This document shows, one piece after another, positions 1 through 64,000 of a DNA stretch of 64,000 bases (position 1 is its first letter; every line of letters starts with the position of its first letter). The DNA is taken from positions 1 through 64,000 of the forward strand of contig JAJFKX010000006.1 of assembly GCA_021772985.1 (NCBI GenBank), read 5' to 3'. The position numbers were made by a program, and so were the translations under genes. A model generated the notes under the pieces. The model was not told the origin of the DNA. It searched no databases and was given only the letters and a program-made list of their open reading frames with translations. The DNA comes from Gammaproteobacteria bacterium. Its GTDB lineage: Bacteria; Pseudomonadota; Gammaproteobacteria; Xanthomonadales; Wenzhouxiangellaceae.

Positions 1-1
1 T

Positions 2-487
2 GGTAGTGAAACAGCGGATGGTATTGACTTTGCATTAAACTACAACACCAATACCAGCATCGGCCTGTTCGATACTCGTTTCTTGTTGACCTGGTTGGAT
101 TCTCGTGTTTCTACCGTAACGGTACCAGTTGAAGCTTCCGGTTTCTTTGCTGATAACGCTGGTTTCTTCGAAGGTGCATATCCTGAGTGGAAAGCCAACT
201 GGACAGTTGATTGGAGCTTCGGCAACTTCGGTGCTTCAACCAACGTTGAGTACATTGATGGAGTTGAAGAACTCGATTTCCTACTCAACCCGGTTGAATC
301 TGAAATCTATGTGGATCTTACCCTTCGTTACAGCTTCGATTGGGGAACAGAGATCACTGGTGGTATAACCAATATCTTTGATAACGGTGCTCCGTTCATC
401 ATCGATGGTTTCAACGCTAACACCGATCCGGACACCTATCGTCAGTTAGGTCGTTCTTGGTTCGCTCGCGTAACCCACCGTTTCTAA
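2..487 (+). CDS. TonB-dependent receptor, C-terminal fragment
   Basis: This is the last part of a TonB-dependent outer-membrane receptor, whose 5' end lies left of the window. The reading frame is open from base 2. The 161 visible residues show alternating aromatic and polar beta-strand texture (for example LTLRYSFDWG and GGITNIFDNGAPF). The fragment ends in RSWFARVTHRF with a terminal Phe, the outer-membrane beta-signal expected for BAM-dependent insertion. The stretch on nascent iron or substrate receptors reading NIFD-N-AP is common near the C-terminus of this family. The substrate cannot be inferred from the barrel end. A strong intrinsic terminator follows 27 bases after the stop, so this is the last gene of its transcript. 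It could be energised by the TonB operon at 43-47 kb. Confidence 0.85.
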   Translation, partial: GSETADGIDFALNYNTNTSIGLFDTRFLLTWLDSRVSTVTVPVEASGFFADNAGFFEGAYPEWKANWTVDWSFGNFGASTNVEYIDGVEELDFLLNPVESEIYVDLTLRYSFDWGTEITGGITNIFDNGAPFIIDGFNANTDPDTYRQLGRSWFARVTHRF

Positions 488-513
488 GTTTGACTTAGAT
501 AACTGTTAAAATG

Positions 514-540
514 AGCCGCGGCACTGCCGCGGCTTTTTTT
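514..540 (+). terminator. Rho-independent terminator of the TonB-dependent receptor gene
   Basis: A perfect 9-bp stem (AGCCGCGGC / GCCGCGGCT) with a 3-base ACT loop is followed by a run of seven to eight T. This is a textbook intrinsic terminator 26 bases after the receptor stop codon. The T run ends exactly where the ATG of the next gene begins. Confidence 0.93.
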
Positions 541-1560
541 ATGTCTATTCAACAATTATCCAATTTGCATGCGAGGCAGCTGCTAAACCAGCCTGGTGCA
601 GTACCCTGGCACATTAATGGAGCAAAGTCCCAGGTCTGGTATAGGGTTTTAAGCGAGCAGGTGCTATATCAAACTGCGTTTCTGGATCAGCGCCTGGCAT
701 TGGTCAAAGACGAGTCGTTATTTGCGGCTTCACTAACCTTGTTGGATGAGTATCAGCAGCAACTGGTGCGACCGGTTAATTGGATTTTCCATACCAGTTT
801 TTGCTGTTCGACATTACTGGCCAGATTGTTGCAGGTGCAAAATCAGGTTTTAGCCATTAAAGAACCAATAGTTCTCAATCAACTTGCTGATGCATTTCGG
901 CAACAGCCTGAGAACAGCAAGCAATTCATCAGGTTGTTTGCACAGATAACCGGGCAATTGAATAAGCAGTTCAGATCTGATCAGATGATAATTTTAAAGA
1001 CATCAAATTATATGAATGCATTGTTGAATCAGACCCATAGAATTAATAACAGCAGCCGGATATTGCTGGTGGTTGGGGGGATTCGATCATTTGCTCGTTC
1101 GATGCTGAAAAACCGTGAGGAAGCGACAAAAACGGTGCCTGTGTTTTTACGGGCATTGATGCATGACATCTCAATAAAAACCGACTATCTGCCTGGAACA
1201 GACTTTAAGCAAGACATTGCATATATGTGGGCTGTACAGATTATTTTGTTCAGTGAGTTTGTGCAGAACTCAAAATTATCCGTTGCCATGGTTAAAAAGC
1301 AGGACATTATCAGTAATACCAGAGCCGTGGTTTCTGCCTGTGATCAATTTTTCGGGATTGATAGCAAGCGTACAAGTGAAGAAATTAGTAGTATTATGCA
1401 ACGCGACTCTAAGCAACAAGACAATAGCCCATCTGTTATTGCCAACGGCAGCATAGATAAACGGGAGCAGGCAATGCTGGCAGCAGTTGAAGAACTGGCG
1501 TTGGAGTTAATACCGGATAACGCGTTACAAACACTGGAAGCTAAGCGATTACAATTATAA
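541..1560 (+). CDS. Sulfotransferase-like protein of the TonB-receptor neighbourhood
   Basis: This 339-residue cytoplasmic protein resembles proteins annotated as sulfotransferase family. They are often found beside TonB-dependent receptors in Proteobacteria. At residues 82-96 the string WIFHTSFCCSTLLAR resembles the 5'-phosphosulfate (PAPS) loop, and KEPIVLNQLADAFR follows at 107-120. A second segment, LLVVGGIRSFARSMLKN, could be the 3'-phosphate site with its Arg and Ser. The open frame extends 30 bases upstream, but those codons are the terminator hairpin of the receptor gene, so I place the start at 541. No Shine-Dalgarno sequence is visible there. Substrate and true activity are unknown. 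It could also be a nucleotide-binding paralogue without transferase activity. Confidence 0.6.
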   Translation: MSIQQLSNLHARQLLNQPGAVPWHINGAKSQVWYRVLSEQVLYQTAFLDQRLALVKDESLFAASLTLLDEYQQQLVRPVNWIFHTSFCCSTLLARLLQVQNQVLAIKEPIVLNQLADAFRQQPENSKQFIRLFAQITGQLNKQFRSDQMIILKTSNYMNALLNQTHRINNSSRILLVVGGIRSFARSMLKNREEATKTVPVFLRALMHDISIKTDYLPGTDFKQDIAYMWAVQIILFSEFVQNSKLSVAMVKKQDIISNTRAVVSACDQFFGIDSKRTSEEISSIMQRDSKQQDNSPSVIANGSIDKREQAMLAAVEELALELIPDNALQTLEAKRLQL

Positions 1561-1725
1561 TTGATTTATCAGGTACCGCCATTGCTGATCTGACGTTTTT
1601 CGGACAATCTTTTTGAGGGTGAAGATCCAGCAAAGCCGCTGAATCAGCAGTTTGCTCTAACTATCATTAGATTCATTTGATCTATCACCTTGCTTAAATG
1701 GCAAATAGGGTTGCAAAGATGGCAG

Positions 1726-3492
1726 TTATTTTTTCTTAGGCATATATAGATCAGTTAAGGTGCCCTCAAATGCTTCAGCTGCCATACCAATAGTCTCTGA
1801 AAGTGTAGGGTGAGGATGAATTGTTAAACCAATATCAGCAGCATCACAGCCCATTTCGATGGCCAGCGAGCATTCTGCAATCAAATCCCCCGCATGTGGG
1901 CCGACAATACCGGCACCGACCAAGCGTTTGCTTTGGGTATCAAAGATCAACTTGGTAAAGCCTTCATCTCGAGCCATACCCAGAGCTCTGCCGCTGGCCG
2001 CCCAAGGGAATTTAGCGACTTCAATAGCGTGGGCATCTTGTTTGGCTTGAGTTTCAGTGATGCCAACCCAGGCGACTTCAGGGTCGGTATAAGCAACTGA
2101 AGGAATAACTTTGGCATCAAAAAAGCTGGCTTCACCGGCAATGACCTCAGCAGCAACTTTGCCTTCATGGGTGGCTTTGTGTGCCAACATCGGTTGCCCA
2201 ACCACGTCACCTATCGCATAGATATTCGGTATATTGGTACGCTGCTGCTTATCGACCTCAATGAATCCGCGTTCACTGACATTTACACCCGCATTATCTA
2301 TACCAATGCCTCTGCCATTGGGTATCCGGCCTACCGATACCAACACCCGATCATACTGTTCAGTTTTGGGGATATGCTTACCACTGAAAGAAACATTCAG
2401 GCCGTCATTGGTTGCTTCAATTGAGTCGACTTTGGTTTCGATACATATTTCATCACAGCGTTGCTTCAAGAGCTTCTGCAGTGGTCTGACCAGGTCTTTA
2501 TCGGTGCCCGGCATCAATTGATCCATTAGCTCGACAATGGTGACCGAACTACCCAGGGAGGCGTATACACAGGCCATTTCCAGTCCAATTATACCGCCGC
2601 CAATCACTAATAGTTTGCCTGGAATATCGGATAATTCGAGTGCATCTGTAGAGTCCATCAGCCGGCTGTCATCCCATGGCAAACCCGGCAGATGAACCGG
2701 TTCGGAACCTGCAGCAATAATGGCATTGGTGAAAGATAATGTTTGCCGGCCATCACGGCCGGCTACTTCAAGTTCATGTGGGCCGGTGAAATTTCCTGAT
2801 CCGGTAACGACCCGGACATTGCGCTGTTTGGCCAGGCCGGATAAGCCACCGGTCAAACGGCTGACAACTGAGTCTTTCCATTCCCGCAGTTGATCCAAAT
2901 CGATGTCTGGTTCTCCGAAACGCACCCCATGTGCAGCCATTTGCCGGGTTTCGTCCAATACGCGCGCAGTATGCAGCAGAGCCTTGGAAGGGATACAACC
3001 TACGTTCAGACATACGCCCCCCAGAACGGGTTCACGTTCAACCAGCACGACGTCCAGGCCAAGGTCGGCAGCGCGAAATGCCGCTGTATAACCACCAGGG
3101 CCAGCACCTAGTACCAGCACATCACAATCATATTGGCGACTATTACCCTGATCTGCGGTAGATGTGTTGTCAGCCGGTTGCTGAGCTGTTGATTGAGTAA
3201 CTTCAGCAGCTTGTTCAACTGCAGTATAATCTGGTTCGGTTACAGTGTTGTCAGCGGCATTTTCCAATACGGCTATAACCGTTCCTTCAGATACCTGATC
3301 ACCAACTTTAACTGCCAAACCGGTGATAATACCTGCCTGTGGTGCAGGGACTTCCATGGTGGCCTTGTCGCTTTCCAGGGTGATCAATGATTGATCCTGA
3401 TCGACCTGATCACCTTCGGATACCAGGACTTCAATGACAGGGATATTATCAAAATCACCGATATCAGGAACCTTAATTTCAATCTTGCTCAT
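1726..3492 (-). CDS. lpdA: Dihydrolipoamide dehydrogenase (E3) with N-terminal lipoyl domain
   Basis: E3 of the pyruvate dehydrogenase complex reoxidises dihydrolipoamide with FAD and NAD+. At 588 residues it is about 110 longer than a plain E3, because residues 1-80 form a lipoyl domain with the lipoylation Lys43 in ESDKATMEVP. An Ala/Gln/Thr-rich linker (about 85-120) leads to the FAD motif GAGPGG (129-134). The redox pair C161/C166 lies in CLNVGC, followed by an NAD loop VIGGGIIG. Near the C-terminus HPHPTLSE holds the catalytic His-Glu dyad. Lipoyl-E3 fusions are known in several proteobacteria and Neisseria. It is the last gene of aceE-aceF-protease-lpdA, and ATG 3492 follows the protease gene by 29 bases. 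Confidence 0.95.
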   Translation of the reverse strand: MSKIEIKVPDIGDFDNIPVIEVLVSEGDQVDQDQSLITLESDKATMEVPAPQAGIITGLAVKVGDQVSEGTVIAVLENAADNTVTEPDYTAVEQAAEVTQSTAQQPADNTSTADQGNSRQYDCDVLVLGAGPGGYTAAFRAADLGLDVVLVEREPVLGGVCLNVGCIPSKALLHTARVLDETRQMAAHGVRFGEPDIDLDQLREWKDSVVSRLTGGLSGLAKQRNVRVVTGSGNFTGPHELEVAGRDGRQTLSFTNAIIAAGSEPVHLPGLPWDDSRLMDSTDALELSDIPGKLLVIGGGIIGLEMACVYASLGSSVTIVELMDQLMPGTDKDLVRPLQKLLKQRCDEICIETKVDSIEATNDGLNVSFSGKHIPKTEQYDRVLVSVGRIPNGRGIGIDNAGVNVSERGFIEVDKQQRTNIPNIYAIGDVVGQPMLAHKATHEGKVAAEVIAGEASFFDAKVIPSVAYTDPEVAWVGITETQAKQDAHAIEVAKFPWAASGRALGMARDEGFTKLIFDTQSKRLVGAGIVGPHAGDLIAECSLAIEMGCDAADIGLTIHPHPTLSETIGMAAEAFEGTLTDLYMPKKK

Positions 3493-3521
3493 GAAAAACT
3501 CACTATAATGTTGGCAGGATA

Positions 3522-4040
3522 TTAATAGTCACCGGTCTGACGCAAAATAAGCTGATCGCCCTGTTGCTGCCAATCCAGTTGCTGTAATACTGTCATACCC
3601 AATAATACTTCGAGATCGAGATTAGGGGCGACTATTGCTTGGATGTTGCGCGCCACAATAGGCCCCAACCTAAGCTCATTGATGCGGGTTATATAACCGC
3701 GGGACACACCATTGGCGGTGCTCATTGTGATCGGCCCAAGGTTTTGCAGATCAAGTTCATCGGCCAGGCTGGACGACAGTACTACATCAGTAGCGCCGGT
3801 ATCAATTAGAAAATCTACTGACTGATCATTGATATAGCCAGTGGCTACATAATGTCCGTAACGATTACGTTGCAGGCTAACTTCAACTGCGTTTTCTAGC
3901 ACCACCCCTTGAACATTGCTGTTGGGGTTGTTGCGCTGATCAATAACGTCTGAAAAAAACCAGGTCAGTAAACCCAGGGCAACGATCATACTGACCCATA
4001 TCATGCCCCTGCCCATACGCTGGTTGGGATCCTGATGCAT
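3522..4040 (-). CDS. Membrane-anchored retropepsin-like aspartic protease (TIGR02281-type clan AA)
   Basis: This 172-residue protein has one membrane segment (about 12-30, WVSMIVALGLLTWFF) and a single-domain aspartic protease fold that should face the periplasm. The active-site motif is DFLIDTGATDVVLS with D80-T81-G82, followed by the flap-like region and a second hydrophobic-hydrophobic-G motif (LEVLLGMTVLQQLDW, 143-157). Retropepsin-like enzymes act as homodimers, each subunit giving one Asp. The length fits the bacterial TIGR02281 family. It lies between aceF and lpdA on the same strand with 24- and 29-base gaps, so it is probably co-transcribed with pyruvate dehydrogenase. A link to the complex is not obvious, because the catalytic domain is predicted outside the cytoplasm. 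No substrate can be proposed. Confidence 0.82.
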   Translation of the reverse strand: MHQDPNQRMGRGMIWVSMIVALGLLTWFFSDVIDQRNNPNSNVQGVVLENAVEVSLQRNRYGHYVATGYINDQSVDFLIDTGATDVVLSSSLADELDLQNLGPITMSTANGVSRGYITRINELRLGPIVARNIQAIVAPNLDLEVLLGMTVLQQLDWQQQGDQLILRQTGDY

Positions 4041-4064
4041 TTGCTTTTGAGTCAGCTATACAGA

Positions 4065-5363
4065 CTATAAAACGACACGGCGGAAATCTTCCAGGCGAGT
4101 AACCAGGAAGCGGGTAAAACGGGCAGCATCAGCGCCATCAATAACCCTATGGTCATAAGACATTGACAACGGTAACATTAGCCGCGGTTGAAACGCCTCA
4201 CCATCCCAGACCGGTGCTAATGAGGACCTGGAAACACCCAGAATGGCTACTTCAGGGCCGTTGACTATCGGTGTGAATCCAGTGCCACCAATTCCACCCA
4301 GACTGGAAATAGAGAAGCAGCCTCCCTGCATTTCTGCGGGCTTGAGCTTGCCTTCCCGTGCTCTGCTGCTTAAATCGGTTAATTCATGGGCCAGTTCCAG
4401 TAGGCCTTTTTGCTCACAATTGCGGATAACCGGGACTACCAGCCCGTCATCGGTATCCACGGCAATGCCGATATTAAAATATTTCTTTACAATCAGAGAT
4501 TCGCCGTCACTGGATAGCGAAGCATTAAACTGTGGGAAACGTTTGAGTGCAGAAACACAGGCTTTGATCAAAAATACGATCAAAGTCAATCTGGTGCCCT
4601 GCTCACGAAATTCAGCATCGTGGTCTTTGCGGAACGATTCCAACTGGGAAATATCAGCATGATCATTTTGGGTAACATGTGGAATGGTCAACCAGTTGCG
4701 ATGTAAATGTGTGCCGGAAAGCTTTTTGATTCTAGATAAAGGCTGTTCTTCGATATCACCAAATTTACTGAAGTCAATTGATCTGGCAGGTGTTATGGAT
4801 AATCCGTTGCCTACGGCATTACCACCACCAGTTGCCATGCGTTGCTTGACATGCGTATGCAAATCTTCTGCTGTGATCCGGCCTTTTCGGCCAGTGGCTG
4901 ACACGGTCGGTAAATCAATCCCCAGTTTGCGAGCAAGTTTACGGACACTGGGGCTGGCATGGGTATTGTCATCGCCGGTTGCTGCTGTTTCAGCGGCAGG
5001 TGTGGGTTTTGCAGTTTGTTCTATGGGTTCGGGATCAACTTCTTCAGCATGGGTGGTGGCTTCAACCGGTTCCGGCTGATCGTCTTCGGCCTCAGCTTTT
5101 TCCGCATCAGCGGGTTGTGCCTCGGTCAACTCGAGCAATGCAATCACGTCCCCTTCAGAGACTTCATCACCCACGCTGACCGACAGTGATGTAATCTTAC
5201 CTGCATGCGATGCAGGGACCTCCATGGTGGCTTTGTCGCTTTCCAGTGTTACCAGTGAGTCGTCCACACCAATTTCATCACCTTCGGCAACCAGTACTTC
5301 GATTACCGGAACCTTGTCGAAATCACCAATATCAGGGACTGTAATTTCAATGCTGTTGGCCAT
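4065..5363 (-). CDS. aceF: Dihydrolipoamide acetyltransferase, pyruvate dehydrogenase E2
   Basis: This is the 432-residue core of the pyruvate dehydrogenase complex, which transfers acetyl from lipoamide to CoA. It has a single N-terminal lipoyl domain (Lys44 in ESDKATMEVP) and an acidic Ala/Pro/Glu linker (about 80-135). The peripheral subunit-binding domain (ASPSVRKLARKLGIDLP, from 137) is followed by the catalytic domain with SYDHRVIDG, where H405 and D409 form the HxxxDG motif. E. coli AceF carries three lipoyl domains, so this is the short form. A further lipoyl domain sits on the E3 encoded downstream. aceE ends 55 bases upstream of the ATG. Confidence 0.96.
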   Translation of the reverse strand: MANSIEITVPDIGDFDKVPVIEVLVAEGDEIGVDDSLVTLESDKATMEVPASHAGKITSLSVSVGDEVSEGDVIALLELTEAQPADAEKAEAEDDQPEPVEATTHAEEVDPEPIEQTAKPTPAAETAATGDDNTHASPSVRKLARKLGIDLPTVSATGRKGRITAEDLHTHVKQRMATGGGNAVGNGLSITPARSIDFSKFGDIEEQPLSRIKKLSGTHLHRNWLTIPHVTQNDHADISQLESFRKDHDAEFREQGTRLTLIVFLIKACVSALKRFPQFNASLSSDGESLIVKKYFNIGIAVDTDDGLVVPVIRNCEQKGLLELAHELTDLSSRAREGKLKPAEMQGGCFSISSLGGIGGTGFTPIVNGPEVAILGVSRSSLAPVWDGEAFQPRLMLPLSMSYDHRVIDGADAARFTRFLVTRLEDFRRVVL

Positions 5364-5418
5364 GTTGCTTATCTCTCTTTCAAATCACGGTGTCTGGGTT
5401 ATGATATCTGCAGATATT

Positions 5419-8088
5419 TTATACAGTGACCGGGTTTGGTTTCTCTGGGTCGATATTAAGTTGGTTACGTGCATCCAGCAGTGCCGAGCGCGCTAGTTTG
5501 CCTTTCAGAAACAAACGATAAAGCGCTGCATAGGCAATGTGTCGGCGGTCAACTTCAAAGAACTGCCGCAGGTTCTCACGGGTATCGCTGCGCCCGAAGC
5601 CATCAGTGCCCAGTACCAAATAATCATTATGCGGTAAATATGGACGAATCTGCTCGGCATGCACTCGCACATAGTCGGTGGCGGCAATAATCGGACCACT
5701 ATGTTTGCTCAGGCATTTTGCTACGTAGGCTTGATGAGGATCTGCATCAATATTTAGCCGGTTGAAGCGTTCCGCGGACTGGCCGTCACGGCGCAGTTCA
5801 GTAAAGCTCGTTACGCTCCAGACATTGGCGCTGATTTTAAACAGGCCTGCCAAAATATCTGCGGCAGCTATTGCCTCACGCAAAATGGTGCCGGAGCCCA
5901 GTAATTGGACTTTGGTTTCTGCTGGTTTGCCTTCACTGAACAGGTACATGCCCTGGATGATGCCTTGTTCAGAGTCTTCAGGCATGGCAGGTTGACGGTA
6001 GTTTTCATTCATTACCGTGAGGTAATAAAACACATCTTGTTGTTCAGTAAACATGCGCCGCAGGCCATCGCGGACAATCACTGCTACTTCATAACCGAAA
6101 GCCGGGTCATACGATACGCAGTTGGGAATAGCACCTGCTAATAAGTGGCTATGGCCATCCTCGTGCTGCAAGCCTTCACCGTTAAGCGTAGTACGACCAG
6201 CAGTGCCACCGATCAAAAAACCGCGTGCCCGCATGTCACCGGCAGCCCAGGCCTGATCGCCGACTCGTTGAAAGCCGAACATTGAATAGAAAATATAAAA
6301 TGGGATCATTGCCAGGCCATTATTGGCATACGAAGTGGCGGCAGCAATCCAGGATGAGATGGCGCCGGCTTCGGTGATACCTTCCTGAAGAATCTGGCCT
6401 TTGATGTCTTCCTTATAAAACATCAGTTGATCAGAATCAACCGGATCATAGACCTGACCCAGTGAGGAGTAGATACCCAATTGGCGGAACATGCCTTCCA
6501 TGCCGAAGGTACGCGCTTCATCACAAACAATAGGTACGATTCTTGACTTTAACTGCTGGTCTCGCAGCAATAATGACAGGCAGCGGACAAACGCCATAGT
6601 GGTGGAAATTTCGCGTTCACCAGAGTCTTGCAGAATACTATCGAAGACGCTTAATTCGGGCGTCGGAAGCGCTGAGGCTGTGACCACCCGCTGAGGTAAA
6701 TACCCACCAAGTTCAGCACGACGTTCCTTCAGATAACGAATTTCATCACTGCCGTCGCCAGGGTGAAAATAAGGTATTTGGCTAATTTGCTGGTCGGTAA
6801 CGGGTACCTTGAAGCGGTCTCTGAAATAGCGGACACCATCATCATCCAGCTTTTTCTGTTGATGGCTAATGTTCTGGCCTTCGCCAGATTGTCCCATGCC
6901 ATAGCCTTTGATGGTTTTGGCCAGGATAACGGTGGGTTGCCCGGTGTGTTTGGTTGCCCGGTCGTAGGCAGCATAAACCTTGTGTGGATCATGGCCGCCG
7001 CGATTTAAGCGCCAGATGTCTTCATCGCTCATATCAGCGACCATTTTTTTCAGCTCGGGGTTATGTCCAAAAAAATGCTCACGTACATACGCACCATTCA
7101 TGGCTTTGTATTTCTGGTAATCACCATCAACAGCTTCAGCCATACGGTCTTTCAGGATACCTTGGTGATCTTGTTCTAGCAGTGGATCCCAGTAGCTGCC
7201 CCACAATACCTTGAGCACGTTCCAACCCGCACCACGAAATACGCCTTCGAGTTCCTGAATGATCTTGCCATTGCCGCGTACCGGACCATCCAGACGCTGC
7301 AGATTGCAATTCACCACGAATACCAGGTTGTCCAGGTGTTCACGTCCAGCCAGGGCGATTGCACCCAAAGATTCAGGTTCGTCTGATTCTCCATCACCCA
7401 TGAAGCACCAGACTTTGCGCTGGCTGGTATCGGCCAGACCGCGGTTATGCAGGTATTTCAGAAAACGTGCCTGATAGATTGCAAAAATTGGCCCCAAACC
7501 CATTGATACTGTTGGTAATTGCCAGAAATCCGGCATCAGCCAAGGGTGAGGATAGGATGATAAACCGTCGCCGTTAACTTCCTGCCGGAACCGATCCAGT
7601 TGATCTTCAGTCAGTCGGCCTTCCAGAAATGCTCGAGAGTAAATACCGGGTGAGCTGTGTCCCTGGATGTATAACAAGTCGGCACCACCACTGGCATCGG
7701 GGCCTTTGAAGAAATGATTAAAACCAACATCATACAGTGTGGCTGCGGATGCAAAGCTGGCAATATGCCCACCCAACTCACCGCCTCTACGGCTGGCGCG
7801 AACCACCATGGCCATGGCATTCCAGCGGATGATAGAGCGGATACGGTGTTCAAGTTCAGCATCACCGGGCATGTCAGGTTGTTTGGATACCGGTATGGTA
7901 TTGATATAACTTGTAGTCAGGTCAAACGGCAAATCCAGGCCCTGATTGCGAGTTTGTTCTACCAGGTCCTGGAGCAGATAATGGGCGCGCTCTGCACCAT
8001 CAGCATCAACCACCGATTCGAGAGCATCCTGCCACTCTCGGGTTTCCTGAGGGTCAATATCTTTGGGGTGTTGCGGATCAGTTGCCAT
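5419..8088 (-). CDS. aceE: Pyruvate dehydrogenase E1 component, homodimeric type
   Basis: Thiamine-diphosphate-dependent decarboxylase that oxidatively acetylates the lipoyl groups of E2. From ATG 8088 the protein has 889 residues (E. coli AceE 887). The ThDP/Mg motif starts at GDGESDEPES (231-240) and ends at N260 in VVNCNLQRLDG. Active-site His residues lie in GGHIASFAS (H108) and IQGHSSPG (H144). The open frame extends to 8202, but those codons overlap maeB. ATG 8088 has AGGA at a suitable distance (AGGAACTACAACC-ATG) and matches the family N-terminus. maeB ends 31 bases upstream, so pyruvate formation from malate and its oxidation may be co-expressed. No pdhR-type regulator is present nearby. 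Confidence 0.96.
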   Translation of the reverse strand: MATDPQHPKDIDPQETREWQDALESVVDADGAERAHYLLQDLVEQTRNQGLDLPFDLTTSYINTIPVSKQPDMPGDAELEHRIRSIIRWNAMAMVVRASRRGGELGGHIASFASAATLYDVGFNHFFKGPDASGGADLLYIQGHSSPGIYSRAFLEGRLTEDQLDRFRQEVNGDGLSSYPHPWLMPDFWQLPTVSMGLGPIFAIYQARFLKYLHNRGLADTSQRKVWCFMGDGESDEPESLGAIALAGREHLDNLVFVVNCNLQRLDGPVRGNGKIIQELEGVFRGAGWNVLKVLWGSYWDPLLEQDHQGILKDRMAEAVDGDYQKYKAMNGAYVREHFFGHNPELKKMVADMSDEDIWRLNRGGHDPHKVYAAYDRATKHTGQPTVILAKTIKGYGMGQSGEGQNISHQQKKLDDDGVRYFRDRFKVPVTDQQISQIPYFHPGDGSDEIRYLKERRAELGGYLPQRVVTASALPTPELSVFDSILQDSGEREISTTMAFVRCLSLLLRDQQLKSRIVPIVCDEARTFGMEGMFRQLGIYSSLGQVYDPVDSDQLMFYKEDIKGQILQEGITEAGAISSWIAAATSYANNGLAMIPFYIFYSMFGFQRVGDQAWAAGDMRARGFLIGGTAGRTTLNGEGLQHEDGHSHLLAGAIPNCVSYDPAFGYEVAVIVRDGLRRMFTEQQDVFYYLTVMNENYRQPAMPEDSEQGIIQGMYLFSEGKPAETKVQLLGSGTILREAIAAADILAGLFKISANVWSVTSFTELRRDGQSAERFNRLNIDADPHQAYVAKCLSKHSGPIIAATDYVRVHAEQIRPYLPHNDYLVLGTDGFGRSDTRENLRQFFEVDRRHIAYAALYRLFLKGKLARSALLDARNQLNIDPEKPNPVTV

Positions 8089-8119
8089 GGTTGTAGTTCC
8101 TAGTACTCTTTCAACTTGA

Positions 8120-10453
8120 TTAGGTCCAATCTTCTGCGTCATCGACGTTACGCATGCCATCAAATAAATGTGCTTGCCGGTCATATTCAAAGCGCTGTGC
8201 ATCTACACATGCAATCGCAGTCATGTTTACCACTCGACGTACCGTTGCCGATGGTGTCAGGATATGTGCCGGCATACCTGCACCCATAAGTATGGGGCCA
8301 ACACTGACACCCTTGGTCAGCAGTCGGGCAAAATTAAATGCAATATGTGCGGCACCCTGATCCGGCATGACCAACAGATTGGCGCTACCCTTGAGTACCG
8401 AGTTGGGGAAAATCCGCTCACGAAAATCTTCCGATATTGCAGCATCGGCAGTCATTTCACCTTCCACTTCCAAATCCGGGCAGCGGGCACGCAATAGCTG
8501 TAGTGCCCGTTGCATTTTGTGAGCTGACTCGTCGTGGTGACTGCCAAAGGCAGAATGCGATAATAACGCGACTTTGGGTGCTAATCCGAATAGCCTGACC
8601 TTATCTGCCGCCATTTCGGTTAGCTCAGCTATCTGCTCAGCAGTAGGGTTCGGATTAACATGTGTGTCACATACGAAAAATGTACCCGTATCTCCAGTCA
8701 TTACACTGAGCGCACCTACAGTATCCACGCCATCGCGGATGCCGAGTACGTTCAATACATAATGTAATTTGCTTTGGTAACGACCTACCAGCCCTGTAAT
8801 CATGGCATCGGCATCACCTCGTTTAACCGCGATTGCGGCGATCACACTTTCACGTGTTCGAGCGATTGATTTTGCAGCTTCGGGGGATACGCCACGGCGC
8901 TGCATCAACTGGTGATAGGTTTGCCAGTAGTCTTTGTAACGAGGATCAGAATGTGGATTAATCAACTCAAAATCCCGTCCCGCCTCAAGCCGCAGCCCCA
9001 TCCGTTCGATACGCATTTTGACAACTTCCGGGCGTCCGATCAGGATCGGAATGGCCAAGCCATCGTCAATGATGGTCTGGACTGCCCGTAAGATTGTTTC
9101 ATGCTCACCTTCTGCAAATATGACCCGACGCGGGTTAGCCCGGGCGGTATCAAATACCGGCTTCATCAACAAGCCGGTTCGAAACACAAATTGATTCAGG
9201 CGCTCCCGGTAAGCATCCATGTCTTCAATTGGGCGTTCAGCAATGCCAGTGTCCATCGCTGCCTGGGCAACCGCTGGCGCCAAATGACCCAACAACCTGG
9301 GATCAAATGGCTGTGGGATTAGATATTCAGCCCCGAACTGTGGGGTATTGCCGCCATAAGCAGCCGCACTGACATCACTGGCTTCCAGTCGGGTCAACTC
9401 GGCCAGCGCATGCGCGCAGGCGAGTTTCATTTCTTCATTGATCAGTTTGGCGCCAACATCCAAAGCACCTCTGAATAAATATGGAAAGCACAGAACATTG
9501 TTGACCTGGTTGGGAAAATCCGAACGGCCGGTCGCGATGATGGCATCTGGACGGGCTTTGCGTGCTTCATCCGGCATGATTTCAGGAACTGGATTAGCCA
9601 GCGCCAGAATAATCGGTTGCGCGGTCATGCCCATGATCATTTCAGAGGTTAACACTCCAGGTGCGGAGACCCCAAGAAAAATATCCGCGCCCTGGATCGC
9701 TTCAGCTAAGGTGCGTTCGGGAATATCTCTTGCATATTGGGCCTTGCGGTCATCCATATCGTCATCACGCCCGATATGTACTACACCACTGCGATCACAG
9801 ACAATGATGTGCTCGTGCAACATGCCCAGGCTAACCAATAGATCCAGGCAAGCCATTCCGGCGGCACCGGCACCGGAAGCGGTTAAACGCACATCTTCGA
9901 TATTTTTCCCGACTATCTGTAATGCGTTGATGACGGCGGCGGCGGTGATGACAGCGGTACCATGCTGGTCATCGTGGAACACTGGAATGCCCATGCGTTG
10001 TTTGAGTTTTTCCTCAACAATGAAACATTCCGGTGCTTTGATATCTTCCAGATTGATCCCGCCAAAGGTAGGTTCCAGGCTGGCGATAATATCCACCAGC
10101 TTGTCTGGATCACGTTCGTCAATTTCAATATCAAAAACATCAATACCCGCAAATTTTCGAAACAGCACACCTTTGCCTTCCATCACGGGTTTGGAAGCCA
10201 ATGCACCGATTGCACCGAGGCCGAGTACGGCTGTGCCATTGCTGATTACTGCAACCAGATTTCCTCGGGCGGTCAGATTAGCGGCTTCCGCAGGGTTCTC
10301 ATGGATCAGCTCGGAAGCAGCTGCTACACCGGGCGAGTACGCCATGGCGAGGTCTTTTTGAGTGGTTAACGCTTTGGTTGGAGATATGCGAATCTTGCCG
10401 GGTACCGGCCAGCGGTGATATTCAAGCGCATCGCGACGGAGTTTGTCATCCAT
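8120..10453 (-). CDS. maeB: NADP-dependent malic enzyme with C-terminal phosphotransacetylase-like domain
   Basis: Oxidative decarboxylation of malate to pyruvate with NADP+. The 777-residue protein has the two-domain MaeB layout. Residues 1 to about 430 are malic enzyme: the YSPGVA motif at 39-44, metal-binding E137-D138 and D161-D162, and a dinucleotide loop ASGAGAAGMACLDLL near 195. From about residue 440 to the end is a phosphotransacetylase-like domain (RRVIFAEGEHETILRAV, later MTGDTGTFFVCDTHVN), which in characterised MaeB is regulatory, sensing acetyl-CoA, rather than catalytic. It sits just upstream of aceE on the same strand. An 8-bp inverted repeat lies 19 bases upstream of its ATG. 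Confidence 0.95.
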   Translation of the reverse strand: MDDKLRRDALEYHRWPVPGKIRISPTKALTTQKDLAMAYSPGVAAASELIHENPAEAANLTARGNLVAVISNGTAVLGLGAIGALASKPVMEGKGVLFRKFAGIDVFDIEIDERDPDKLVDIIASLEPTFGGINLEDIKAPECFIVEEKLKQRMGIPVFHDDQHGTAVITAAAVINALQIVGKNIEDVRLTASGAGAAGMACLDLLVSLGMLHEHIIVCDRSGVVHIGRDDDMDDRKAQYARDIPERTLAEAIQGADIFLGVSAPGVLTSEMIMGMTAQPIILALANPVPEIMPDEARKARPDAIIATGRSDFPNQVNNVLCFPYLFRGALDVGAKLINEEMKLACAHALAELTRLEASDVSAAAYGGNTPQFGAEYLIPQPFDPRLLGHLAPAVAQAAMDTGIAERPIEDMDAYRERLNQFVFRTGLLMKPVFDTARANPRRVIFAEGEHETILRAVQTIIDDGLAIPILIGRPEVVKMRIERMGLRLEAGRDFELINPHSDPRYKDYWQTYHQLMQRRGVSPEAAKSIARTRESVIAAIAVKRGDADAMITGLVGRYQSKLHYVLNVLGIRDGVDTVGALSVMTGDTGTFFVCDTHVNPNPTAEQIAELTEMAADKVRLFGLAPKVALLSHSAFGSHHDESAHKMQRALQLLRARCPDLEVEGEMTADAAISEDFRERIFPNSVLKGSANLLVMPDQGAAHIAFNFARLLTKGVSVGPILMGAGMPAHILTPSATVRRVVNMTAIACVDAQRFEYDRQAHLFDGMRNVDDAEDWT

Positions 10454-10471
10454 GGATAATATCCGGTATTG

Positions 10472-10494
10472 GGTGGCCAGTCAGTGTGGCCACC
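10472..10494. repeat. 8-bp inverted repeat between the aldolase gene and maeB
   Basis: GGTGGCCA (10472-10479), a 7-base spacer and TGGCCACC (10487-10494) form a perfect hairpin or operator-like palindrome. It lies in the 55-base gap between the class I aldolase stop and the maeB ATG. No T run follows on either strand, so it is not a classical terminator. It could be a regulator site or an RNA processing hairpin that separates expression of the two genes. Confidence 0.5.
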
Positions 10495-10508
10495 AGTAAA
10501 ATCAACTG

Positions 10509-11522
10509 CTAAATTTCGGCTGCTGGATCGTATTCGCCCATTGCCGCCAGACCATTCATTTTGGCTCGATGTGCCAGCGCGCTCTGAGCTGGTTCAGGGT
10601 TGCCGAGGTTGCCTGCCCAGGCTTTAAGTGCTTGTTGTTGTAAAGCACGACCATATGAAAAACTTAACGGCCAGGCAAATTCACCCAGGCGGTTCATTGC
10701 ATCCAGGTGTGCAGTAGCTTCTTGATCGCCTTGTCCACCAGACAGAAACACTATGCCGGCAACTGCCGCCGGGACTGCATTCAACAGGCAGGTTAAGGTT
10801 GCTTGTGCTACTTCGTCAACGTCGGCGCGTTCTTCACAAGTACTACCGGAAATAACCATTGAGGCCTTCAGTATTACGCCTTCAAGGATCACATCCTGTT
10901 CATACAATTGGGCAAACAAGCTGCGCAATGTTGCTTCGGTGACATCAAAACAGTCGTCTAAATCATGTGACCCATCCATCAAAACTTCCGGCTCCACGAT
11001 CGGTACCAGGCCGGATTCCTGGCATAAAGCAGCATAACGCGCCAGTGCGTGAGTATTGGATTCAATACAAGCGGAAGTCGGTATGTCATCACCAATGGTG
11101 ATGACAGCCCGCCATTTGGCAAACCCGGCCCCCAGTGCGGCATATTCCTGTAGGCGTTCTCGCAATCCGTCCAAGCCTTCAGTAACTTTCTCACCATCAT
11201 GGCCAGCCAGGTTTTTGGCGCCGGTATCAACTTTGATACCCGGGATAATGCCTTGTTCACGCATTACTTCGGGCAATGGCGTGCCATCCGGGGTGGATTG
11301 CCGCAAAGTTTCATCAAATAAAATAGCACCTGAGATATGGTTACCCAATTCCGGTGTGGTCAATAAAGTACTGCGGTAATCACGGCGGGTTTCTTCAGAG
11401 GATTCAACACTTACAGTTGCAAACCGCTTGGCAATCGTCCCGGTGCTTTCATCAATTGCCAGGATGCCTTTGCCCGGCGTTACCAGTGCCTGAGCTGTTG
11501 TAACCAGTTCCGAAATATCCAT
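10509..11522 (-). CDS. Fructose-bisphosphate aldolase class I
   Basis: Schiff-base aldolase that splits fructose 1,6-bisphosphate into the two triose phosphates. From ATG 11522 it has 337 residues and follows the animal/plant-like class I family rather than the archaeal-type FbaB. The Schiff-base Lys is K219 in GVILKASMV. Supporting residues are K97 (GIKVDTG), K136 (FAKWR) and E178 (VEPEV). The frame is open to 11561, but the family N-terminus begins MDISELVTTAQALV, and GGAG lies upstream of ATG 11522. A TACAAT -10-like hexamer lies on this strand at 11568-11563, about 40 bases upstream, with no convincing -35. The gene may have its own promoter and be read into maeB. Confidence 0.93.
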   Translation of the reverse strand: MDISELVTTAQALVTPGKGILAIDESTGTIAKRFATVSVESSEETRRDYRSTLLTTPELGNHISGAILFDETLRQSTPDGTPLPEVMREQGIIPGIKVDTGAKNLAGHDGEKVTEGLDGLRERLQEYAALGAGFAKWRAVITIGDDIPTSACIESNTHALARYAALCQESGLVPIVEPEVLMDGSHDLDDCFDVTEATLRSLFAQLYEQDVILEGVILKASMVISGSTCEERADVDEVAQATLTCLLNAVPAAVAGIVFLSGGQGDQEATAHLDAMNRLGEFAWPLSFSYGRALQQQALKAWAGNLGNPEPAQSALAHRAKMNGLAAMGEYDPAAEI

Positions 11523-11689
11523 GCCTTGCGATCTCCTCAGTGTTCTTTGTAAATAGCCCACTATTGTAGCGTTTTGGCGTCGTTAATGGCACTGCAAAAT
11601 GGTATTCTCGTATTGCAGTAAAGTTAAGAAGTTTTAAGACTTTAGCTGGAACGTGTTCAGATAAGTACAAATGCAATAAAAATCACCTG

Positions 11690-12151
11690 TTATCCGGCAA
11701 GGTCAGTTATTGCCTGCTCCAACTGATCGCGGGTAATTGGTCCAATAAAGGTCTTAATAAGCTCGCCTTCAGGGTTGACAAGGAACGTTGTAGGCAAAGC
11801 CCGCGGAGCACCTAAATGTTCTGGAGGGTTGTAAGTATCACTGATCAATATGGGATAAGTTGCAGGATAATCCACCAGAAAGTTGATAAAACTTTGAGGT
11901 TCAGCATCCTCAAAAGCCAGTCCAAGTACGGTGACATCATCACGCTCGTCATGCAGGCTGGATAAGTCTGGGATTTCTTTACGGCATGGAGCGCACCATG
12001 TTGCCCAGTAGTTCACTACCACCCATTGACCACGATAGTCTGACAGGCTCACTGTAGAGCCATCCAATGTAGGTAGGCTGAAGTCTATGCTGTCGGTATT
12101 AGCATTACAGGCAGTGATAATCAGCATAGTCAGCAGGGTGAGTAATCGCAT
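11690..12151 (-). CDS. TlpA/ResA-like thioredoxin-fold lipoprotein
   Basis: This 153-residue periplasm-facing thiol-disulfide protein has a signal peptide ending in the lipobox ITAC (Cys15), so it should be a lipoprotein. The fold starts at about 22 (DFSLPTLDG), and the active site WATWCAPCRKE has C53 and C56. The C-terminal half carries the cis-Pro region RALPTTFLVNPEG. TlpA/ResA proteins reduce cytochrome c apoproteins or other periplasmic thiols, and which applies here cannot be told. It follows the yihY gene by 2 bases, so the two are co-transcribed. An intergenic stretch of 167 bases separates it from the aldolase gene downstream. Confidence 0.88.
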   Translation of the reverse strand: MRLLTLLTMLIITACNANTDSIDFSLPTLDGSTVSLSDYRGQWVVVNYWATWCAPCRKEIPDLSSLHDERDDVTVLGLAFEDAEPQSFINFLVDYPATYPILISDTYNPPEHLGAPRALPTTFLVNPEGELIKTFIGPITRDQLEQAITDLAG

Positions 12152-12153
12152 GG

Positions 12154-13449
12154 TTATTCCTTTAGTGACTCTTCAGTTTGATTTAGATATGATTTGACCG
12201 GTTTGTTCAGATTAGCTTGCGCTGCCCGGGCCAGTTCAGTCAATAGTTGATACAAATGCCGGTCGGATGGCTGGTCATTAGGTAATTGATCCCGGTCTAC
12301 TAACGGCAGTATATATGGGCCGGAACAATAAAGCTCAGCCAGACTGAGTTCACCCAGATCGGTAGATAATATCCAGTTACCGGATTCATCCCGGCTGATC
12401 AGGTTGGCATCGGTTAAGTGCTGCAGCAGGTGTTGTAACTGTACATCCGACATGGCAGCTTCCAACTCTAACAGCTGATCGCTGCGCATGCCATGTCCAG
12501 CTTTCTGAGCTCCCCACAGATGACCGAGCAGGCGCAGTAACAGCGCAAACTCCATCCGTTGCGGCCAATGCCACTCCTCTTTTCGGAAATGAAAGGTGGT
12601 CATTGCCGCAGTGAATATTGCGCCTAGCAGGGTAATTATCCAAGTCACGTAAATCCACAGCAGAAAGATCGGAAAGGTTGCTAGTGCGCCATACAGCTTG
12701 GTATAGGTTGGAAAGTTGGTGACGTACCATACAAATCCAGCTTTGGCCAGCTCAAAGCCGATTGCCGCCAGCAGGCCGCCTGAAAAGGCATGTTTAATTC
12801 TGACTCTACGATTGGGTGCGACCAGATACAGCAGAGAAAAACCTAATACCGCTACCAGAAAAGGGGCAATTCTCAACAGTGTATTGGCGGCATCATTAAA
12901 GGCCAATGCGGTAATGTATGAGGTTAATGCCACGCTGCCTCCGATAAGCACCGGGCCCATGGTTAATACTGCCCAGTACATCATCAGTCTGTTGGAAACG
13001 CTGCGTGACGCACGCACCTGCCAGATACGATTGAGTGACTCCTCAATGGTATTCATCAGCATCAGTGAGGTGAGGATTAGAAAAAAAGCACCCGCACCAG
13101 TCAAAGTAGATGTGTTACCAACGAACTGTTGCACATAATTTTGCACGGTTGCACCAGCAGCCGGAACAAAATTGGCAAATAAGAAATCCTGTAACTGGTC
13201 AGCCAGGTTGTCAGCAATTGGCAACCAGGATAATGCGCCCAGTACCACAGCCAATAGTGGAACCAGTGCCAATAGAGTGGTGAAACACAATGAGCCCGCT
13301 GCCTGAAATGCATTGTGTGCTTTCAGCTGTCGCCACAGGTGCAGAGCAAAGTCACCCAGCAATCGCCTGTTTCGCCACCAGCGATGGCTGGTGTCGGCTA
13401 TACTGTCAGGCCGTTGACTGTGTTGAGTACTGCTCAAAATTGACTCCAT
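12154..13449 (-). CDS. YihY/BrkB family inner-membrane protein
   Basis: This 431-residue membrane protein belongs to the YihY/UPF0761 (BrkB-like) family, often mis-named ribonuclease BN. The family signature is clear: AFQAAGSLCFTTLLALVPLLAV (about 47-68). Further hydrophobic segments lie near 115-135, 155-175, 190-210, 220-240 and 255-285, and the string LATFPIFLLWIYVTWIITLLGA is typical. A hydrophilic C-terminal extension of about 140 residues follows, resembling a winged-helix-like module of longer family members. The biochemical role of the family is not established. The start codon lies one base from the start of the divergent arsC-like gene. A start further inside is possible because the first 30 residues are poorly conserved in character. 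Confidence 0.88.
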   Translation of the reverse strand: MESILSSTQHSQRPDSIADTSHRWWRNRRLLGDFALHLWRQLKAHNAFQAAGSLCFTTLLALVPLLAVVLGALSWLPIADNLADQLQDFLFANFVPAAGATVQNYVQQFVGNTSTLTGAGAFFLILTSLMLMNTIEESLNRIWQVRASRSVSNRLMMYWAVLTMGPVLIGGSVALTSYITALAFNDAANTLLRIAPFLVAVLGFSLLYLVAPNRRVRIKHAFSGGLLAAIGFELAKAGFVWYVTNFPTYTKLYGALATFPIFLLWIYVTWIITLLGAIFTAAMTTFHFRKEEWHWPQRMEFALLLRLLGHLWGAQKAGHGMRSDQLLELEAAMSDVQLQHLLQHLTDANLISRDESGNWILSTDLGELSLAELYCSGPYILPLVDRDQLPNDQPSDRHLYQLLTELARAAQANLNKPVKSYLNQTEESLKE

Positions 13450-13450
13450 T

Positions 13451-14408
<958 letters not shown>

Positions 14409-14461
14409 TTTTATCTGTCATGAGCAGTTACGCAGGATTAAATTAGAGGTTCCTGAAGCTG

Positions 14462-14794
14462 ATGCGTTGGGTTTATCTGGCTTTGATATTTTGGCAACCT
14501 GTGTGGCATTGCTATTTTGTATATCGCGGGCTGATTGGGGTGTTGTGGATGTTGCCATTGGCTGTTTTATTGCCTTCAGTGTGGAAACACAGGCCCGCAG
14601 GCAGAGCCGTTGGTGGCTTCGTGGTTTTACTCTATGTCATCGTAGGCATCACTGAGCTATGGGCCAATCCTGAAGAGCGTTGGTTGGCTGCAACCCAGTT
14701 AACTTTATGCGTTGCTTATTTGTTTCCATTAATTAGGCATGGTTGGGAAGTGCGCCGCAGACTGAAAAACAGAGTTAAAGAGTCTGAGGTGTAG
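14462..14794 (+). CDS. DUF2069 membrane protein
   Basis: This 110-residue inner-membrane protein has hydrophobic segments near 3-22, 28-42, 50-67 and 78-92, with a basic C-terminal tail (RHGWEVRRRLKNRVKE). The string VGITELWANPEERW is characteristic of DUF2069. In many gammaproteobacteria it directly follows wrbA, as here (53-base gap). No function is known. AGAGG lies about 12 bases upstream of the ATG. Confidence 0.85.
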   Translation: MRWVYLALIFWQPVWHCYFVYRGLIGVLWMLPLAVLLPSVWKHRPAGRAVGGFVVLLYVIVGITELWANPEERWLAATQLTLCVAYLFPLIRHGWEVRRRLKNRVKESEV

Positions 14795-15048
14795 AACAGC
14801 ATTATTGTGAAGCATGGATTAGTACAGTTGGCTGTAGTGCAATGCAATAGCTGCTCAATTGGAAAATGCCGTTTGATATATTTAAATACTACTCTAATCA
14901 GCGTGTTATTTACTTTAGCAAGGGTTGATGGTTTTGCGGCTCGACATATTCACCCTTTCTGTCATTGCAAATGACGGTGCGCTGCGCCAAACTAGTTTCG
15001 CCCACGGTCATGTCAGATTAAATCAGAGCTTTAAAAGTGAGACAGCCA

Positions 15049-15534
15049 ATGCAGGAACTGCTGATTATCACCACTGGTGGAACCATAGATAAAACTTATT
15101 TTGATGCCAAAAGTGATTACCAGGTTGGTGAGTCGGAAATAGGTCGGGTATTGGAAAGCTTTTCCGCTGCTTTCGATTGGCGGGTTATACCATTGATGCG
15201 CAAAGATAGTCTTGAGCTGAATGATGCTGACCGGGAATTGATTCGTGCAACCATAGCCAACCATGACCAACAGTTTGTATTGATTACCCATGGTACCGAT
15301 AGCATGGTTGAAACCGCATTAGCGGTTCAAGAGTTATCCGATCGAACCATCGTATTGACCGGCGCACTGAATCCAGCCCGGTTTGTCGGTTCTGATGCAG
15401 TATTTAACATTGGCTGTGCGCTGGGAGCGGTGCAAAGCAAGCCACCCGGTGTTTATATTGCTATGAACGGTCGAATCTGGAAACCGGATGAAGTACGTAA
15501 AAATCGTTCTCAAAACCGCTTTGAGTCAATTTGA
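15049..15534 (+). CDS. Short asparaginase-family protein (N-terminal domain only)
   Basis: This 161-residue protein carries only the N-terminal domain of the asparaginase/glutaminase family. The two active-site Thr segments are present: ITTGGTIDKTYFD at the N-terminus and ITHGTDSMVETA (HGTD) around residue 80. TGALNPARFVGSDAVFNIG follows. It ends at VRKNRSQNRFESI, the natural end of a known short single-domain family of gammaproteobacteria, so it is not a truncation. Full-length asparaginases have about 330 residues and a second domain. Activity of the short form is unproved. The frame opens with GTG at 15037, and ATG 15049 fits the family start better. Neither has a strong ribosome-binding site. 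Confidence 0.85.
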   Translation: MQELLIITTGGTIDKTYFDAKSDYQVGESEIGRVLESFSAAFDWRVIPLMRKDSLELNDADRELIRATIANHDQQFVLITHGTDSMVETALAVQELSDRTIVLTGALNPARFVGSDAVFNIGCALGAVQSKPPGVYIAMNGRIWKPDEVRKNRSQNRFESI

Positions 15535-15599
15535 TCAAAGCGCTGATTAACAGCAGGTGAGTCCGCGCTTCGGGTTTGTTAATTCAATTTAAGGGTCTA

Positions 15600-15687
15600 T
15601 TACTCGATTCCAGAAACCTGAAATACTACACTGATCAGTACCAGCACCACGCTATTGGTAGCCAGAAACAGCAAAATACGCAAACAT
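15600..15687 (-). pseudogene. htpX: Frameshifted 5' remnant of htpX (heat-shock membrane protease)
   Basis: On the minus strand an AGGAG (15702-15698) precedes ATG 15687. After one extra T in a TTT run, codons from TTG 15683 read LRILLFLATNSVVLVLIS, then VVFQVSGIE, then TAA (15602-15600). Without the extra T the protein would begin MLRILLFLATN, the typical HtpX N-terminus with its first membrane helix. Nothing of the metalloprotease domain (HEXXH) follows, since the asparaginase-family gene ends 65 bases further on. I read this as the decayed start of an htpX gene. A full copy elsewhere in the genome cannot be excluded. The alternative, a tiny membrane peptide started from TTG, is less likely. 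Confidence 0.72.
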
Positions 15688-15816
15688 GAATCAATTTCTC
15701 CTGATATTTCTAAAACAGTTGGGGATGGCAAAATTAGAAACAATGGTCTAAATACTGTGTCTTGTGCCGAAACAGCACAGCAACGCTGAACTCTTAACTA
15801 TTGCATTGGCAAAGTG

Positions 15817-16395
15817 CTAGCGATCAGGAAACTTAAGACAGGCTTGAATAACTGGAGCATAACTGCGGCGGTGCTCGGGACATGGACCAAGTTGCTGTAA
15901 TACCTCCCGGTGTTGTTGTGTAGGATAGCCTTTGTGCCGTGCAAAACCATAACCCGGGAAATGTTGTTCCATTTCGATCATTAATCGATCCCGGTGCACT
16001 TTAGCCAAAATAGATGCAGCGCTGATTGCGGGTTCGGTTGCATCACCTTTAATAATGGCTTGAGCCGGAATGTCAAAGTTTGGTGCTGTGTTGCCATCCA
16101 CCAGCACAAGTTCCGGTTGGATTGATAATCCGGCTACCGCTTGCTGCATGCCTAGTAAACTGGCTTGTAGAATATTGATTTGATCAATTTCCTGACATTC
16201 AATGGCAACAACTTTCCAGGCGCTGGCTGATTGTTGAATGATGGACGCTAAATGTTCCCGCCTGCTTGCGCTGAGAACCTTTGAATCAGCCAGCCCTGTC
16301 GGTTGGTTGGTATGATCCAGGATAACCGCTGCCACGACTACCGGTCCGGCTAAGGCGCCTCTGCCTGCCTCGTCAACACCAGCAACGATTTTCAT
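15817..16395 (-). CDS. rnhB: Ribonuclease HII
   Basis: Removes ribonucleotides from DNA and RNA-DNA hybrids using two metal ions. The 192-residue protein has the RNase HII signature GVDEAGRGALAGPVV with D8 and E9, a second acidic residue in LVLVDGN, and SAASILAKVHRDRLM near residue 130. It overlaps lpxB by 4 bases (ATGA type), as in many gammaproteobacteria. The usual downstream neighbour dnaE is absent. The htpX remnant and the convergent asparaginase-family gene lie there instead. Confidence 0.96.
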   Translation of the reverse strand: MKIVAGVDEAGRGALAGPVVVAAVILDHTNQPTGLADSKVLSASRREHLASIIQQSASAWKVVAIECQEIDQINILQASLLGMQQAVAGLSIQPELVLVDGNTAPNFDIPAQAIIKGDATEPAISAASILAKVHRDRLMIEMEQHFPGYGFARHKGYPTQQHREVLQQLGPCPEHRRSYAPVIQACLKFPDR

Positions 16396-17546
16396 GTCTT
16401 GTTTAGAAAGCTGTTAACTACTTCAGCAGCACGTTGACCTGCATTGCAGCGTAACTGAGCGGAGAGGCGCATAAAATCATGACGCAGTTCGGTTTGATCG
16501 CCAGCCAGTAGTTTTTCGAGCTCAAATGCCAGGGTTGCCGGCGTAACCGCATGTTGTAGAATTTCAGGAACCAGCGTTTTGCCGGCCAACAGATTGGGCA
16601 ACGATACATGGCTGGCTTTATATAGTTTGAACCATTTAAGGATGTACCAGCTCAGCGGGTGTAAGCGATAAGCCACAACCATTGGTGAATTACATAACAT
16701 GGCTTCCAAGGTGACTGTTCCAGAAGCGACCAAAGCGGCATCAGCCATTTCCAAGGCGGATTGTGCGGCGTTAGTTCCAGTCAGTAGTTGTAAAGGAATA
16801 TCGGCCGCTATTGCCTTGTGCCATTGTTTGAGTTGTTGTTGGTGGTCAGTTTTGGTAAGTGCGCTGATTAGCGTGACGGGTTGTTTCAATAACGTGGCGG
16901 CTTGTAAAAACACTGGTAACAATCGATTTATTTCACTGTCCCGACTGCCCGGCAAGAGTGCAATTAAGCTGGTTGATTCAGGCAGTTGTGCTTGTTTCCG
17001 AAGTGCCTGGCGATTACCAGACGGTGAAATTATCTGGTCAGCGATTGGGTGACCAACGAAGGTGGCGGCAACCTGGTGTTTTGTTAGAAAATCCTGTTCG
17101 AACGGTAATAGGCAAAGCACGTGATTAACAGATTTTGCCAATGTATGTACCCGGTTTTGCCGCCATGCCCAAATGGATGGGCAGACGTAATGGATTACCG
17201 GTATACCATGTTTTTTGAGTTTTGCGGCCAGCGGTAGATTAAAATCCGGAGCGTCAATGGTGATGACAATATCCGGTTGCCAGTCCAGCAGGCGTTTTAG
17301 CAGCAGCTTGCGTAAGCGTAATAAGCGCGGCAGGTGTTTCAGTACTTCCACCAGGCCGAATACAGCCAGTTCCTGATAATGCCACCAGCAATCGCAGCCG
17401 GCCGCATTTAACCGAGATCCGCCAATCCCCGCCACTTGCATAGCTGGTTGGTATGGACGCAAATGCTCCAGCAGATTAGCGCCAAGCAGATCTCCGGATG
17501 CTTCTCCCGAAACAATGGCGATTTTAATCTGAGAGCTAGTGCTCAC
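16392..17546 (-). CDS. lpxB: Lipid-A-disaccharide synthase
   Basis: GT19 glycosyltransferase that joins UDP-2,3-diacylglucosamine and lipid X to lipid A disaccharide at the inner-membrane surface. The length of 384 residues is normal. The N-terminal loop IVSGEASGDLLGA (11-23) is diagnostic. Further family strings are GIGGSRLNAAGCD, PSIWAWRQNRV, LLPGSRDSEINRLLPVF and ALVASGTVTLEAMLCNSPMVVAYR. It lies in the order lpxA, lpxB, rnhB with short gaps or overlaps, one translational unit. Confidence 0.97.
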   Translation of the reverse strand: MSTSSQIKIAIVSGEASGDLLGANLLEHLRPYQPAMQVAGIGGSRLNAAGCDCWWHYQELAVFGLVEVLKHLPRLLRLRKLLLKRLLDWQPDIVITIDAPDFNLPLAAKLKKHGIPVIHYVCPSIWAWRQNRVHTLAKSVNHVLCLLPFEQDFLTKHQVAATFVGHPIADQIISPSGNRQALRKQAQLPESTSLIALLPGSRDSEINRLLPVFLQAATLLKQPVTLISALTKTDHQQQLKQWHKAIAADIPLQLLTGTNAAQSALEMADAALVASGTVTLEAMLCNSPMVVAYRLHPLSWYILKWFKLYKASHVSLPNLLAGKTLVPEILQHAVTPATLAFELEKLLAGDQTELRHDFMRLSAQLRCNAGQRAAEVVNSFLNKT

Positions 17547-17556
17547 TAGCTGCAGT

Positions 17557-18327
17557 TCAACGCAAATAACTGCGTTCAGTACGAGCTAAAAAGTCCACCA
17601 TCGCCTGAATTGCCTGATCATCATCAGCCATTTTTTCCAGCTCGGTAAGCGTCTGATCCCAGGATAAGCTTGAGCGGTACATGAGTTTATAAGCACGTCG
17701 CAGGGCGCGCATGGATTCCGGTGAGAAACCACGACGCTTCAGACCTTCTGAGTTTATCCCACGAGCGCTGGCTTTGTCTCCCGCGACCAAAACATAGGGA
17801 GGCACACTTTGATTAACATGACTGCCGAAGGATAAAAAACTGTGTGCGCCAACTGTGCAGAACTGATGCACAATTGAAAATCCACCCAGAATGGCCCAAT
17901 CATCAACAGTGACATGGCCGGCCAGCGAAGCATTGTTGGCAAAAATCGCATGATTACCAACCTGGCAATCATGCGCGATATGCACATAAGCCATAATCCA
18001 ATTGTGATCACCAATTCTGGTGATTCCCCCGCCTTGTTGAGTACCCCGGTTAAATGTGCAAAATTCACGGATGGTATTGTTATCGCCAATTATCAACTCA
18101 GTTTTTTCATCCAGATATTTCATGTCCTGGGGTTCATCACCCAGCGAGTTAAACTGAAATACCCGGTTGTTTTTGCCGATCCGTGTGTGGCCGCTCAAAA
18201 CGCAATGAGGACCAATCTTGGTGCCAGTGGCGATGCTGACATTGGGGCCGATAATGCTATATGGGCCAACTTCAACATCAGCAGCAAGCTGTGCCTGGCC
18301 GTCCACCAACGCGGTAGGGTGAATCAT
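17557..18327 (-). CDS. lpxA: UDP-N-acetylglucosamine acyltransferase
   Basis: First step of lipid A synthesis: O-acylation of UDP-GlcNAc from 3-hydroxyacyl-ACP. The 256-residue protein has left-handed beta-helix hexapeptide repeats in the first two thirds (for example IGPNVSIATGTKIGPHCVL). The catalytic-type His is in VHIAHDCQVGNH (H119, probably equivalent to E. coli H125). The C-terminal helical domain ends in ARTERSYLR. Acyl-chain length cannot be read with confidence. It is 10 bases upstream of lpxB and 23 bases downstream of fabZ. Confidence 0.97.
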   Translation of the reverse strand: MIHPTALVDGQAQLAADVEVGPYSIIGPNVSIATGTKIGPHCVLSGHTRIGKNNRVFQFNSLGDEPQDMKYLDEKTELIIGDNNTIREFCTFNRGTQQGGGITRIGDHNWIMAYVHIAHDCQVGNHAIFANNASLAGHVTVDDWAILGGFSIVHQFCTVGAHSFLSFGSHVNQSVPPYVLVAGDKASARGINSEGLKRRGFSPESMRALRRAYKLMYRSSLSWDQTLTELEKMADDDQAIQAMVDFLARTERSYLR

Positions 18328-18350
18328 CTGTGAGCTGATAAGTTAGTCAA

Positions 18351-18830
18351 TCAGCTGGTACGGGCAGCGCACATCATTTCGGCACTGGCGACTAATTTAT
18401 TCTCACAGCGCGCTTCTGCCCGATAAATGCCCATCCCACGGATAGTGCGCACTTGCAGCACATCCATGACCAGTTGATCTCCAGGAACCACCAATTGCAA
18501 AAATTTTGCCTTGTCTACTTTTGCCAGATAAAACTGGTGACGCCCCTGACCGATACCGGTTTCTACCAATTGCGTCAAAATACCTGCAGTTTGGGCCATC
18601 GCTTCAACAATAAGCACCCCCGGCATGACTGGGTGGTTGGGGAAATGACCCGGGAAGAAAGGCTCATTGATGGTGACATTTTTGATTCCGCGAATACGCT
18701 TGTCAGGTTCGGTTCGGTAGCCAATAATTTTATCTACCAGCATAAATGGATACCGGTGCGGCATTAGTTCATGAATACGTTTATGACCAAAACCGGAGTC
18801 GGGATCAAAAGTGAAGTCTGTGTCTGTCAT
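18351..18830 (-). CDS. fabZ: 3-hydroxyacyl-[acyl-carrier-protein] dehydratase
   Basis: Hot-dog fold dehydratase of fatty-acid elongation. It competes with LpxA for 3-hydroxyacyl-ACP, so its place in the lpx cluster makes sense. Of 159 residues, HELMPHRYPFMLVDKI (about 20) and the active-site His-Glu segment FFPGHFPNHPVMPGVLIVEAMAQ (about 58-80) are clear. Its ATG overlaps the last base of lpxD, which argues for translational coupling. Confidence 0.97.
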   Translation of the reverse strand: MTDTDFTFDPDSGFGHKRIHELMPHRYPFMLVDKIIGYRTEPDKRIRGIKNVTINEPFFPGHFPNHPVMPGVLIVEAMAQTAGILTQLVETGIGQGRHQFYLAKVDKAKFLQLVVPGDQLVMDVLQVRTIRGMGIYRAEARCENKLVASAEMMCAARTS

Positions 18831-19852
18831 TATTTATCAATTCTCTTAAGCTTGCACCATAGTTTATCCAATTGTCGCAGCCGTGCGATGTTTCGGTGCC
18901 ATATTTTTTCCGGTGCAGCGGGAATTGCAGAACCATAGTTGCCGGGTTCATGCAACGAATGAGTCACCATGCTCATGCCTGTCAGGGTTATCCGGTCGCC
19001 TATTTGCAAGTGTCCACCAATCCCACAGGCGCCTCCGATAAGACAGTATGCACCGATCTTGGTACTGCCGGCGATCCCGGTACAGGCAGCAATAGCTGTA
19101 TGTGCGCCAATTTCTACGTTATGTGCTATTTGAATCTGGTTGTCCAGCCGCACGTCCTGGTGAAGTACAGTATCACCAATACTGCCGCGATCAATAGTTG
19201 TATTGGCGCCAATTTCACAATCGTCTCCAATCAGCAGTCCGCCCAATTGCGGCACTTTCTTCCAATGATCCTGGTTCCAGGCCAGGCCGAACCCATCACT
19301 GCCGAGTACCGCGCCCGGATGAATTCGGGCTCGTTGACCAATCCGGGTGTTGGGGCCGATCCAGACATTGGCCATAACGATACTATCGTTTGCCACAGAA
19401 CAATTTGATTCCAGTACACAGCCTGCCGCAACCCGAACATTTCGGCCTAACCGACATCCAGGGCCGATAACTGAATTTGCACCAATAGCTACGCCTTGTT
19501 CAAGCTGGGCGCTGGCATCGATATTGGCACTTGGGTGAATGCTTGGCGGTGGAACGTCGGGGGCAAACCAATCTGCAAGCGATGCGTAGCTGACATAAGG
19601 GAAAGAGCTGATCAGGCAATTGCCGTCATAGCTTTGAGCATCCTGCTCACTCAAAATAACTGCACCTGCGCGCGTGGTTGCTAATTGTTTCCGGTAGCCC
19701 GGGTTGGCTAGAAAAGCAATCTGTTCCGAATTGGCATCAAGCAGTGTACCGATACCTGTAATAGTGTGCTGCTGATCACCGCGCAGTTGAAGCTGTAGTT
19801 TGTCGGCAATTTCATGTAATGCCCAGTGCTGTTGTTTTACCTGGTATGTCAC
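18830..19852 (-). CDS. lpxD: UDP-3-O-(3-hydroxyacyl)glucosamine N-acyltransferase
   Basis: Third step of lipid A synthesis, N-acylation from 3-hydroxyacyl-ACP. It has an N-terminal uridine-binding domain (HTITGIGTLLDANSEQIAFL) and hexapeptide beta-helix repeats from about residue 100. The catalytic His region is DNQIQIAHNVEIGAHT, and a C-terminal helix follows. I start at GTG 19852, giving 340 residues (E. coli LpxD 341). The frame is open to ATG 19903, but that would overlap skp by 47 bases and add an unrelated N-terminus. The ribosome-binding site before the GTG is weak, so coupling to skp four bases upstream is likely. Confidence 0.94.
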   Translation of the reverse strand: MTYQVKQQHWALHEIADKLQLQLRGDQQHTITGIGTLLDANSEQIAFLANPGYRKQLATTRAGAVILSEQDAQSYDGNCLISSFPYVSYASLADWFAPDVPPPSIHPSANIDASAQLEQGVAIGANSVIGPGCRLGRNVRVAAGCVLESNCSVANDSIVMANVWIGPNTRIGQRARIHPGAVLGSDGFGLAWNQDHWKKVPQLGGLLIGDDCEIGANTTIDRGSIGDTVLHQDVRLDNQIQIAHNVEIGAHTAIAACTGIAGSTKIGAYCLIGGACGIGGHLQIGDRITLTGMSMVTHSLHEPGNYGSAIPAAPEKIWHRNIARLRQLDKLWCKLKRIDK

Positions 19853-19856
19853 TATT

Positions 19857-20366
19857 CTAGTTGCTATCAGGCTGACTTTGTTGCTGCAGGTAATGGAGCA
19901 CATCTTGAGTTATATCGACTGTGCTATTGGCATAAATGACCGGACTGGAGATGATTAGATCGTAATTACGGTCGCGAGCGACTGCTGCTACGGCCAGATT
20001 GATATCACCCTCAAGTTCTTGAATGATCTCATTACGCCTGAATAGTATTTGCTGACGTAAATCTTCCCGGCGTCGGTTAATGGACAGCTCAAGGTTACGA
20101 ATTCGGTTCTCTGAGGTAGTGCTGTTACTGCCCGGTGTTTGCTGCTGATTTCGCATATCCTGAAGGCGTTGCTCATCACTCGCAATGTTGTCATTTTGTG
20201 GTCTGAATTCGCGATCGATGGATTCTCGGCTTAAGGTGATTTGCGGTGCATTATCCAACAACTGCTTCATATCAACATAACCAATCCGTGGGGGATTGTT
20301 TTGTCCCGCAGCAACCGATGCCAGCAACAAGCCAGCTAAAAATAATTTTATCCTGCCATTGAACAT
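19857..20366 (-). CDS. skp: OmpH/Skp family periplasmic chaperone
   Basis: Periplasmic trimeric chaperone that holds unfolded outer-membrane proteins on their way to BAM. The 169-residue protein has a signal peptide (about 1-21, LFLAGLLLASVAAG) and the short strand RIGYVDMKQLLDNAPQ. A long charged helical hairpin follows (about 50-125: RRREDLRQQILFRRNEIIQELE), then the C-terminal beta segment YDLIISSPVIYANSTVDIT. It lies directly downstream of bamA, whose product receives its clients. Confidence 0.9.
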   Translation of the reverse strand: MFNGRIKLFLAGLLLASVAAGQNNPPRIGYVDMKQLLDNAPQITLSRESIDREFRPQNDNIASDEQRLQDMRNQQQTPGSNSTTSENRIRNLELSINRRREDLRQQILFRRNEIIQELEGDINLAVAAVARDRNYDLIISSPVIYANSTVDITQDVLHYLQQQSQPDSN

Positions 20367-20378
20367 GGCCAGTAAAAC

Positions 20379-22877
20379 TCAGAAAACTGTGCCAAACGAA
20401 AACTGCAGTGCTTCAGTAATATCGCCCGCCTCATCCTTGAGAGGAAAAGCATAACTGATCACCACAGGTCCCACAGGCGCTTGCCAGGTTACTGATACTC
20501 CGACCGAACCGCGTAGTTCACTGGATTCGAAACTGCTGAAATCGCTGTAAACATTGCCTGCATCCATAAATAATGAGATCTTGGAGCCACCACCGCCAAA
20601 TGGTACAGGTAAGCCGACTTCTAGGCCGCCGGATACTTTGAAATCTCCGCCAACAGCACGACAGAACTGATCTTTAGGTCCCAGGGTATTATCGTTGTAG
20701 CCACGGATATCACGTGTACCGCCAGCAAAGAAATGCTCATAGAATGGCAACCCGAAATCCAGTGTTATTACGTCCGACAGCTGACAGTCACCCAGTAAGA
20801 TACTGGGTTCAATTTCTTCGACCGGGCGATTCTGATCAAAGTTATCAAAACTATCGCCGTAGCCAAGATTACCACGAACGGAGAATACTGCTGAATTCCA
20901 GATTGGCCAGAATTTCGCATAACGATAAAACAGTTTGTAGTAATCACGTGAGCTGCCAGGGCCGGTAGCTTCCACGGATACAGATTGCCTGGAGCCACGG
21001 GTGGGGAACAGGAAACTGTCTGAGGTGTCTCTGCTCCAGCCCAACCGTCCAGTATAGGCATTGATTTGCCGTTCGCTGCTGGATAATACGTTATCGCCGT
21101 TGGCATCTAAAGAGGCAGCCAGTGGCCTGGTTGCAAACAGCAATTGTTCTCCGCAAACACCATTGCTGTTGATGTCATCAAAACAGCTGCCATCATCGTT
21201 GAAAGTTTCTTGGACAAATTGCCCGATATTAACATCGGTAGTGCTGTAGGACAGTCCGGTATTGATAAAATCAACTTCGGTTATTGGAAAGCCAAAATTA
21301 ACCCCGGCAGAAAATTGATCTGTGGAAAATAGTGAGATATTGGCATCACCGGGATTAAATTCACTATAACTGATCGAAAAACCCCGGCTAACACCGGAAT
21401 CCAGCCAGTAGGGATTGGTATAGTTAACGCCGATCTGGGTCAGGATATTACTGCGTGAAATTTGCAGTCCAACACTTTTACCGCTACCCAGAAAGTTATC
21501 CTGTTGCAATGCCAAAGTTGCAATCAGGCCTTGTACCTGTGAAAACCCCAGTCCGACTGAAAAACTGCCTGATGGCCGCTCTGTAACGCTGATAAGCACG
21601 TCAACCTGGTCATCACTGCCGGGCACTTGAGGCGTCTCAACATTGACATCTTCAAAGTAACCTAAACGCTGCAACCTGATGCGGGAACGATCAACCGCTG
21701 CCTGTGAAAACCATGCACCTTCAAACTGACGCATTTCGCGACGAAGTACTTCATCCTTGGTTTTGCTATTGCCCTGAAAGCTGATGCGGCGGACATACAC
21801 ACGTTTGCCGGGCTCGATCACGTATGTCAGGTTAACTGTGCGGTCTTCACGGTTAACTGCAGGTACTGGATTGATGTTGGCGAATGCGTATCCAACATTG
21901 GATAACAAAGCAGTCATGTTTTCGATGCTTCGTTCCATCTGGCCGCGCGAAAATACTGCTCCGGCCTGAGTCAGCAGCAGTCGCCTTAGTGTGTTTTCTC
22001 CAATAATCAGGTCGCCGGTTAACTGTACGTCACTGATTGTGTAAACATCTCCCTCCCTGATATTTGCGGTAATAAATACTGACCGTTTATCCGGGCTGAT
22101 GGAAACCTGAGTGGATTCAATGCTGAAATCCACATATCCCCGGTCTTGATAAAACGAACGCAGAGTTTCTAAATCACCACTAAGTTTTTCTTGTGAATAT
22201 TGATCATCATTGCGCAGCCACGAGAGGTAGTTGGTGGTAGTGGATTCAAATGCTCCACGTAGCTCATCATCATCAAAAATTGTGTTTCCAACGACATTGA
22301 TATGTTTGATTTTAGAAGTTTTACCTTCGTTGATATTGATTGAGATGCTAACCCGGTTGCGAGCCAGGTCAGTTACTTGTGGGTTAACATCTACACCATA
22401 TTTACCTTGATTGTAGTATTGCCGTATCAATTCCTGTTGAACCCTATCCAGGTCTACCGGATTAAAGGTTTCTCCTTCGGCCAGGCCGATACCAGCCAGT
22501 GCGGTTTCCAGGTCTTCGGTTTCAATGGCCTTATTCCCATTGAAGCGCAGGCCGGAAATGGCGGGACGTTCCTGTACGCTGATAACCAGGATGTTTCCTT
22601 CGCGGCCAAAATGAACGTCCTGGAAAAAACCGCTGCGGAATAATTCGCGAATCGAGCGACGCGCAAGCGAGGGGTCAAGACGTTCGCCGGCCTCAAATGG
22701 CAAAAAAGTAAACACCGTACCTTCCGCGATACGTTGCAGGCCAACAATTCTAATATCTTCAACTACAAAAGTGTCTGCCAGTTGCGCGCTCAACGGGCTG
22801 GTGGCCGCCAAGCTCAGCAGAAAGACAAAAGGCAGCAACAATCGGTTACAACTCATCAATTTTGTTCCATTATTCAT
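20379..22877 (-). CDS. bamA: Outer-membrane protein assembly factor BamA
   Basis: Central Omp85 component of the BAM complex, which folds beta-barrels into the outer membrane. From ATG 22877 it has about 832 residues. A signal peptide (LLPFVFLLSLAATSPLSA) is followed by five POTRA domains (first VVEDIRIVGLQRIAEGTVF). The 16-strand barrel carries the loop motif FFAGGTRDIRGYNDNTLGP (the VRGF-like element) and ends in LQFSFGTVF with terminal Phe. The ATG overlaps the rseP stop (TGATG). GTG 22880 one codon earlier is an alternative start. Confidence 0.96.
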   Translation of the reverse strand: MNNGTKLMSCNRLLLPFVFLLSLAATSPLSAQLADTFVVEDIRIVGLQRIAEGTVFTFLPFEAGERLDPSLARRSIRELFRSGFFQDVHFGREGNILVISVQERPAISGLRFNGNKAIETEDLETALAGIGLAEGETFNPVDLDRVQQELIRQYYNQGKYGVDVNPQVTDLARNRVSISININEGKTSKIKHINVVGNTIFDDDELRGAFESTTTNYLSWLRNDDQYSQEKLSGDLETLRSFYQDRGYVDFSIESTQVSISPDKRSVFITANIREGDVYTISDVQLTGDLIIGENTLRRLLLTQAGAVFSRGQMERSIENMTALLSNVGYAFANINPVPAVNREDRTVNLTYVIEPGKRVYVRRISFQGNSKTKDEVLRREMRQFEGAWFSQAAVDRSRIRLQRLGYFEDVNVETPQVPGSDDQVDVLISVTERPSGSFSVGLGFSQVQGLIATLALQQDNFLGSGKSVGLQISRSNILTQIGVNYTNPYWLDSGVSRGFSISYSEFNPGDANISLFSTDQFSAGVNFGFPITEVDFINTGLSYSTTDVNIGQFVQETFNDDGSCFDDINSNGVCGEQLLFATRPLAASLDANGDNVLSSSERQINAYTGRLGWSRDTSDSFLFPTRGSRQSVSVEATGPGSSRDYYKLFYRYAKFWPIWNSAVFSVRGNLGYGDSFDNFDQNRPVEEIEPSILLGDCQLSDVITLDFGLPFYEHFFAGGTRDIRGYNDNTLGPKDQFCRAVGGDFKVSGGLEVGLPVPFGGGGSKISLFMDAGNVYSDFSSFESSELRGSVGVSVTWQAPVGPVVISYAFPLKDEAGDITEALQFSFGTVF

Positions 22878-24283
22878 CACGAGACCAGCCTGGCGATGTC
22901 ATTATAAAAAGCCAGTCCCATCAGGCAAGCCAGCATCAGCACGCCGATACCTTGGCCAATCATTTGAATATTCTCAGATACTGGTTTCCCAGTTAACCAC
23001 TCTATAAGGTAATACATCAAAAGGCCACCATCCAGTAGTGGGATCGGAAGTAAATTTAAAATAGCCAATGACAAGCTGATCAGCGCCAATAACCGTAAAA
23101 AAGTAGTCAGGCCTAATTCAGCCGATTGTTTCGCTAAGCTGGCAATAGTGATGGGGCCAGACAGATTTTCAAGTGAAGCACGTCCAGTGACCATTCGACC
23201 CAGCATGCCCAGTGTCCCGGTAGTGAATTGCCACAGCTCCTTAAAAGAGGCACTGATTGCAGAGATTGGACCATGCCGCCAGATAAATGAATTCGCATCC
23301 CATTGGTCTTGCAGTTCAGCTCTCTGTGCAGTTTCTTGCTGCTCAGTAAGTGGTGTTACACCTATGCCGATCTGAGTTCGCGATTGACCATTTTCGCCTG
23401 TAACGGAGACTGGTATAAGCGATAATTCGCCGCGCATGTCCGCTCGTTGATAGCCGATTTTTAGCGGAGTGCCAGGAATAGCATATTGTTGCAATGCGGT
23501 GACTATTTCAGGCCAGTCACTAACAACCTGGTCGGAGATGCTGATGATTCTGTCATTAACCTTTAAGCCGGCTTGTTCTGCAGGTAAGTCCTCAGCTATT
23601 ACCCCTAGTCTATTGCTATGAGTAAACGCCGGTCGCCATGGGTTCAGCCCAATCTGGGTCAGTAGTCTAGGCTCATCAACTTTTTCACCGAGCGCGGAGA
23701 AGTTAAGCTGTCTACGCCTTAATTGGCCATCCGCGCCTTCCAGTTCAATGGCGACATTCTCGCCATCCAGAGCGGGGCCTATTAAAGCCAATAATACATG
23801 TGTCCAGCTTTCGATTTGGCGATCATTGATGGCAACAATTTCGTCACCAGCCACGATGCCGGAGTCCGCCGCCAAAGAGGTTGGAGTGCCGATAATGGGC
23901 TTGAGCTCCTCTACTCCAATCATGAACATCAACCAGAATGCGAAGATTGCGAATATCAGGTTAAAGATAGGGCCGGCAGCAACAATGGCGGTGCGCGCAC
24001 CCAGTGGTTTGCGGTTAAATGCAAGCTCTAACTCGTGTTGGGCTACCGGGGTTTCCCGCTCGTCCAGCATTTTTACATAACCGCCCAATGGTAACGCAGC
24101 TAATACAAACTCAGTACCGTGTTTGTCTTTGCGTGTTATCAGCGGCTTGCCAAAGCCAACAGAAAAGCGTATCACTTTGACACCCATCAGCCGAGCCACC
24201 CAAAAATGTCCAAACTCATGGAAGGTTATCAAAATTCCCAGCACTAAAATCAGCCACCAGGCATGCGAAAGAAAATTAATCAT
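22877..24283 (-). CDS. rseP: Site-2 protease RseP
   Basis: Intramembrane zinc metalloprotease that cuts anti-sigma factor RseA and remnant signal peptides. The 468-residue protein has the zinc motif HEFGH (22-26) in the first membrane segment, two PDZ domains (about 110-300; ADSGIVAGDEIVAINDRQI and AEQAGLKVNDRIISI) and the C-terminal LDG motif LLPIPLLDGG. The residue after DGG is Leu where His is common (DGGH), a conservative curiosity. dxr, usually between cdsA and rseP, is absent, and 133 bases separate rseP from cdsA upstream. No Shine-Dalgarno sequence is evident before the ATG. Confidence 0.95.
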   Translation of the reverse strand: MINFLSHAWWLILVLGILITFHEFGHFWVARLMGVKVIRFSVGFGKPLITRKDKHGTEFVLAALPLGGYVKMLDERETPVAQHELELAFNRKPLGARTAIVAAGPIFNLIFAIFAFWLMFMIGVEELKPIIGTPTSLAADSGIVAGDEIVAINDRQIESWTHVLLALIGPALDGENVAIELEGADGQLRRRQLNFSALGEKVDEPRLLTQIGLNPWRPAFTHSNRLGVIAEDLPAEQAGLKVNDRIISISDQVVSDWPEIVTALQQYAIPGTPLKIGYQRADMRGELSLIPVSVTGENGQSRTQIGIGVTPLTEQQETAQRAELQDQWDANSFIWRHGPISAISASFKELWQFTTGTLGMLGRMVTGRASLENLSGPITIASLAKQSAELGLTTFLRLLALISLSLAILNLLPIPLLDGGLLMYYLIEWLTGKPVSENIQMIGQGIGVLMLACLMGLAFYNDIARLVS

Positions 24284-24416
24284 TGGTGTTTTCTGTTATC
24301 AGTTGCACAATTTTAAGGTATCGTTTGATTATTTTAATGGGTGGTTATTGCTGACACTTTACCTATTGGGTTGTTAATCTACTATTAGTTCATACTGGCT
24401 CATTGGTATCGTTATT

Positions 24417-25232
24417 TTATGCCAAACCGAGATATTGTATGCATACTGCATAAAATGGTGCACTTGCCAATAAACTGTCCATCCGGTCCAGCATCCCGCC
24501 GTGCCCCGGTAATAATTGGCTGCTGTCTTTACGGTTTGCATGTCTTTTCAGCAAGCTTGCGAGTAAATCACCACCCACTGATATCAGTACCAATATTGCT
24601 GTCGCAAACAGTATTGTAACTGTTGCTGCTACTTGAGGTGGTACCAGTGACAACCAACAGACCATAACCAACAACCCGCCAGTTAAACCACCAACCAGTC
24701 CTGCTATGGTTTTGCCGGGGCTGATATTGGGGGCCAGTTTAGGCCCGCCAATGATCTTGCCGGTAAAATACGCAAAAATATCGGCAGCCCAGATCAGGCT
24801 GAAAAACACCAGTACCAGTATCGGGTTGGCGGTTTGCAAAAGTGCAAGTGTAAGCAGGGCAGGCAGTACAAACAGCAAGCTTAGCAGAACTTTCAGGATG
24901 CGGGCCAATCCGTCCAGCTGGCTGGCGAATTGTGGTTTGGTCAGCCATAGCAATGCAACCAACCACAATAGGCAACTCCAATGAATGATTGCCCATTGAA
25001 TTGAAGGCGCCAACGACAATGCTGCAATAAACATGATCGCTACCGGCCCCAGTACCAGTAGTTGATTGCTCAGCTTGGTGAAACTGATGCGGGCCAGCCG
25101 CAGCAATTCCCAACTGGTAACCAATAAAGCGAATCCTGCAAATATCTGCCAGGCGAGCGCCGGCAGTAAAAATAATAGGGCCAGCAGCGGGAGTCCCACG
25201 CAGATAGCTAAAATAATCCGGGTTTTAAGCAC
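24417..25232 (-). CDS. cdsA: Phosphatidate cytidylyltransferase (CDP-diglyceride synthase)
   Basis: Makes CDP-diacylglycerol from phosphatidic acid and CTP, the precursor used by the PssA enzyme encoded at 32 kb. This is a 271-residue polytopic membrane protein with about eight hydrophobic segments. The family signature lies near the C-terminus: LLASLLKRHANRKDSSQLLPGHGGMLDRMDSLL. The central FFSLIWAADIFAYFTGKIIGGPKLAPNISPGKT region is also diagnostic. It overlaps uppS by 8 bases. Confidence 0.96.
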   Translation of the reverse strand: MLKTRIILAICVGLPLLALLFLLPALAWQIFAGFALLVTSWELLRLARISFTKLSNQLLVLGPVAIMFIAALSLAPSIQWAIIHWSCLLWLVALLWLTKPQFASQLDGLARILKVLLSLLFVLPALLTLALLQTANPILVLVFFSLIWAADIFAYFTGKIIGGPKLAPNISPGKTIAGLVGGLTGGLLVMVCWLSLVPPQVAATVTILFATAILVLISVGGDLLASLLKRHANRKDSSQLLPGHGGMLDRMDSLLASAPFYAVCIQYLGLA

Positions 25233-25962
25233 TGGCTATCTGTGCTGTTGTCGCAGGTGCCTGCTCGTTGACCATCCCAAAACGTCGCTCGCGTTGCGCA
25301 AACTCCTGCAATGCCTGGGTAATGTCAGCAGCATCAAAATCTGGCCATAGCGTTTCACAGAAGACCAATTCTGAATAAGCAAGCTGCCATAAAAGAAAGT
25401 TACTTAACCGTTGTTCACCGCCAGTTCTAATAAGTAAATCAGGCAGAGGTTGATCCCGTAAGCACAGGAATTGCTGCAGGCGCTCCGGGGTGACCGGCAG
25501 ATCAGGGAATTGTGCTTTGAGCGTTTCAAATGCCTGGCAAATATCCCAATGCCCTCCGTAATCAAGCGCCACATTGAAATTCAATGCTTGGTTCTGTTTG
25601 GTCAACTGCTCAGCGTTGCTTAGTAATTGCGTCAATTCATGGTTGAAATGTTCCCGCCGGCCTATGAACCGTACCCTGACATCATTCTTATGCAGTTCAG
25701 GAATGTGCTTTTGTAACCCCTTTTTCAGCAGTTCCAATAGCTTATTGACTTCGGCCTGAGGTCGCTGCCAATTTTCATTACTGAAAGCAAATACAGTTAA
25801 ATGCTGGATGCCCTGTTGGTGGACAGCTTCTATCGTTCGGCGTAAGGCTTTTTGCCCAGCTTGATGACCAGCGGTTCGCGGTAACCCTCGGCGAGCTGCC
25901 CAGCGGCCATTGCCATCCATAATAATTGCAATGTGCTTGGGTTTTACTGCAATGCTTGTCAT
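25225..25962 (-). CDS. uppS: Undecaprenyl diphosphate synthase
   Basis: Cis-prenyltransferase that builds the C55 carrier for peptidoglycan and O-antigen. The 245-residue protein has the catalytic Asp in IAIIMDGNGRWAARRGLPR (D17 of MDGNGRW) and the substrate-binding LTVFAFSNENWQRP. The C-terminal LLIRTGGEQRLSNFLLWQLAYSE and ETLWPDF are also clear. A Shine-Dalgarno sequence is not visible before the ATG. A 21-codon reading frame ends across the start codon (ATATGA), so coupling is conceivable but unproved. A 211-base gap separates it from frr, which could hold a promoter. Confidence 0.96.
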   Translation of the reverse strand: MTSIAVKPKHIAIIMDGNGRWAARRGLPRTAGHQAGQKALRRTIEAVHQQGIQHLTVFAFSNENWQRPQAEVNKLLELLKKGLQKHIPELHKNDVRVRFIGRREHFNHELTQLLSNAEQLTKQNQALNFNVALDYGGHWDICQAFETLKAQFPDLPVTPERLQQFLCLRDQPLPDLLIRTGGEQRLSNFLLWQLAYSELVFCETLWPDFDAADITQALQEFAQRERRFGMVNEQAPATTAQIASA

Positions 25963-26173
25963 ATTGGGAATCGGTACAAGCGAAGTTGAGGCAAATATTG
26001 CTTCAGGCTGATGAAAACGCTCATCATAGAGTTATGCGGGCTTTGTCGCCGACAGATACAGCATTATCTGGAAAATTGTTGGCAGTAAGGTAATGCCGCA
26101 TTGTTTGGTATTGATTCATTTTCCCTATTAGACTGTTTATTGAAGATGCAATCCGAAATTATCTAAGACGGAT

Positions 26174-26731
26174 TTATATCTCCATCAGTTCCTGTTCTTT
26201 TTCATTAACCAGTTCATCAACTACGGCCGTGTGCTTATCTGTAAGTTGCTGTATGTGTTGCTCCGCACGATGTTCATCATCCTCGGTAATCTCTTTTTCT
26301 TTGAGTAATTCCTTACTGGTATGTATAGCATCCCGCCGGATATTACGGATCGCGATTTTTGCGTTTTCTCCTTCCGCGTGAACCACTTTGCCTAGTTCGC
26401 GTCGGCGTTCTTCAGTTAATGGAGGTAAAGGAACCCGGATAACTGTGCCTGCGGTTATCGGATTCAAGCCCAGGTCAGAAGTGAGAATGGCTTTTTCAAT
26501 GGCTTGCACCATACTCTTATCAAATGGCGTCACACCCAATGTACGAGCATCTTCTACGCTTAGGTTGGCAGCTTGATTTAACGGTACTTCAGAACCGTAA
26601 TAATCTACTGTGACATGCTCAAGCAAACTTGGGTGGGCTCGTCCAGTGCGTATTTTGGATAATTCGTGGCGCAGGGATTCCAGAGTTTTATCCATTCGGG
26701 TATCGGCGTCTTTATAAATATCATTCAACAT
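26174..26731 (-). CDS. frr: Ribosome recycling factor
   Basis: Splits post-termination ribosomes together with EF-G. ATG 26731 gives 185 residues, the same length as E. coli Frr, starting [20 protein letters not shown]. The motif [15 protein letters not shown] is diagnostic, and [15 protein letters not shown] is conserved. The open frame reaches 26779, but those 16 codons do not belong to the family. It lies in the usual tsf-pyrH-frr order. Confidence 0.97.
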
Positions 26732-26810
26732 GAGGTCATCTGCGTTATTTGTTGAGCGCATTCTAGCAGACACCGCCACCAGAGCGGGGTGCAGCCGTTT
26801 GCCTGGTTGC

Positions 26811-27530
26811 TCAGTTGCTGACCAAGGTGCCTATATTGTCACCGCTTACCAATTTGATTAGTGCTTCGGATTTGAACATATTAAAAATTCGAATCGGCAT
26901 GGACTGATCACGGCACAGCACTACGGCATTGGTATCCATGACTTCCAGCTTGCGGGCAATGACTTCATCATAAGTGATGTGATCGAACCGGGTGGCATCA
27001 GGGTTGGTTACCGGGTCACCAGTATAAATCCCATCTACCTTGGTGGCTTTCAGCATCAAGTCAGCGCCAATTTCAATCGCACGCAAACTGGCGGCCGAGT
27101 CAGTAGTGAAAAACGGATTACCTATGCCGGCAGCAAAGATCACCACACGTTTCTTCTCCAGGTGGCGAACTGCGCGCCGCCGAATATAATCTTCACAGAC
27201 GTCACGAACAGATATGGCAGACATAACCCGGGTGGTTACACCACAGCTTTCCAGTGCGTCCTGAAGTGCCAGGCTGTTAATCACTGTAGCCAGCATGCCC
27301 ATATGATCACCGGTGACCCGGTCAATTCCGGATGCCGCCAAGCCGGCACCACGGAATATATTCCCACCGCCTATAACGATGCCGATTTCTACATCAGCCT
27401 CATTAACTATTTTGATTTCAGCTGCTAATCGCTGGATTACATTTGGGTCAATGCCATAGTCTTCATCGCCCAGTAGCGCTTCGCCACTGAGCTTGACAAG
27501 AATCCGTTGATAGGCTGGAGCGATCGGCAT
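26811..27530 (-). CDS. pyrH: UMP kinase
   Basis: Hexameric kinase that phosphorylates UMP to UDP and is controlled by GTP and UTP. The 239-residue amino-acid-kinase fold protein has [12 protein letters not shown] at the N-terminus, [10 protein letters not shown] around residue 53, the segment [20 protein letters not shown], and TVDG-like [20 protein letters not shown] at 165-184. Strings and length match bacterial PyrH. It follows tsf by 19 bases. Confidence 0.97.
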
Positions 27531-27549
27531 AAGTATCTAGTCGATTAGA

Positions 27550-28425
27550 CTAGCTTCCCTGCACCTGCTGCATGACTTCCGCAGCAAAATCACTTTCTTC
27601 CTTTTCAATGCCTTCACCTACAGCCAGGCGTATAAAGGAATTTACCTGAGCATTTTTTTGCTGCAGCAATTTGCCAACGGAAATGTCATTGTCTTTAACA
27701 AACGGTTGACCAGTCAGTGTGATTTCATCTAATTGCTTGCGTAGTCTGCCACTGACCATCTTTTCAATAATTTCTGGTGGCTTGCCGGAATCGGCTGCCT
27801 GGGCAATCAATATTTCCTTTTCTTTGGCAATCACATCAGCCGGAACATCATCACTGCTGATGTAGGCAGGTGAAAACGCTGCGATGTGCATCGCCATGTC
27901 ATATGCCAGCTCGGGATCTCCACCATTCAATGCAGCAATCACGCCAATCCGGCCGCCGTGGATATAGGCATTGACGGTTTGGTCGGATTTGGCAACCCTG
28001 GCCATGCGTCGAACCTGTATGTTCTCACCAATACGGGCAATCAATACCTGCCGGGTTTGTTCTACCGTTTGGTCGCCTTCAATCGGTTGCTCGGACAGCG
28101 TTGCTATATCATCATTGCTGGCGCTTAAAGCTGCTTGCGCAACCTGGGCGCAGAACGCTTTGAAAGAGTCGTCTTTAGCAACAAAGTCTGTTTCACAATT
28201 GATTTCAACGATAACAACCTGGTCATCATTTTCTGCTTTTGAAATCAAGCCTTCTGCTGCGACCCGGCCGGCTTTTTTATCAGCCTTGGCCAAACCGGAT
28301 TTGCGCAGATGCTCATTAGCTGCTTCCAGGTCGCCATCGGTTTCGACCAGAGCTTTTTTGCATTCCATCATGCCAGCACCGGTGCGCTCTCGCAGTTCTT
28401 TCACCAGTTGCGCGGTAATTGCCAT
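27550..28425 (-). CDS. tsf: Elongation factor Ts
   Basis: Nucleotide exchange factor for EF-Tu. The 291-residue protein has the N-terminal UBA-like domain with [16 protein letters not shown], and a core starting with the signature [17 protein letters not shown]. coli Tsf has 283 residues. It lies 45 bases downstream of rpsB and is expected to be transcribed with it and, in part, controlled by the rpsB leader. Confidence 0.97.
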
Positions 28426-28470
28426 TGTATTAGTTCCTCATCAATAATCTTGTTTAACAGTAAAGCAGGC

Positions 28471-29466
28471 TTATTCTTCTTCGCCTGCAGCGTCATCGCT
28501 GGCTTTGGTGGATACTTTTTTAGCCACTTTTTTCTTGGTCGCTTTTTTACTGGTTGCTTTTTTACTTACAGGTGCTGCTGCTTGTTCCTCGACCTTTGCC
28601 GAATCGTCCTTGGCAGTTGTCGCTGAATCTGCAGCTGGATCTGCTTTTTTAGTAACAGTCTTGGTGCTGGCCTTCTTAGCTGTTTTCTTTTTCTTGGATT
28701 TGGCTTGTTTTCCGCTATTTTCAACCGGATTGCCGGCTTCATCCAATTCGATGAATTCCTCATCGCCGGAAAGTGATTGCGGTGCTGAGGCACGGCCTTC
28801 AAGAATGGCTTCAGCTACGGCGCTTGCATACAGCTCAATGGACCGAATTGCATCGTCATTGCCTGGGATTACATAATCGATACCTTCAGGTGAGTGGTTG
28901 GTGTCAACGACTGCAACCAGTGGAATACCGAGAGTGTGTGCTTCTTTTATGGCGATGCTTTCATAACCCACATCAACAACAAACAGTGCATCAGGAACCC
29001 CGCGCATGTCTTTGATGCCGCCCAGGCTGCGTTCCAGTTTTGCCCGTTCGCGTTCCAGTTGCAGAACTTCTTTTTTAACCAACTTTTCAAAGCTGCCGTC
29101 TTCGGCCATGGTCTCTAATTGTTTTAGGCGTTTGATAGATTGCTTAACGGTCCGAAAATTGGTCAGCATGCCACCCAGCCAGCGGTGCGAAACATACGGA
29201 CAACCTGCTTTGGTAGCCTGCTCAGCAATAGGGTCTGAAGCAGCGCGTTTGGTGCCTACAAACATAATATTGCCGCGCCGTGCAGCCAAACCACTGAGGT
29301 AATTGAGCGCATCCTGCATTAAAGGCAGGGTTTTTTCCAGGTTGATAATGTGAATTTTGCCCCGTGCACCAAAAATATATGGTGCCATTTTGGGGTTCCA
29401 AAAACGGGTCTGATGTCCAAAGTGCACGCCAGCTTCAAGCATCTGGCGCATAGTAATGTTAGGCAT
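28471..29466 (-). CDS. rpsB: 30S ribosomal protein S2 with long Lys/Ala/Glu-rich C-terminal tail
   Basis: Small-subunit ribosomal protein. Residues 1-225 are a complete S2 ([63 protein letters not shown]). The protein has 331 residues, about 90 more than E. coli S2 (241). The tail alternates charge: acidic at about 235-249, Lys-rich 253-275, acidic 276-297, Lys-rich 301-322, acidic 323-331. It has AKKK and [11 protein letters not shown] strings that recur in the AT-hook protein encoded at 48.5 kb. Such tails are seen on S2 of some other bacteria, and their role is unknown. A leader hairpin precedes the gene. Confidence 0.96.
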
Positions 29467-29528
29467 GATGCCAACTCCTGATTGTTGTTGATCAGCGTGA
29501 TGGCATACATACGTATGGTGACAAGCTG

Positions 29529-29570
29529 ACCAGGGTTAATCCTCCACATTTCCCGATAAACAACCCTGGT
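29529..29570 (-). promoter_or_regulatory. Putative rpsB leader hairpin (S2 autoregulation)
   Basis: Upstream of rpsB on the minus strand, arms ACCAGGGTT (29570-29562) and AACCCTGGT (29537-29529) form a perfect 9-bp stem enclosing 24 bases, about 63 bases before the ATG. An AGGAG lies shortly before the start codon. In gammaproteobacteria the rpsB leader is a conserved structured RNA (known as t44) through which S2 represses its own operon. Position and orientation fit, but I cannot confirm the conserved core. Confidence 0.5.
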
Positions 29571-29738
29571 ATACCAAGGCACCCAGTTCATCGTGACGAA
29601 ATGTGTGTGTATTTATTAACGCAAGCCTATTTTCTATGCTCGCAGTTATCGGTTAAAATTAGATTTACAGGCACAAATCGAATGCGCCAGACAAATCCGT
29701 ACTATTATCCCATTGACCGAGCTGTTAAACAAGTCCTA

Positions 29739-30671
29739 ATGCTAAGCAAAGAATCAAGCAATTTGAATGTCCAAAATGATCAGGTTTATGTAGCTACGTT
29801 TTACCGATTTGTAGCATTAGAACAGGTCGCAGAATTGCGCGCACGCATTCAGCATGAATGTGTGCGGCTGCAATTGATGGGCACTATTTTATTAGCCGGC
29901 GAAGGTATCAACTCAACTGTTTGTGGTAGCCATGCTTCATTACAAAAATTATTCACCTGGCTTAATCAGTTTCCGCAACTTGCAAATATAGAGTATCGGC
30001 TCACTAAAGCCGATATGACACCATTTAAGCGTTTGAAAGTCAGGGTGCGCGCAGAAATCGTTAGTTTTGGTCAGGACGGATTGAATCCGGTTGAGCAAAC
30101 CGGGCAGCATATTTCACCAAGGCAGTGGGATGCATTGGTACAACGTCAAGATGTCCGCTTATTGGATACCCGTAATCACTATGAGGTTGATTTAGGTCGA
30201 TTCCAGGGTGCCGAGAATCCTGATACCGGCCATTTCAGGGCATTTACTGATTATGTTCAGCAACAGTTGGACCCGGCCAGTGATCAACACGTGGCAATGT
30301 ATTGTACTGGTGGTATTCGTTGTGAAAAAGCCAGTGCCTGGATGTTGAAGCAGGGTTTTAAGAACGTTTATCAATTGGATGGGGGGATTTTGAATTACCT
30401 GGAGAAAATGCCGGAAAATGAAAGCAGCTGGGAAGGTGAATGTTTTGTGTTTGATGACAGGGTTACACTGGATCATCATCTGCAACCAACCCAAAGGCCT
30501 GTTTGTACAGCCTGCCGGATGCCTTTGACCGCCGGTGATATGGCTTCAGCTGATTATGAAAAACATATCAGTTGCCCTCACTGCATCCAGCGATTAACGC
30601 CGCAACGAGAACAACGTTTTCGTGAGCGTGCGCTCCAATATAAGCTGCGAGCTGAGCGTGGTATTGATTAA
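29739..30671 (+). CDS. trhO: tRNA uridine(34) hydroxylase, rhodanese family (TrhO/YceA)
   Basis: Oxygen-dependent hydroxylation of U34 in tRNA as the first step of (c)mo5U formation. From ATG 29739 the product has 310 residues. It has an N-terminal acylphosphatase-like domain (VATFYRFV to GEGINSTVCGSH) and a rhodanese domain from about 125 with LLDTRNHYEVDLG and catalytic Cys189 in YCTGGIRCEKASAW. A Cys-rich tail (VCTACRMPL and SCPHCIQRL) follows, typical of the long TrhO subgroup. The start is uncertain: the frame is open back to 29601, and ATG 29682 is an alternative. None has a clear ribosome-binding site, and the upstream region is shared with the rpsB leader. Confidence 0.88.
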   Translation: MLSKESSNLNVQNDQVYVATFYRFVALEQVAELRARIQHECVRLQLMGTILLAGEGINSTVCGSHASLQKLFTWLNQFPQLANIEYRLTKADMTPFKRLKVRVRAEIVSFGQDGLNPVEQTGQHISPRQWDALVQRQDVRLLDTRNHYEVDLGRFQGAENPDTGHFRAFTDYVQQQLDPASDQHVAMYCTGGIRCEKASAWMLKQGFKNVYQLDGGILNYLEKMPENESSWEGECFVFDDRVTLDHHLQPTQRPVCTACRMPLTAGDMASADYEKHISCPHCIQRLTPQREQRFRERALQYKLRAERGID

Positions 30672-30730
30672 GGTTTATTAAGCTGAGTTTCAGCAAGCCG
30701 GCATTGTCTGACGTCACTAACAGGTTAGTA

Positions 30731-31234
30731 TTAATCTTCTGTCGCGGTCAGGGCTTTCGACAGAACCAAAGCATCTTCGCGTGTCTGGTGTGCAACCTGA
30801 TCATCGTCACTGCCCTGACGGTAGTAATCCGGTCGACGTCCGATCACTGCAAAACCTTCGGCCTGATACATACGGATTGCCGGCCAGTTGCTGGGGCGCA
30901 CTTCTAAAAACATACTGTTGGCACTGTTTAGACGGGCTAAATGCAAACAATTGTGCAATAAGCGCCGGCCGTAACCACGACCCTGTTGAGAGGGTTTAAT
31001 GCAGATATTCAATAAGTGAGCCTCATTGGCTGCGATGCTGGTAATGGCATGGCCTATTACATCGTCACCAATTTCCAGTATCCGGCATGGGTAACCCACC
31101 CGTATACAGTCGGCGAAAATCCCACGCGTCCAAGGGAAGTCATAAGCCTGACATTCATTGGTATGTACCGCATCCAGATCATACAGCTGCATCTGCCTGA
31201 TCAAGGCATGCTGGGGTTTGATGACAGCTACCAC
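30731..31234 (-). CDS. rimI: Ribosomal protein S18 alanine N-acetyltransferase
   Basis: GNAT-fold enzyme that acetylates the N-terminal Ala of ribosomal protein S18. I start at GTG 31234, which has GGAG five bases upstream and overlaps the holD stop by 7 bases. This gives 167 residues. An ATG at 31258 would lie inside holD. The acetyl-CoA loop is LLNICIKPSQQGRGYGRRLL, and the C-terminal LEVRPSNWPAIRMYQAEGFAVIGRRPDYY has the RimI pattern with the family Tyr near the end. The holD-rimI order is the same as in E. coli. Confidence 0.92.
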   Translation of the reverse strand: MVAVIKPQHALIRQMQLYDLDAVHTNECQAYDFPWTRGIFADCIRVGYPCRILEIGDDVIGHAITSIAANEAHLLNICIKPSQQGRGYGRRLLHNCLHLARLNSANSMFLEVRPSNWPAIRMYQAEGFAVIGRRPDYYRQGSDDDQVAHQTREDALVLSKALTATED

Positions 31235-31689
31235 AGCTGCTCCTGCAATGTGTGCCAAAGTTGTTGTTTCACGGTTGGTTGATTGTGCCAGGTGGAGATA
31301 GGCGGTAGTTGGATCAGGTAATTACCATTCGATTTTAACCAGGCCAGTTGCTCCTCCGGTAGCCCAATGGCAAGCACACCAGTCGTTTCCAGCAATTCTT
31401 TTGGTTGGCTGGTAATAATCGCAGCGGACGGGTTATTGAGTTGGGTGCTGATGCACAATGCTTGCAGATCTTTGAGTATCGGCGCCCAATGATTCTGAGA
31501 AACGGCATCGCCCAGCCAGATCAGCCAGCCCGATGTGGTGCGTAATTTTGTTGTGGTCAGGCGTTCAGTGGTGTTGCTGTCAGGGTGTGTATTGGCTGTA
31601 GGTGGTGTCGCAACGGCGGTATCTGTACGCATTTGCCATGCTGTAATACCCATCGCCTGAAGGTAATGTTGGCGGTGTAGATGCAGCAT
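31228..31689 (-). CDS. holD: DNA polymerase III psi subunit
   Basis: Psi links the clamp loader to chi (HolC) and to SSB. The sequence diverges fast, but three points support the call. First, the N-terminal RQHYLQAMGITAWQMRTD matches the pattern of E. coli HolD (LQQLGITQWSLR). Second, the C-terminal PTVKQQLWHTLQEQ matches the family's PTA-ALWQQI segment. Third, the gene sits directly upstream of rimI as in E. coli. It has 153 residues. The Thr-rich linker at about 20-50 is low complexity. Its partner gene holC is present at 37.8 kb. Confidence 0.8.
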   Translation of the reverse strand: MLHLHRQHYLQAMGITAWQMRTDTAVATPPTANTHPDSNTTERLTTTKLRTTSGWLIWLGDAVSQNHWAPILKDLQALCISTQLNNPSAAIITSQPKELLETTGVLAIGLPEEQLAWLKSNGNYLIQLPPISTWHNQPTVKQQLWHTLQEQLW

Positions 31690-32487
31690 TTAATCGGAAT
31701 CCGTGGGTTGATTGCGCCGACTGCGCTGCCGCTGTCGACCCCGTAAGGTAATGACTATGCCTGAGGCTACATACAAAGCACCCGCCAGCATCAATACCAA
31801 TGGTGTATTGAGAGCAAGCAAGACAAAAATCAACAACAGAATAAAAGCCCAGCCCTGTGGCCGTTGTTGCGAATCAGGCATCGACTTGAAGCTCAGGTAA
31901 CGAAACCGGCTGAACATTAAGACACCCAGCACAATGGTAATAATCGCCATTAGCCAGGAAAGGTTTACCGGCGAGAAATCCTGCTGGACACAAAACCATA
32001 CGGTACATACCAAAGTTACCGCTGCTGCCGGGCTGGCTAATCCCTGAAAATGATGTTTGTCAAAACTTTTGGCCTGGGCGTTATAGCGGGCTAATCGCAT
32101 AGCAGCGCATGCAGTGAAGACAAATGCCGCAAGCCAGCCAAACTTTCCGGCAGCAGCACCAAAGTCGCGTAAATAGTGCAATGACCAGCTGTACATCAAT
32201 ATCGACGGAGCCACGCCGAAACTGATCAAATCTGACATGGAGTCATAATACAGGCCGAATTCACTTTGGCTATTTGTTGCACGAGCCACTCTGCCATCAG
32301 CACCATCCAACAGCGCAGCTATAAGCACTGCAACTGCTGCAGCGACATAACGTTCACCTACGGCTGCGATAATGCTATAGAATCCGGCAAACATGGCGCC
32401 GGTGGTCAGTGCATTTGGCAGCAAGTAAATACCACGTTTGCGCAAACTGGCTTTGGGTATCTCAGATGAATTATCGTTTGTACTCAT
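31690..32487 (-). CDS. pssA: CDP-diacylglycerol-serine O-phosphatidyltransferase
   Basis: Makes phosphatidylserine from CDP-diacylglycerol and serine in the inner membrane, the entry to phosphatidylethanolamine. This 265-residue polytopic protein has the complete CDP-alcohol phosphotransferase motif with D64-G65, A68-R69, G78, D82 and D86. Hydrophobic segments lie near 25-60, 110-130, 145-170, 175-195 and 210-245. This is the integral-membrane type (Bacillus-like), not the peripheral E. coli type. It is followed without a gap by holD. Upstream lies the divergent DUF4124 gene. Confidence 0.94.
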   Translation of the reverse strand: MSTNDNSSEIPKASLRKRGIYLLPNALTTGAMFAGFYSIIAAVGERYVAAAVAVLIAALLDGADGRVARATNSQSEFGLYYDSMSDLISFGVAPSILMYSWSLHYLRDFGAAAGKFGWLAAFVFTACAAMRLARYNAQAKSFDKHHFQGLASPAAAVTLVCTVWFCVQQDFSPVNLSWLMAIITIVLGVLMFSRFRYLSFKSMPDSQQRPQGWAFILLLIFVLLALNTPLVLMLAGALYVASGIVITLRGRQRQRSRRNQPTDSD

Positions 32488-32607
32488 AAGGTGTTATTCT
32501 AGCTGCAAAACTTTGGTGTTATTCAGTAAGGAAACCAGCGCTGTTATCATCAAAACGACTCCTCAACTTTGGTGACAACGGACGTGGTTCACATAGGAAC
32601 AAAGGCA

Positions 32608-33090
32608 ATGCTATCAAGACTGCTAACGAGTTGTGCGATAAAGTCAATTTCAGTAACCGCTCTGTGGGCATGTTTGGTATTAAATATGCTATCAATATCT
32701 GTCTATGCAGTGGAAGTATACAGTTGGGTTGATGAAAATGGGATTCAACATTTTGCCGGTCAACCCCCCGGTCATGACAATTATGAGCGTATGACATTGC
32801 ACGATCGGGGGGGCGCAAGAGTGATTTCTCGTCCGGCAGCCGAGCAAACAGAGCAAGTGGTGACCGCTCAGGAAACCATTATTACCACACCGGATAGAAC
32901 CGTAACCGTCATTGATCCTGAGGTGATTGCTGCCAATTGTAACCGGGCACGCAATAACATAGACCTGGTGAATTCCCGGCGCCGGATAGTGTTGACTGGT
33001 GATGATGGCGAGCCCCGACGTCTGAACGATACTGAGCGGGCATCCCTGGTATCTGAATCGCAAGCCTATATCGACGAAAACTGCGGTTAA
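32608..33090 (+). CDS. DUF4124 domain secreted protein
   Basis: This 160-residue exported protein begins with a signal peptide and hydrophobic segment (SVTALWACLVLNMLSISVYA). It is followed at once by the DUF4124 core YSWVDENGIQHFAGQPPGHD, a small beta module common in gammaproteobacterial envelope proteins. The rest is polar with two Cys (NCNRARN and DENCG), which may pair in the periplasm. Function is unknown. AGGAACAAAGGC precedes ATG 32608. An earlier in-frame ATG at 32569 is less likely. Confidence 0.8.
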   Translation: MLSRLLTSCAIKSISVTALWACLVLNMLSISVYAVEVYSWVDENGIQHFAGQPPGHDNYERMTLHDRGGARVISRPAAEQTEQVVTAQETIITTPDRTVTVIDPEVIAANCNRARNNIDLVNSRRRIVLTGDDGEPRRLNDTERASLVSESQAYIDENCG

Positions 33091-33214
33091 GCTTTAATCA
33101 TTCAGCCTGACAGTATTATTTAAAACTCCCTGCAATTAATGCACTGGGGATTTTAACCAGTGCTATACAACGCTACACTAACCTGCTTTATCCAGTCAGG
33201 TCAGTCAAGCAGCC

Positions 33215-34921
33215 ATGAAAACTACTCAAATGCATCTGGTTACGCGTCGCGAGGTTCCTGCAGATGCGGAAATCCCCAGCCATCAATTGATGTTGCGTAC
33301 AGGTATGGTTCGCAAACATGGTGCAGGAATTTATACCTGGGCGCCACTTGGTTTGCGGGTGTTGCATAAAGTGGAAGCTGTTGTACGAGAAGAAATGAAT
33401 CGTATCGGTGCGCTGGAAATGTTGATGCCGGCAGTGCAACCAGCGGAACTCTGGCAGGAAAGTGGTCGTTGGAGTGATTTTGGACCGCTGTTGCTGAAAA
33501 TCACTGACAGTAATCAGCGAGAATATTGTTTTGGTCCAACACATGAAGAAATCATTACTGATTTCGCTCGCAATGAAATTAAAAGTTTCAAACAATTGCC
33601 GTTGTGTTTTTATCAGATTCAAACCAAGTTTCGAGATGAAATCCGCCCTCGTTTTGGTGTTATGCGGGCGCGTGAGTTTTTGATGAAGGACGGTTATTCA
33701 TTCCATATCGACGCTGACAGCCTGGCAGAAACCTACCAGGATATGTATCAGGCTTACACTGCTATTTTCAGCAGATTGGGCTTGACATTTAGGGCAGTGG
33801 CAGCAGATTCCGGCGCTATTGGCGGTAGTGGCTCACATGAATTTCATGTGCTGGCCGAGGCTGGAGAGGATTTATTGGCAGTATCCAGTGAGGGTGATTA
33901 TGCAGCCAATATTGAGTTGGCTGAGGCAGTGTGTAATGACTTGCGGCCAGCGCCATCACAATCGATGGATCTGGGGGATACTCCAGGTATCAAAACCATT
34001 GATGCGCTTTGCCAGGCATTCGAATTGCCGGCTGCCAAAACCATCAAGACATTGATCGTACATGCCAGCGAACAGGTTGATGCAGACTTGATTGCATTGA
34101 TTGTGCGAGGTGATCATCAATTAAACGAATTAAAAGCCGCCAAGTTGCCGGAGGTGGCAACACCATTGATGTTCGCTAATGAGACGTCCATTCGTACAGC
34201 CATTGGTGCCGGGCCGGGTTCTCTTGGGCCGGTTGAGTTGCCAATTCCAGTAATTATTGATCGCAGTGTTGCTGCGATGGCAGATTTTGCGGCTGGTGCT
34301 AACCAGGATGACAAACATTATTTTAATATCAACTGGGAACGTGATGTCGAATTGCCGGTGGTGGCAGATTTGCGCAATGTTCAGGCTGGTGATCCCAGCC
34401 CGGATGGTAACGGTGAGCTGGCATTAATTCGAGGTATAGAAGTTGGCCACATTTTTCAGCTTGGCAGTAAATACAGCGAATCGATGAATGCTGTGGTCAT
34501 GGATGTTGACGGTAAATCCAGGGCCATGCAAATGGGTTGTTACGGTGTTGGTGTGTCACGGATTGTTGCAGCGGCGATTGAACAACACCATGATGACAAA
34601 GGAATTGTCTGGCCGGCACCACTTGCCCCTTGGCAGATTGTGATCTTGCCGATGAATCAACATAAATCGCCACGTGTGGCTGAGGCTGCAGAAAATTTGT
34701 ATAACGAACTGATTGCACGTGGGGTTGAAGTGTTATGGGACAATCGTTCGATTCGCCCCGGGGTGATGTTCAAGGACATGGAGTTGGTTGGCATTCCGCA
34801 TCAAGTTGTGATCGGAGAACGTAGTCTGGATGCAAATGAGGTTGAATATCGCTCGCGTGCAGGTGAGCAGTCGCAGTTGCCACTGTCAGGCCTGGCAGAC
34901 CATTTGGTTAAGTTGTTATAA
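33215..34921 (+). CDS. proS: Prolyl-tRNA synthetase
   Basis: Class II aminoacyl-tRNA synthetase charging tRNA-Pro. The 568-residue product matches the E. coli-type enzyme (572) with its editing domain. Motif 2 is [26 protein letters not shown] (about 145-170). The inserted YbaK-like editing domain spans about 225-400 ([20 protein letters not shown]), motif 3 is [17 protein letters not shown] near 440, and an anticodon-binding domain follows. The ATG is 14 bases after a CAGGTCAG stretch. It converges on valS. Confidence 0.97.
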
Positions 34922-34976
34922 CTGGGACCGTTTTTTGAATGGCCGGTAATTGGCAAGCTTGTTCATTTTATTCAGC

Positions 34977-35008
34977 ATTTGAGTCATTCAGAAATGAATG
35001 ACTCAAAT
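34977..35008. terminator. Hairpin between convergent proS and valS
   Basis: Arms ATTTGAGTCATTCA (34977-34990) and TGAATGACTCAAAT (34995-35008) form a perfect 14-bp stem closed by a GAAA tetraloop on the plus strand. It abuts the valS stop codon (35011-35009) and lies 56 bases after the proS stop. No long T run follows, so termination strength is uncertain. The place between two convergent genes suggests a bidirectional terminator or 3'-end stabiliser. Confidence 0.65.
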
Positions 35009-37783
35009 TTACTGCATGGACTCCAATTGCACCAATTGATCATCGATACTATCCAGTTCTATTTGAATTTCAGCTAACCGTTCCCGCTCTTTTTCGACCA
35101 CTGCTGCAGGCGCATTGTTAACAAATTTATCATTGTTGAGTTTGGCTGTTAATTGTATTTTCTGTTGCTGGGATTTCTGTTGCTGTTTTGTCAAGCGGGC
35201 AATTTCTGCAGCCACATCAATCAATCCGGCCAACGGAATAAACAGCTGTATATGATCAACGCGGGCAGTAGCGCATTGTTCAGAAGCTTCAGGCTTATCC
35301 AGCCAGGTGATGGACTCAATTCGTGCCAGTTTTTGTAACCATGGCAGGAACTTGTCGATGAGCTTTTCATCGGCTGAGCGCTGGTCACTCCAGATTTTTA
35401 CCGGAAGTGGTTTGCCAGGTGCAAGATTTAATTCTGTGCGGGTTGAGCGTACCGCCTGGATCATGCTTTTCAGCCAGTCGATTTGAGTTTCCGCTGAATA
35501 ATCTCTATCCGCGGCTTGTGGGAATGGGCGTTGTAGGATGCTGTGCTCATCTAAGCCAAGCGGTTGCCGTAAGCGCTGCCAGATTTCTTCAGTAATAAAT
35601 GGGATGATCGGGTGGAGCAATAGCAGTAATTGTTCAAGTACTTCCGCCAATGTCTGTTGCGTGGCAGCCCGAAGACCAGGGTCAGCATTGTCTGATAAAT
35701 TGGACTTGGATAATTCCAGGTACCAGTCACAAAATTCATTCCAGGTGAATTCGTACAATGTCTGAGCGGCCAGATCAAACCGGTATTGGTCGAAATGGCG
35801 GCGTACTTCATTGGTGGTGTGTGCCAGCCGAGAGCGAATCCAGTTATTAACATGCTGTGCAGATGTTGCAGAATTCGAATGATCGATATGGCCAACATTA
35901 TCTTCCAGGTGCATTAATGCAAAACGAGCTGCATTCCATAATTTATTACAGAAATTGCGGTAACCTTGAACACGACTCATATCAATGCTCATATCCCGGC
36001 CCTGAGTGGCAAGTGAACTGAAGGTAAACCGCAACGCATCGGTGCCATAGCCGGGAATACCATCCGGGAAATCTTTTTTTGTGGATTTATTAATAGCAGA
36101 CTGCATCTGCGGCTGCATTAGTCCAGTTGTTCGTTTTGTCAGTAATGCGTCCAGTTCAATACCATCAATAACATCCAATGGATCCAGTACATTGCCTTTT
36201 GATTTGGACATTTTTTGCCCTTGGGCATCACGGATCAAGCCATGCACATATACGTCATGAAACGGGACTTTACCGGTAAACTTCAATCCCATCATGATCA
36301 TTCGGGCCACCCAGAAGAATATAATGTCAAAACCGGTAACCAACACACTGGTTGGGTAGAAAGTCTCTAGGCGTTCAGTTTGCTGTGGCCAGCCCAGTGT
36401 AGAAAATGGCCACAAGGCAGATGAAAACCAGGTATCCAGAACATCCGGATCCTGGCGCAAATTCAGGTCATCTGGCAGATTGTATTTACGGCGCGCAGCT
36501 GATTCATTGTGGGCAACATAGATATTTCCTGCATCGTCATACCAGGCAGGTATCCGGTGACCCCACCATAATTGCCTGCTGATACACCAATCCTGAATGT
36601 TTTCCATCCAATTAAAATAGGTCGTTTGCCAGTTTTCGGGAATAAAGCGAATCTCTCCATTGCGCACAGCGTTGATGGCAGGTTCGGCCAGGGGCTCAGT
36701 TTTCACAAACCATTGATCGGTTAAGTAGGGTTCCAAAATGGCACCTGAGCGATCGCCTCTTGGGATCGCCATCTGGTGTTTATCTGTTTGCTGCAACAAA
36801 CCTGCTTGTTCCAGGTCTGCAACCACCTGCTGACGTGCAGCCAACCGATCGAGACCCTGATATTTTTCAGGGACAGCATCATTAAGGGTGGCATCCTGGT
36901 TCAGGATATTAATGATGTCCAATCGATTACGTTGACCAACATCCCAATCGTTGAAATCATGCGCTGGAGTGATTTTTACACAACCAGAGCCAAATTCGGG
37001 ATCAACGTATCCATCGGCTATAACTGGGATACGCCGGCTAGTTAAAGGGAGCTCCAGTTCCAGCCCAACTAAATCATGATAGCGCTCATCATCAGGGTGA
37101 ACCGCAACCGCAGTGTCACCCAACATGGTTTCCGGGCGCGTGGTTGCAACTGTCACATGGCCCTTGCCGTCACAGCGTGGGTAGCGGATATGCCACAAAT
37201 AACCCTGTTCATCATTATTGACAACCTCCAGGTCGCTGAGGGCGGTGTGCAGTACCGGGTCCCAGTTGACTAACCGTTGGCCACGGTAGATCAGTCCTTC
37301 CTGATGCAATTCAACAAATACATCGATTACCGCTTTAGACAAACCTTCGTCCATGGTAAATCGCTCGTTATCCCAATCGACAGAAGCGCCCAGGCGTTGC
37401 ATCTGCTGGCGAATGTTGCCTCCGGATTGCTCCTTCCACTGCCAGACTTCATCTGTAAAAGCCTTGCGGCCGATATCATGGCGGTTTTTACCTTGTGCTG
37501 ATAATCGGCGTTCAACAACCATCTGGGTTGCGATACCTGCATGGTCTGTACCACATTGCCAAAGTGTTTTGTGTCCCAGCATTTTGTGATAGCGGGTTAG
37601 CAAATCCATGATAGTGTCTTGAAATGCATGTCCGATATGCAGGTTGCCGGTGACATTAGGCGGCGGCAGCATAATGCAATAGGACGGTTTATCTTGTGAT
37701 AACTCCGGTGAGAACAGCTGGTGTTCCAGCCAGTAGCTATACCATTTTTGCTCAATGGATTGTGGGTCGTAGGTTTTTTCCAT
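35009..37783 (-). CDS. valS: Valyl-tRNA synthetase
   Basis: Class I synthetase for valine with an editing domain. It has 924 residues. The HIGH motif is at H49-H52 in [15 protein letters not shown], and KMSKS lies around residue 525 in [14 protein letters not shown]. The editing CP1 domain includes [21 protein letters not shown]-terminal coiled coil of about 60 residues (from about 860) is typical of ValS. It lies in the E. coli-like order pepA-holC-valS and follows holC by 7 bases. Confidence 0.98.
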
Positions 37784-37790
37784 GCCTGGG

Positions 37791-38228
37791 TTAACTCAAT
37801 TCGTGGGTATGTAGTTCGGTGGTTAATTGGCGGTAGGCTTTGTAACGTTGTCTTGCGGCTGTCCGGTCAGAATCAGAGTTAGCAACAATATCAAGCACTC
37901 GGACGAATTGTTGACAGCTTTGGGCAACCTTGTGGTGGCTGCGCATTTCAACCAGGACAGTATTATTCTGGACATCTCCCACCGGTTCGGTACCAATCTG
38001 CACGGGCGCCGATCGAGCAGGTGAATAGCCGCTGAGACCATGGCCGATCAATCGGTTTTCAGGTATTTGCCACAATAGTTCGTCTAAGACTTGACACTGT
38101 TGCTGGTCATTGCAGACAAGCTGTACCGACGGATGGGTTGGCCAGGCTTTTCCGACCAGTTGGCATGCCACAGTCACAGCACTGTCCGCGCCATCGCGCA
38201 ATAAATACATATCCACCCGTAAAGTCAT
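37791..38228 (-). CDS. holC: DNA polymerase III chi subunit
   Basis: Chi connects SSB with psi in the replicative holoenzyme. From ATG 38228 the product has 145 residues (E. coli HolC 147). It begins [13 protein letters not shown] and has the family segment [20 protein letters not shown]. The C-terminal [10 protein letters not shown] matches the chi ending. The frame is open to 38273, inside pepA, but that extension does not fit. The pepA-holC-valS order is conserved with E. coli and supports the call. Confidence 0.92.
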
Positions 38229-38248
38229 TGGTTTTGGTGCAGCTGCTA

Positions 38249-39730
38249 TCAGCTGCAACGATCTACCAGCCATTGGGTCAGCAGACGCACAGGTCGGCCG
38301 GTACAGCCATTATTTTTACCCCATTGCCAGGCTGCGCCGGCAATATCCAGGTGTGCCCAGCGTTGATCCTCTACATAACGTGACAAAAAGCAACCTGCAG
38401 TAATGCTGCCGGCCGGCATTCCGCCGACATTTTTCATATCAGCGAAATCAGAATCCAGTTGTTGCTGATAATCGTCCCAAAGCGGCAAGCGCCAGGCACG
38501 GTCATGGGTAGTTTGGCCGGCTGAATATAATTCATCAGCAAGACTGTCCTGTTTTGTCATAATTGCAGCTGCGTGATGGCCCAATGCGACAACGCAGGCA
38601 CCTGTGAGGGTGGCTACATCGACTATAGCAACAGGATTCAGGCGGGTTGACCAGGTTAGTGCATCGCATAACACCATGCGGCCTTCAGCATCAGTATTGA
38701 GGACTTCTACAGTCTTGCCGGACATCGTGGTAATGACGTCGCCCGGCCGATACGCTTTACCATCGGGCATGTTCTCGGCAGCCGCTACTACGCAGGTAAC
38801 GTTGAGCGGCAAGTTGAGCCGGACAACTGCCTCAAAAGCACCCAATACTGAAGCAGCACCGCACATGTCATATTTCATTTGCTCCATATTGGGGCCAGGC
38901 TTGATGCTGATTCCGCCGGTATCAAAGGTAATACCTTTGCCAACCAACACATAAGGATCAGCATCTGCGGAGTCATTACGATAATGCAGTGCAATCAAAC
39001 GCGGAGGGTTGATACTGCCTTTACCAACAGCCAGTAATGCATGCATGCCAAGTTCATGCATAGCTTGTGGGTCAAGGATTTCAACAGTCACTTTGTCCTG
39101 AGTATCAGCAAGCTGCTGCGCGTGTTCTGCTAAATCTACAGGTGTGCACAGATTCGGAGGTGCATCACCCAAATGGCGCGCACTGGCAACGCCTGCAGCA
39201 ATGGCAGCTGCCTGTGTTAATGCCTGTTCACTGGCACTGCTGATAAACGCTATGCTGTCGGTCGCAGGGCTGGCATGTTTGCCAGGCTTTTTAGTCCGCG
39301 TATAGCGGTAGTCGGTATGCGCAAAATCCAGAGCGGCGGTTTGCAAAACCCAACTGGCATCACGGTTATTGACAGAAAGCTCTGATAAAGCACAAATAGC
39401 ATTAGCGGCTCGGCTGTTGCGCAAGGCTTTCCCGGCGGCCAGGCAGGCTTTGCGGTAATTTCCTGCATCAAGTTTGTCGACCGCACCGCATCCAACGATT
39501 AACAACCGTGGGCTGGTAATGCCGGTTGGTTGATGCAGCCAGGTAACTTTGCCAGCTGCCGTTGCAATATCACGGCTGGTCAGCATTTGGCTTAATTGCC
39601 CATTGCAGGCAGTATCCAGACTCTTGAAAGCCTGGCTCTGCATTGATGCATCTGTTGTTTTGAACACCCCGGCGATAATACAGTCTTGGTTTACGTGTGC
39701 GAGCTCATCGGAAAATAACTTGAAATCCAT
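38249..39730 (-). CDS. pepA: Leucyl aminopeptidase (cytosol aminopeptidase)
   Basis: Hexameric M17 dimetal aminopeptidase, which in E. coli also binds DNA at XerCD recombination sites. The 493-residue product has the catalytic-domain strings VGKGITFDTGGISIKPGPNMEQMKYDM and the M17 signature NTDAEGR (about 344-350). A further conserved segment is VDVATLTGACVVALGHHAAA. It is the first gene of pepA-holC-valS and is divergent from lptF, with the promoter region at 39731-39844. Confidence 0.97.
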   Translation of the reverse strand: MDFKLFSDELAHVNQDCIIAGVFKTTDASMQSQAFKSLDTACNGQLSQMLTSRDIATAAGKVTWLHQPTGITSPRLLIVGCGAVDKLDAGNYRKACLAAGKALRNSRAANAICALSELSVNNRDASWVLQTAALDFAHTDYRYTRTKKPGKHASPATDSIAFISSASEQALTQAAAIAAGVASARHLGDAPPNLCTPVDLAEHAQQLADTQDKVTVEILDPQAMHELGMHALLAVGKGSINPPRLIALHYRNDSADADPYVLVGKGITFDTGGISIKPGPNMEQMKYDMCGAASVLGAFEAVVRLNLPLNVTCVVAAAENMPDGKAYRPGDVITTMSGKTVEVLNTDAEGRMVLCDALTWSTRLNPVAIVDVATLTGACVVALGHHAAAIMTKQDSLADELYSAGQTTHDRAWRLPLWDDYQQQLDSDFADMKNVGGMPAGSITAGCFLSRYVEDQRWAHLDIAGAAWQWGKNNGCTGRPVRLLTQWLVDRCS

Positions 39731-39844
39731 GGTTACCTCTGGGTGTCTAGCGCCAATATGCTGATAATGGCGTGATTGCTGATCCCCAATGATTAATTGG
39801 AGGCAGAAAAACTTTTCATTTTAGCGTTGCCGAATCTGATTACA

Positions 39845-40951
39845 ATGGATAATACTCCTGCTGTCATGATTAATTACACAAACCAACCTGGAATTCGATT
39901 GCTTAGTCGCTATTTGCTGCGGCTGTGGGCAGGTTATGCACTTTCGGTGACGACTATTTTTGTACTGGTATTGATGGTTCTGTATGGCGCAGAAGTACTG
40001 GAAGATATCGCTGGTGGGCATGTGCCGGTTTCCATGCTGAGCTGGCAGGTGTTGTTGTATTTGCCTGAAGCGATTCGCACAGTGGCTCCTCTGGGGGTCA
40101 TGCTGGGTGTATTGCTGGCGATGGGGCAACTACACAATGATGGCGAATTGACCATGATGACAGCAGTGGGCATGACGCCGCGTGCAAAAATCCGCATCGG
40201 ACTATGGTTTGGGATAATTTCTGCGTTACTGGTATTTTTGCTAAGTGGCTGGGCTTTGCCTGCGGCCAAACGTTATGAACAGGTATTGTTTCAGCAAGCT
40301 GCGCGATCTGCTGAATTTTGGGGTGTGTTACCGGGTCAGTTTACCGGCTTGCCGGAAGATAAGGGGGTGATTTATGTGGCAGAGCTGGATCGCGAGGGAG
40401 TGGCTAAGGAGGTGTTTGTTAACTGGCGTCAACAACAACAAGAACAATTGTTGACTTCGAGTACCGGGCAGTTTCGATTGGAAAATGAAACTGGAGAGCG
40501 ATCAGTAACCATGCACCATGGCAGGCGTACCACGGTGGCTGAAAACGGCAGTATGCAGACCCTGGATTTTGCCAAGGCCCAGGTGCGATTGCCGGTGCCG
40601 GTCAGTGCTCAACGTTCAATTCAGCCGGGTGCCTGGAGCTGGTCACAATTACTTGCAGCTGGTAGTTTGCCTGCCTTAGCCGAGATGCATTGGCGTATCG
40701 CACATGCCATAGCCTGTGTAATTCTGGCGCTGATTGCAGTGTTATTGGCGCGTTATGCGCCACGGCGTCAGGCTACAGTACGGCCATTAATAGCGCTATT
40801 GATCTATGTTATCTACATCAACCTGTTGAATTTATCGCAAGTTTGGGTGGCAAATGGGCGATTGTCACCAGTAATTGGCTTGTGGTGGGTGCATGCATTG
40901 GCAGCAATAATAACGATCGGTTTATCCCGGTTGCACAGGCGTCTGGCTTAG
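39845..40951 (+). CDS. lptF: LPS export ABC transporter permease LptF
   Basis: Inner-membrane permease that extracts LPS and passes it to LptC and the Lpt bridge. From ATG 39845 it has 368 residues (E. coli LptF 366). The layout is two-plus-four: membrane segments near 25-50, 65-85, 105-125, a periplasmic jellyroll domain (about 140-270, VIYVAELDREGVAKEVFVNW), then segments near 280-365. The frame opens with a TTG at 39797. ATG 39866 is an alternative start. It is divergent from pepA as in E. coli and touches lptG by one base. Confidence 0.94.
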   Translation: MDNTPAVMINYTNQPGIRLLSRYLLRLWAGYALSVTTIFVLVLMVLYGAEVLEDIAGGHVPVSMLSWQVLLYLPEAIRTVAPLGVMLGVLLAMGQLHNDGELTMMTAVGMTPRAKIRIGLWFGIISALLVFLLSGWALPAAKRYEQVLFQQAARSAEFWGVLPGQFTGLPEDKGVIYVAELDREGVAKEVFVNWRQQQQEQLLTSSTGQFRLENETGERSVTMHHGRRTTVAENGSMQTLDFAKAQVRLPVPVSAQRSIQPGAWSWSQLLAAGSLPALAEMHWRIAHAIACVILALIAVLLARYAPRRQATVRPLIALLIYVIYINLLNLSQVWVANGRLSPVIGLWWVHALAAIITIGLSRLHRRLA

Positions 40952-40956
40952 TGATT

Positions 40957-42039
40957 ATGCGACTCTTATTGGCAAGGATAGACCGTTATCTGCTTGGTCA
41001 GATTTGGCGTAGCGTATTAATGGTATGGCTAATTCTTACGCTGTTATACAGCTCATTGCAATTAATCGGGCAGTTACGTGACATGGCAGGTGACTATCAG
41101 GTACTGGACACCCTGTGGTATAGCCTGTTAACCACCCCGGGCCGGGCATATCAAACATTTCCATTTGCGGCATTGGCCGGGGTATTGATTGCGGTCGGAA
41201 GACTGGCGGCCCAGGAAGAGCTGATAGTGATGCGGATGGCGGGCTGTTCCAGGTTGCGGATGCTTAAAACAACACTGATCGCAATTGCCGGAATGCTGTT
41301 GATGGCGATAGTGCTGGGTGAGTGGTCAGGCGGAGAGTTAATGTCCAAAGCGCGTAATTTTAGAATCGGTAAAATTACCGGGCAGGTAAGCCTGGCTGAC
41401 CCTAGTGGGTTATGGCTGCGCGACGGAGGCAATATAGTGCATGTGCTGCGTCCTTTGATGATCGGCCAACAGGCCACAGACTTTTACGAGTTCAGGGTTT
41501 TTTCTGCCGATCAGGGGCGTTTGTGTGAATGGGTAGAGGCGCGCCGCGCTGAGCATCAACCCGGGCGATGGATGATGGAAGATGTGATGCATATCAATAT
41601 TTGCACCGACCCGCCGCAAAAATCTTACCATCAACAACTTTATTGGCCGTCAGCGGTTGATACTTCATTACTGGCAAATGCAGCTTTGCGGCCGAGTATT
41701 CTGGGGACTCGTGATTTATTGGCCTATGTTGAGTATTTGGACAGCAATGATTTGGATAGCTACCGTTATCGCAATGCTTATCATCGGCGATTATTTTATG
41801 CCCCAATCCTTCTATTGCTGGTGTGGTTGGCATTGCCGTTGGTAACCGGGCCAGTGAGGCAGCTGTCTCGAGGACGGCGGCTTGCGCTTGGCCTGTCGGC
41901 GGGATTGGGGATGTATATCCTGCAGCAGTTATCTGAAAGTGTTGGAGCAGTTTATCGGTGGCATCCGGTTTTTGGTATAGCGCTACCGCTAGCCATTGGA
42001 GTATTCATCGGGGTTGGGCTGTATCGAAAAACTATTTGA
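40957..42039 (+). CDS. lptG: LPS export ABC transporter permease LptG
   Basis: Partner permease of LptF in the LptB2FG transporter. ATG 40957 gives 360 residues (E. coli 360). It starts MRLLLARIDRYLLGQIWRSV with the first membrane helix, carries a periplasmic jellyroll domain (about 130-260) and ends in helices with VTGPVRQLSRGRRLALGLSAG. GTG 40951, overlapping the last base of lptF, is an alternative start. Upstream codons of the same frame lie inside lptF and are a shadow. lptB, lptA and lptC are not in the window. Confidence 0.94.
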   Translation: MRLLLARIDRYLLGQIWRSVLMVWLILTLLYSSLQLIGQLRDMAGDYQVLDTLWYSLLTTPGRAYQTFPFAALAGVLIAVGRLAAQEELIVMRMAGCSRLRMLKTTLIAIAGMLLMAIVLGEWSGGELMSKARNFRIGKITGQVSLADPSGLWLRDGGNIVHVLRPLMIGQQATDFYEFRVFSADQGRLCEWVEARRAEHQPGRWMMEDVMHINICTDPPQKSYHQQLYWPSAVDTSLLANAALRPSILGTRDLLAYVEYLDSNDLDSYRYRNAYHRRLFYAPILLLLVWLALPLVTGPVRQLSRGRRLALGLSAGLGMYILQQLSESVGAVYRWHPVFGIALPLAIGVFIGVGLYRKTI

Positions 42040-42509
42040 ATATGCTGCACCAGAGTTACTCATCACAAGTGAGTTGTGAATTGAGTGGGCAACCATCTCC
42101 ACCAAAAGCTTGGGCAGGTTGATAATTATCATTCCGGGATGATCAAGCAGCATGGGGGAATTTGGCCAATCGTCTCAGTTGGGTTTAAATTGAGCTCGTG
42201 ACCTGCAGCACTGACTGTGATTCGGTTGCATATCCGAGATCAATGATTATCAGGTTTGGCACCGCAATGATAATTGCCTTGTTCGTGAATTTCTCTGCCT
42301 GATCGCTAACTTCAATCAATCCGTTTAATCAAGATTAAATGCCATGATTTTTCCAGGCTGAATGTTGAATTTAGCAATCACGAAAAACCAAACTTCATCC
42401 TAAAACATTCGTATTAAACCGGAGCCATTTAGTTTGAAATACACATTGATTTCAATATATTTGGCCTTGTTGTTAACAAAAGGGACAAAAAGTTGATCAG
42501 TGGGTTGTC
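42040..42509. other. 470-base gene-free interval between lptG and the RDD gene
   Basis: No reading frame with a credible start, ribosome-binding site or family resemblance is visible on either strand between the convergent lptG and RDD genes. The stretch is A+T-rich, especially 42300-42490. It holds three related short words: GATAATTATC at 42121-42130 (a perfect 10-bp palindrome), ATGATTATC near 42243 and ATGATAATT near 42267. They resemble Fur-type hexamers. No gene start is close enough to call an operator, and no tRNA-like cloverleaf was recognised. Confidence 0.5.
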
Positions 42510-42932
42510 TTAACGTCGGTGCTCTAACCAGGTATTACTGAATTGGTCATGCCAGGTAAGTCGGGCGGGGTGCCAGATAGCGCTCCAAAAGCCAGCACCG
42601 ACGATGAGCATAGAAAACCAGGCCGCGATGTAGCGAATCAAGGTGCTGGACCAGCTGACTTCTGAGGCTGGGGTGGCCAGGTGGACCCCCCATACGCGCA
42701 TACCCAGGGTTTGTCGGCCATAGCGCCAGCAATAAGCAAAATACAGCCAATGCACGAGCAGCAACAACAATTGAAAGGTGATCTCGCCAGCAGCGATAGG
42801 TTTGCCTCCACGCAATGCCACTACCAGCATTGCAAGCACCATCATAATGGCAATTGTGGCGAAGGCGTCATACAGCATACAGCCGAACCTGCGAAGTAGG
42901 TGACAAGGTGCTACAGTTATGATTTCAGACAT
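42510..42932 (-). CDS. RDD family membrane protein
   Basis: This 140-residue inner-membrane protein has the RDD signature LLRRFGCMLYDAFATIAIMM (Arg-Arg-Asp pattern, about 11-30). Hydrophobic segments lie near 20-40, 55-75 and 105-125, and GRQTLGMRVWGVHL between them is typical of the family. The transport role often suggested for RDD proteins is not proved. ATG 42932 is chosen because the N-terminus then matches the family. An upstream ATG at 42959 is possible. It is divergent from the TonB operon, with 216 bases between. Confidence 0.85.
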   Translation of the reverse strand: MSEIITVAPCHLLRRFGCMLYDAFATIAIMMVLAMLVVALRGGKPIAAGEITFQLLLLLVHWLYFAYCWRYGRQTLGMRVWGVHLATPASEVSWSSTLIRYIAAWFSMLIVGAGFWSAIWHPARLTWHDQFSNTWLEHRR

Positions 42933-43148
42933 TGATATAGTGTAGATTTTAGATAACAAAATGAACAGTAATGCTTTGCAACTTTCATTTTCATCACGTG
43001 CAAGCTATGCTTAGTACGTAGAGAGGCTGGTCGTTGAATTGGAATCGTTTAATTGCGATGTCGAGTTGGCGGCCAGTACTTTTTTCTCAAGCCGTTGGTT
43101 TATAGGTGCGGTGGGACGAACAACATTTAAGAAGAAACAGGTTTAATT

Positions 43149-43913
43149 ATGCGGAATACACTAGTTAAAACAGCAATACTTCTAATGCTCGGGGCTGTCT
43201 TTATGGTAAGTACGGTTTCAGCACAAGTGCTGCAATCTACCATTGGGACTCAGAACAATATCAATAATGCATCAGAGGCTTCACAGGACCGTATTGATTC
43301 GGTTGCTGATGAAACTGAGGATATCCTTAACCAGTTTCGTCAGGTGGTCAGCGAGACCGACAGTCTTAAAGTCTACAACGCACAGTTGCAGCGCCTGGTG
43401 AATAATCAACGTACGGAACTGGCTTCGATTAACGAGCAGTTGGCGCAACTTGAATCTACCGACCGGGCAATTACACCGCTAATGATCGACATGGTCGACA
43501 CCCTTGAGCAAATCGTCGAGCGTGATGTGCCGTTTTTGCTGGATGATCGTCGGAGCCGGGTAGCCGATATGCGGATTTTACTGGATGATCCGAATGTCAC
43601 CGTGTCAGAAAAATACCGCCGGATACTGGAAGTCTATCAAGGTGAAATCGATTATGGTCGAACCACTTTTGCCTACGAAGGCAATTTGCCGGATAACACC
43701 AAGGTAACTTTCCTGCGCTTGGGACGGACTTTATTGTTGTATCAATCACTGGATGGTCAGACTACCGGCTGGTGGGATCCACAAACTCGCCAATTTGATA
43801 CAGTGGGTTCAGAGTATCGTTTAGCTGTTAAAGATGGTATCGCAATTGCTCAGAACCGACGCGCGCCTGATTTGGTGCTGCTACCTGTTCCTGCTCCGTC
43901 ATCTGCACGGTAA
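43149..43913 (+). CDS. DUF3450 periplasmic coiled-coil protein of the TonB2 operon
   Basis: This 254-residue protein has a signal peptide (cut after VSTVSAQ at about 26) and a coiled coil over about 35-105 rich in Gln, Glu and Leu. A conserved globular part follows (VPFLLDDRRSRVADMR, then FAYEGNL and LRLGRTLLLYQSLDG-TTGWWD). This is DUF3450, a family found as the first gene of TonB2/TtpC operons in Vibrio, Shewanella and relatives. Its role is not established, but the coiled coil and export suggest it works with the periplasmic part of the channel. The ribosome-binding site is weak (ACAGG). Confidence 0.88.
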   Translation: MRNTLVKTAILLMLGAVFMVSTVSAQVLQSTIGTQNNINNASEASQDRIDSVADETEDILNQFRQVVSETDSLKVYNAQLQRLVNNQRTELASINEQLAQLESTDRAITPLMIDMVDTLEQIVERDVPFLLDDRRSRVADMRILLDDPNVTVSEKYRRILEVYQGEIDYGRTTFAYEGNLPDNTKVTFLRLGRTLLLYQSLDGQTTGWWDPQTRQFDTVGSEYRLAVKDGIAIAQNRRAPDLVLLPVPAPSSAR

Positions 43914-43929
43914 TCCGGAGGAAATGATC

Positions 43930-45279
43930 ATGAAAAAATTATTGTTACTAATTTCTATCTTGATGGTTTCAGCAAGCCTGCAGGCCCAGCAGAATCCATT
44001 ACAGCAACTGGCCGAGGAAGTACAGCGTGCTTCACAACAGCAGGGCCAAATCAATCGTGAACGTGAAGCACAATTCGTACGGGAACGTAACCGGCAACGG
44101 GACTTGCTGGCACAGGCAAGGGCCGAATTGGCTGAACAGCGCCGGATCAGCGACAGTCTTCAGACTGAATTCGATGATAACGAGCGCCAACTGAGTGAGC
44201 TGGAAACAGTGTTGGATGAACGTTTGGGTAATCTCGGTGAATTGTTTGGTGTAGTACGCCAGGTTGCCGGTGACCTACAAAGTAAACTGGATGACTCCAT
44301 GGTCTCAGCTCAACTGCCAGGTCGTGGTGATTTCATGGCTGATTTGGCACAACGCCGGGAATTGCCTACAGGTGCAGAATTGAATCGGTTCTTTTCTGAA
44401 ATGGTGACCGAAATTGCCGAACAGGGCAAAGTGGTTCAATTCAACACCACTATCCGTGATGCTGATGGTCAGGAGGAAGCCAACCAATCGGTGGTTCGTG
44501 TTGGTGTTTTCAATGCGATCTCCAATGGTCGGTTCCTGCAGTGGGATTCTGGGCAGGGTGAACTGCAAGCTATCGCCCGTCAACCGGCTGGCCGCTATCA
44601 AAATATGGCCAGTAACCTGCAAAATGCTGGGCCTGGCGAAGTGGAAACAATGTCAGTTGATTTTACTCGTGGGGCAATTTTGTCACAGGTTGTTCAGGCC
44701 CCAACTTTGATGGAGCGTGTTCGGCAGGGTAAACAAGTGGGTTATGTAATCATCGGCCTGGGTATTATTGGGTTTTTATTCTCATTATGGAAAGGCACCA
44801 GCCTGTTCTTGAAAGGCAGCGCCATTAAACGTCAACTGAAGCGGGATCAGCCGGATCAGGGTAATGCTTTGGGTCGGGTTATGTCGGTTTATACCGAAAA
44901 CCAGGATTCTGATATTGAAACACTTGAACTTAAGCTGGACGAAGCCATTCTGCGTGAAACCGCACCGCTGGAATCTGGCCTGAGTTTCATCAAGGTGTTG
45001 TACGTCATTGCACCGTTACTGGGGTTGTTGGGTACCGTGGTTGGTATGATCGAAACTTTCCAGCAAATCACACTATTTGGTACCGGTGATCCACGGATGA
45101 TGGCCGGTGGTATTTCAGCTGCATTGATCACCACTACCCAAGGTTTAATCGTGGCGATTCCATTGACCATTCTGCACAGTTTGTTGCAAAGCCGCTCCCG
45201 TTCTTTGATCCAGATTCTGGAAGAACAGGCGGCTGGCATCATTTCTCGTTTAGCAGAGAAATATCATGGTAATGCTTAG
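43930..45279 (+). CDS. TtpC-like protein: ExbB/TolQ-type channel with long periplasmic N-terminus
   Basis: This 449-residue protein has a signal-like N-terminus (1-20) and a charged coiled coil (about 25-120). A periplasmic middle domain is followed by three membrane segments (269-288, 352-375, 395-420), the last two in a MotA/TolQ/ExbB domain with VIAPLLGLLGTVVGMIETFQQI. In Vibrio, TtpC is essential for TonB2-dependent iron uptake and is thought to extend the complex across the periplasm. ATG 43930 has a strong GGAGGA seven bases upstream. Earlier in-frame codons overlap the DUF3450 gene. The 3' end overlaps exbB by 14 bases. Confidence 0.92.
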   Translation: MKKLLLLISILMVSASLQAQQNPLQQLAEEVQRASQQQGQINREREAQFVRERNRQRDLLAQARAELAEQRRISDSLQTEFDDNERQLSELETVLDERLGNLGELFGVVRQVAGDLQSKLDDSMVSAQLPGRGDFMADLAQRRELPTGAELNRFFSEMVTEIAEQGKVVQFNTTIRDADGQEEANQSVVRVGVFNAISNGRFLQWDSGQGELQAIARQPAGRYQNMASNLQNAGPGEVETMSVDFTRGAILSQVVQAPTLMERVRQGKQVGYVIIGLGIIGFLFSLWKGTSLFLKGSAIKRQLKRDQPDQGNALGRVMSVYTENQDSDIETLELKLDEAILRETAPLESGLSFIKVLYVIAPLLGLLGTVVGMIETFQQITLFGTGDPRMMAGGISAALITTTQGLIVAIPLTILHSLLQSRSRSLIQILEEQAAGIISRLAEKYHGNA

Positions 45280-45790
45280 CGGTTTCTTTGAAACCATCCG
45301 CGGGTTTATTGAGCTCGGGGGCGATGTGCTGTGGGCAATTATGCTGGTGTTGTTCATGATGTGGTTCTGCATCATTGAGCGCTACTGGTATATGTATCGG
45401 ATTCATCCGAACCGCCGTAAGCAGATCGTTAGCGACTGGGAAAACCGTGTGGACACCACTTCCTGGTACGCTAAGCGGGTGCGCGATGAGATGATCTCCA
45501 TCGCGCAACAGGCGCTGACCCGAAACATGCAAACGATCAAGACGCTAATTGCGATCTGCCCATTGCTTGGTTTGCTGGGAACTGTGACAGGAATGGTTGG
45601 TGTTTTTGATGTAATGGCCTTTGCTGGTACCGGGAACGCGCGTGCCATGGCTGCAGGTGTATCAAAAGCAACCGTGCCAACTTTTGCCGGAATGGTCGCC
45701 GCATTGACCGGATTGTTCTTCAGTACACATCTGGAGCATCGTGCAGACGTTGAAACAGAACGTCTGGAAGACACGATGCATCACCACTAA
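45266..45790 (+). CDS. exbB: ExbB-type proton channel of the TonB2 system
   Basis: This 174-residue inner-membrane channel subunit uses the proton gradient with ExbD to drive TonB. Three hydrophobic segments lie at about 18-38, 94-116 and 131-155. The second and third carry CPLLGLLGTVTGMVGVFDVM and the conserved ATVPTFAGMVAALTGLFFS. The short N-terminus is typical of ExbB2 rather than E. coli ExbB (244). The start overlaps the TtpC-like gene, so translation is probably coupled. ATG 45272 is an alternative start. Confidence 0.94.
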   Translation: MVMLSGFFETIRGFIELGGDVLWAIMLVLFMMWFCIIERYWYMYRIHPNRRKQIVSDWENRVDTTSWYAKRVRDEMISIAQQALTRNMQTIKTLIAICPLLGLLGTVTGMVGVFDVMAFAGTGNARAMAAGVSKATVPTFAGMVAALTGLFFSTHLEHRADVETERLEDTMHHH

Positions 45791-45807
45791 AGTCCAGGAA
45801 CACATAC

Positions 45808-46215
45808 ATGGCAAGAAGACACGCTCAAAAAGACGAGGCTGAAATTAACATTACACCGATGTTGGACATCGTGTTTATTATGTTGATTTTCTTTATCGTT
45901 ACCACTTCCTTCACCAAAGAGACAGGCGCTGATATCACCAAGCCAACGGCTATAAGTTCGGAAAACAAACCTCGAGGAAACATCTTGGTCGGCTTACGGT
46001 CAAATGGAGATGTATGGATGAACGGTGGCCCAATTGAGCTGAATCAGGTGCGGACCTATGTTGAACGCGCACTCTCTGAAAACCCAGAAGGCAAGGTTGT
46101 ATTGATAGCAGATAAGGGAGCAAGAACAGGCGATTTAGTACAGGTGATGGATCAGATTAAGCTGGCCGAAGTAAGCGACATTTCAATTTCAGCTGATCTA
46201 CCAGCCGGGAGTTAA
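45808..46215 (+). CDS. exbD: ExbD-type biopolymer transport protein
   Basis: This 135-residue protein has one membrane segment (about 20-40). The protonatable Asp20 lies in INITPMLDIVFIMLIFF, equivalent to D25 of E. coli ExbD. The periplasmic domain VVLIADKGARTGDLVQVMDQI is typical. It works with ExbB as the motor that energises TonB. It starts 17 bases after exbB. Confidence 0.95.
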   Translation: MARRHAQKDEAEINITPMLDIVFIMLIFFIVTTSFTKETGADITKPTAISSENKPRGNILVGLRSNGDVWMNGGPIELNQVRTYVERALSENPEGKVVLIADKGARTGDLVQVMDQIKLAEVSDISISADLPAGS

Positions 46216-46220
46216 ACATT

Positions 46221-46862
46221 ATGATGAGTTCAGGCATTCGATATCCAGGCGCGGCTATTTTGGCCGTGGTAGTTACACTGACTGCTTTTTTTCTTATGCA
46301 CCGATTGATTTCCAGTGAGGGTGTTCGCGGTGATGCTGGTGACCAACCGCCCAGTATTCGTTTCGCTGATGTCAATATACCTGATTCAATTCAGCAGAAA
46401 ATACGAAAAAAGCCACCACCACCTCCTCCGCCTAAAGAACCTCCGCCGCCACCTAAAATGCAGATCAGTCAACCCGATCAGGTTGTACAAAATTTGCCGG
46501 AGTTGGATTTGCCAGCGCTTGATGTGCCATTCAGCGGAACTGGAGGTCCATTCCTTGGTGGTTTCGCCAAGGTTGATAGAAATGAAGAGGGCGATATTAT
46601 TCCGCTGGTGCGTATTCAGCCCCAATATCCGCGTGAGGCGGCTATCCGACGCTTGGAAGGTTGGGTGAAAATCGAATTTACAATTACCCCAGCTGGTACG
46701 GTTACCAAACCGAGTGTAGTTGACTCCGAACCATCCCGCGTATTTGATCGCGAAGCAATTCGAGCCATTCTCAAGTGGAAATTCAAACCCAGAGTAGTTG
46801 ATGGTGTTCCAGTTGAGCGGCGGGCAACGCAAATCATCGATTTTAAACTGGAGCAGGTATAA
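46221..46862 (+). CDS. tonB: TonB energy-transducing protein
   Basis: This 213-residue TonB has an N-terminal membrane anchor (about 9-27) and a proline-rich rod with KKPPPPPPPKEPPPPPK (63-79), much shorter than that of E. coli TonB. The C-terminal domain has PQYPREAAIRRLEGWVKIEF and RAILKWKFKPRVVDGVPVERR. The short rod fits the TonB2 type, where TtpC is thought to compensate for the reach across the periplasm. It starts 5 bases after exbD. Confidence 0.95.
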   Translation: MMSSGIRYPGAAILAVVVTLTAFFLMHRLISSEGVRGDAGDQPPSIRFADVNIPDSIQQKIRKKPPPPPPPKEPPPPPKMQISQPDQVVQNLPELDLPALDVPFSGTGGPFLGGFAKVDRNEEGDIIPLVRIQPQYPREAAIRRLEGWVKIEFTITPAGTVTKPSVVDSEPSRVFDREAIRAILKWKFKPRVVDGVPVERRATQIIDFKLEQV

Positions 46863-46923
46863 GCATATCCAGAAACGTTGATCGCAAAATAACACAGCAG
46901 AAACACACCAAAGGAGTGTAGCT

Positions 46924-47157
46924 ATGTTGTTTAAAATTACCAGATATCTATCGATTTCTGAGGTTGCGATCAGCATTACTCTGGGTTGTTTCTTAATAAT
47001 GCAGCAGTTACTGCAAAAGCTGTATTTGCAGCTGGATATTCTGGATGTTGCTATTCCAAACAAGAGGTTTGTTTATCAGGACAAGGTTGGGCCTGAGTCG
47101 GATTTTGGTGATGGGCAATTAGTCAAACTTATCGAATTCAATTTACAGGGTGGTTGA
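46924..47157 (+). CDS. Small unrecognised membrane protein inside the TonB2 operon
   Basis: This 77-residue product matches no family I know. Evidence that it is real: a strong AAGGAG (46911-46916) seven bases before ATG 46924; the same strand and spacing as its operon neighbours tonB (61 bases) and the TPR gene (56 bases); and a plausible protein. It has one hydrophobic helix (about 12-38, VAISITLGCFLIMQQLL) followed by a polar tail with DKVGPESDFGDGQLVKL. It could be a small accessory subunit of the motor, or a decayed reading frame that kept its ribosome-binding site. Confidence 0.55.
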   Translation: MLFKITRYLSISEVAISITLGCFLIMQQLLQKLYLQLDILDVAIPNKRFVYQDKVGPESDFGDGQLVKLIEFNLQGG

Positions 47158-47213
47158 GTGCTAATACCGATCAATAGCCTCAATCCATTTATTTATCACA
47201 GGAGTTATCAGAC

Positions 47214-48470
47214 ATGAGATATCGCAACTTATACCAACTGATCATAGTAGTTATATCGATGTTTGTGGTGTTAACCCCGGCATTAGCGCAAAATCAATGT
47301 GGCGCTGAGCGTGACGTTAGAGCCCAGGCATTGGATGAGGCGACATTCAAGCAGTTGTCTGATATTTATGAAGATATCGGTGAGGAAAATTTTGCTGACG
47401 CGAAAAAAGGCCTGGATCGGATGTTGAGCCGGTCCAAGGATGGTTCTTATCCGCAATCGATAATTTTGCAGGCGCTGGGGCATACTGCAGCCTCAGAGGA
47501 AGATTATGACGGTGCCTTGGTTTATTTCCAACGCTCAGTAGATATTAATGCATTGCCCAATCGGCAGCATTATCAGATGATTTATTCCATCGCACAACTG
47601 TTGATCGCCAGGGAACGCTATCGTGAAGGGCTGGAAAAATTAGAAGAATGGTTTTGTGTAACACCACCTGAAAATGTTACTTCAAACGCATATCTGTTGA
47701 AAGCCAGTGCTAATGTTGAACTCGAAAATTACCGTGAAGCATTGACTGCTATCGATATGGCCATATCGCTGGAAAGCGCACCCAAAGAAAACTGGTATCA
47801 GATGAAACTGGGTATCAATTTTGAATTAGACGATTTGCCTTCTGCAGCTAAAACGCTGGAAATCATGATTAATTTGTGGCCGGATAAAGAAAACTACTGG
47901 AAGCAGCTATCTTCAGTTTATTTGAACCTCAAAGATGAAAACAAAGCGTTGTCTGTATTGGCTTTGGCTTATCGCAAGAACATGCTCGATACTTCCCAAG
48001 AAATACTTCAGTTGTCTAGTCTGTATCAATATCGTGATGTGCCGTACGAAGCTGCCAAGGTATTGGAAAAAGGGATTAATGACGGCATCGTCGAATCTAA
48101 TCAAAGATACTGGGAACAAACCGCCAATGCCTGGTATCAGGCACGGGAACTGGAAAACGCTTTAAATGCATTTGAAAAAGCCGGTCAGTATTCTGATGAT
48201 GGCAGTATTGACTTACGCCGCGCATTTATTTTGGTTGATCGTCAAGAATGGGAACCAGCAAAGACTGCCTTGCAAAGGGCCATTGATAAAGGTGGTTTGA
48301 AAGACAGTGAGACAGGAAATGCTTATTTATTAATTGGCATGTCTGAAATGAATCTTGAACGTTTTGATGCAGCAACCAGTGCGTTCGATAATGCTTTGCG
48401 ATATGAACGTAGCCGGAGTGCTGCGCGTCAGTGGAAAGAGCAAGTAGTGCAACGTCGCGCAGCTGGATAA
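47214..48470 (+). CDS. TPR-repeat periplasmic protein ending the TonB2 operon
   Basis: This 418-residue protein has a signal peptide (cut near VVLTPALAQ, about 25) and tetratricopeptide repeats over most of its length (for example DYDGALVYFQRSVDINALP, NYREALTAIDMAISLESAP, ELENALNAFEKAGQYSDDG, RFDAATSAFDNALRYERS). In Vibrio and Shewanella TonB2 operons the gene after tonB2 also encodes a TPR protein, thought to assist the complex. CAGGAG lies 8 bases before the ATG. It is followed by the AT-hook gene after 45 bases. Confidence 0.9.
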   Translation: MRYRNLYQLIIVVISMFVVLTPALAQNQCGAERDVRAQALDEATFKQLSDIYEDIGEENFADAKKGLDRMLSRSKDGSYPQSIILQALGHTAASEEDYDGALVYFQRSVDINALPNRQHYQMIYSIAQLLIARERYREGLEKLEEWFCVTPPENVTSNAYLLKASANVELENYREALTAIDMAISLESAPKENWYQMKLGINFELDDLPSAAKTLEIMINLWPDKENYWKQLSSVYLNLKDENKALSVLALAYRKNMLDTSQEILQLSSLYQYRDVPYEAAKVLEKGINDGIVESNQRYWEQTANAWYQARELENALNAFEKAGQYSDDGSIDLRRAFILVDRQEWEPAKTALQRAIDKGGLKDSETGNAYLLIGMSEMNLERFDAATSAFDNALRYERSRSAARQWKEQVVQRRAAG

Positions 48471-48515
48471 TTTATAGTACTATTTACGCCACCATACTGA
48501 GTTGAGATTGTTTTA

Positions 48516-49271
48516 ATGAACGATGATCAAGTGTTGATAAGCGAAGAGCAAGCCGCTGGTGATGCTGCAGACGGTAAAGTTTCCAATGCAGCAGCAGTCA
48601 CTGGCGCTGGTGAATCAGCTAAGCCGGCGAAGAAAAAAGTGACCAAAAAGAAAGCTACTAAAAAGAAGGCCACTAAGAAAAAAGTCGCCAAAAAGAAAAC
48701 AACTACAAAAAAAGCAGCTACTAAGAAAACCAGTAAGAAAAAAGTCAGCAAGAAAGGTCGGCCTAAGAAAGCCGGCAAGAAAGGTCGGCCCAAGAAAGTA
48801 GGCAAGAAAGGACGGCCCAAGAAAGTAGGCAAGAAAGGTCGGCCCAAGAAAGTAGGCAAGAAAGGACGGCCCAAGAAAGTAGGTAAGAAAGGTCGGCCCA
48901 AGAAAGTAGGTAAGAAAGGACGGCCTAAAAAAGTTGCCGAGGAAGTTGTCAAAAAAGTAGGCAAGAAAGGTCGACCCAAAAAAGTAAGTAAAAAAGGACG
49001 ACCCAAGAAAGCTAGCAAGAAAGGTCGGCCCAAGAAGGCCGGTAATGAAGCAACTGGTAGTTTATCTAATGTACATGATCACACTACCGCCATTGCCCGG
49101 CATTTGCAGGCTGCGGTGGATGAAATTGTGACGGTTATTGCCAATGAATTGCGCAGTCGCTCTGATGAAATCGTTAAGCGTGCCAATGCTTTGCAATCTG
49201 ATGCTGAAGCAAAACTCTCTAGTGTTGAGTCTGCAGCCCGGCAAACGTTAAAAGCGTTGCGCGGAAAGTAA
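48516..49271 (+). CDS. AT-hook repeat, histone H1-like nucleoid protein
   Basis: This 251-residue protein is very rich in Lys. Residues 1-36 are acidic, and 37-78 are KK(A/T/V)-type repeats like those of AlgP/histone-H1-like proteins. Residues 79-176 hold ten copies of the 9-residue unit KKGRPKK(V/A)(G/S/A), each with the AT-hook core GRP flanked by Lys. Residues 182-251 form an amphipathic helical tail (IARHLQAAVDEIVTVIANELRSRSDEIV split by short polar stretches). AT-hooks bind the minor groove of A/T-rich DNA, so a DNA-compacting or regulatory role is inferred. The nearest known types are AlgP of Pseudomonas and AT-hook proteins such as CarD of Myxococcus, but similarity of low-complexity sequence is weak evidence. 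Confidence 0.8.
   Translation: MNDDQVLISEEQAAGDAADGKVSNAAAVTGAGESAKPAKKKVTKKKATKKKATKKKVAKKKTTTKKAATKKTSKKKVSKKGRPKKAGKKGRPKKVGKKGRPKKVGKKGRPKKVGKKGRPKKVGKKGRPKKVGKKGRPKKVAEEVVKKVGKKGRPKKVSKKGRPKKASKKGRPKKAGNEATGSLSNVHDHTTAIARHLQAAVDEIVTVIANELRSRSDEIVKRANALQSDAEAKLSSVESAARQTLKALRGK
48750..49043 (+). repeat. 27-bp coding tandem repeats with 54-bp higher-order period
   Basis: Seven contiguous 27-base units (48750-48938), a 24-base degenerate spacer, and three more units (48963-49043) encode KKGRPKKxx. The Gly codon before RP alternates GGT, GGA, GGT, GGA from the second unit through the tenth. The units therefore pair into 54-base dimers, a sign that the array grew by duplication of two-unit blocks. 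The spacer lies between units that keep the alternation. Confidence 0.9.
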
Positions 49272-49285
49272 TCGGACGAAACCTA

Positions 49286-50239
49286 ATGGTACCTATGCCA
49301 AAGGCTCAGCCTGAGGCAAGTTCTGAAGGAAAAGCCGGTAGCGAGTTGCTACCGGCTTTTACACATCAAATACAGGCTTTTTTGGATGTGATCTGGTCTG
49401 AACGTGGGCTGGCGGATAACACACTGCAAAGTTACCAGCAGGACTTAAATGCGTTTGCAGAGTTTATTTCTGATCATGCCGGCAATATTGCAGCTGTAAC
49501 CGCTGCTGAGATACAGATGTATTTAAATAGCCTGCACATAAACGGCATGAGTAGTGCCACTGTGGCTCGCAGAGTGTCATGTTTACGGCAATTTTTCCGC
49601 TGGGCAGCAAATAATGGACTGATTACCGAAGACCCAACCGCGTTGTTGGTGTCGCCACGGCAAATTCGTCAATTACCTTCGGCATTGAATGAAAGTGAAA
49701 TTGACTCGCTGCTTGATATCAATACCAAACAACGTTTGGGGCTGCGTGATAAGGCGATGCTGGAGCTGCTGTATGCAACAGGGCTGCGTGTGAGCGAACT
49801 GGTACAGATTAAGCAGGAAGATCTAAGTCTACGGCAAGGCGTGGTAAGGGTGCTTGGCAAAGGCAGCAAAGAACGACTGGTGCCGATTGGTGAACGAGCT
49901 CTGGATGCGTTGCAAACTTACCTGTTTGAACAACGGCCGAAGTTATTGCAAAACGTTGTGCAGACGGCTTTGTTTTTGACTGAGCGAGGGAAGCCTATGA
50001 CTCGCCAGGCATTTTGGTATTTGATCAAACGGCATGCTCAGCGTGCGGGGATTTCCAATAAATTGTCACCACATGTGCTCAGGCATTGCTTTGCGACACA
50101 CCTACTGGATCATGGTGCTGATTTGAGAGTGGTGCAATTGTTGTTGGGGCACAGCGATTTATCGACCACTCAAATTTACACGCACATTGCACGTGAGCGA
50201 TTGCAAGCATTGCATTCAACTCATCATCCACGAGGCTGA
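49286..50239 (+). CDS. xerD: Tyrosine recombinase XerD
   Basis: Resolves chromosome dimers at dif with XerC. All catalytic residues are present (numbering from ATG 49286): R168 in ATGLRVSELV, K192 in GKGSKERLVP, H263 and R266 in SPHVLRHCFATHLL, H289 in LLGHSDLSTTQIYTH, Y298. XerD rather than XerC is supported by the ending HHPRG and by dsbC downstream, as in E. coli. The product has 317 residues, 19 more than E. coli XerD (298). A TTG at 49346 would give 297 residues, matching the usual length, and the extra 20 codons contain a terminator-like hairpin. The true start is therefore open. Confidence 0.93.
   Translation: MVPMPKAQPEASSEGKAGSELLPAFTHQIQAFLDVIWSERGLADNTLQSYQQDLNAFAEFISDHAGNIAAVTAAEIQMYLNSLHINGMSSATVARRVSCLRQFFRWAANNGLITEDPTALLVSPRQIRQLPSALNESEIDSLLDINTKQRLGLRDKAMLELLYATGLRVSELVQIKQEDLSLRQGVVRVLGKGSKERLVPIGERALDALQTYLFEQRPKLLQNVVQTALFLTERGKPMTRQAFWYLIKRHAQRAGISNKLSPHVLRHCFATHLLDHGADLRVVQLLLGHSDLSTTQIYTHIARERLQALHSTHHPRG
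49330..49360 (+). terminator. Terminator-like hairpin within the 5' end of xerD
   Basis: AAAAGCCGGTAGC (49330-49342), loop GAGTT, and GCTACCGGCTTTT (49348-49360) form a perfect 13-bp stem. The right arm ends in four T. It lies 59 bases after the stop of the AT-hook gene and overlaps the first codons assigned to xerD. It looks like the intrinsic terminator of the AT-hook transcript, or a leader element controlling read-through into xerD. Confidence 0.6.
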
Positions 50240-50560
50240 GATGTAAGGTGATATGCGAGTATCCCGCTGATTAGGCTCATTATATTCCGTTTGGATCAAG
50301 TAAGTTTACACCGCTATGTATTGTAAAATACGCGTTGTGACGCCACACTGCGTTATAGATACTGACAGTTTGATTTCATAAGGCGGGGTAGGGTCACTTT
50401 TCTATCTAAAATATTTACATGATAGATAGCAAAATTACCAGCAGTGGTAAAAACCGCGTTTCCCCTGATTATGAAAATAGAATGACCTTAGACGGCTAGT
50501 CAGGACGAACTTTTTTACGGTATGCTGTCCAACTACGCATACATTATTGATGGAGTGATT
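50240..50560. other. 321-base gene-free interval between xerD and dsbC
   Basis: No credible reading frame is visible. The interval holds one A+T-rich inverted repeat, CTATCTA (50402-50408) and TAGATAG (50423-50429) with a 14-base loop. It probably also contains the dsbC promoter in its last 60 bases, though I cannot fix -35 and -10 boxes. The in-frame ATG at 50522 lies here but is not used as the dsbC start. Confidence 0.5.
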
Positions 50561-51310
50561 ATGTTAACTCGACAGTTTAGTTCTTTACGTTGGCTGGTAT
50601 TGTCGCTGGTGGTTATTGCGCCGATCAGTCAGGCTCAGGACTATCCAGAAGTTAGCCAGGCAATACAAAAGCTGATACCAAACGCGCAGCAAATTGCCAT
50701 AGCAGAAACACCTGTGCCAGGCGTGTTAGAAGTGCAGGTTGACTCTGACATCATTTATCTTAGTGAGGATGGTAAGTTCCTATTGCAGGGGCGTTTGTTT
50801 GATCTTGATAATCGAGTGGATTTAACTGATCTTGCTCGTTCGGCTGTGCGACGAGAATTGTTAAGTACTGTATCTGTCTCCGAGCAGATCACTTTCGCTC
50901 CCGCTGATCCAGAGCATAGTGTCATCGTGTTTACCGACGTGGATTGTGGTTATTGCAGAAAATTGCATGAGCAGATGGACCAATATAATGAACTGGGCAT
51001 TGCTGTTCATTACATGATGTATCCACGTGCGGGTATTGGTTCACCATCTTATGATAAAGCGGTTTCGGTATGGTGTTCAGCCGATCAAAAAACAGCGATG
51101 ACGGAAGCCAAACAAGGTGCGGAACCTGCGAGTCGGCAATGCGAAAATCCTGTAGAAAGTCAGTATAAGCTTGGCCAAAAGATTGGTATGACTGGTACTC
51201 CGGCAATTGTTACTTTAGACGGAACATTAATTCCCGGCTATGTTCCACCAGGAGCATTGAGAGAGCGCTTGGATGTATTGTCTGCGATTGCAGCCGATAC
51301 AGCACCGTAA
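50561..51310 (+). CDS. dsbC: Periplasmic thiol:disulfide isomerase DsbC
   Basis: Homodimeric disulfide isomerase that corrects wrong disulfides. The 249-residue product has a signal peptide (about 1-25, LVLSLVVIAPISQA) and an N-terminal dimerisation domain (VLEVQVDSDIIYLSEDGKFLLQGRLFD split around residue 75). The thioredoxin domain has the active site C129-G-Y-C132 in FTDVDCGYCRKLH. A second Cys pair (VWCSAD and RQCENP) and cis-Pro MTGTPAIVTLDG are also typical. GGAG seven bases before ATG 50561 decides the start. The xerD-dsbC order matches E. coli, but recJ, usually third, is replaced by purL. Confidence 0.95.
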   Translation: MLTRQFSSLRWLVLSLVVIAPISQAQDYPEVSQAIQKLIPNAQQIAIAETPVPGVLEVQVDSDIIYLSEDGKFLLQGRLFDLDNRVDLTDLARSAVRRELLSTVSVSEQITFAPADPEHSVIVFTDVDCGYCRKLHEQMDQYNELGIAVHYMMYPRAGIGSPSYDKAVSVWCSADQKTAMTEAKQGAEPASRQCENPVESQYKLGQKIGMTGTPAIVTLDGTLIPGYVPPGALRERLDVLSAIAADTAP

Positions 51311-51345
51311 TTAACCTAACGAACGCATTGGCTTATTTTTTTTGC

Positions 51346-51367
51346 AACCCGGAGTTTGATCCGGGTT
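51346..51367. repeat. 7-bp inverted repeat downstream of dsbC
   Basis: AACCCGG (51346-51352), an 8-base spacer and CCGGGTT (51361-51367) form a hairpin. An eight-T run lies just before the left arm instead of after the right arm, so it is not a standard terminator for either strand. It may still mark the 3' end of the dsbC transcript. Confidence 0.4.
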
Positions 51368-51416
51368 AAGTTCGGCCAGCCAATCAGCTGGCAGAGCAAT
51401 TAACCACTATGCTGGT

Positions 51417-51422
51417 TATAAT
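51417..51422 (+). promoter_or_regulatory. Perfect -10 hexamer upstream of purL
   Basis: TATAAT lies 35 bases before the GTG start of purL. The expected -35 position shows no TTGACA-like hexamer, so the promoter may need an activator or the assignment may be chance. No PurR-type palindrome was recognised. Confidence 0.35.
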
Positions 51423-51457
51423 GCGCTGTTTTTCCGATCACAGGAAATAGACTGCGC

Positions 51458-54400
51458 GTGACAGATATAAACAGCGATTCTACAAACTCTTCTAATCAGG
51501 TAGTTACATTATTTGGTGGTAAGGCGCTGCAGGATTTTCAGCTGCAACGTTTGGAAAGGCACCTTGTAGCTTCAGGTGCCGACAATAACCTGCGATTACA
51601 AGCCTGTTTTATTTATGCTGTGCAAGCAGATGCCAGCCAAAATCTTGATAGGGCCCAACAGCAATCCTTATGTCAGTTATTGGAGGCAACTGTTGAACCT
51701 CCAGATATGGGTGAGCATGTGTTGATCAGTATGCCCCGGGCTGGAACTATCTCACCATGGTCAAGCAAGGCTACAGATATTGCCTGGCGTTGTGGCTTTG
51801 TTGAAGTTAACCGGATTGAGCTGTGTATAGGCTACATTTTGCCGGCATTTTTACCGCTAGCTGCTCAACAGTGCCTGTATGATCCAATGCTGCAGCAACT
51901 GGTCTCCGATATCGCTGCAGTACCAACTTTATTCAAACCTCAGCAGCAGCGGAGTTTGAAGTGTTATTCGGGTGATTTGAGGCAGGCATTGCATACTGCC
52001 AATAAAGAGCTGGCATTGGCGTTATCCGTGCAGGAATTAGCATATTTGGAAAAGGGTTATGCGCAGCTTGGGCGTGCTCCAACCGATGCGGAATTGATGA
52101 TGTTTGCACAAGCAAATTCAGAACACTGCCGGCACAAAATCTTCAATGCTGATTGGGATGCGGATGGTGAAAAGCTATCACATAGCTTGTTCGCAATGAT
52201 CCGCAATACCCACAAAATAACCCCGGATGGCGTATTGAGCGCATATCATGATAATGCTGCTGTGGTTGCTGGCGAGCATGCCAGGGTTTTGCAGGTAACC
52301 GAGCAGAATCGGGATTACCATTTCGTTTCCACTGATTCGAATTTTCAAATAAAAGTTGAAACCCACAATCATCCAACAGCCATTTCTCCCTATCCGGGAG
52401 CAGCGACTGGCTCAGGTGGTGAAATCAGGGATGAGGCAGCGACTGGTCGAGGTGCTGCACCCAAGGCAGGATTAACCGGTTTCAGTGTTTCTGAATTGCA
52501 ATTGCCTGATCATCCTAGGCCATGGGAAACCGGTGTTACTACACCTGCCCGATTGGCCACTGCATTGCAGATAATGCTCCAGGGACCAATTGGTGCTGCT
52601 GCTTTTAATAATGAGTTTGGGCGGCCAGCGTTGGGTGGCTATTTTCGATCATTCACCAGGCAAAATTCGGATATATCAGAGAAGGCTTCCCGCCAGTGTT
52701 GGTGGGGTTATCACAAGCCAATAATGCTTGCCGGCGGGCTGGGGCATATTCGTAGCGAGCAAATTAGTAAGCTGAGGCTGTCAGCAGGTGCGAAAATCAT
52801 TGTGCTGGGTGGTCCAGCAATGTTGATCGGTCTGGGTGGTGGGGCTGCATCTTCGGTGCATAGCGGCGCCAGCGATGCCGGTTTTGATTATGCCTCAGTG
52901 CAACGGGGAAATCCCGAAATGCAACGCAGGTGCCAGGAAGTTATTAACCGCTGTTGGGCATTAGGTGAAAGCAATCCTGTGTTGGCTATTCATGATGTTG
53001 GCGCTGGTGGGTTAAGCAATGCCATCCCTGAATTGCTGGATGATGCTAACCGTGGCGGGGTAATCGATTTACGTTCAATACCATGTGCTGATCCGGCTTT
53101 GTCTCCTATGGAAATCTGGTGTAATGAAGCACAAGAACGCTATGTGCTGGGAATTGGAGAGTCCGAACTGGAACAATTTATCAGCATTTGTGAACGTGAG
53201 CGTTGTCCGTACGCAGTCGTCGGTTATGCCACCGAGGCATTGCAACTGGTGGTAAGCGATAGTCAACACGATAATGTCGTTATTGATATGCCATTGCAGA
53301 TGCTGTTGGGCAAATTGCCTGCCATGCAGCGGAATTTGGAGTTACAACCGCAATTGCCATTACCCGAGCTGGAGCTGGCGGAATTGGATTTGGGAGAATC
53401 ACTGCATAGGGTTTTACGACTACCGGCAGTGGCCAGTAAAAAATTCCTGATTACGATTGGTGACCGGACAGTAGGTGGGTTGTCGTGTCGTGATCAGATG
53501 GTAGGTCCCTGGCAGGTACCAGTGGCTGACCAGGCGTTAATGTTAGACGATTTTCATGGTTTTACTGGGCAAGCGATGAGCATGGGGGAGCGTGCTCCAT
53601 CGGCGATTACTGACGCGCCGGCCTCCGGCAGGATGGCAGTGGCTGAAGCAATTACCAATTTGGCTGGAGCGCCGATCAGGCAGATGGATAGGATCAAGCT
53701 TTCCGCCAACTGGATGGCTGCGGCCGGTCAACCGGGCCAAGATGCTGCCTTATATGCCACCGTTAAATCAATCGGCATGGAGTTGTGTCCGGCATTAGGT
53801 CTGGCCATACCGGTTGGTAAGGATTCATTGTCTATGAACGCTCATTGGCAAGATGACCAGCAGGGTGTTGAGGTTATTGAACATCAAATGCAGGCGCCAT
53901 TGTCACTGATTATTTCTGCTTTTGCACCAGTCTATGATGCTCGGCTGGCGGTGACCCCGCAGTTAATGTCGGTGGTGGACAGTCAGTTGGTGTTGATCGA
54001 TTTTGGTTATGGCCGGCAGCGCCTTGGAATGTCCGCGCTGGCACAAGTGTGGTCTACGCCAGCTGGGGAAGTTGCTGATGTTGATGCGCCTCACCGTTTA
54101 CGGCTTGGTTTCAATATCCTGCAAAAAGCTGTTGCTGAGAGCAGATTAATAGCTTGCCATGACCGCAGCGATGGTGGGTTGGTCACAACAGTTCTGGAGA
54201 TGGCGTTTGCAGGTCACTGTGGGGTCCGGCTTGATGTCCCCGAGCAGGCTGACATACTGGCATGGCTGTTTAACGAGGAATTGGGAGTTGTAGTACAGAT
54301 AGATCAGTCAAATTTTGACTGGTTGCAACAGCAGTTCGCAGCTGCAGAGCTGTCGAATTGCTTACAATCAATTGGACAAGTTGTGACTGATGAACAATTG

Positions 54401-55375
54401 CATATAAACCAGGGAAAGCTTGAGCTATTTCAACAGTCGATCTGGCAGTTGCAGAAAATATGGGCTGAAACCAGTTATGTCATCCAACGTTTGCGAGATA
54501 ATCCTGTATGTGCAGATGAAGAATTCCAAGCGCTTGATCATTGGCAGGACAGTAGCCTGCAGCCGAAATTAACTTTCACGCCATCAAACGCACCAGCAAT
54601 TAGGGTTGGATTGTCACCCAAAGTGGCTGTAATACGCGAGCAGGGCGTTAACAGCCAGGTAGAAATGGCGGCTGGTTTTATGCATGCCGGGTTTGTTGCA
54701 GTTGATGTGCATATGAGTGATTTGCAGCGTTCTCCGGGGTTGCTTCGAGATTTTCAAGGGTTAGTGGCTTGCGGTGGTTTTTCCTATGGCGATGTTCTTG
54801 GAGCTGGTTTGGGCTGGGCACGGTCGATATTGTTTAATAGTGAATTGAGAGATGCATTCGCAGAATTTTTTGAGCGCGATGACCGATTTGCGTTGGGGGT
54901 TTGTAATGGTTGCCAAATGTTGTCAGAGTTGCGAGAACTGGTACCTGGAGCAACTCATTGGCCTAGTTTTGGTCATAATCGATCCGGCCAATATGAAAGC
55001 CGTTTGAGCCTGGTGGAAATTACTCCATCACCATCGTTGTTTTTTGCAGGTATGTCTGGCTCGCGTATACCAATCGCGACAGCCCATGGAGAGGGCCGGG
55101 CGCTATTTGATGGTACTGCACAGCTACAAAAAGCAAAGGTTGCAATGCGTTATGTGGATGGTAACGGTGAAGTTGCTGAGGCATATCCAACCAATCCGAA
55201 TGGCTCTGCAGAAGGTATTTGCGGGTTAAGCAACGCTGATGGCAGGATTACCATTACCATGCCGCATCCGGAGCGTCTGTTACGCACTATTAACTTCTCT
55301 TGGGCGCCGCCGGAATGGGGGGCAGTGTCGCCTTGGATGCAAATGTTTCATAATGCCCGTAACTGGTGCATGTAA
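51458..55375 (+). CDS. purL: Phosphoribosylformylglycinamidine synthase (large single-chain type)
   Basis: Fourth step of purine synthesis, converting FGAR with glutamine and ATP to FGAM. The 1305-residue product is the one-chain gammaproteobacterial form. The N-terminal PurS-like domain ends near 150. The first synthetase half carries [21 protein letters not shown], and the second has [19 protein letters not shown]. The C-terminal glutamine amidotransferase has Cys1149 in GVCNGCQML with H1270 and E1272 in PHPERL as the triad. GTG 51458 is the first start, and AGGAAAT lies 13 bases upstream. It stands alone, not in a purine operon. Confidence 0.97.
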
Positions 55376-55393
55376 GTGAGTCCAAGTTAAGCC

Positions 55394-56032
55394 ATGACTG
55401 ACAACGATACAAAGCAAGCGAGTGATAAACAGGACAAGACGCAAATCAAGGAATTATTTATCCTGGCTGCGTTGTGGTTGCCTCTTGGGTTTTTCCTGTG
55501 GTTTTATTTTGGTTCATTGCTGGTCAGGCCTACGGCCTGGATTTCATCCTGGTTATTGTCTACTGCTCTGCCGAATGCGATTGAAGGTATCAATCAGGTA
55601 AGTTTTAATTTTGAAATTGAAACTTTGATTCCACATGAGCGATTGGTGCAAGGCCGGGTGGCGCTGCTGACGTTTGATGTAAATCCAATGATTTATGCAT
55701 ATGGGGTGCCATTGTTTTTTGGTCTGGTGATGGCAACCCCGGGACTGACCGCATTGCAGCGGGCCATCCAAATTGTAGGTGGGTATGCGATACTGGTATT
55801 TGTACAGGTTTGGGGGGTGTGCTGGGAAGCGCTCAAAGACTTGGCTTTGAATTTTGGTGCTTTGGGTGCTCAAGCAATTGCCGAAGCTGGATTATCCCCA
55901 ACTCTGATTGCACTGTGTTATCAATTGGGTTACTTGATATTACCCGCCGTAGTGCCGCTGGTGATCTGGATATTATTTAATCGAAATTTCCTGCAAACCA
56001 TTGCTATGCCTGATATAACCAGGCGCAGATAG
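55394..56032 (+). CDS. Exosortase-H-associated-like membrane protein
   Basis: This 212-residue protein has hydrophobic segments at about 22-48, 95-115, 122-145 and 170-195. The patterns LWLPLGFFLWFYFGSLLVRP, LTFDVNPMIYAYGVPLFF, QVWGVCWEALKDLAL and YQLGYLILPAVVPLVIWILFNR match my memory of the protein encoded beside exosortase H in gammaproteobacteria. Exosortases process and export PEP-CTERM-type proteins, and the role of this partner is unknown. No exosortase or PEP-CTERM substrate gene is in the window, so here it is an orphan, 18 bases after purL and just upstream of the type II secretion operon. The call rests on pattern memory only. Confidence 0.55.
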   Translation: MTDNDTKQASDKQDKTQIKELFILAALWLPLGFFLWFYFGSLLVRPTAWISSWLLSTALPNAIEGINQVSFNFEIETLIPHERLVQGRVALLTFDVNPMIYAYGVPLFFGLVMATPGLTALQRAIQIVGGYAILVFVQVWGVCWEALKDLALNFGALGAQAIAEAGLSPTLIALCYQLGYLILPAVVPLVIWILFNRNFLQTIAMPDITRRR

Positions 56033-56070
56033 TTTTTCGGGTGAACTAACTGCAACGCATATTTTCCTAG

Positions 56071-56101
56071 CTACAGGCCCTGTAGGGTCTGGGTTTATAA
56101 T
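56071..56101 (+). promoter_or_regulatory. Candidate promoter/operator of the gsp operon
   Basis: A palindrome CTACAGG-C-CCTGTAG (56071-56085) is followed by a perfect TATAAT (56096-56101). The -10 ends six bases before the gspE ATG, so transcription would begin at about the start codon and give a leaderless or nearly leaderless mRNA. The palindrome covers the -35 region, where a regulator could bind. No Shine-Dalgarno sequence is visible. Confidence 0.4.
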
Positions 56102-56107
56102 AAACAT

Positions 56108-57919
56108 ATGGCAGAAACAACCAGCAAAATGACAACTGAGACAGCAGATAGTACTCAGCCGCTTACAGCGACTGGTGATGATACCGATGTGGCGTTGGTA
56201 ACCAGTGGTAACCCCGGCCCCAATGCTGATTTACTGGCGTCAAGTGAGCAAGCGTTATGCGATGATTTGTTGAAGCATCAACGCTTACGCGAAAATGATT
56301 TGCACAAAGCGCAGCAATATCAGGATCAACATGGCGGGCAACTGATTACCTTATTGGTGCGTTTGGGATTGGTATCCGAACGTGATGTAGCCGAGGCGCA
56401 AGCTCGATTATTGAACCTGCCGTTATTATCCAGTAAAGATTACCCGGAAGACGCACCAGCCATTGAAAGTATTTCAACTCGCTATATGAAGCATAGCCAA
56501 GTGGTGCCGATTAAGGTGACCAATAACCACTTGGACATTGCTATGGCCAATCCGCAGGATGAGTTCGCGCTAAAGTCCCTGGCATTGGCAACAGGTTTAG
56601 AAATAGTACCCAGTGTCGGTGTTGCCTCAGAAATTGACGACGTTATTGAGCGTTATTTCGGTGGCGGCAAGTCACAAATGGATCAATTGCGTGATTCACT
56701 GGGTAGTGAAGGTGTAGATGACGATGATGTCGAACATTTACGCGATTTGGCTTCTGAAGCACCGGTTATCAGGTTGGTGAACCTGATTCTTCAGCGTGCA
56801 GTTGAATCACGGTCTTCCGACATTCATATTGAGCCGTTTGAGAATCGGCTGAAGGTGCGCTACCGGATAGATGGGGTATTACAAGAAGTAGAGTCTCCAC
56901 CTGCCAGCTCAACAGCAGCAGTTATCAGTCGTGTCAAAATCATGGCCAAACTGAATATTGCTGAGCGGCGACTGCCACAAGATGGCAGGATTATGCATCG
57001 GGTGCAGGGTAAAGAGTTGGATTTGCGTGTTTCTACGGTACCCACTTCACACGGCGAAAGTGTGGTGATGCGTATCCTGGATCGGGAAAGTGTAGTGCTG
57101 GATTTCAGCAGCCTGGGTTTTGACCAGGTAACCCAGACACGCTTCGAAAAAGTGTTGGCGATGCCGCATGGTATTGTGTTGGTCACTGGGCCAACCGGTT
57201 CCGGAAAAACCACTACTTTGTACACGGCTTTATCCTTGCTGAATACCAGTGAGCGCAAAATAATTACCGTAGAAGACCCGGTCGAGTACCAGATTGAAGG
57301 TATCAACCAGATTCAGGCAAAGTCGTCCATCGGGTTGACTTTTGCCAGTGCTCTGCGTGCCATAGTGCGACAGGATCCGGATGTCATTATGATTGGCGAA
57401 ATGCGTGACCTGGAAACGGCTAAAATTGCCATCCAGTCGGCGCTCACAGGGCATCTTGTGTTATCCACCATACATACCAACTCAGCTGCGGGGGGGATTA
57501 CCCGTATGCTTGATATGGGTGTGGAAGATTATTTATTGACTTCCACGGTTAACGCTATTTTGGCTCAAAGATTGGTGCGTCGATTGGATCTCGGAATTAG
57601 AAAACCATATCAAGCAATGCCCGAACTGATTGCTGAACTCGGGTTAGATCATCTCACTGATGATAAAAACGTAACCTTGTACCACCCGGGTAGTAGCGAA
57701 GACTGCCCAACCGGTTTCAAAGGCAGGATCAGTATCATGGAGTTGCTGGAAGTTACCGAGCCGGTAAGGCGGTTGGTAATGAAACATGCTGACGAAGCAG
57801 AGATTAATAAACAGGCAATCAGTGAAGGGATGCGCAATATGTATGACGATGGATTACTGAAATGTTTGCAAGGATATACCACTATTGAAGAAGTGCTAAG
57901 GGTCAGCCAGGAAAGTTAA
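56108..57919 (+). CDS. gspE: Type II secretion ATPase GspE
   Basis: Cytoplasmic hexameric ATPase that drives the secretion pseudopilus. The 603-residue product has a disordered Thr/Asp-rich start (1-45) and a GspE N1 domain (about 50-190). The ATPase core has SSDIHIEPFENRLKVRYRIDG, Walker A GPTGSGKT at 361-368, EDPVEYQIEGINQIQ, and Walker B DPDVIMIGEMRD. The zinc domain expected near 490-545 has lost its tetracysteine motif: LVRRLDLGIRKPY stands where L-C-x-x-C is usual, and only Cys533 remains in GSSEDCPTGFKGR. The stop overlaps gspF by one base (TAATG). Confidence 0.95.
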   Translation: MAETTSKMTTETADSTQPLTATGDDTDVALVTSGNPGPNADLLASSEQALCDDLLKHQRLRENDLHKAQQYQDQHGGQLITLLVRLGLVSERDVAEAQARLLNLPLLSSKDYPEDAPAIESISTRYMKHSQVVPIKVTNNHLDIAMANPQDEFALKSLALATGLEIVPSVGVASEIDDVIERYFGGGKSQMDQLRDSLGSEGVDDDDVEHLRDLASEAPVIRLVNLILQRAVESRSSDIHIEPFENRLKVRYRIDGVLQEVESPPASSTAAVISRVKIMAKLNIAERRLPQDGRIMHRVQGKELDLRVSTVPTSHGESVVMRILDRESVVLDFSSLGFDQVTQTRFEKVLAMPHGIVLVTGPTGSGKTTTLYTALSLLNTSERKIITVEDPVEYQIEGINQIQAKSSIGLTFASALRAIVRQDPDVIMIGEMRDLETAKIAIQSALTGHLVLSTIHTNSAAGGITRMLDMGVEDYLLTSTVNAILAQRLVRRLDLGIRKPYQAMPELIAELGLDHLTDDKNVTLYHPGSSEDCPTGFKGRISIMELLEVTEPVRRLVMKHADEAEINKQAISEGMRNMYDDGLLKCLQGYTTIEEVLRVSQES

Positions 57920-59130
57920 TGGCGCTTTACCAATATAAGGCGGTTGCCCCAAATGGCGAAACGATACGCGGTGAAATGGAGGCTGCTACTGTTGATGACG
58001 TAGCCAGGACGTTGCAGGAGGCAGGCAATATACCGTTGAATGCAGCGCTGGCTGGAGGTGGTGGATTTAATCTGGGGCGGTTGATCAACAGATCGAATAA
58101 ACCCAACCAGCGTGAAATTGGTCAATTTACCCAACAGATGGCGATCTTATTGCAGGCAGGTCTGCCGTTAGACCGATCATTGCAGGTGTTAATTGATTTG
58201 TCCGACAGTGACCGCACCCGACACATGACTGAAAAAATTCGTGATCATGTGCGCGAAGGCGGAACCCTTTCAGATGCACTGGAAACCCAGCATGGGGTAT
58301 TCAGTCGGTTGTATATTAATATGGTACGTGCTGGTGAGCTGGGCGGCACTCTGGAAGTGACGCTGGCGCGCTTGTCAGATTACATGGAACGCTCTAAAGA
58401 TCTTAAAGACAGTATTGGTTCGGCGATGGTGTATCCGATAATGCTGACCATTTTGGCAGCCGGCTCACTAATATTGTTATTAACTTACGTGATCCCGCAA
58501 TTTACCCCTATTTTCGAAGATATGGGTGCGGAATTGCCCACCTTAACCAAGATAGTTTTGGGGGTCGGTTCTGCATTGCAGAGTTATTGGTGGCTGATGG
58601 GGTTGTCGGTGTTTGGTGTTGTGGCATATTTTCGCAGTCAATTTGCCAATCCTGTTACACGTCTCGTTTGGGACTTACGCATTATTAAGCTGCGCTGGAT
58701 TGGTGATCTTATCGCCAAAATGGAAACTGCCCGGCTGGCACGAACTACCGGAACACTGCTGATCAATGGTGTGCCGCTGCTGGGAGCGTTATCGATTGCC
58801 CGCAATGTGGTTGGTAATACAGTGATGCAGCAAGTAGTGGCGGATGCGACCAATCAGGTAAAAACTGGTCACGGACTGGCAAGAACATTGGCGCAGGGCG
58901 AATATTTTCCACGTCTGGCATTACAAATGATCAGTGTCGGTGAGGAAACCGGACAATTGGATCAAATGCTGTTAAAGGTGGCCGACACGTTTGACCGTGA
59001 AGTTAGAACTACCATTGATCGTTTGATGTCCTTATTTGTACCGATGATGACATTGGTCCTGGCGCTAATGATTGGGTTAATTGTGATGTCGGTGCTGTTG
59101 GCAATTCTGGGTATTAATGAACTGGTGTAG
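57919..59130 (+). CDS. gspF: Type II secretion inner-membrane platform protein GspF
   Basis: Polytopic platform protein that couples GspE to pseudopilin assembly. It has 403 residues with two T2SSF domains. The first is about 70-195 (FTQQMAILLQAGLPLDRSLQ, MVRAGELGGTLE), and the second is about 270-395 (ARTTGTLLINGVPLLGAL, MISVGEETGQLDQML). Membrane helices lie near 170-195, 220-240 and 375-400. Its position directly after gspE fits a secretion operon, and lack of pilB/pilD genes nearby argues against type IV pili. Confidence 0.96.
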   Translation: MALYQYKAVAPNGETIRGEMEAATVDDVARTLQEAGNIPLNAALAGGGGFNLGRLINRSNKPNQREIGQFTQQMAILLQAGLPLDRSLQVLIDLSDSDRTRHMTEKIRDHVREGGTLSDALETQHGVFSRLYINMVRAGELGGTLEVTLARLSDYMERSKDLKDSIGSAMVYPIMLTILAAGSLILLLTYVIPQFTPIFEDMGAELPTLTKIVLGVGSALQSYWWLMGLSVFGVVAYFRSQFANPVTRLVWDLRIIKLRWIGDLIAKMETARLARTTGTLLINGVPLLGALSIARNVVGNTVMQQVVADATNQVKTGHGLARTLAQGEYFPRLALQMISVGEETGQLDQMLLKVADTFDREVRTTIDRLMSLFVPMMTLVLALMIGLIVMSVLLAILGINELV

Positions 59131-59133
59131 GTA

Positions 59134-59580
59134 ATGTTTATGAAAAAGATACAACTTAATTTGAATATGCATCCGCGGCCGATGGCTGCGGCAGGCTTTA
59201 GTTTGATCGAATTGTTGGTGGTGTTGGTTATTTTAGGTTTGATAGCCGGCCTGGTGGTGCCCAATATTATTGGCCGTACCGAGGCGGCCAAATTCAAAGC
59301 GGCTAAAGCAGCCATCGTTTCATTGTCCAGTGCGGTTGATGGATATTATCTGGATGTCGGTTCGCCGCCGGATAGTCTGGATGACTTGCTCAGTGAGCCA
59401 GGTAATGCGCCCAACTGGAGAGGGCCATATGCTAAGCAAAGTCTGATAAACGACCCATGGGGCAATCGTTATGAGTACCGGTTTCCCGGTGAGCACGGTG
59501 AGTACGATATTGTTTCCTTTGGCGCAGATAAGTCGCCTGGCGGGGATGGTAAAAACACAGACATCAATAGCTGGGAATAA
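59134..59580 (+). CDS. gspG: Major pseudopilin GspG
   Basis: Main subunit of the secretion pseudopilus. The prepilin motif is PMAAAG|FSLIELLVVLVIL with cleavage after Gly21 and Glu at +5. A hydrophobic N-terminal helix is followed by the GspG-specific C-terminal part DPWGNRYEYRFPGEHGEYD and the Asp-rich calcium-binding end GADKSPGGDGKNTDINSW. The 148 residues agree with the family. It is 3 bases after gspF. Confidence 0.96.
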   Translation: MFMKKIQLNLNMHPRPMAAAGFSLIELLVVLVILGLIAGLVVPNIIGRTEAAKFKAAKAAIVSLSSAVDGYYLDVGSPPDSLDDLLSEPGNAPNWRGPYAKQSLINDPWGNRYEYRFPGEHGEYDIVSFGADKSPGGDGKNTDINSWE

Positions 59581-59591
59581 TAGTAATTTTA

Positions 59592-60074
59592 ATGCCGGAT
59601 TCAGCAATCACAGGAAAGCGCCCAGTACGCAAAATCCAAGCCGGATTCAGCCTGATGGAAGTGCTGGTGGTGATTACGCTGATCGGTTTGATGCTTGGCT
59701 TGGTAGCGTTTTCACTGGGACGAGGCGTCAGCAGTGCAGAAATCCGCAATGCCAGTAAAGAAATTGCTGCCTCGCTACGGTATACCCGCAGCTTATCGAT
59801 GCGCAGTCACGAACAGCAGATATTCATAGTGGATATTGAAAACCGTACCTGGCAAGCAGGTAACCGCAGGCCGGAGTCTTTTCCAAAAGAAATGGATATC
59901 ACCATTTTAACTGCACGCTCTGAGTTAACTGGTGAAAATGCAGGTGGAATCCGGTTTTTTCCGGATGGTTCATCGACAGGTGGTCGGGTGACATTAACCG
60001 CTGATGAGCGTGAATGGCAGGTTGGGGTTGAATGGTTGACAGGCGAGATCACTCGTGGGGAATTACTGGAATGA
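59592..60074 (+). CDS. gspH: Minor pseudopilin GspH
   Basis: This 160-residue pseudopilin has the cleavage motif QAG|FSLMEVLVVITLIGLMLG. A variable C-terminal domain with FFPDGSSTGGRVTL, the usual GspH/FimT ending, follows. It is thought to link the pseudopilus body with the I-J-K tip. Its stop overlaps the gspI start (ATGA). Confidence 0.92.
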   Translation: MPDSAITGKRPVRKIQAGFSLMEVLVVITLIGLMLGLVAFSLGRGVSSAEIRNASKEIAASLRYTRSLSMRSHEQQIFIVDIENRTWQAGNRRPESFPKEMDITILTARSELTGENAGGIRFFPDGSSTGGRVTLTADEREWQVGVEWLTGEITRGELLE

Positions 60075-60532
60075 AAGGGATGAAGTCGCAGCACTCATTA
60101 ATGGTTTTTCGAAACCACCGCCAAAGCGGTTTTACTCTGCTGGAAATTATGGCGGCATTTTTGGTGTTTACACTATCATTTGCTGTGGTCATGCAGGTAA
60201 TGAGTGCCAGTTTACGCAATACACGCTTATCTGGAAATCTTACTCAGGCGGCTTTATTTGCGCAGTCAAAGATGGATTTATTGGGTATTGAAGCCCCAAT
60301 GGAGGAAAGCGCTGACTCAGGTGAGTTCGATGATAAGTATAGCTGGGAAATGCAAATCACTTTGTATCAACCGGATGATGATCGGAGCTTGAATTCTGAA
60401 TTGATACCTGTGGATTTGTATCAGGTTGATCTGGTGGTTTACTGGGAGCAAGCCAGGAAACAGCAGGAAGCAACCTTTACCACGCTATATTCGCAGGATC
60501 GTAATTTCCAAAGCCGAGCCTTCGATGGTTAA
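60071..60532 (+). CDS. gspI: Minor pseudopilin GspI
   Basis: This 153-residue pseudopilin tip subunit has the motif QSG|FTLLEIMAAFLVFTLSF. ATG 60071 overlaps the gspH stop by four bases. The frame is open further upstream inside gspH, but the overlap pattern and family length favour 60071. With GspJ and GspK it forms the tip that starts pseudopilus assembly. Confidence 0.9.
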   Translation: MKGMKSQHSLMVFRNHRQSGFTLLEIMAAFLVFTLSFAVVMQVMSASLRNTRLSGNLTQAALFAQSKMDLLGIEAPMEESADSGEFDDKYSWEMQITLYQPDDDRSLNSELIPVDLYQVDLVVYWEQARKQQEATFTTLYSQDRNFQSRAFDG

Positions 60533-61250
60533 CCGTTTATCCAAACAACAATCAACCCAGGCCGGGTTTTCATTGATAGAAGTGTTGCTGGCAATCACCT
60601 TGCTGGGCATCATTATGGCGCTTGCGTATGGTGGTCTGCGCGCGGTAACGCGAGCCACGGATCGCGCTGATGAATTGATCCAGGAACAGACCCATTTGCG
60701 TGCCACCCAACAATTCCTGCATCGGCAGCTGGCACGTTCATTACCGCTGAATTATTTAGTCGACAATGATGATCAGTTTTATGTATTTGAAGGAGAACGT
60801 GATCGTATCCAGTTTGTAGCGTCGATGCCCGGTTATTTGGGTGCTGGTGGGCCTCAGGTTCAGGAACTCAGCCTGGAGCGTGGTCAGGATGGCTACGAAT
60901 TGGTGTTTCGACATGTGCCGTTGCTGGCCTACGAAGACGGCAGCTTACGTGATAGTCAACCTTTTACTTTGCTGCGTGGCCTTGCAGATGGTGAATTCTT
61001 ATATATGAGCCTGGATCGGAATGGGCATTTATCGGACTGGGAAAATGAATGGGAATCGCCGGAAGAAATTCCAGTGGCGGTAAGCATGGATTTAGAGTTT
61101 GATGAAGAGTCATTGGTGAGTTGGCCATTGTTAACGATCAGTATGCGTATTGACGGTACTGCTGGTCGTTTGCGGCGTAGCAGACGGAATGCTGAACCAA
61201 CCGATCAGCTCGGCCGGGCATTTGGGCGTGATAATGATGAGGTTGAGTGA
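60525..61250 (+). CDS. gspJ: Minor pseudopilin GspJ
   Basis: This 241-residue tip pseudopilin has the motif QAG|FSLIEVLLAITLLGIIMALAY and a large C-terminal domain (DRIQFVASMPGYLGAGGPQV, later LLTISMRIDG). ATG 60525 overlaps gspI by 8 bases. The open frame from 60426 upstream is a shadow inside gspI. Confidence 0.92.
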   Translation: MVNRLSKQQSTQAGFSLIEVLLAITLLGIIMALAYGGLRAVTRATDRADELIQEQTHLRATQQFLHRQLARSLPLNYLVDNDDQFYVFEGERDRIQFVASMPGYLGAGGPQVQELSLERGQDGYELVFRHVPLLAYEDGSLRDSQPFTLLRGLADGEFLYMSLDRNGHLSDWENEWESPEEIPVAVSMDLEFDEESLVSWPLLTISMRIDGTAGRLRRSRRNAEPTDQLGRAFGRDNDEVE

Positions 61251-61257
61251 GTCTGTG

Positions 61258-62163
61258 ATGCGGGTAAACAGCCAGCGATCAAATTTACTGCAGCAAGGCG
61301 TGGCGCTGTTGATTGTACTGTGGGTGTTAGTGTTACTGAGTATAATATCCGGCACGCTGGCATTACTGGCACGGGCGGAAAACCTGGAAGCACGCACACT
61401 ATTTGACGATAGTCGTGCGCGCATGGGCGCATTGGCTGGTATCCAACGGGCCGTATTCGAGATGCGAAATCCAGACCTGGAAACCAAATGGATTCCAGAT
61501 GGGAGGCCCTATGTGTTCACCTTGGGGGATTCGGAAATCAGTGTGGCGATTACTGATGAAACCGGCAAACTTGATTTGAACAGCGCCAGCGAAGATACCA
61601 AATTGAATCTGCTGATCGGTAATGGTGTGGATCCATCCGAAGCGCAGGCACTGGTGGATGCGATTGAGGATTGGAAAGACCCGGATGATTTTATCCGTCC
61701 AAATGGTGCTGAGGAAGGTGAGTATGCAGCGGCAGGGTTGTCTTGGGCGCCGCCCAATGCAGCGTTTGCCACGGTCGAAGAGCTGCAGCAGGTGCTGGGG
61801 ATCAGCTACGAATTATATGCTCGGATTGAGCCTGCATTGACCGTGTTTTCTGGTCGGGCTGAGGTTAACCCTGCCTATGCGCCGCTGGAGGCTTTGCGTG
61901 GATTCCCGGAGGTTGATCTGGAAACTGCTCAAAATTTGATATTCCAGCGTCAGGAATTTGATAACAGCAATATTCAGCCGCTGACAATGCCTGATGGCTC
62001 AATAGCAGTGGCTCAGGGTGGTGGTTTGACTTTTACGGTAGTGGCCAAAGCAACATTGAACAATGGTGCCTGGACACAGGTCGAAGGCACGTTCCGTTTG
62101 GGAACGGATTTGTTAGGACGTCCTTATCGCATTGTTCGATGGCAGGAAGGCGTTTCGGAATAA
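61258..62163 (+). CDS. gspK: Minor pseudopilin GspK
   Basis: This 301-residue tip pseudopilin caps the I-J-K complex. The N-terminal helix QQGVALLIVLWVLVLLSII has the GspK-type cleavage site, with V rather than E near +5. The body includes LDLNSASEDTKLNLLIGNGVD and a helix-hairpin-like VDAIEDWKDPDD. ATG 61258 is 8 bases after the gspJ stop. ATGs at 61234 and 61237 overlap gspJ and are possible. Confidence 0.91.
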   Translation: MRVNSQRSNLLQQGVALLIVLWVLVLLSIISGTLALLARAENLEARTLFDDSRARMGALAGIQRAVFEMRNPDLETKWIPDGRPYVFTLGDSEISVAITDETGKLDLNSASEDTKLNLLIGNGVDPSEAQALVDAIEDWKDPDDFIRPNGAEEGEYAAAGLSWAPPNAAFATVEELQQVLGISYELYARIEPALTVFSGRAEVNPAYAPLEALRGFPEVDLETAQNLIFQRQEFDNSNIQPLTMPDGSIAVAQGGGLTFTVVAKATLNNGAWTQVEGTFRLGTDLLGRPYRIVRWQEGVSE

Positions 62164-62204
62164 CAAGTAGATGAAAGAGACTGAACAACCAGGATAGTGA
62201 TACG

Positions 62205-63482
62205 GTGATTGCACAGCTAGAAAAATTATCAGCGATGATCAGGGCGCGCTATCGCGCCACTGGCATAGCACGATTCCTGCAATGGTGGAAAGGTGAACTG
62301 GCACCCTTGATTCCGCCCCGGATCAAACGCTTGTTTGCCGTGCCTCATGAGCAATTGCTGATCAGCGCCACAGATCAGCATATTTATCTTTGGCAGGCCA
62401 ATGAGGCAGGCAATCAATTATTGGATACATTGGAACGAGATGGCGATATCGAACAGTCGCGCGCACGTATTGTTGCTTGCCTGGATGAGTTTCAGGAAGG
62501 CACGCCAGCAGCTATATATTGTGTGCCAGGGGACTCGGTGTTGAATAAGACGGTTCGAATGCCGGCAGCTGCAGAAGCTAATTTGCGCCAGGCAGTAGCG
62601 TTTGAAATTGACCGGCAAACACCGTTTTCCGTTAAGGATGTTTACTTCGACTTACTGGTTACAGACCGTGATCCGCCATTCCTTGGAGTGGATCTGGTGC
62701 TAGGCCAACGCGGCCAAATTGATGCTTATGTTGAGCAGATGAAAAGCCTTGGATTACGTTTGCAGGGAATCGATGTTAACGGGGCCGATCAGGCTACCAG
62801 TCACGCTAGCGCTAAACCTGAGCCGAAAGGTATCAATTTGCTGGCGCGTGAGTTGCGAGTGCGTAAGGCAAACAAGCGCGTACGGATGAATTGGGCATTG
62901 GCTGGTGTGGCATTTTTATTGCTGGTGATTGTGATGGCTGAGTCACTGTATTTACGTAGTCAGACAATTACCCAGTTACAGGCACAACGAGATGCGATGC
63001 GCAGTGAAGCCTTTCGGGTTAACGAGTTGCGTCAACAACTTGGCGATGAGTTGGCTGGTGCTAATTTCCTTGCTGACAAGCGCGCAAATACACCATTAAC
63101 ATTAGAAGTTCTCGCTGGGGTTACCACTAGAATTCCGGAAGATACCTGGGTGCAGCGGTTTCAAATTAACGATAAGGAACTGCAATTGCAGGGTTTGTCC
63201 GATGGCGCACAAAAATTAGTGGAGTCGCTGAATACATCCGGGGTTTTATCGGATACTTATTTTAAAGGTGCCATTTCCAGCGATCAGCGCTTAAACAAAG
63301 AACGGTTTACAGCAGCATCGACGATTGATCCGTTAGCAGAGTTTGTTCCTTTGCCGGTAGGGCAGGATGAATCGATTGACCAAGATGTTGATGCTGGTGA
63401 ACCCATTGACCTGGATAAAAATCCAGAATCGGCAGTGGTCGAAGCGGCCAGTAACGCACTCCCACAATCAGGAGAAGGCTAG
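62205..63482 (+). CDS. gspL: Type II secretion assembly protein GspL (Xps/PilN-like type)
   Basis: This 425-residue bitopic inner-membrane protein recruits GspE. The cytoplasmic actin-like/PilM-like part spans about 40-200 (ANLRQAVAFEIDRQTPFSVKDVYFD). One membrane helix lies at about 225-245 (LAGVAFLLLVIVMAESLYL), and the periplasmic PilN/ferredoxin-like domain about 280-370 (TPLTLEVLAGVTTRIPEDTWV). The acidic tail is low complexity. This layout resembles Xanthomonas XpsL more than enteric GspL. GTG 62205 is the start, with AGGA about 10 bases upstream. Confidence 0.85.
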   Translation: MIAQLEKLSAMIRARYRATGIARFLQWWKGELAPLIPPRIKRLFAVPHEQLLISATDQHIYLWQANEAGNQLLDTLERDGDIEQSRARIVACLDEFQEGTPAAIYCVPGDSVLNKTVRMPAAAEANLRQAVAFEIDRQTPFSVKDVYFDLLVTDRDPPFLGVDLVLGQRGQIDAYVEQMKSLGLRLQGIDVNGADQATSHASAKPEPKGINLLARELRVRKANKRVRMNWALAGVAFLLLVIVMAESLYLRSQTITQLQAQRDAMRSEAFRVNELRQQLGDELAGANFLADKRANTPLTLEVLAGVTTRIPEDTWVQRFQINDKELQLQGLSDGAQKLVESLNTSGVLSDTYFKGAISSDQRLNKERFTAASTIDPLAEFVPLPVGQDESIDQDVDAGEPIDLDKNPESAVVEAASNALPQSGEG

Positions 63483-64000
63483 TGCAGTTATTACCGGATA
63501 GGGACTCAGGAAAAACATTAGCAATTGGATTGGCGCTATTAACCCTGGCTATCATTTACCTGGTGTGTTTTCACTGGTTTGTGGTCAAGCACCTGGATTA
63601 TTCTGATCATATTTCCGAATTGCGTAATGATGTGGGCAGGTTTATGGCGGCCACCGGTCAGCGCGACGAAATTGAAGCGCAGTTGGCGGTAGTCAATGAC
63701 CAGGGGCAGAATGAGAATTACTTTTTGACCGGACAAAGCTTTGACTCGGCAGCTGCTTTATTAACCCAGCGATTAAAACAAATCATTACCACCCAAGCTG
63801 ATCATGAGCAGGATTGTCAGGTTATCAGCAACCAAAATGTGCGTGCCCGTGAAGCTGAACGTTTTGAAAAGGTGTTGGTAAAGGTGAGGATGCGGTGTAA
63901 TCTGGGCGATTTGGTCAAGGTTCTGCACGAACTTGAAGGTAGTTTTCCCTTAGTGTTTATTGATGGTATGAACATATATCAGCGCTATGTCAATGTGCCG
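63482..64000 (+). CDS. gspM: Type II secretion protein GspM, Xps-like type, partial
   Basis: This open reading frame runs to the window edge (173 codons visible). GTG 63482 shares its G with the gspL stop TAG. One N-terminal membrane helix (about 14-34, IGLALLTLAIIYLVCFHWF) is followed by a helical stretch and a periplasmic ferredoxin-like domain with KVRMRCNLGDLVKVLHELEG and PLVFIDGMNIYQ. This fits the GspM subtype b that partners PilN-like GspL. The C-terminus, and probably gspN and gspD, lie outside the window. Confidence 0.82.
   Translation, partial: MQLLPDRDSGKTLAIGLALLTLAIIYLVCFHWFVVKHLDYSDHISELRNDVGRFMAATGQRDEIEAQLAVVNDQGQNENYFLTGQSFDSAAALLTQRLKQIITTQADHEQDCQVISNQNVRAREAERFEKVLVKVRMRCNLGDLVKVLHELEGSFPLVFIDGMNIYQRYVNVP

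Follow-up and report, generated by a model that had tools for sequence, protein, structure and literature searches.

We found that the window, the whole stretch of 64,000 nucleotides that was analysed, contains immediately before xerD a gene for a very basic, mostly predicted disordered protein with ten hook-like repeats and a long helical tail, and that most of the family has a lysine-rich gene at this place before xerD. We regard the gene product as rather likely to be a nucleoid-associated protein of the linker-histone-like (H1-like, HMGA-like) type, based on the homology of its tail to the other tails of the family, the kept xerD locus and the invariant KKGRPKK units. The likelihoods given below to rival functions are not mutually exclusive.

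Organization of the KGRP-array gene and its product

The gene occupies positions 48516..49271 on the plus strand, as judged from the open reading frame, its translation and homologues at the same locus, and encodes a protein of 251 aa with 70 lysines and a net charge (K+R-D-E) of +67. On the same strand, a lysine-poor N-terminal segment (residues 1-36, 48516..48623), with pLDDT mostly <50, is followed by a lysine-rich region of KKKxx pentamers (residues 37-78, 48624..48749), which resembles the pentamer arrays of relatives. The initial annotation had described an AlgP-like KKAT region before the array; the residues are KKKxx pentamers, however, and not the KPAA tetramers given for AlgP in the accessible part of PMC9239181. 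The array itself consists of seven KKGRPKKxx units of 27 bp apiece, arranged head to tail (units 1-7, 48750..48938), a 24-bp interruption after unit 7 (48939..48962) and units 8-10 (48963..49043), and has a score of 373 as a 27-bp array (TRF). A conserved C-terminal helix (residues 183-249, 49062..49262), with an 11-residue hydrophobic pattern, was delimited by AlphaFold2, a profile match and a hendecad test.

The coordinates of the open reading frame and the count of ten units were verified, as was the claim that the Gly codon alternates between GGT and GGA through units 2-10, the codons being GGT, GGT, GGA, GGT, GGA, GGT and GGA in units 1-7 and GGT, GGA and GGT in units 8-10. The further claim that the 27-base units pair into 54-base dimers holds for the alternation but not for an unbroken series of dimers, since the 24 bp coding 8 other residues split units 7 and 8.

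According to the accessible parts of two sources, GRP is the core of the AT-hook (PMC10011098) and the hooks of HMG-I(Y) read R-G-R-P, with Arg on both sides of Gly (PMC4466236). In the four proteins with KGRP arrays, all 36 GRP sites read KKGRPKK, with only the linker pair of residues varying, so that a GRP core with basic flanks is present at every site, but Gly is preceded by Lys in 36/36 and the canonical RGRP is found at none. The Pfam profile AT_hook (PF02178) scored 9.6 bits with a two-unit piece and 7.4 with the array, against a gathering cut-off of 17.4, and was not listed when the full-length protein was searched at E <= 1; it exceeded the cut-off in 0/8 genomes and likewise in none of 14 control genomes. 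Because the core and its basic flanks are combined with Lys before Gly and a score below the cut-off, we call the array AT-hook-like, which keeps the GRP core with flanking Lys of the initial annotation but not its plain AT-hook. Such an array may work like an AT-hook, with weaker single contacts being offset by ten units and 70 lysines.

In the AlphaFold2 model (two sequences), the confidently folded part of the protein is a single helix (residues 183-249; 58 residues of the model with pLDDT >= 90); confidence outside the helix was low (mean 63.6, pTM 0.26). Lysine-rich pentamers are present both in residues 37-78 here and in the arrays of relatives, the former lying in low-pLDDT chain. We found a peak of hydrophobic periodicity at 97-99 degrees in 10/10 tails tested (shuffle p 0.002-0.06). 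A hendecad pattern was above shuffles in 19/19 tails (p 0.023 or less), which do not amount to 19 independent tests, as the tails are related and the hendecad test was picked after the periodogram; a heptad coiled coil was above shuffles in 0/19 (lowest p 0.168). The amphipathic helical tail proposed earlier is retained as one predicted helix, but with hendecad periodicity instead of a heptad coiled coil. An 11-residue pattern suits a hendecad bundle or a helix on a lipid or granule surface, not a plain leucine zipper. For the whole protein, Pfam at E <= 1 listed DUF5713 alone, below cut-off, and assignments of the tail to DUF5713, Apolipoprotein or other weak Pfam families were rejected, all being under their own cut-offs. 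A sequence search of solved structures gave no match to the array.

Relatives carrying the array

A sequence search of 61 genomes gave matches in 16 at E <= 0.001, and those extending over both array and tail were the window's own, one in the same genus (G001; genus g1) and two in another genus (G004 and G008; g4). The next match, in a genome of another family (G050; E 4e-13), was a lysine- and alanine-rich protein with a single GRP, and the remaining matches were weak (E 2e-6 or worse). KGRP arrays were detected in four genomes, and a profile made from the four KGRP tails of these genomes gave no match in the rest of the 43 family genomes. The KKKxx region before the array is retained in the g1 proteins and hardly so in those of g4. 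Among 369 genomes of the class, a match to the array query was confined to the genome of the window, as was the match to the tail profile in the class sample; this genome was the sole family member listed in both class-wide samples. A contig scan of the genomes gave at least one locus, L022, among the matches listed. A mobile or plasmid origin was rejected, as searches of plasmids, phages and viral contigs gave no match. In the open-licence papers covered, we found no description of the gene.

A family-wide tail linked to xerD

A first tail profile, built from 16 tails with the four KGRP proteins left out, scored the KGRP tails at 19.0-25.6 bits versus 12.2 for the best of 2000 shuffled tails, indicating that the KGRP tails are homologous to those of the family. 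A second profile (A2), built from 19 tails and run on 299 genomes of the order, matched in 34/43 family genomes and 0/256 other genomes; 19 of the 34 had provided rows of the profile and match by construction, and the other 15 are independent, although G023 among these matched solely through a paralogue.

In the window, xerD (49286..50239, plus strand) begins 14 bp downstream of the KGRP-array gene and scored 377.1 bits with TIGR02225 (cut-off 329.6). Among 37 family genomes searched for XerD, 33 had a strong match (below 1e-70), two lay short of this line (G030 and G034, about 1e-62 to 1e-64) and two were unmatched at 1e-60 (G015 and G023). The tail was found directly upstream of xerD in 30 of the 33 genomes with a strong match, at distances of -5 to 122 bp between the tail and xerD matches; tail matches in G213, G220 and G223:C287 are not part of this count. 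As to the exceptions, G003 has before xerD a lysine-array gene with a different end, and G019 and G035, with genomes of 1.7-1.8 Mb, have XerD while the gene was not found, showing that it is not indispensable. In the G003 gene (L031), GRRGRKK closes the lysine array and the tail is unlike the family profile. The 30 linked genes comprise four with KGRP and 24 with lysine pentamers (mostly KKKAS), several of the 24 arrays being seen only in part because a contig end cuts them; in G017 and G028 the contig starts at the tail, placing the array outside the data.

The upstream neighbour in the window is a gene for a TPR-repeat protein (47214..48470, plus strand; TPR by Pfam). A TPR gene occupies this position in G000, G001, G004, G008 and some other genomes; in several g6 genomes the neighbour is a divergent gene for a membrane protein, which by eye looks RDD-like. 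In outgroups (e.g. G043, G051 and G060), a TPR-like gene identified by eye immediately precedes xerD and the lysine-rich gene is missing, suggesting that the lysine-rich gene arose or arrived between the two. By eye, the region 43834-48470 of the window, upstream of the KGRP gene, appears as an ExbB/ExbD/TonB-like cluster followed by the TPR gene.

The fixed place before xerD would be explained if the protein were a partner of XerD, acting as a factor in chromosome-dimer resolution or in organization of the terminus. The adjacency in 30/33 genomes, at -5 to 122 bp, fits this proposal, as does the change of upstream neighbour, which is a TPR gene in some genomes and a divergently oriented gene for a membrane protein (identified by eye) in others. 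However, the adjacency could simply reflect inertia or co-transcription, the tail also occurs in paralogues at other loci, G019 and G035 carry XerD without the gene, and in g1 a hairpin stands between the gene and the conserved part of xerD, so that we consider a partnership with XerD highly improbable. This hairpin, in which a perfect 9-bp inverted repeat precedes TTTT (49334..49356, plus strand, within the region 49334-49360), lies within the annotated 5' end of xerD; it recurs in G001, where the T run is longer and the outer pair is altered on each side, and is absent from G004. The element may serve as a terminator or attenuator, in which case xerD may start later than the first ATG. Since our terminator scan requires 5 T in 8, the hairpin was not flagged. 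Scanned for promoters and terminators, the surroundings of the gene gave nothing above shuffles (4 promoter-like sequences vs 5.4 in shuffles, and 4 terminator-like sequences vs 3.8, each of the latter four being on the minus strand).

We found eight tail matches at other loci, in G014, G023, G024 (two), G026 (two), G033 and G223, the last of which runs off its contig. In four of these eight paralogues, in G033, G024, G026 and G023 (L122, L123, L126 and L130), the canonical RGRPPG precedes lysine pentamers; the four may form one orthologous group and do not necessarily represent four separate events. A second type of paralogue (L124 and L127), with longer spacers, lies near a gene that by eye is aspartokinase-like. 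A ninth tail match, G024:C252 (L125), adjoins a second xerD start and may be contamination of that assembly. Its protein looks identical to the xerD-linked protein of G029.

One clade (support 99/98) united the four KGRP genomes in a tree built from the XerD of 30 genomes, but the family as a whole did not form a clade, G003 and the KGRP clade falling on the outgroup side (branch 99/95) under a midpoint root. The simplest reading is a switch from lysine pentamer to KGRP, the direction of which we state as an inference because of the split of the family and the midpoint rooting.

Evolution of the repeats

The four KGRP arrays contain 10 units in the window and 8, 9 and 9 in the three relatives, a comparison that is between species only, with one genome per species. 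We found 26 distinct DNA versions among the 36 units, all encoding the same heptapeptide, suggesting that the peptide is held by selection. In four comparisons over the tail and N terminus (tail: three pairs), dN/dS was 0.05-0.13, of which only the direction is meaningful, as dS exceeds 1.5 and is saturated. Units 2-6 of the window array are almost identical, so that the array may plausibly have expanded locally, and recently, in this genome.

Variation in copy number had been proposed in the initial annotation, possibly in steps of two units. Unit counts do differ among species, but two-unit steps are unsupported beyond the alternation in the window's gene: a comparison of 21-nt units at lag 1 vs lag 2 gave permutation p values of 0.11 (units 1-10), 0.06 (units 2-10) and 0.07 (units 2-7), the interruption splits the array, and the alternation of Gly codons is absent from all three relatives with a KGRP array.

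It might also be proposed that the gene is a contingency array, in which changes of copy number or frame switch or tune the protein, a proposal compatible with the other functions considered here. For example, the tail is encoded in another frame than the array in G005 (L071), G009 (L072) and G022 (L060), a contig end lies in or at the array, <=250 bp from the tail, at 12 of the 30 xerD-linked loci, and pentamer numbers vary widely between genomes; in addition, in G006 and G013 another contig stops inside the apparent first part of such a gene. The frame changes may represent true slippage, but they could be sequencing errors, and both the contig ends and the frame shifts fit either repeat slippage or trouble in assembly or sequencing. 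With each species represented by one genome, no change within a species was seen, and the KGRP units have mostly diverged in DNA, as their 26 versions attest. We therefore regard a contingency function as improbable.

A probable role in the nucleoid

The evidence is best accommodated by a bacterial histone-H1-like DNA-packing protein, which the gene probably encodes, with the DNA-gripping unit differing between lineages; the H1-like character is suggested by the plain lysine repeats that relatives carry at the same place. In such a protein, the disordered and highly positive arm (residues 37-176) would wrap DNA, the ten KKGRPKK units would put Gly-Arg-Pro into narrow, A/T-rich minor grooves, and the flanking lysines would grip the backbone, so that binding would be multivalent and strong. 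The 67-residue amphipathic C-terminal helix would join molecules together or to a partner surface, and the bound DNA would be bridged or compacted by molecules joined in this way. Elsewhere in the family, lysine pentamers such as KKKAS would act non-specifically, in the manner of H1 or Hc2, and in the lineage of g1 and g4 the unit would have become a KGRP nonamer, gaining a preference for A/T-rich DNA. DNA binding, A/T preference, bridging and oligomerization are thus putative properties of the KGRP-array protein, and the earlier interpretation, a DNA-bridging AT-hook protein of variable copy number, is partly supported.

Several further observations argue for a nucleoid protein, including the pairing of lysine pentamers with canonical RGRPPG in 4/8 tail paralogues, the search for H-NS, which found none in 43 family genomes, and parallels in the accessible parts of the literature. 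Both Hc2 of Chlamydia, which binds DNA, and the H1-like proteins of Bordetella contain lysine pentamers in varying repeat number (PMC2848022), and the HMGA-like domain of CarD from Myxococcus xanthus has four RGRP hooks that bind the minor groove of A/T-rich DNA (PMC4374960). The proposal is weakened by the AT_hook scores below cut-off, an array without a structure match, an 11-residue pattern that also suits lipid or granule surfaces, the split of the family in the XerD tree and the missing gene in G019 and G035.

The H-NS domain (PF00816) was found in 0/43 family genomes, with the E. coli control positive, raising the question of whether the protein stands in for H-NS, with many weak contacts in the A/T minor groove and a self-associating helix silencing A/T-rich acquired genes. 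The GC content of the xerD locus, 45-57% in the four KGRP genomes vs 57-65% in the 15 g6 loci measured, would be in keeping with such a role. However, most family members have lysine pentamers and are likewise without H-NS, we know of no A/T preference of lysine pentamers, and the G003 locus has 45% GC yet carries a pentamer array. MvaT was found in none of 4 genomes, but its control gave no signal either, so that MvaT may still be present. We consider replacement of H-NS distinctly improbable.

The main alternative, a different use of the same parts, would be a tether of the PhaF/AlgP type, with the helix on a granule or membrane and the basic arm on the nucleoid, an arrangement that would space granules and divide them between daughter cells. 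Hendecad faces of this kind occur on lipid-surface helices, and the tail has a weak match to Apolipoprotein (E 0.011; 15.9 bits vs a cut-off of 90). Polyphosphate kinase was found in 39/43 family genomes and in 4/4 KGRP genomes, but three genomes with the gene (G007, G010 and G018) gave no PP_kinase match; PHA synthase (PhaC_N) was found in 16/43 family genomes and 0/4 KGRP genomes, making a PHA-granule phasin unlikely in the latter, and the Phasin profile was unlisted for the protein or its tail. In the accessible parts of the sources, PhaF combines a long amphipathic helix with a lysine-rich DNA-binding domain (PMC3574117), and AlgP is needed to keep polyphosphate granules evenly spaced (PMC9239181); the domain order here, however, is opposite to that of both. 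A tether to polyphosphate granules is possible, but we consider tethering as a whole unlikely.

Returning to the nucleoid protein, a more specific scenario, which we put forward only tentatively and think doubtful, is that the family evolved its own linker-histone-like protein, fixed beside xerD, and that one lineage swapped the pentamer for an A/T-reading KGRP unit, turning a general compactor into an A/T-selective organizer, possibly at the terminus with XerD. If this were true, these bacteria would represent a natural chromatin experiment, in which one scaffold (tail and locus) carries two different DNA-binding repeat units in related bacteria in which no H-NS was found, and a comparison of the arrays would test the effect of A/T specificity on genome folding and silencing. 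The protein would also enlarge the small set of bacterial proteins known with repeated hooks, for which CarD is the example in the papers covered.

Comparison with known systems

The KGRP-array protein shares with HMGA and PF02178 a GRP core among basic residues, with Lys here replacing Arg before GRP. With H-NS and Lsr2 it may share contact with the A/T minor groove via a Gly-Arg element, but PF00816 is not found in the 43 family genomes, and here the hooks form an array in one chain. In AlgP and PhaF of Pseudomonas, a helical part is likewise joined to a lysine-rich, disordered DNA-binding part, but, as far as the accessible parts of these papers describe them (PMC9239181 and PMC3574117), they have KPAA repeats and an N-terminal helical domain, whereas the helix here is C-terminal and hendecad, and there is no KPAA array. 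Hc2 of Chlamydia and BpH1 of Bordetella resemble the present family in having tandem lysine-rich pentamers, with length set by repeat number, and differ in that their description in the accessible part of PMC2848022 mentions neither GRP hooks nor a link to xerD. CarD is similar in being a bacterial protein with a disordered basic domain and repeated hooks; it differs, by the accessible part of PMC4374960, in its folded N-terminal domain, which binds RNA polymerase and CarG, and in its RGRP hooks, whereas in the protein described here ten KGRP hooks are combined with a region of lysine pentamers and a helix at the C terminus.
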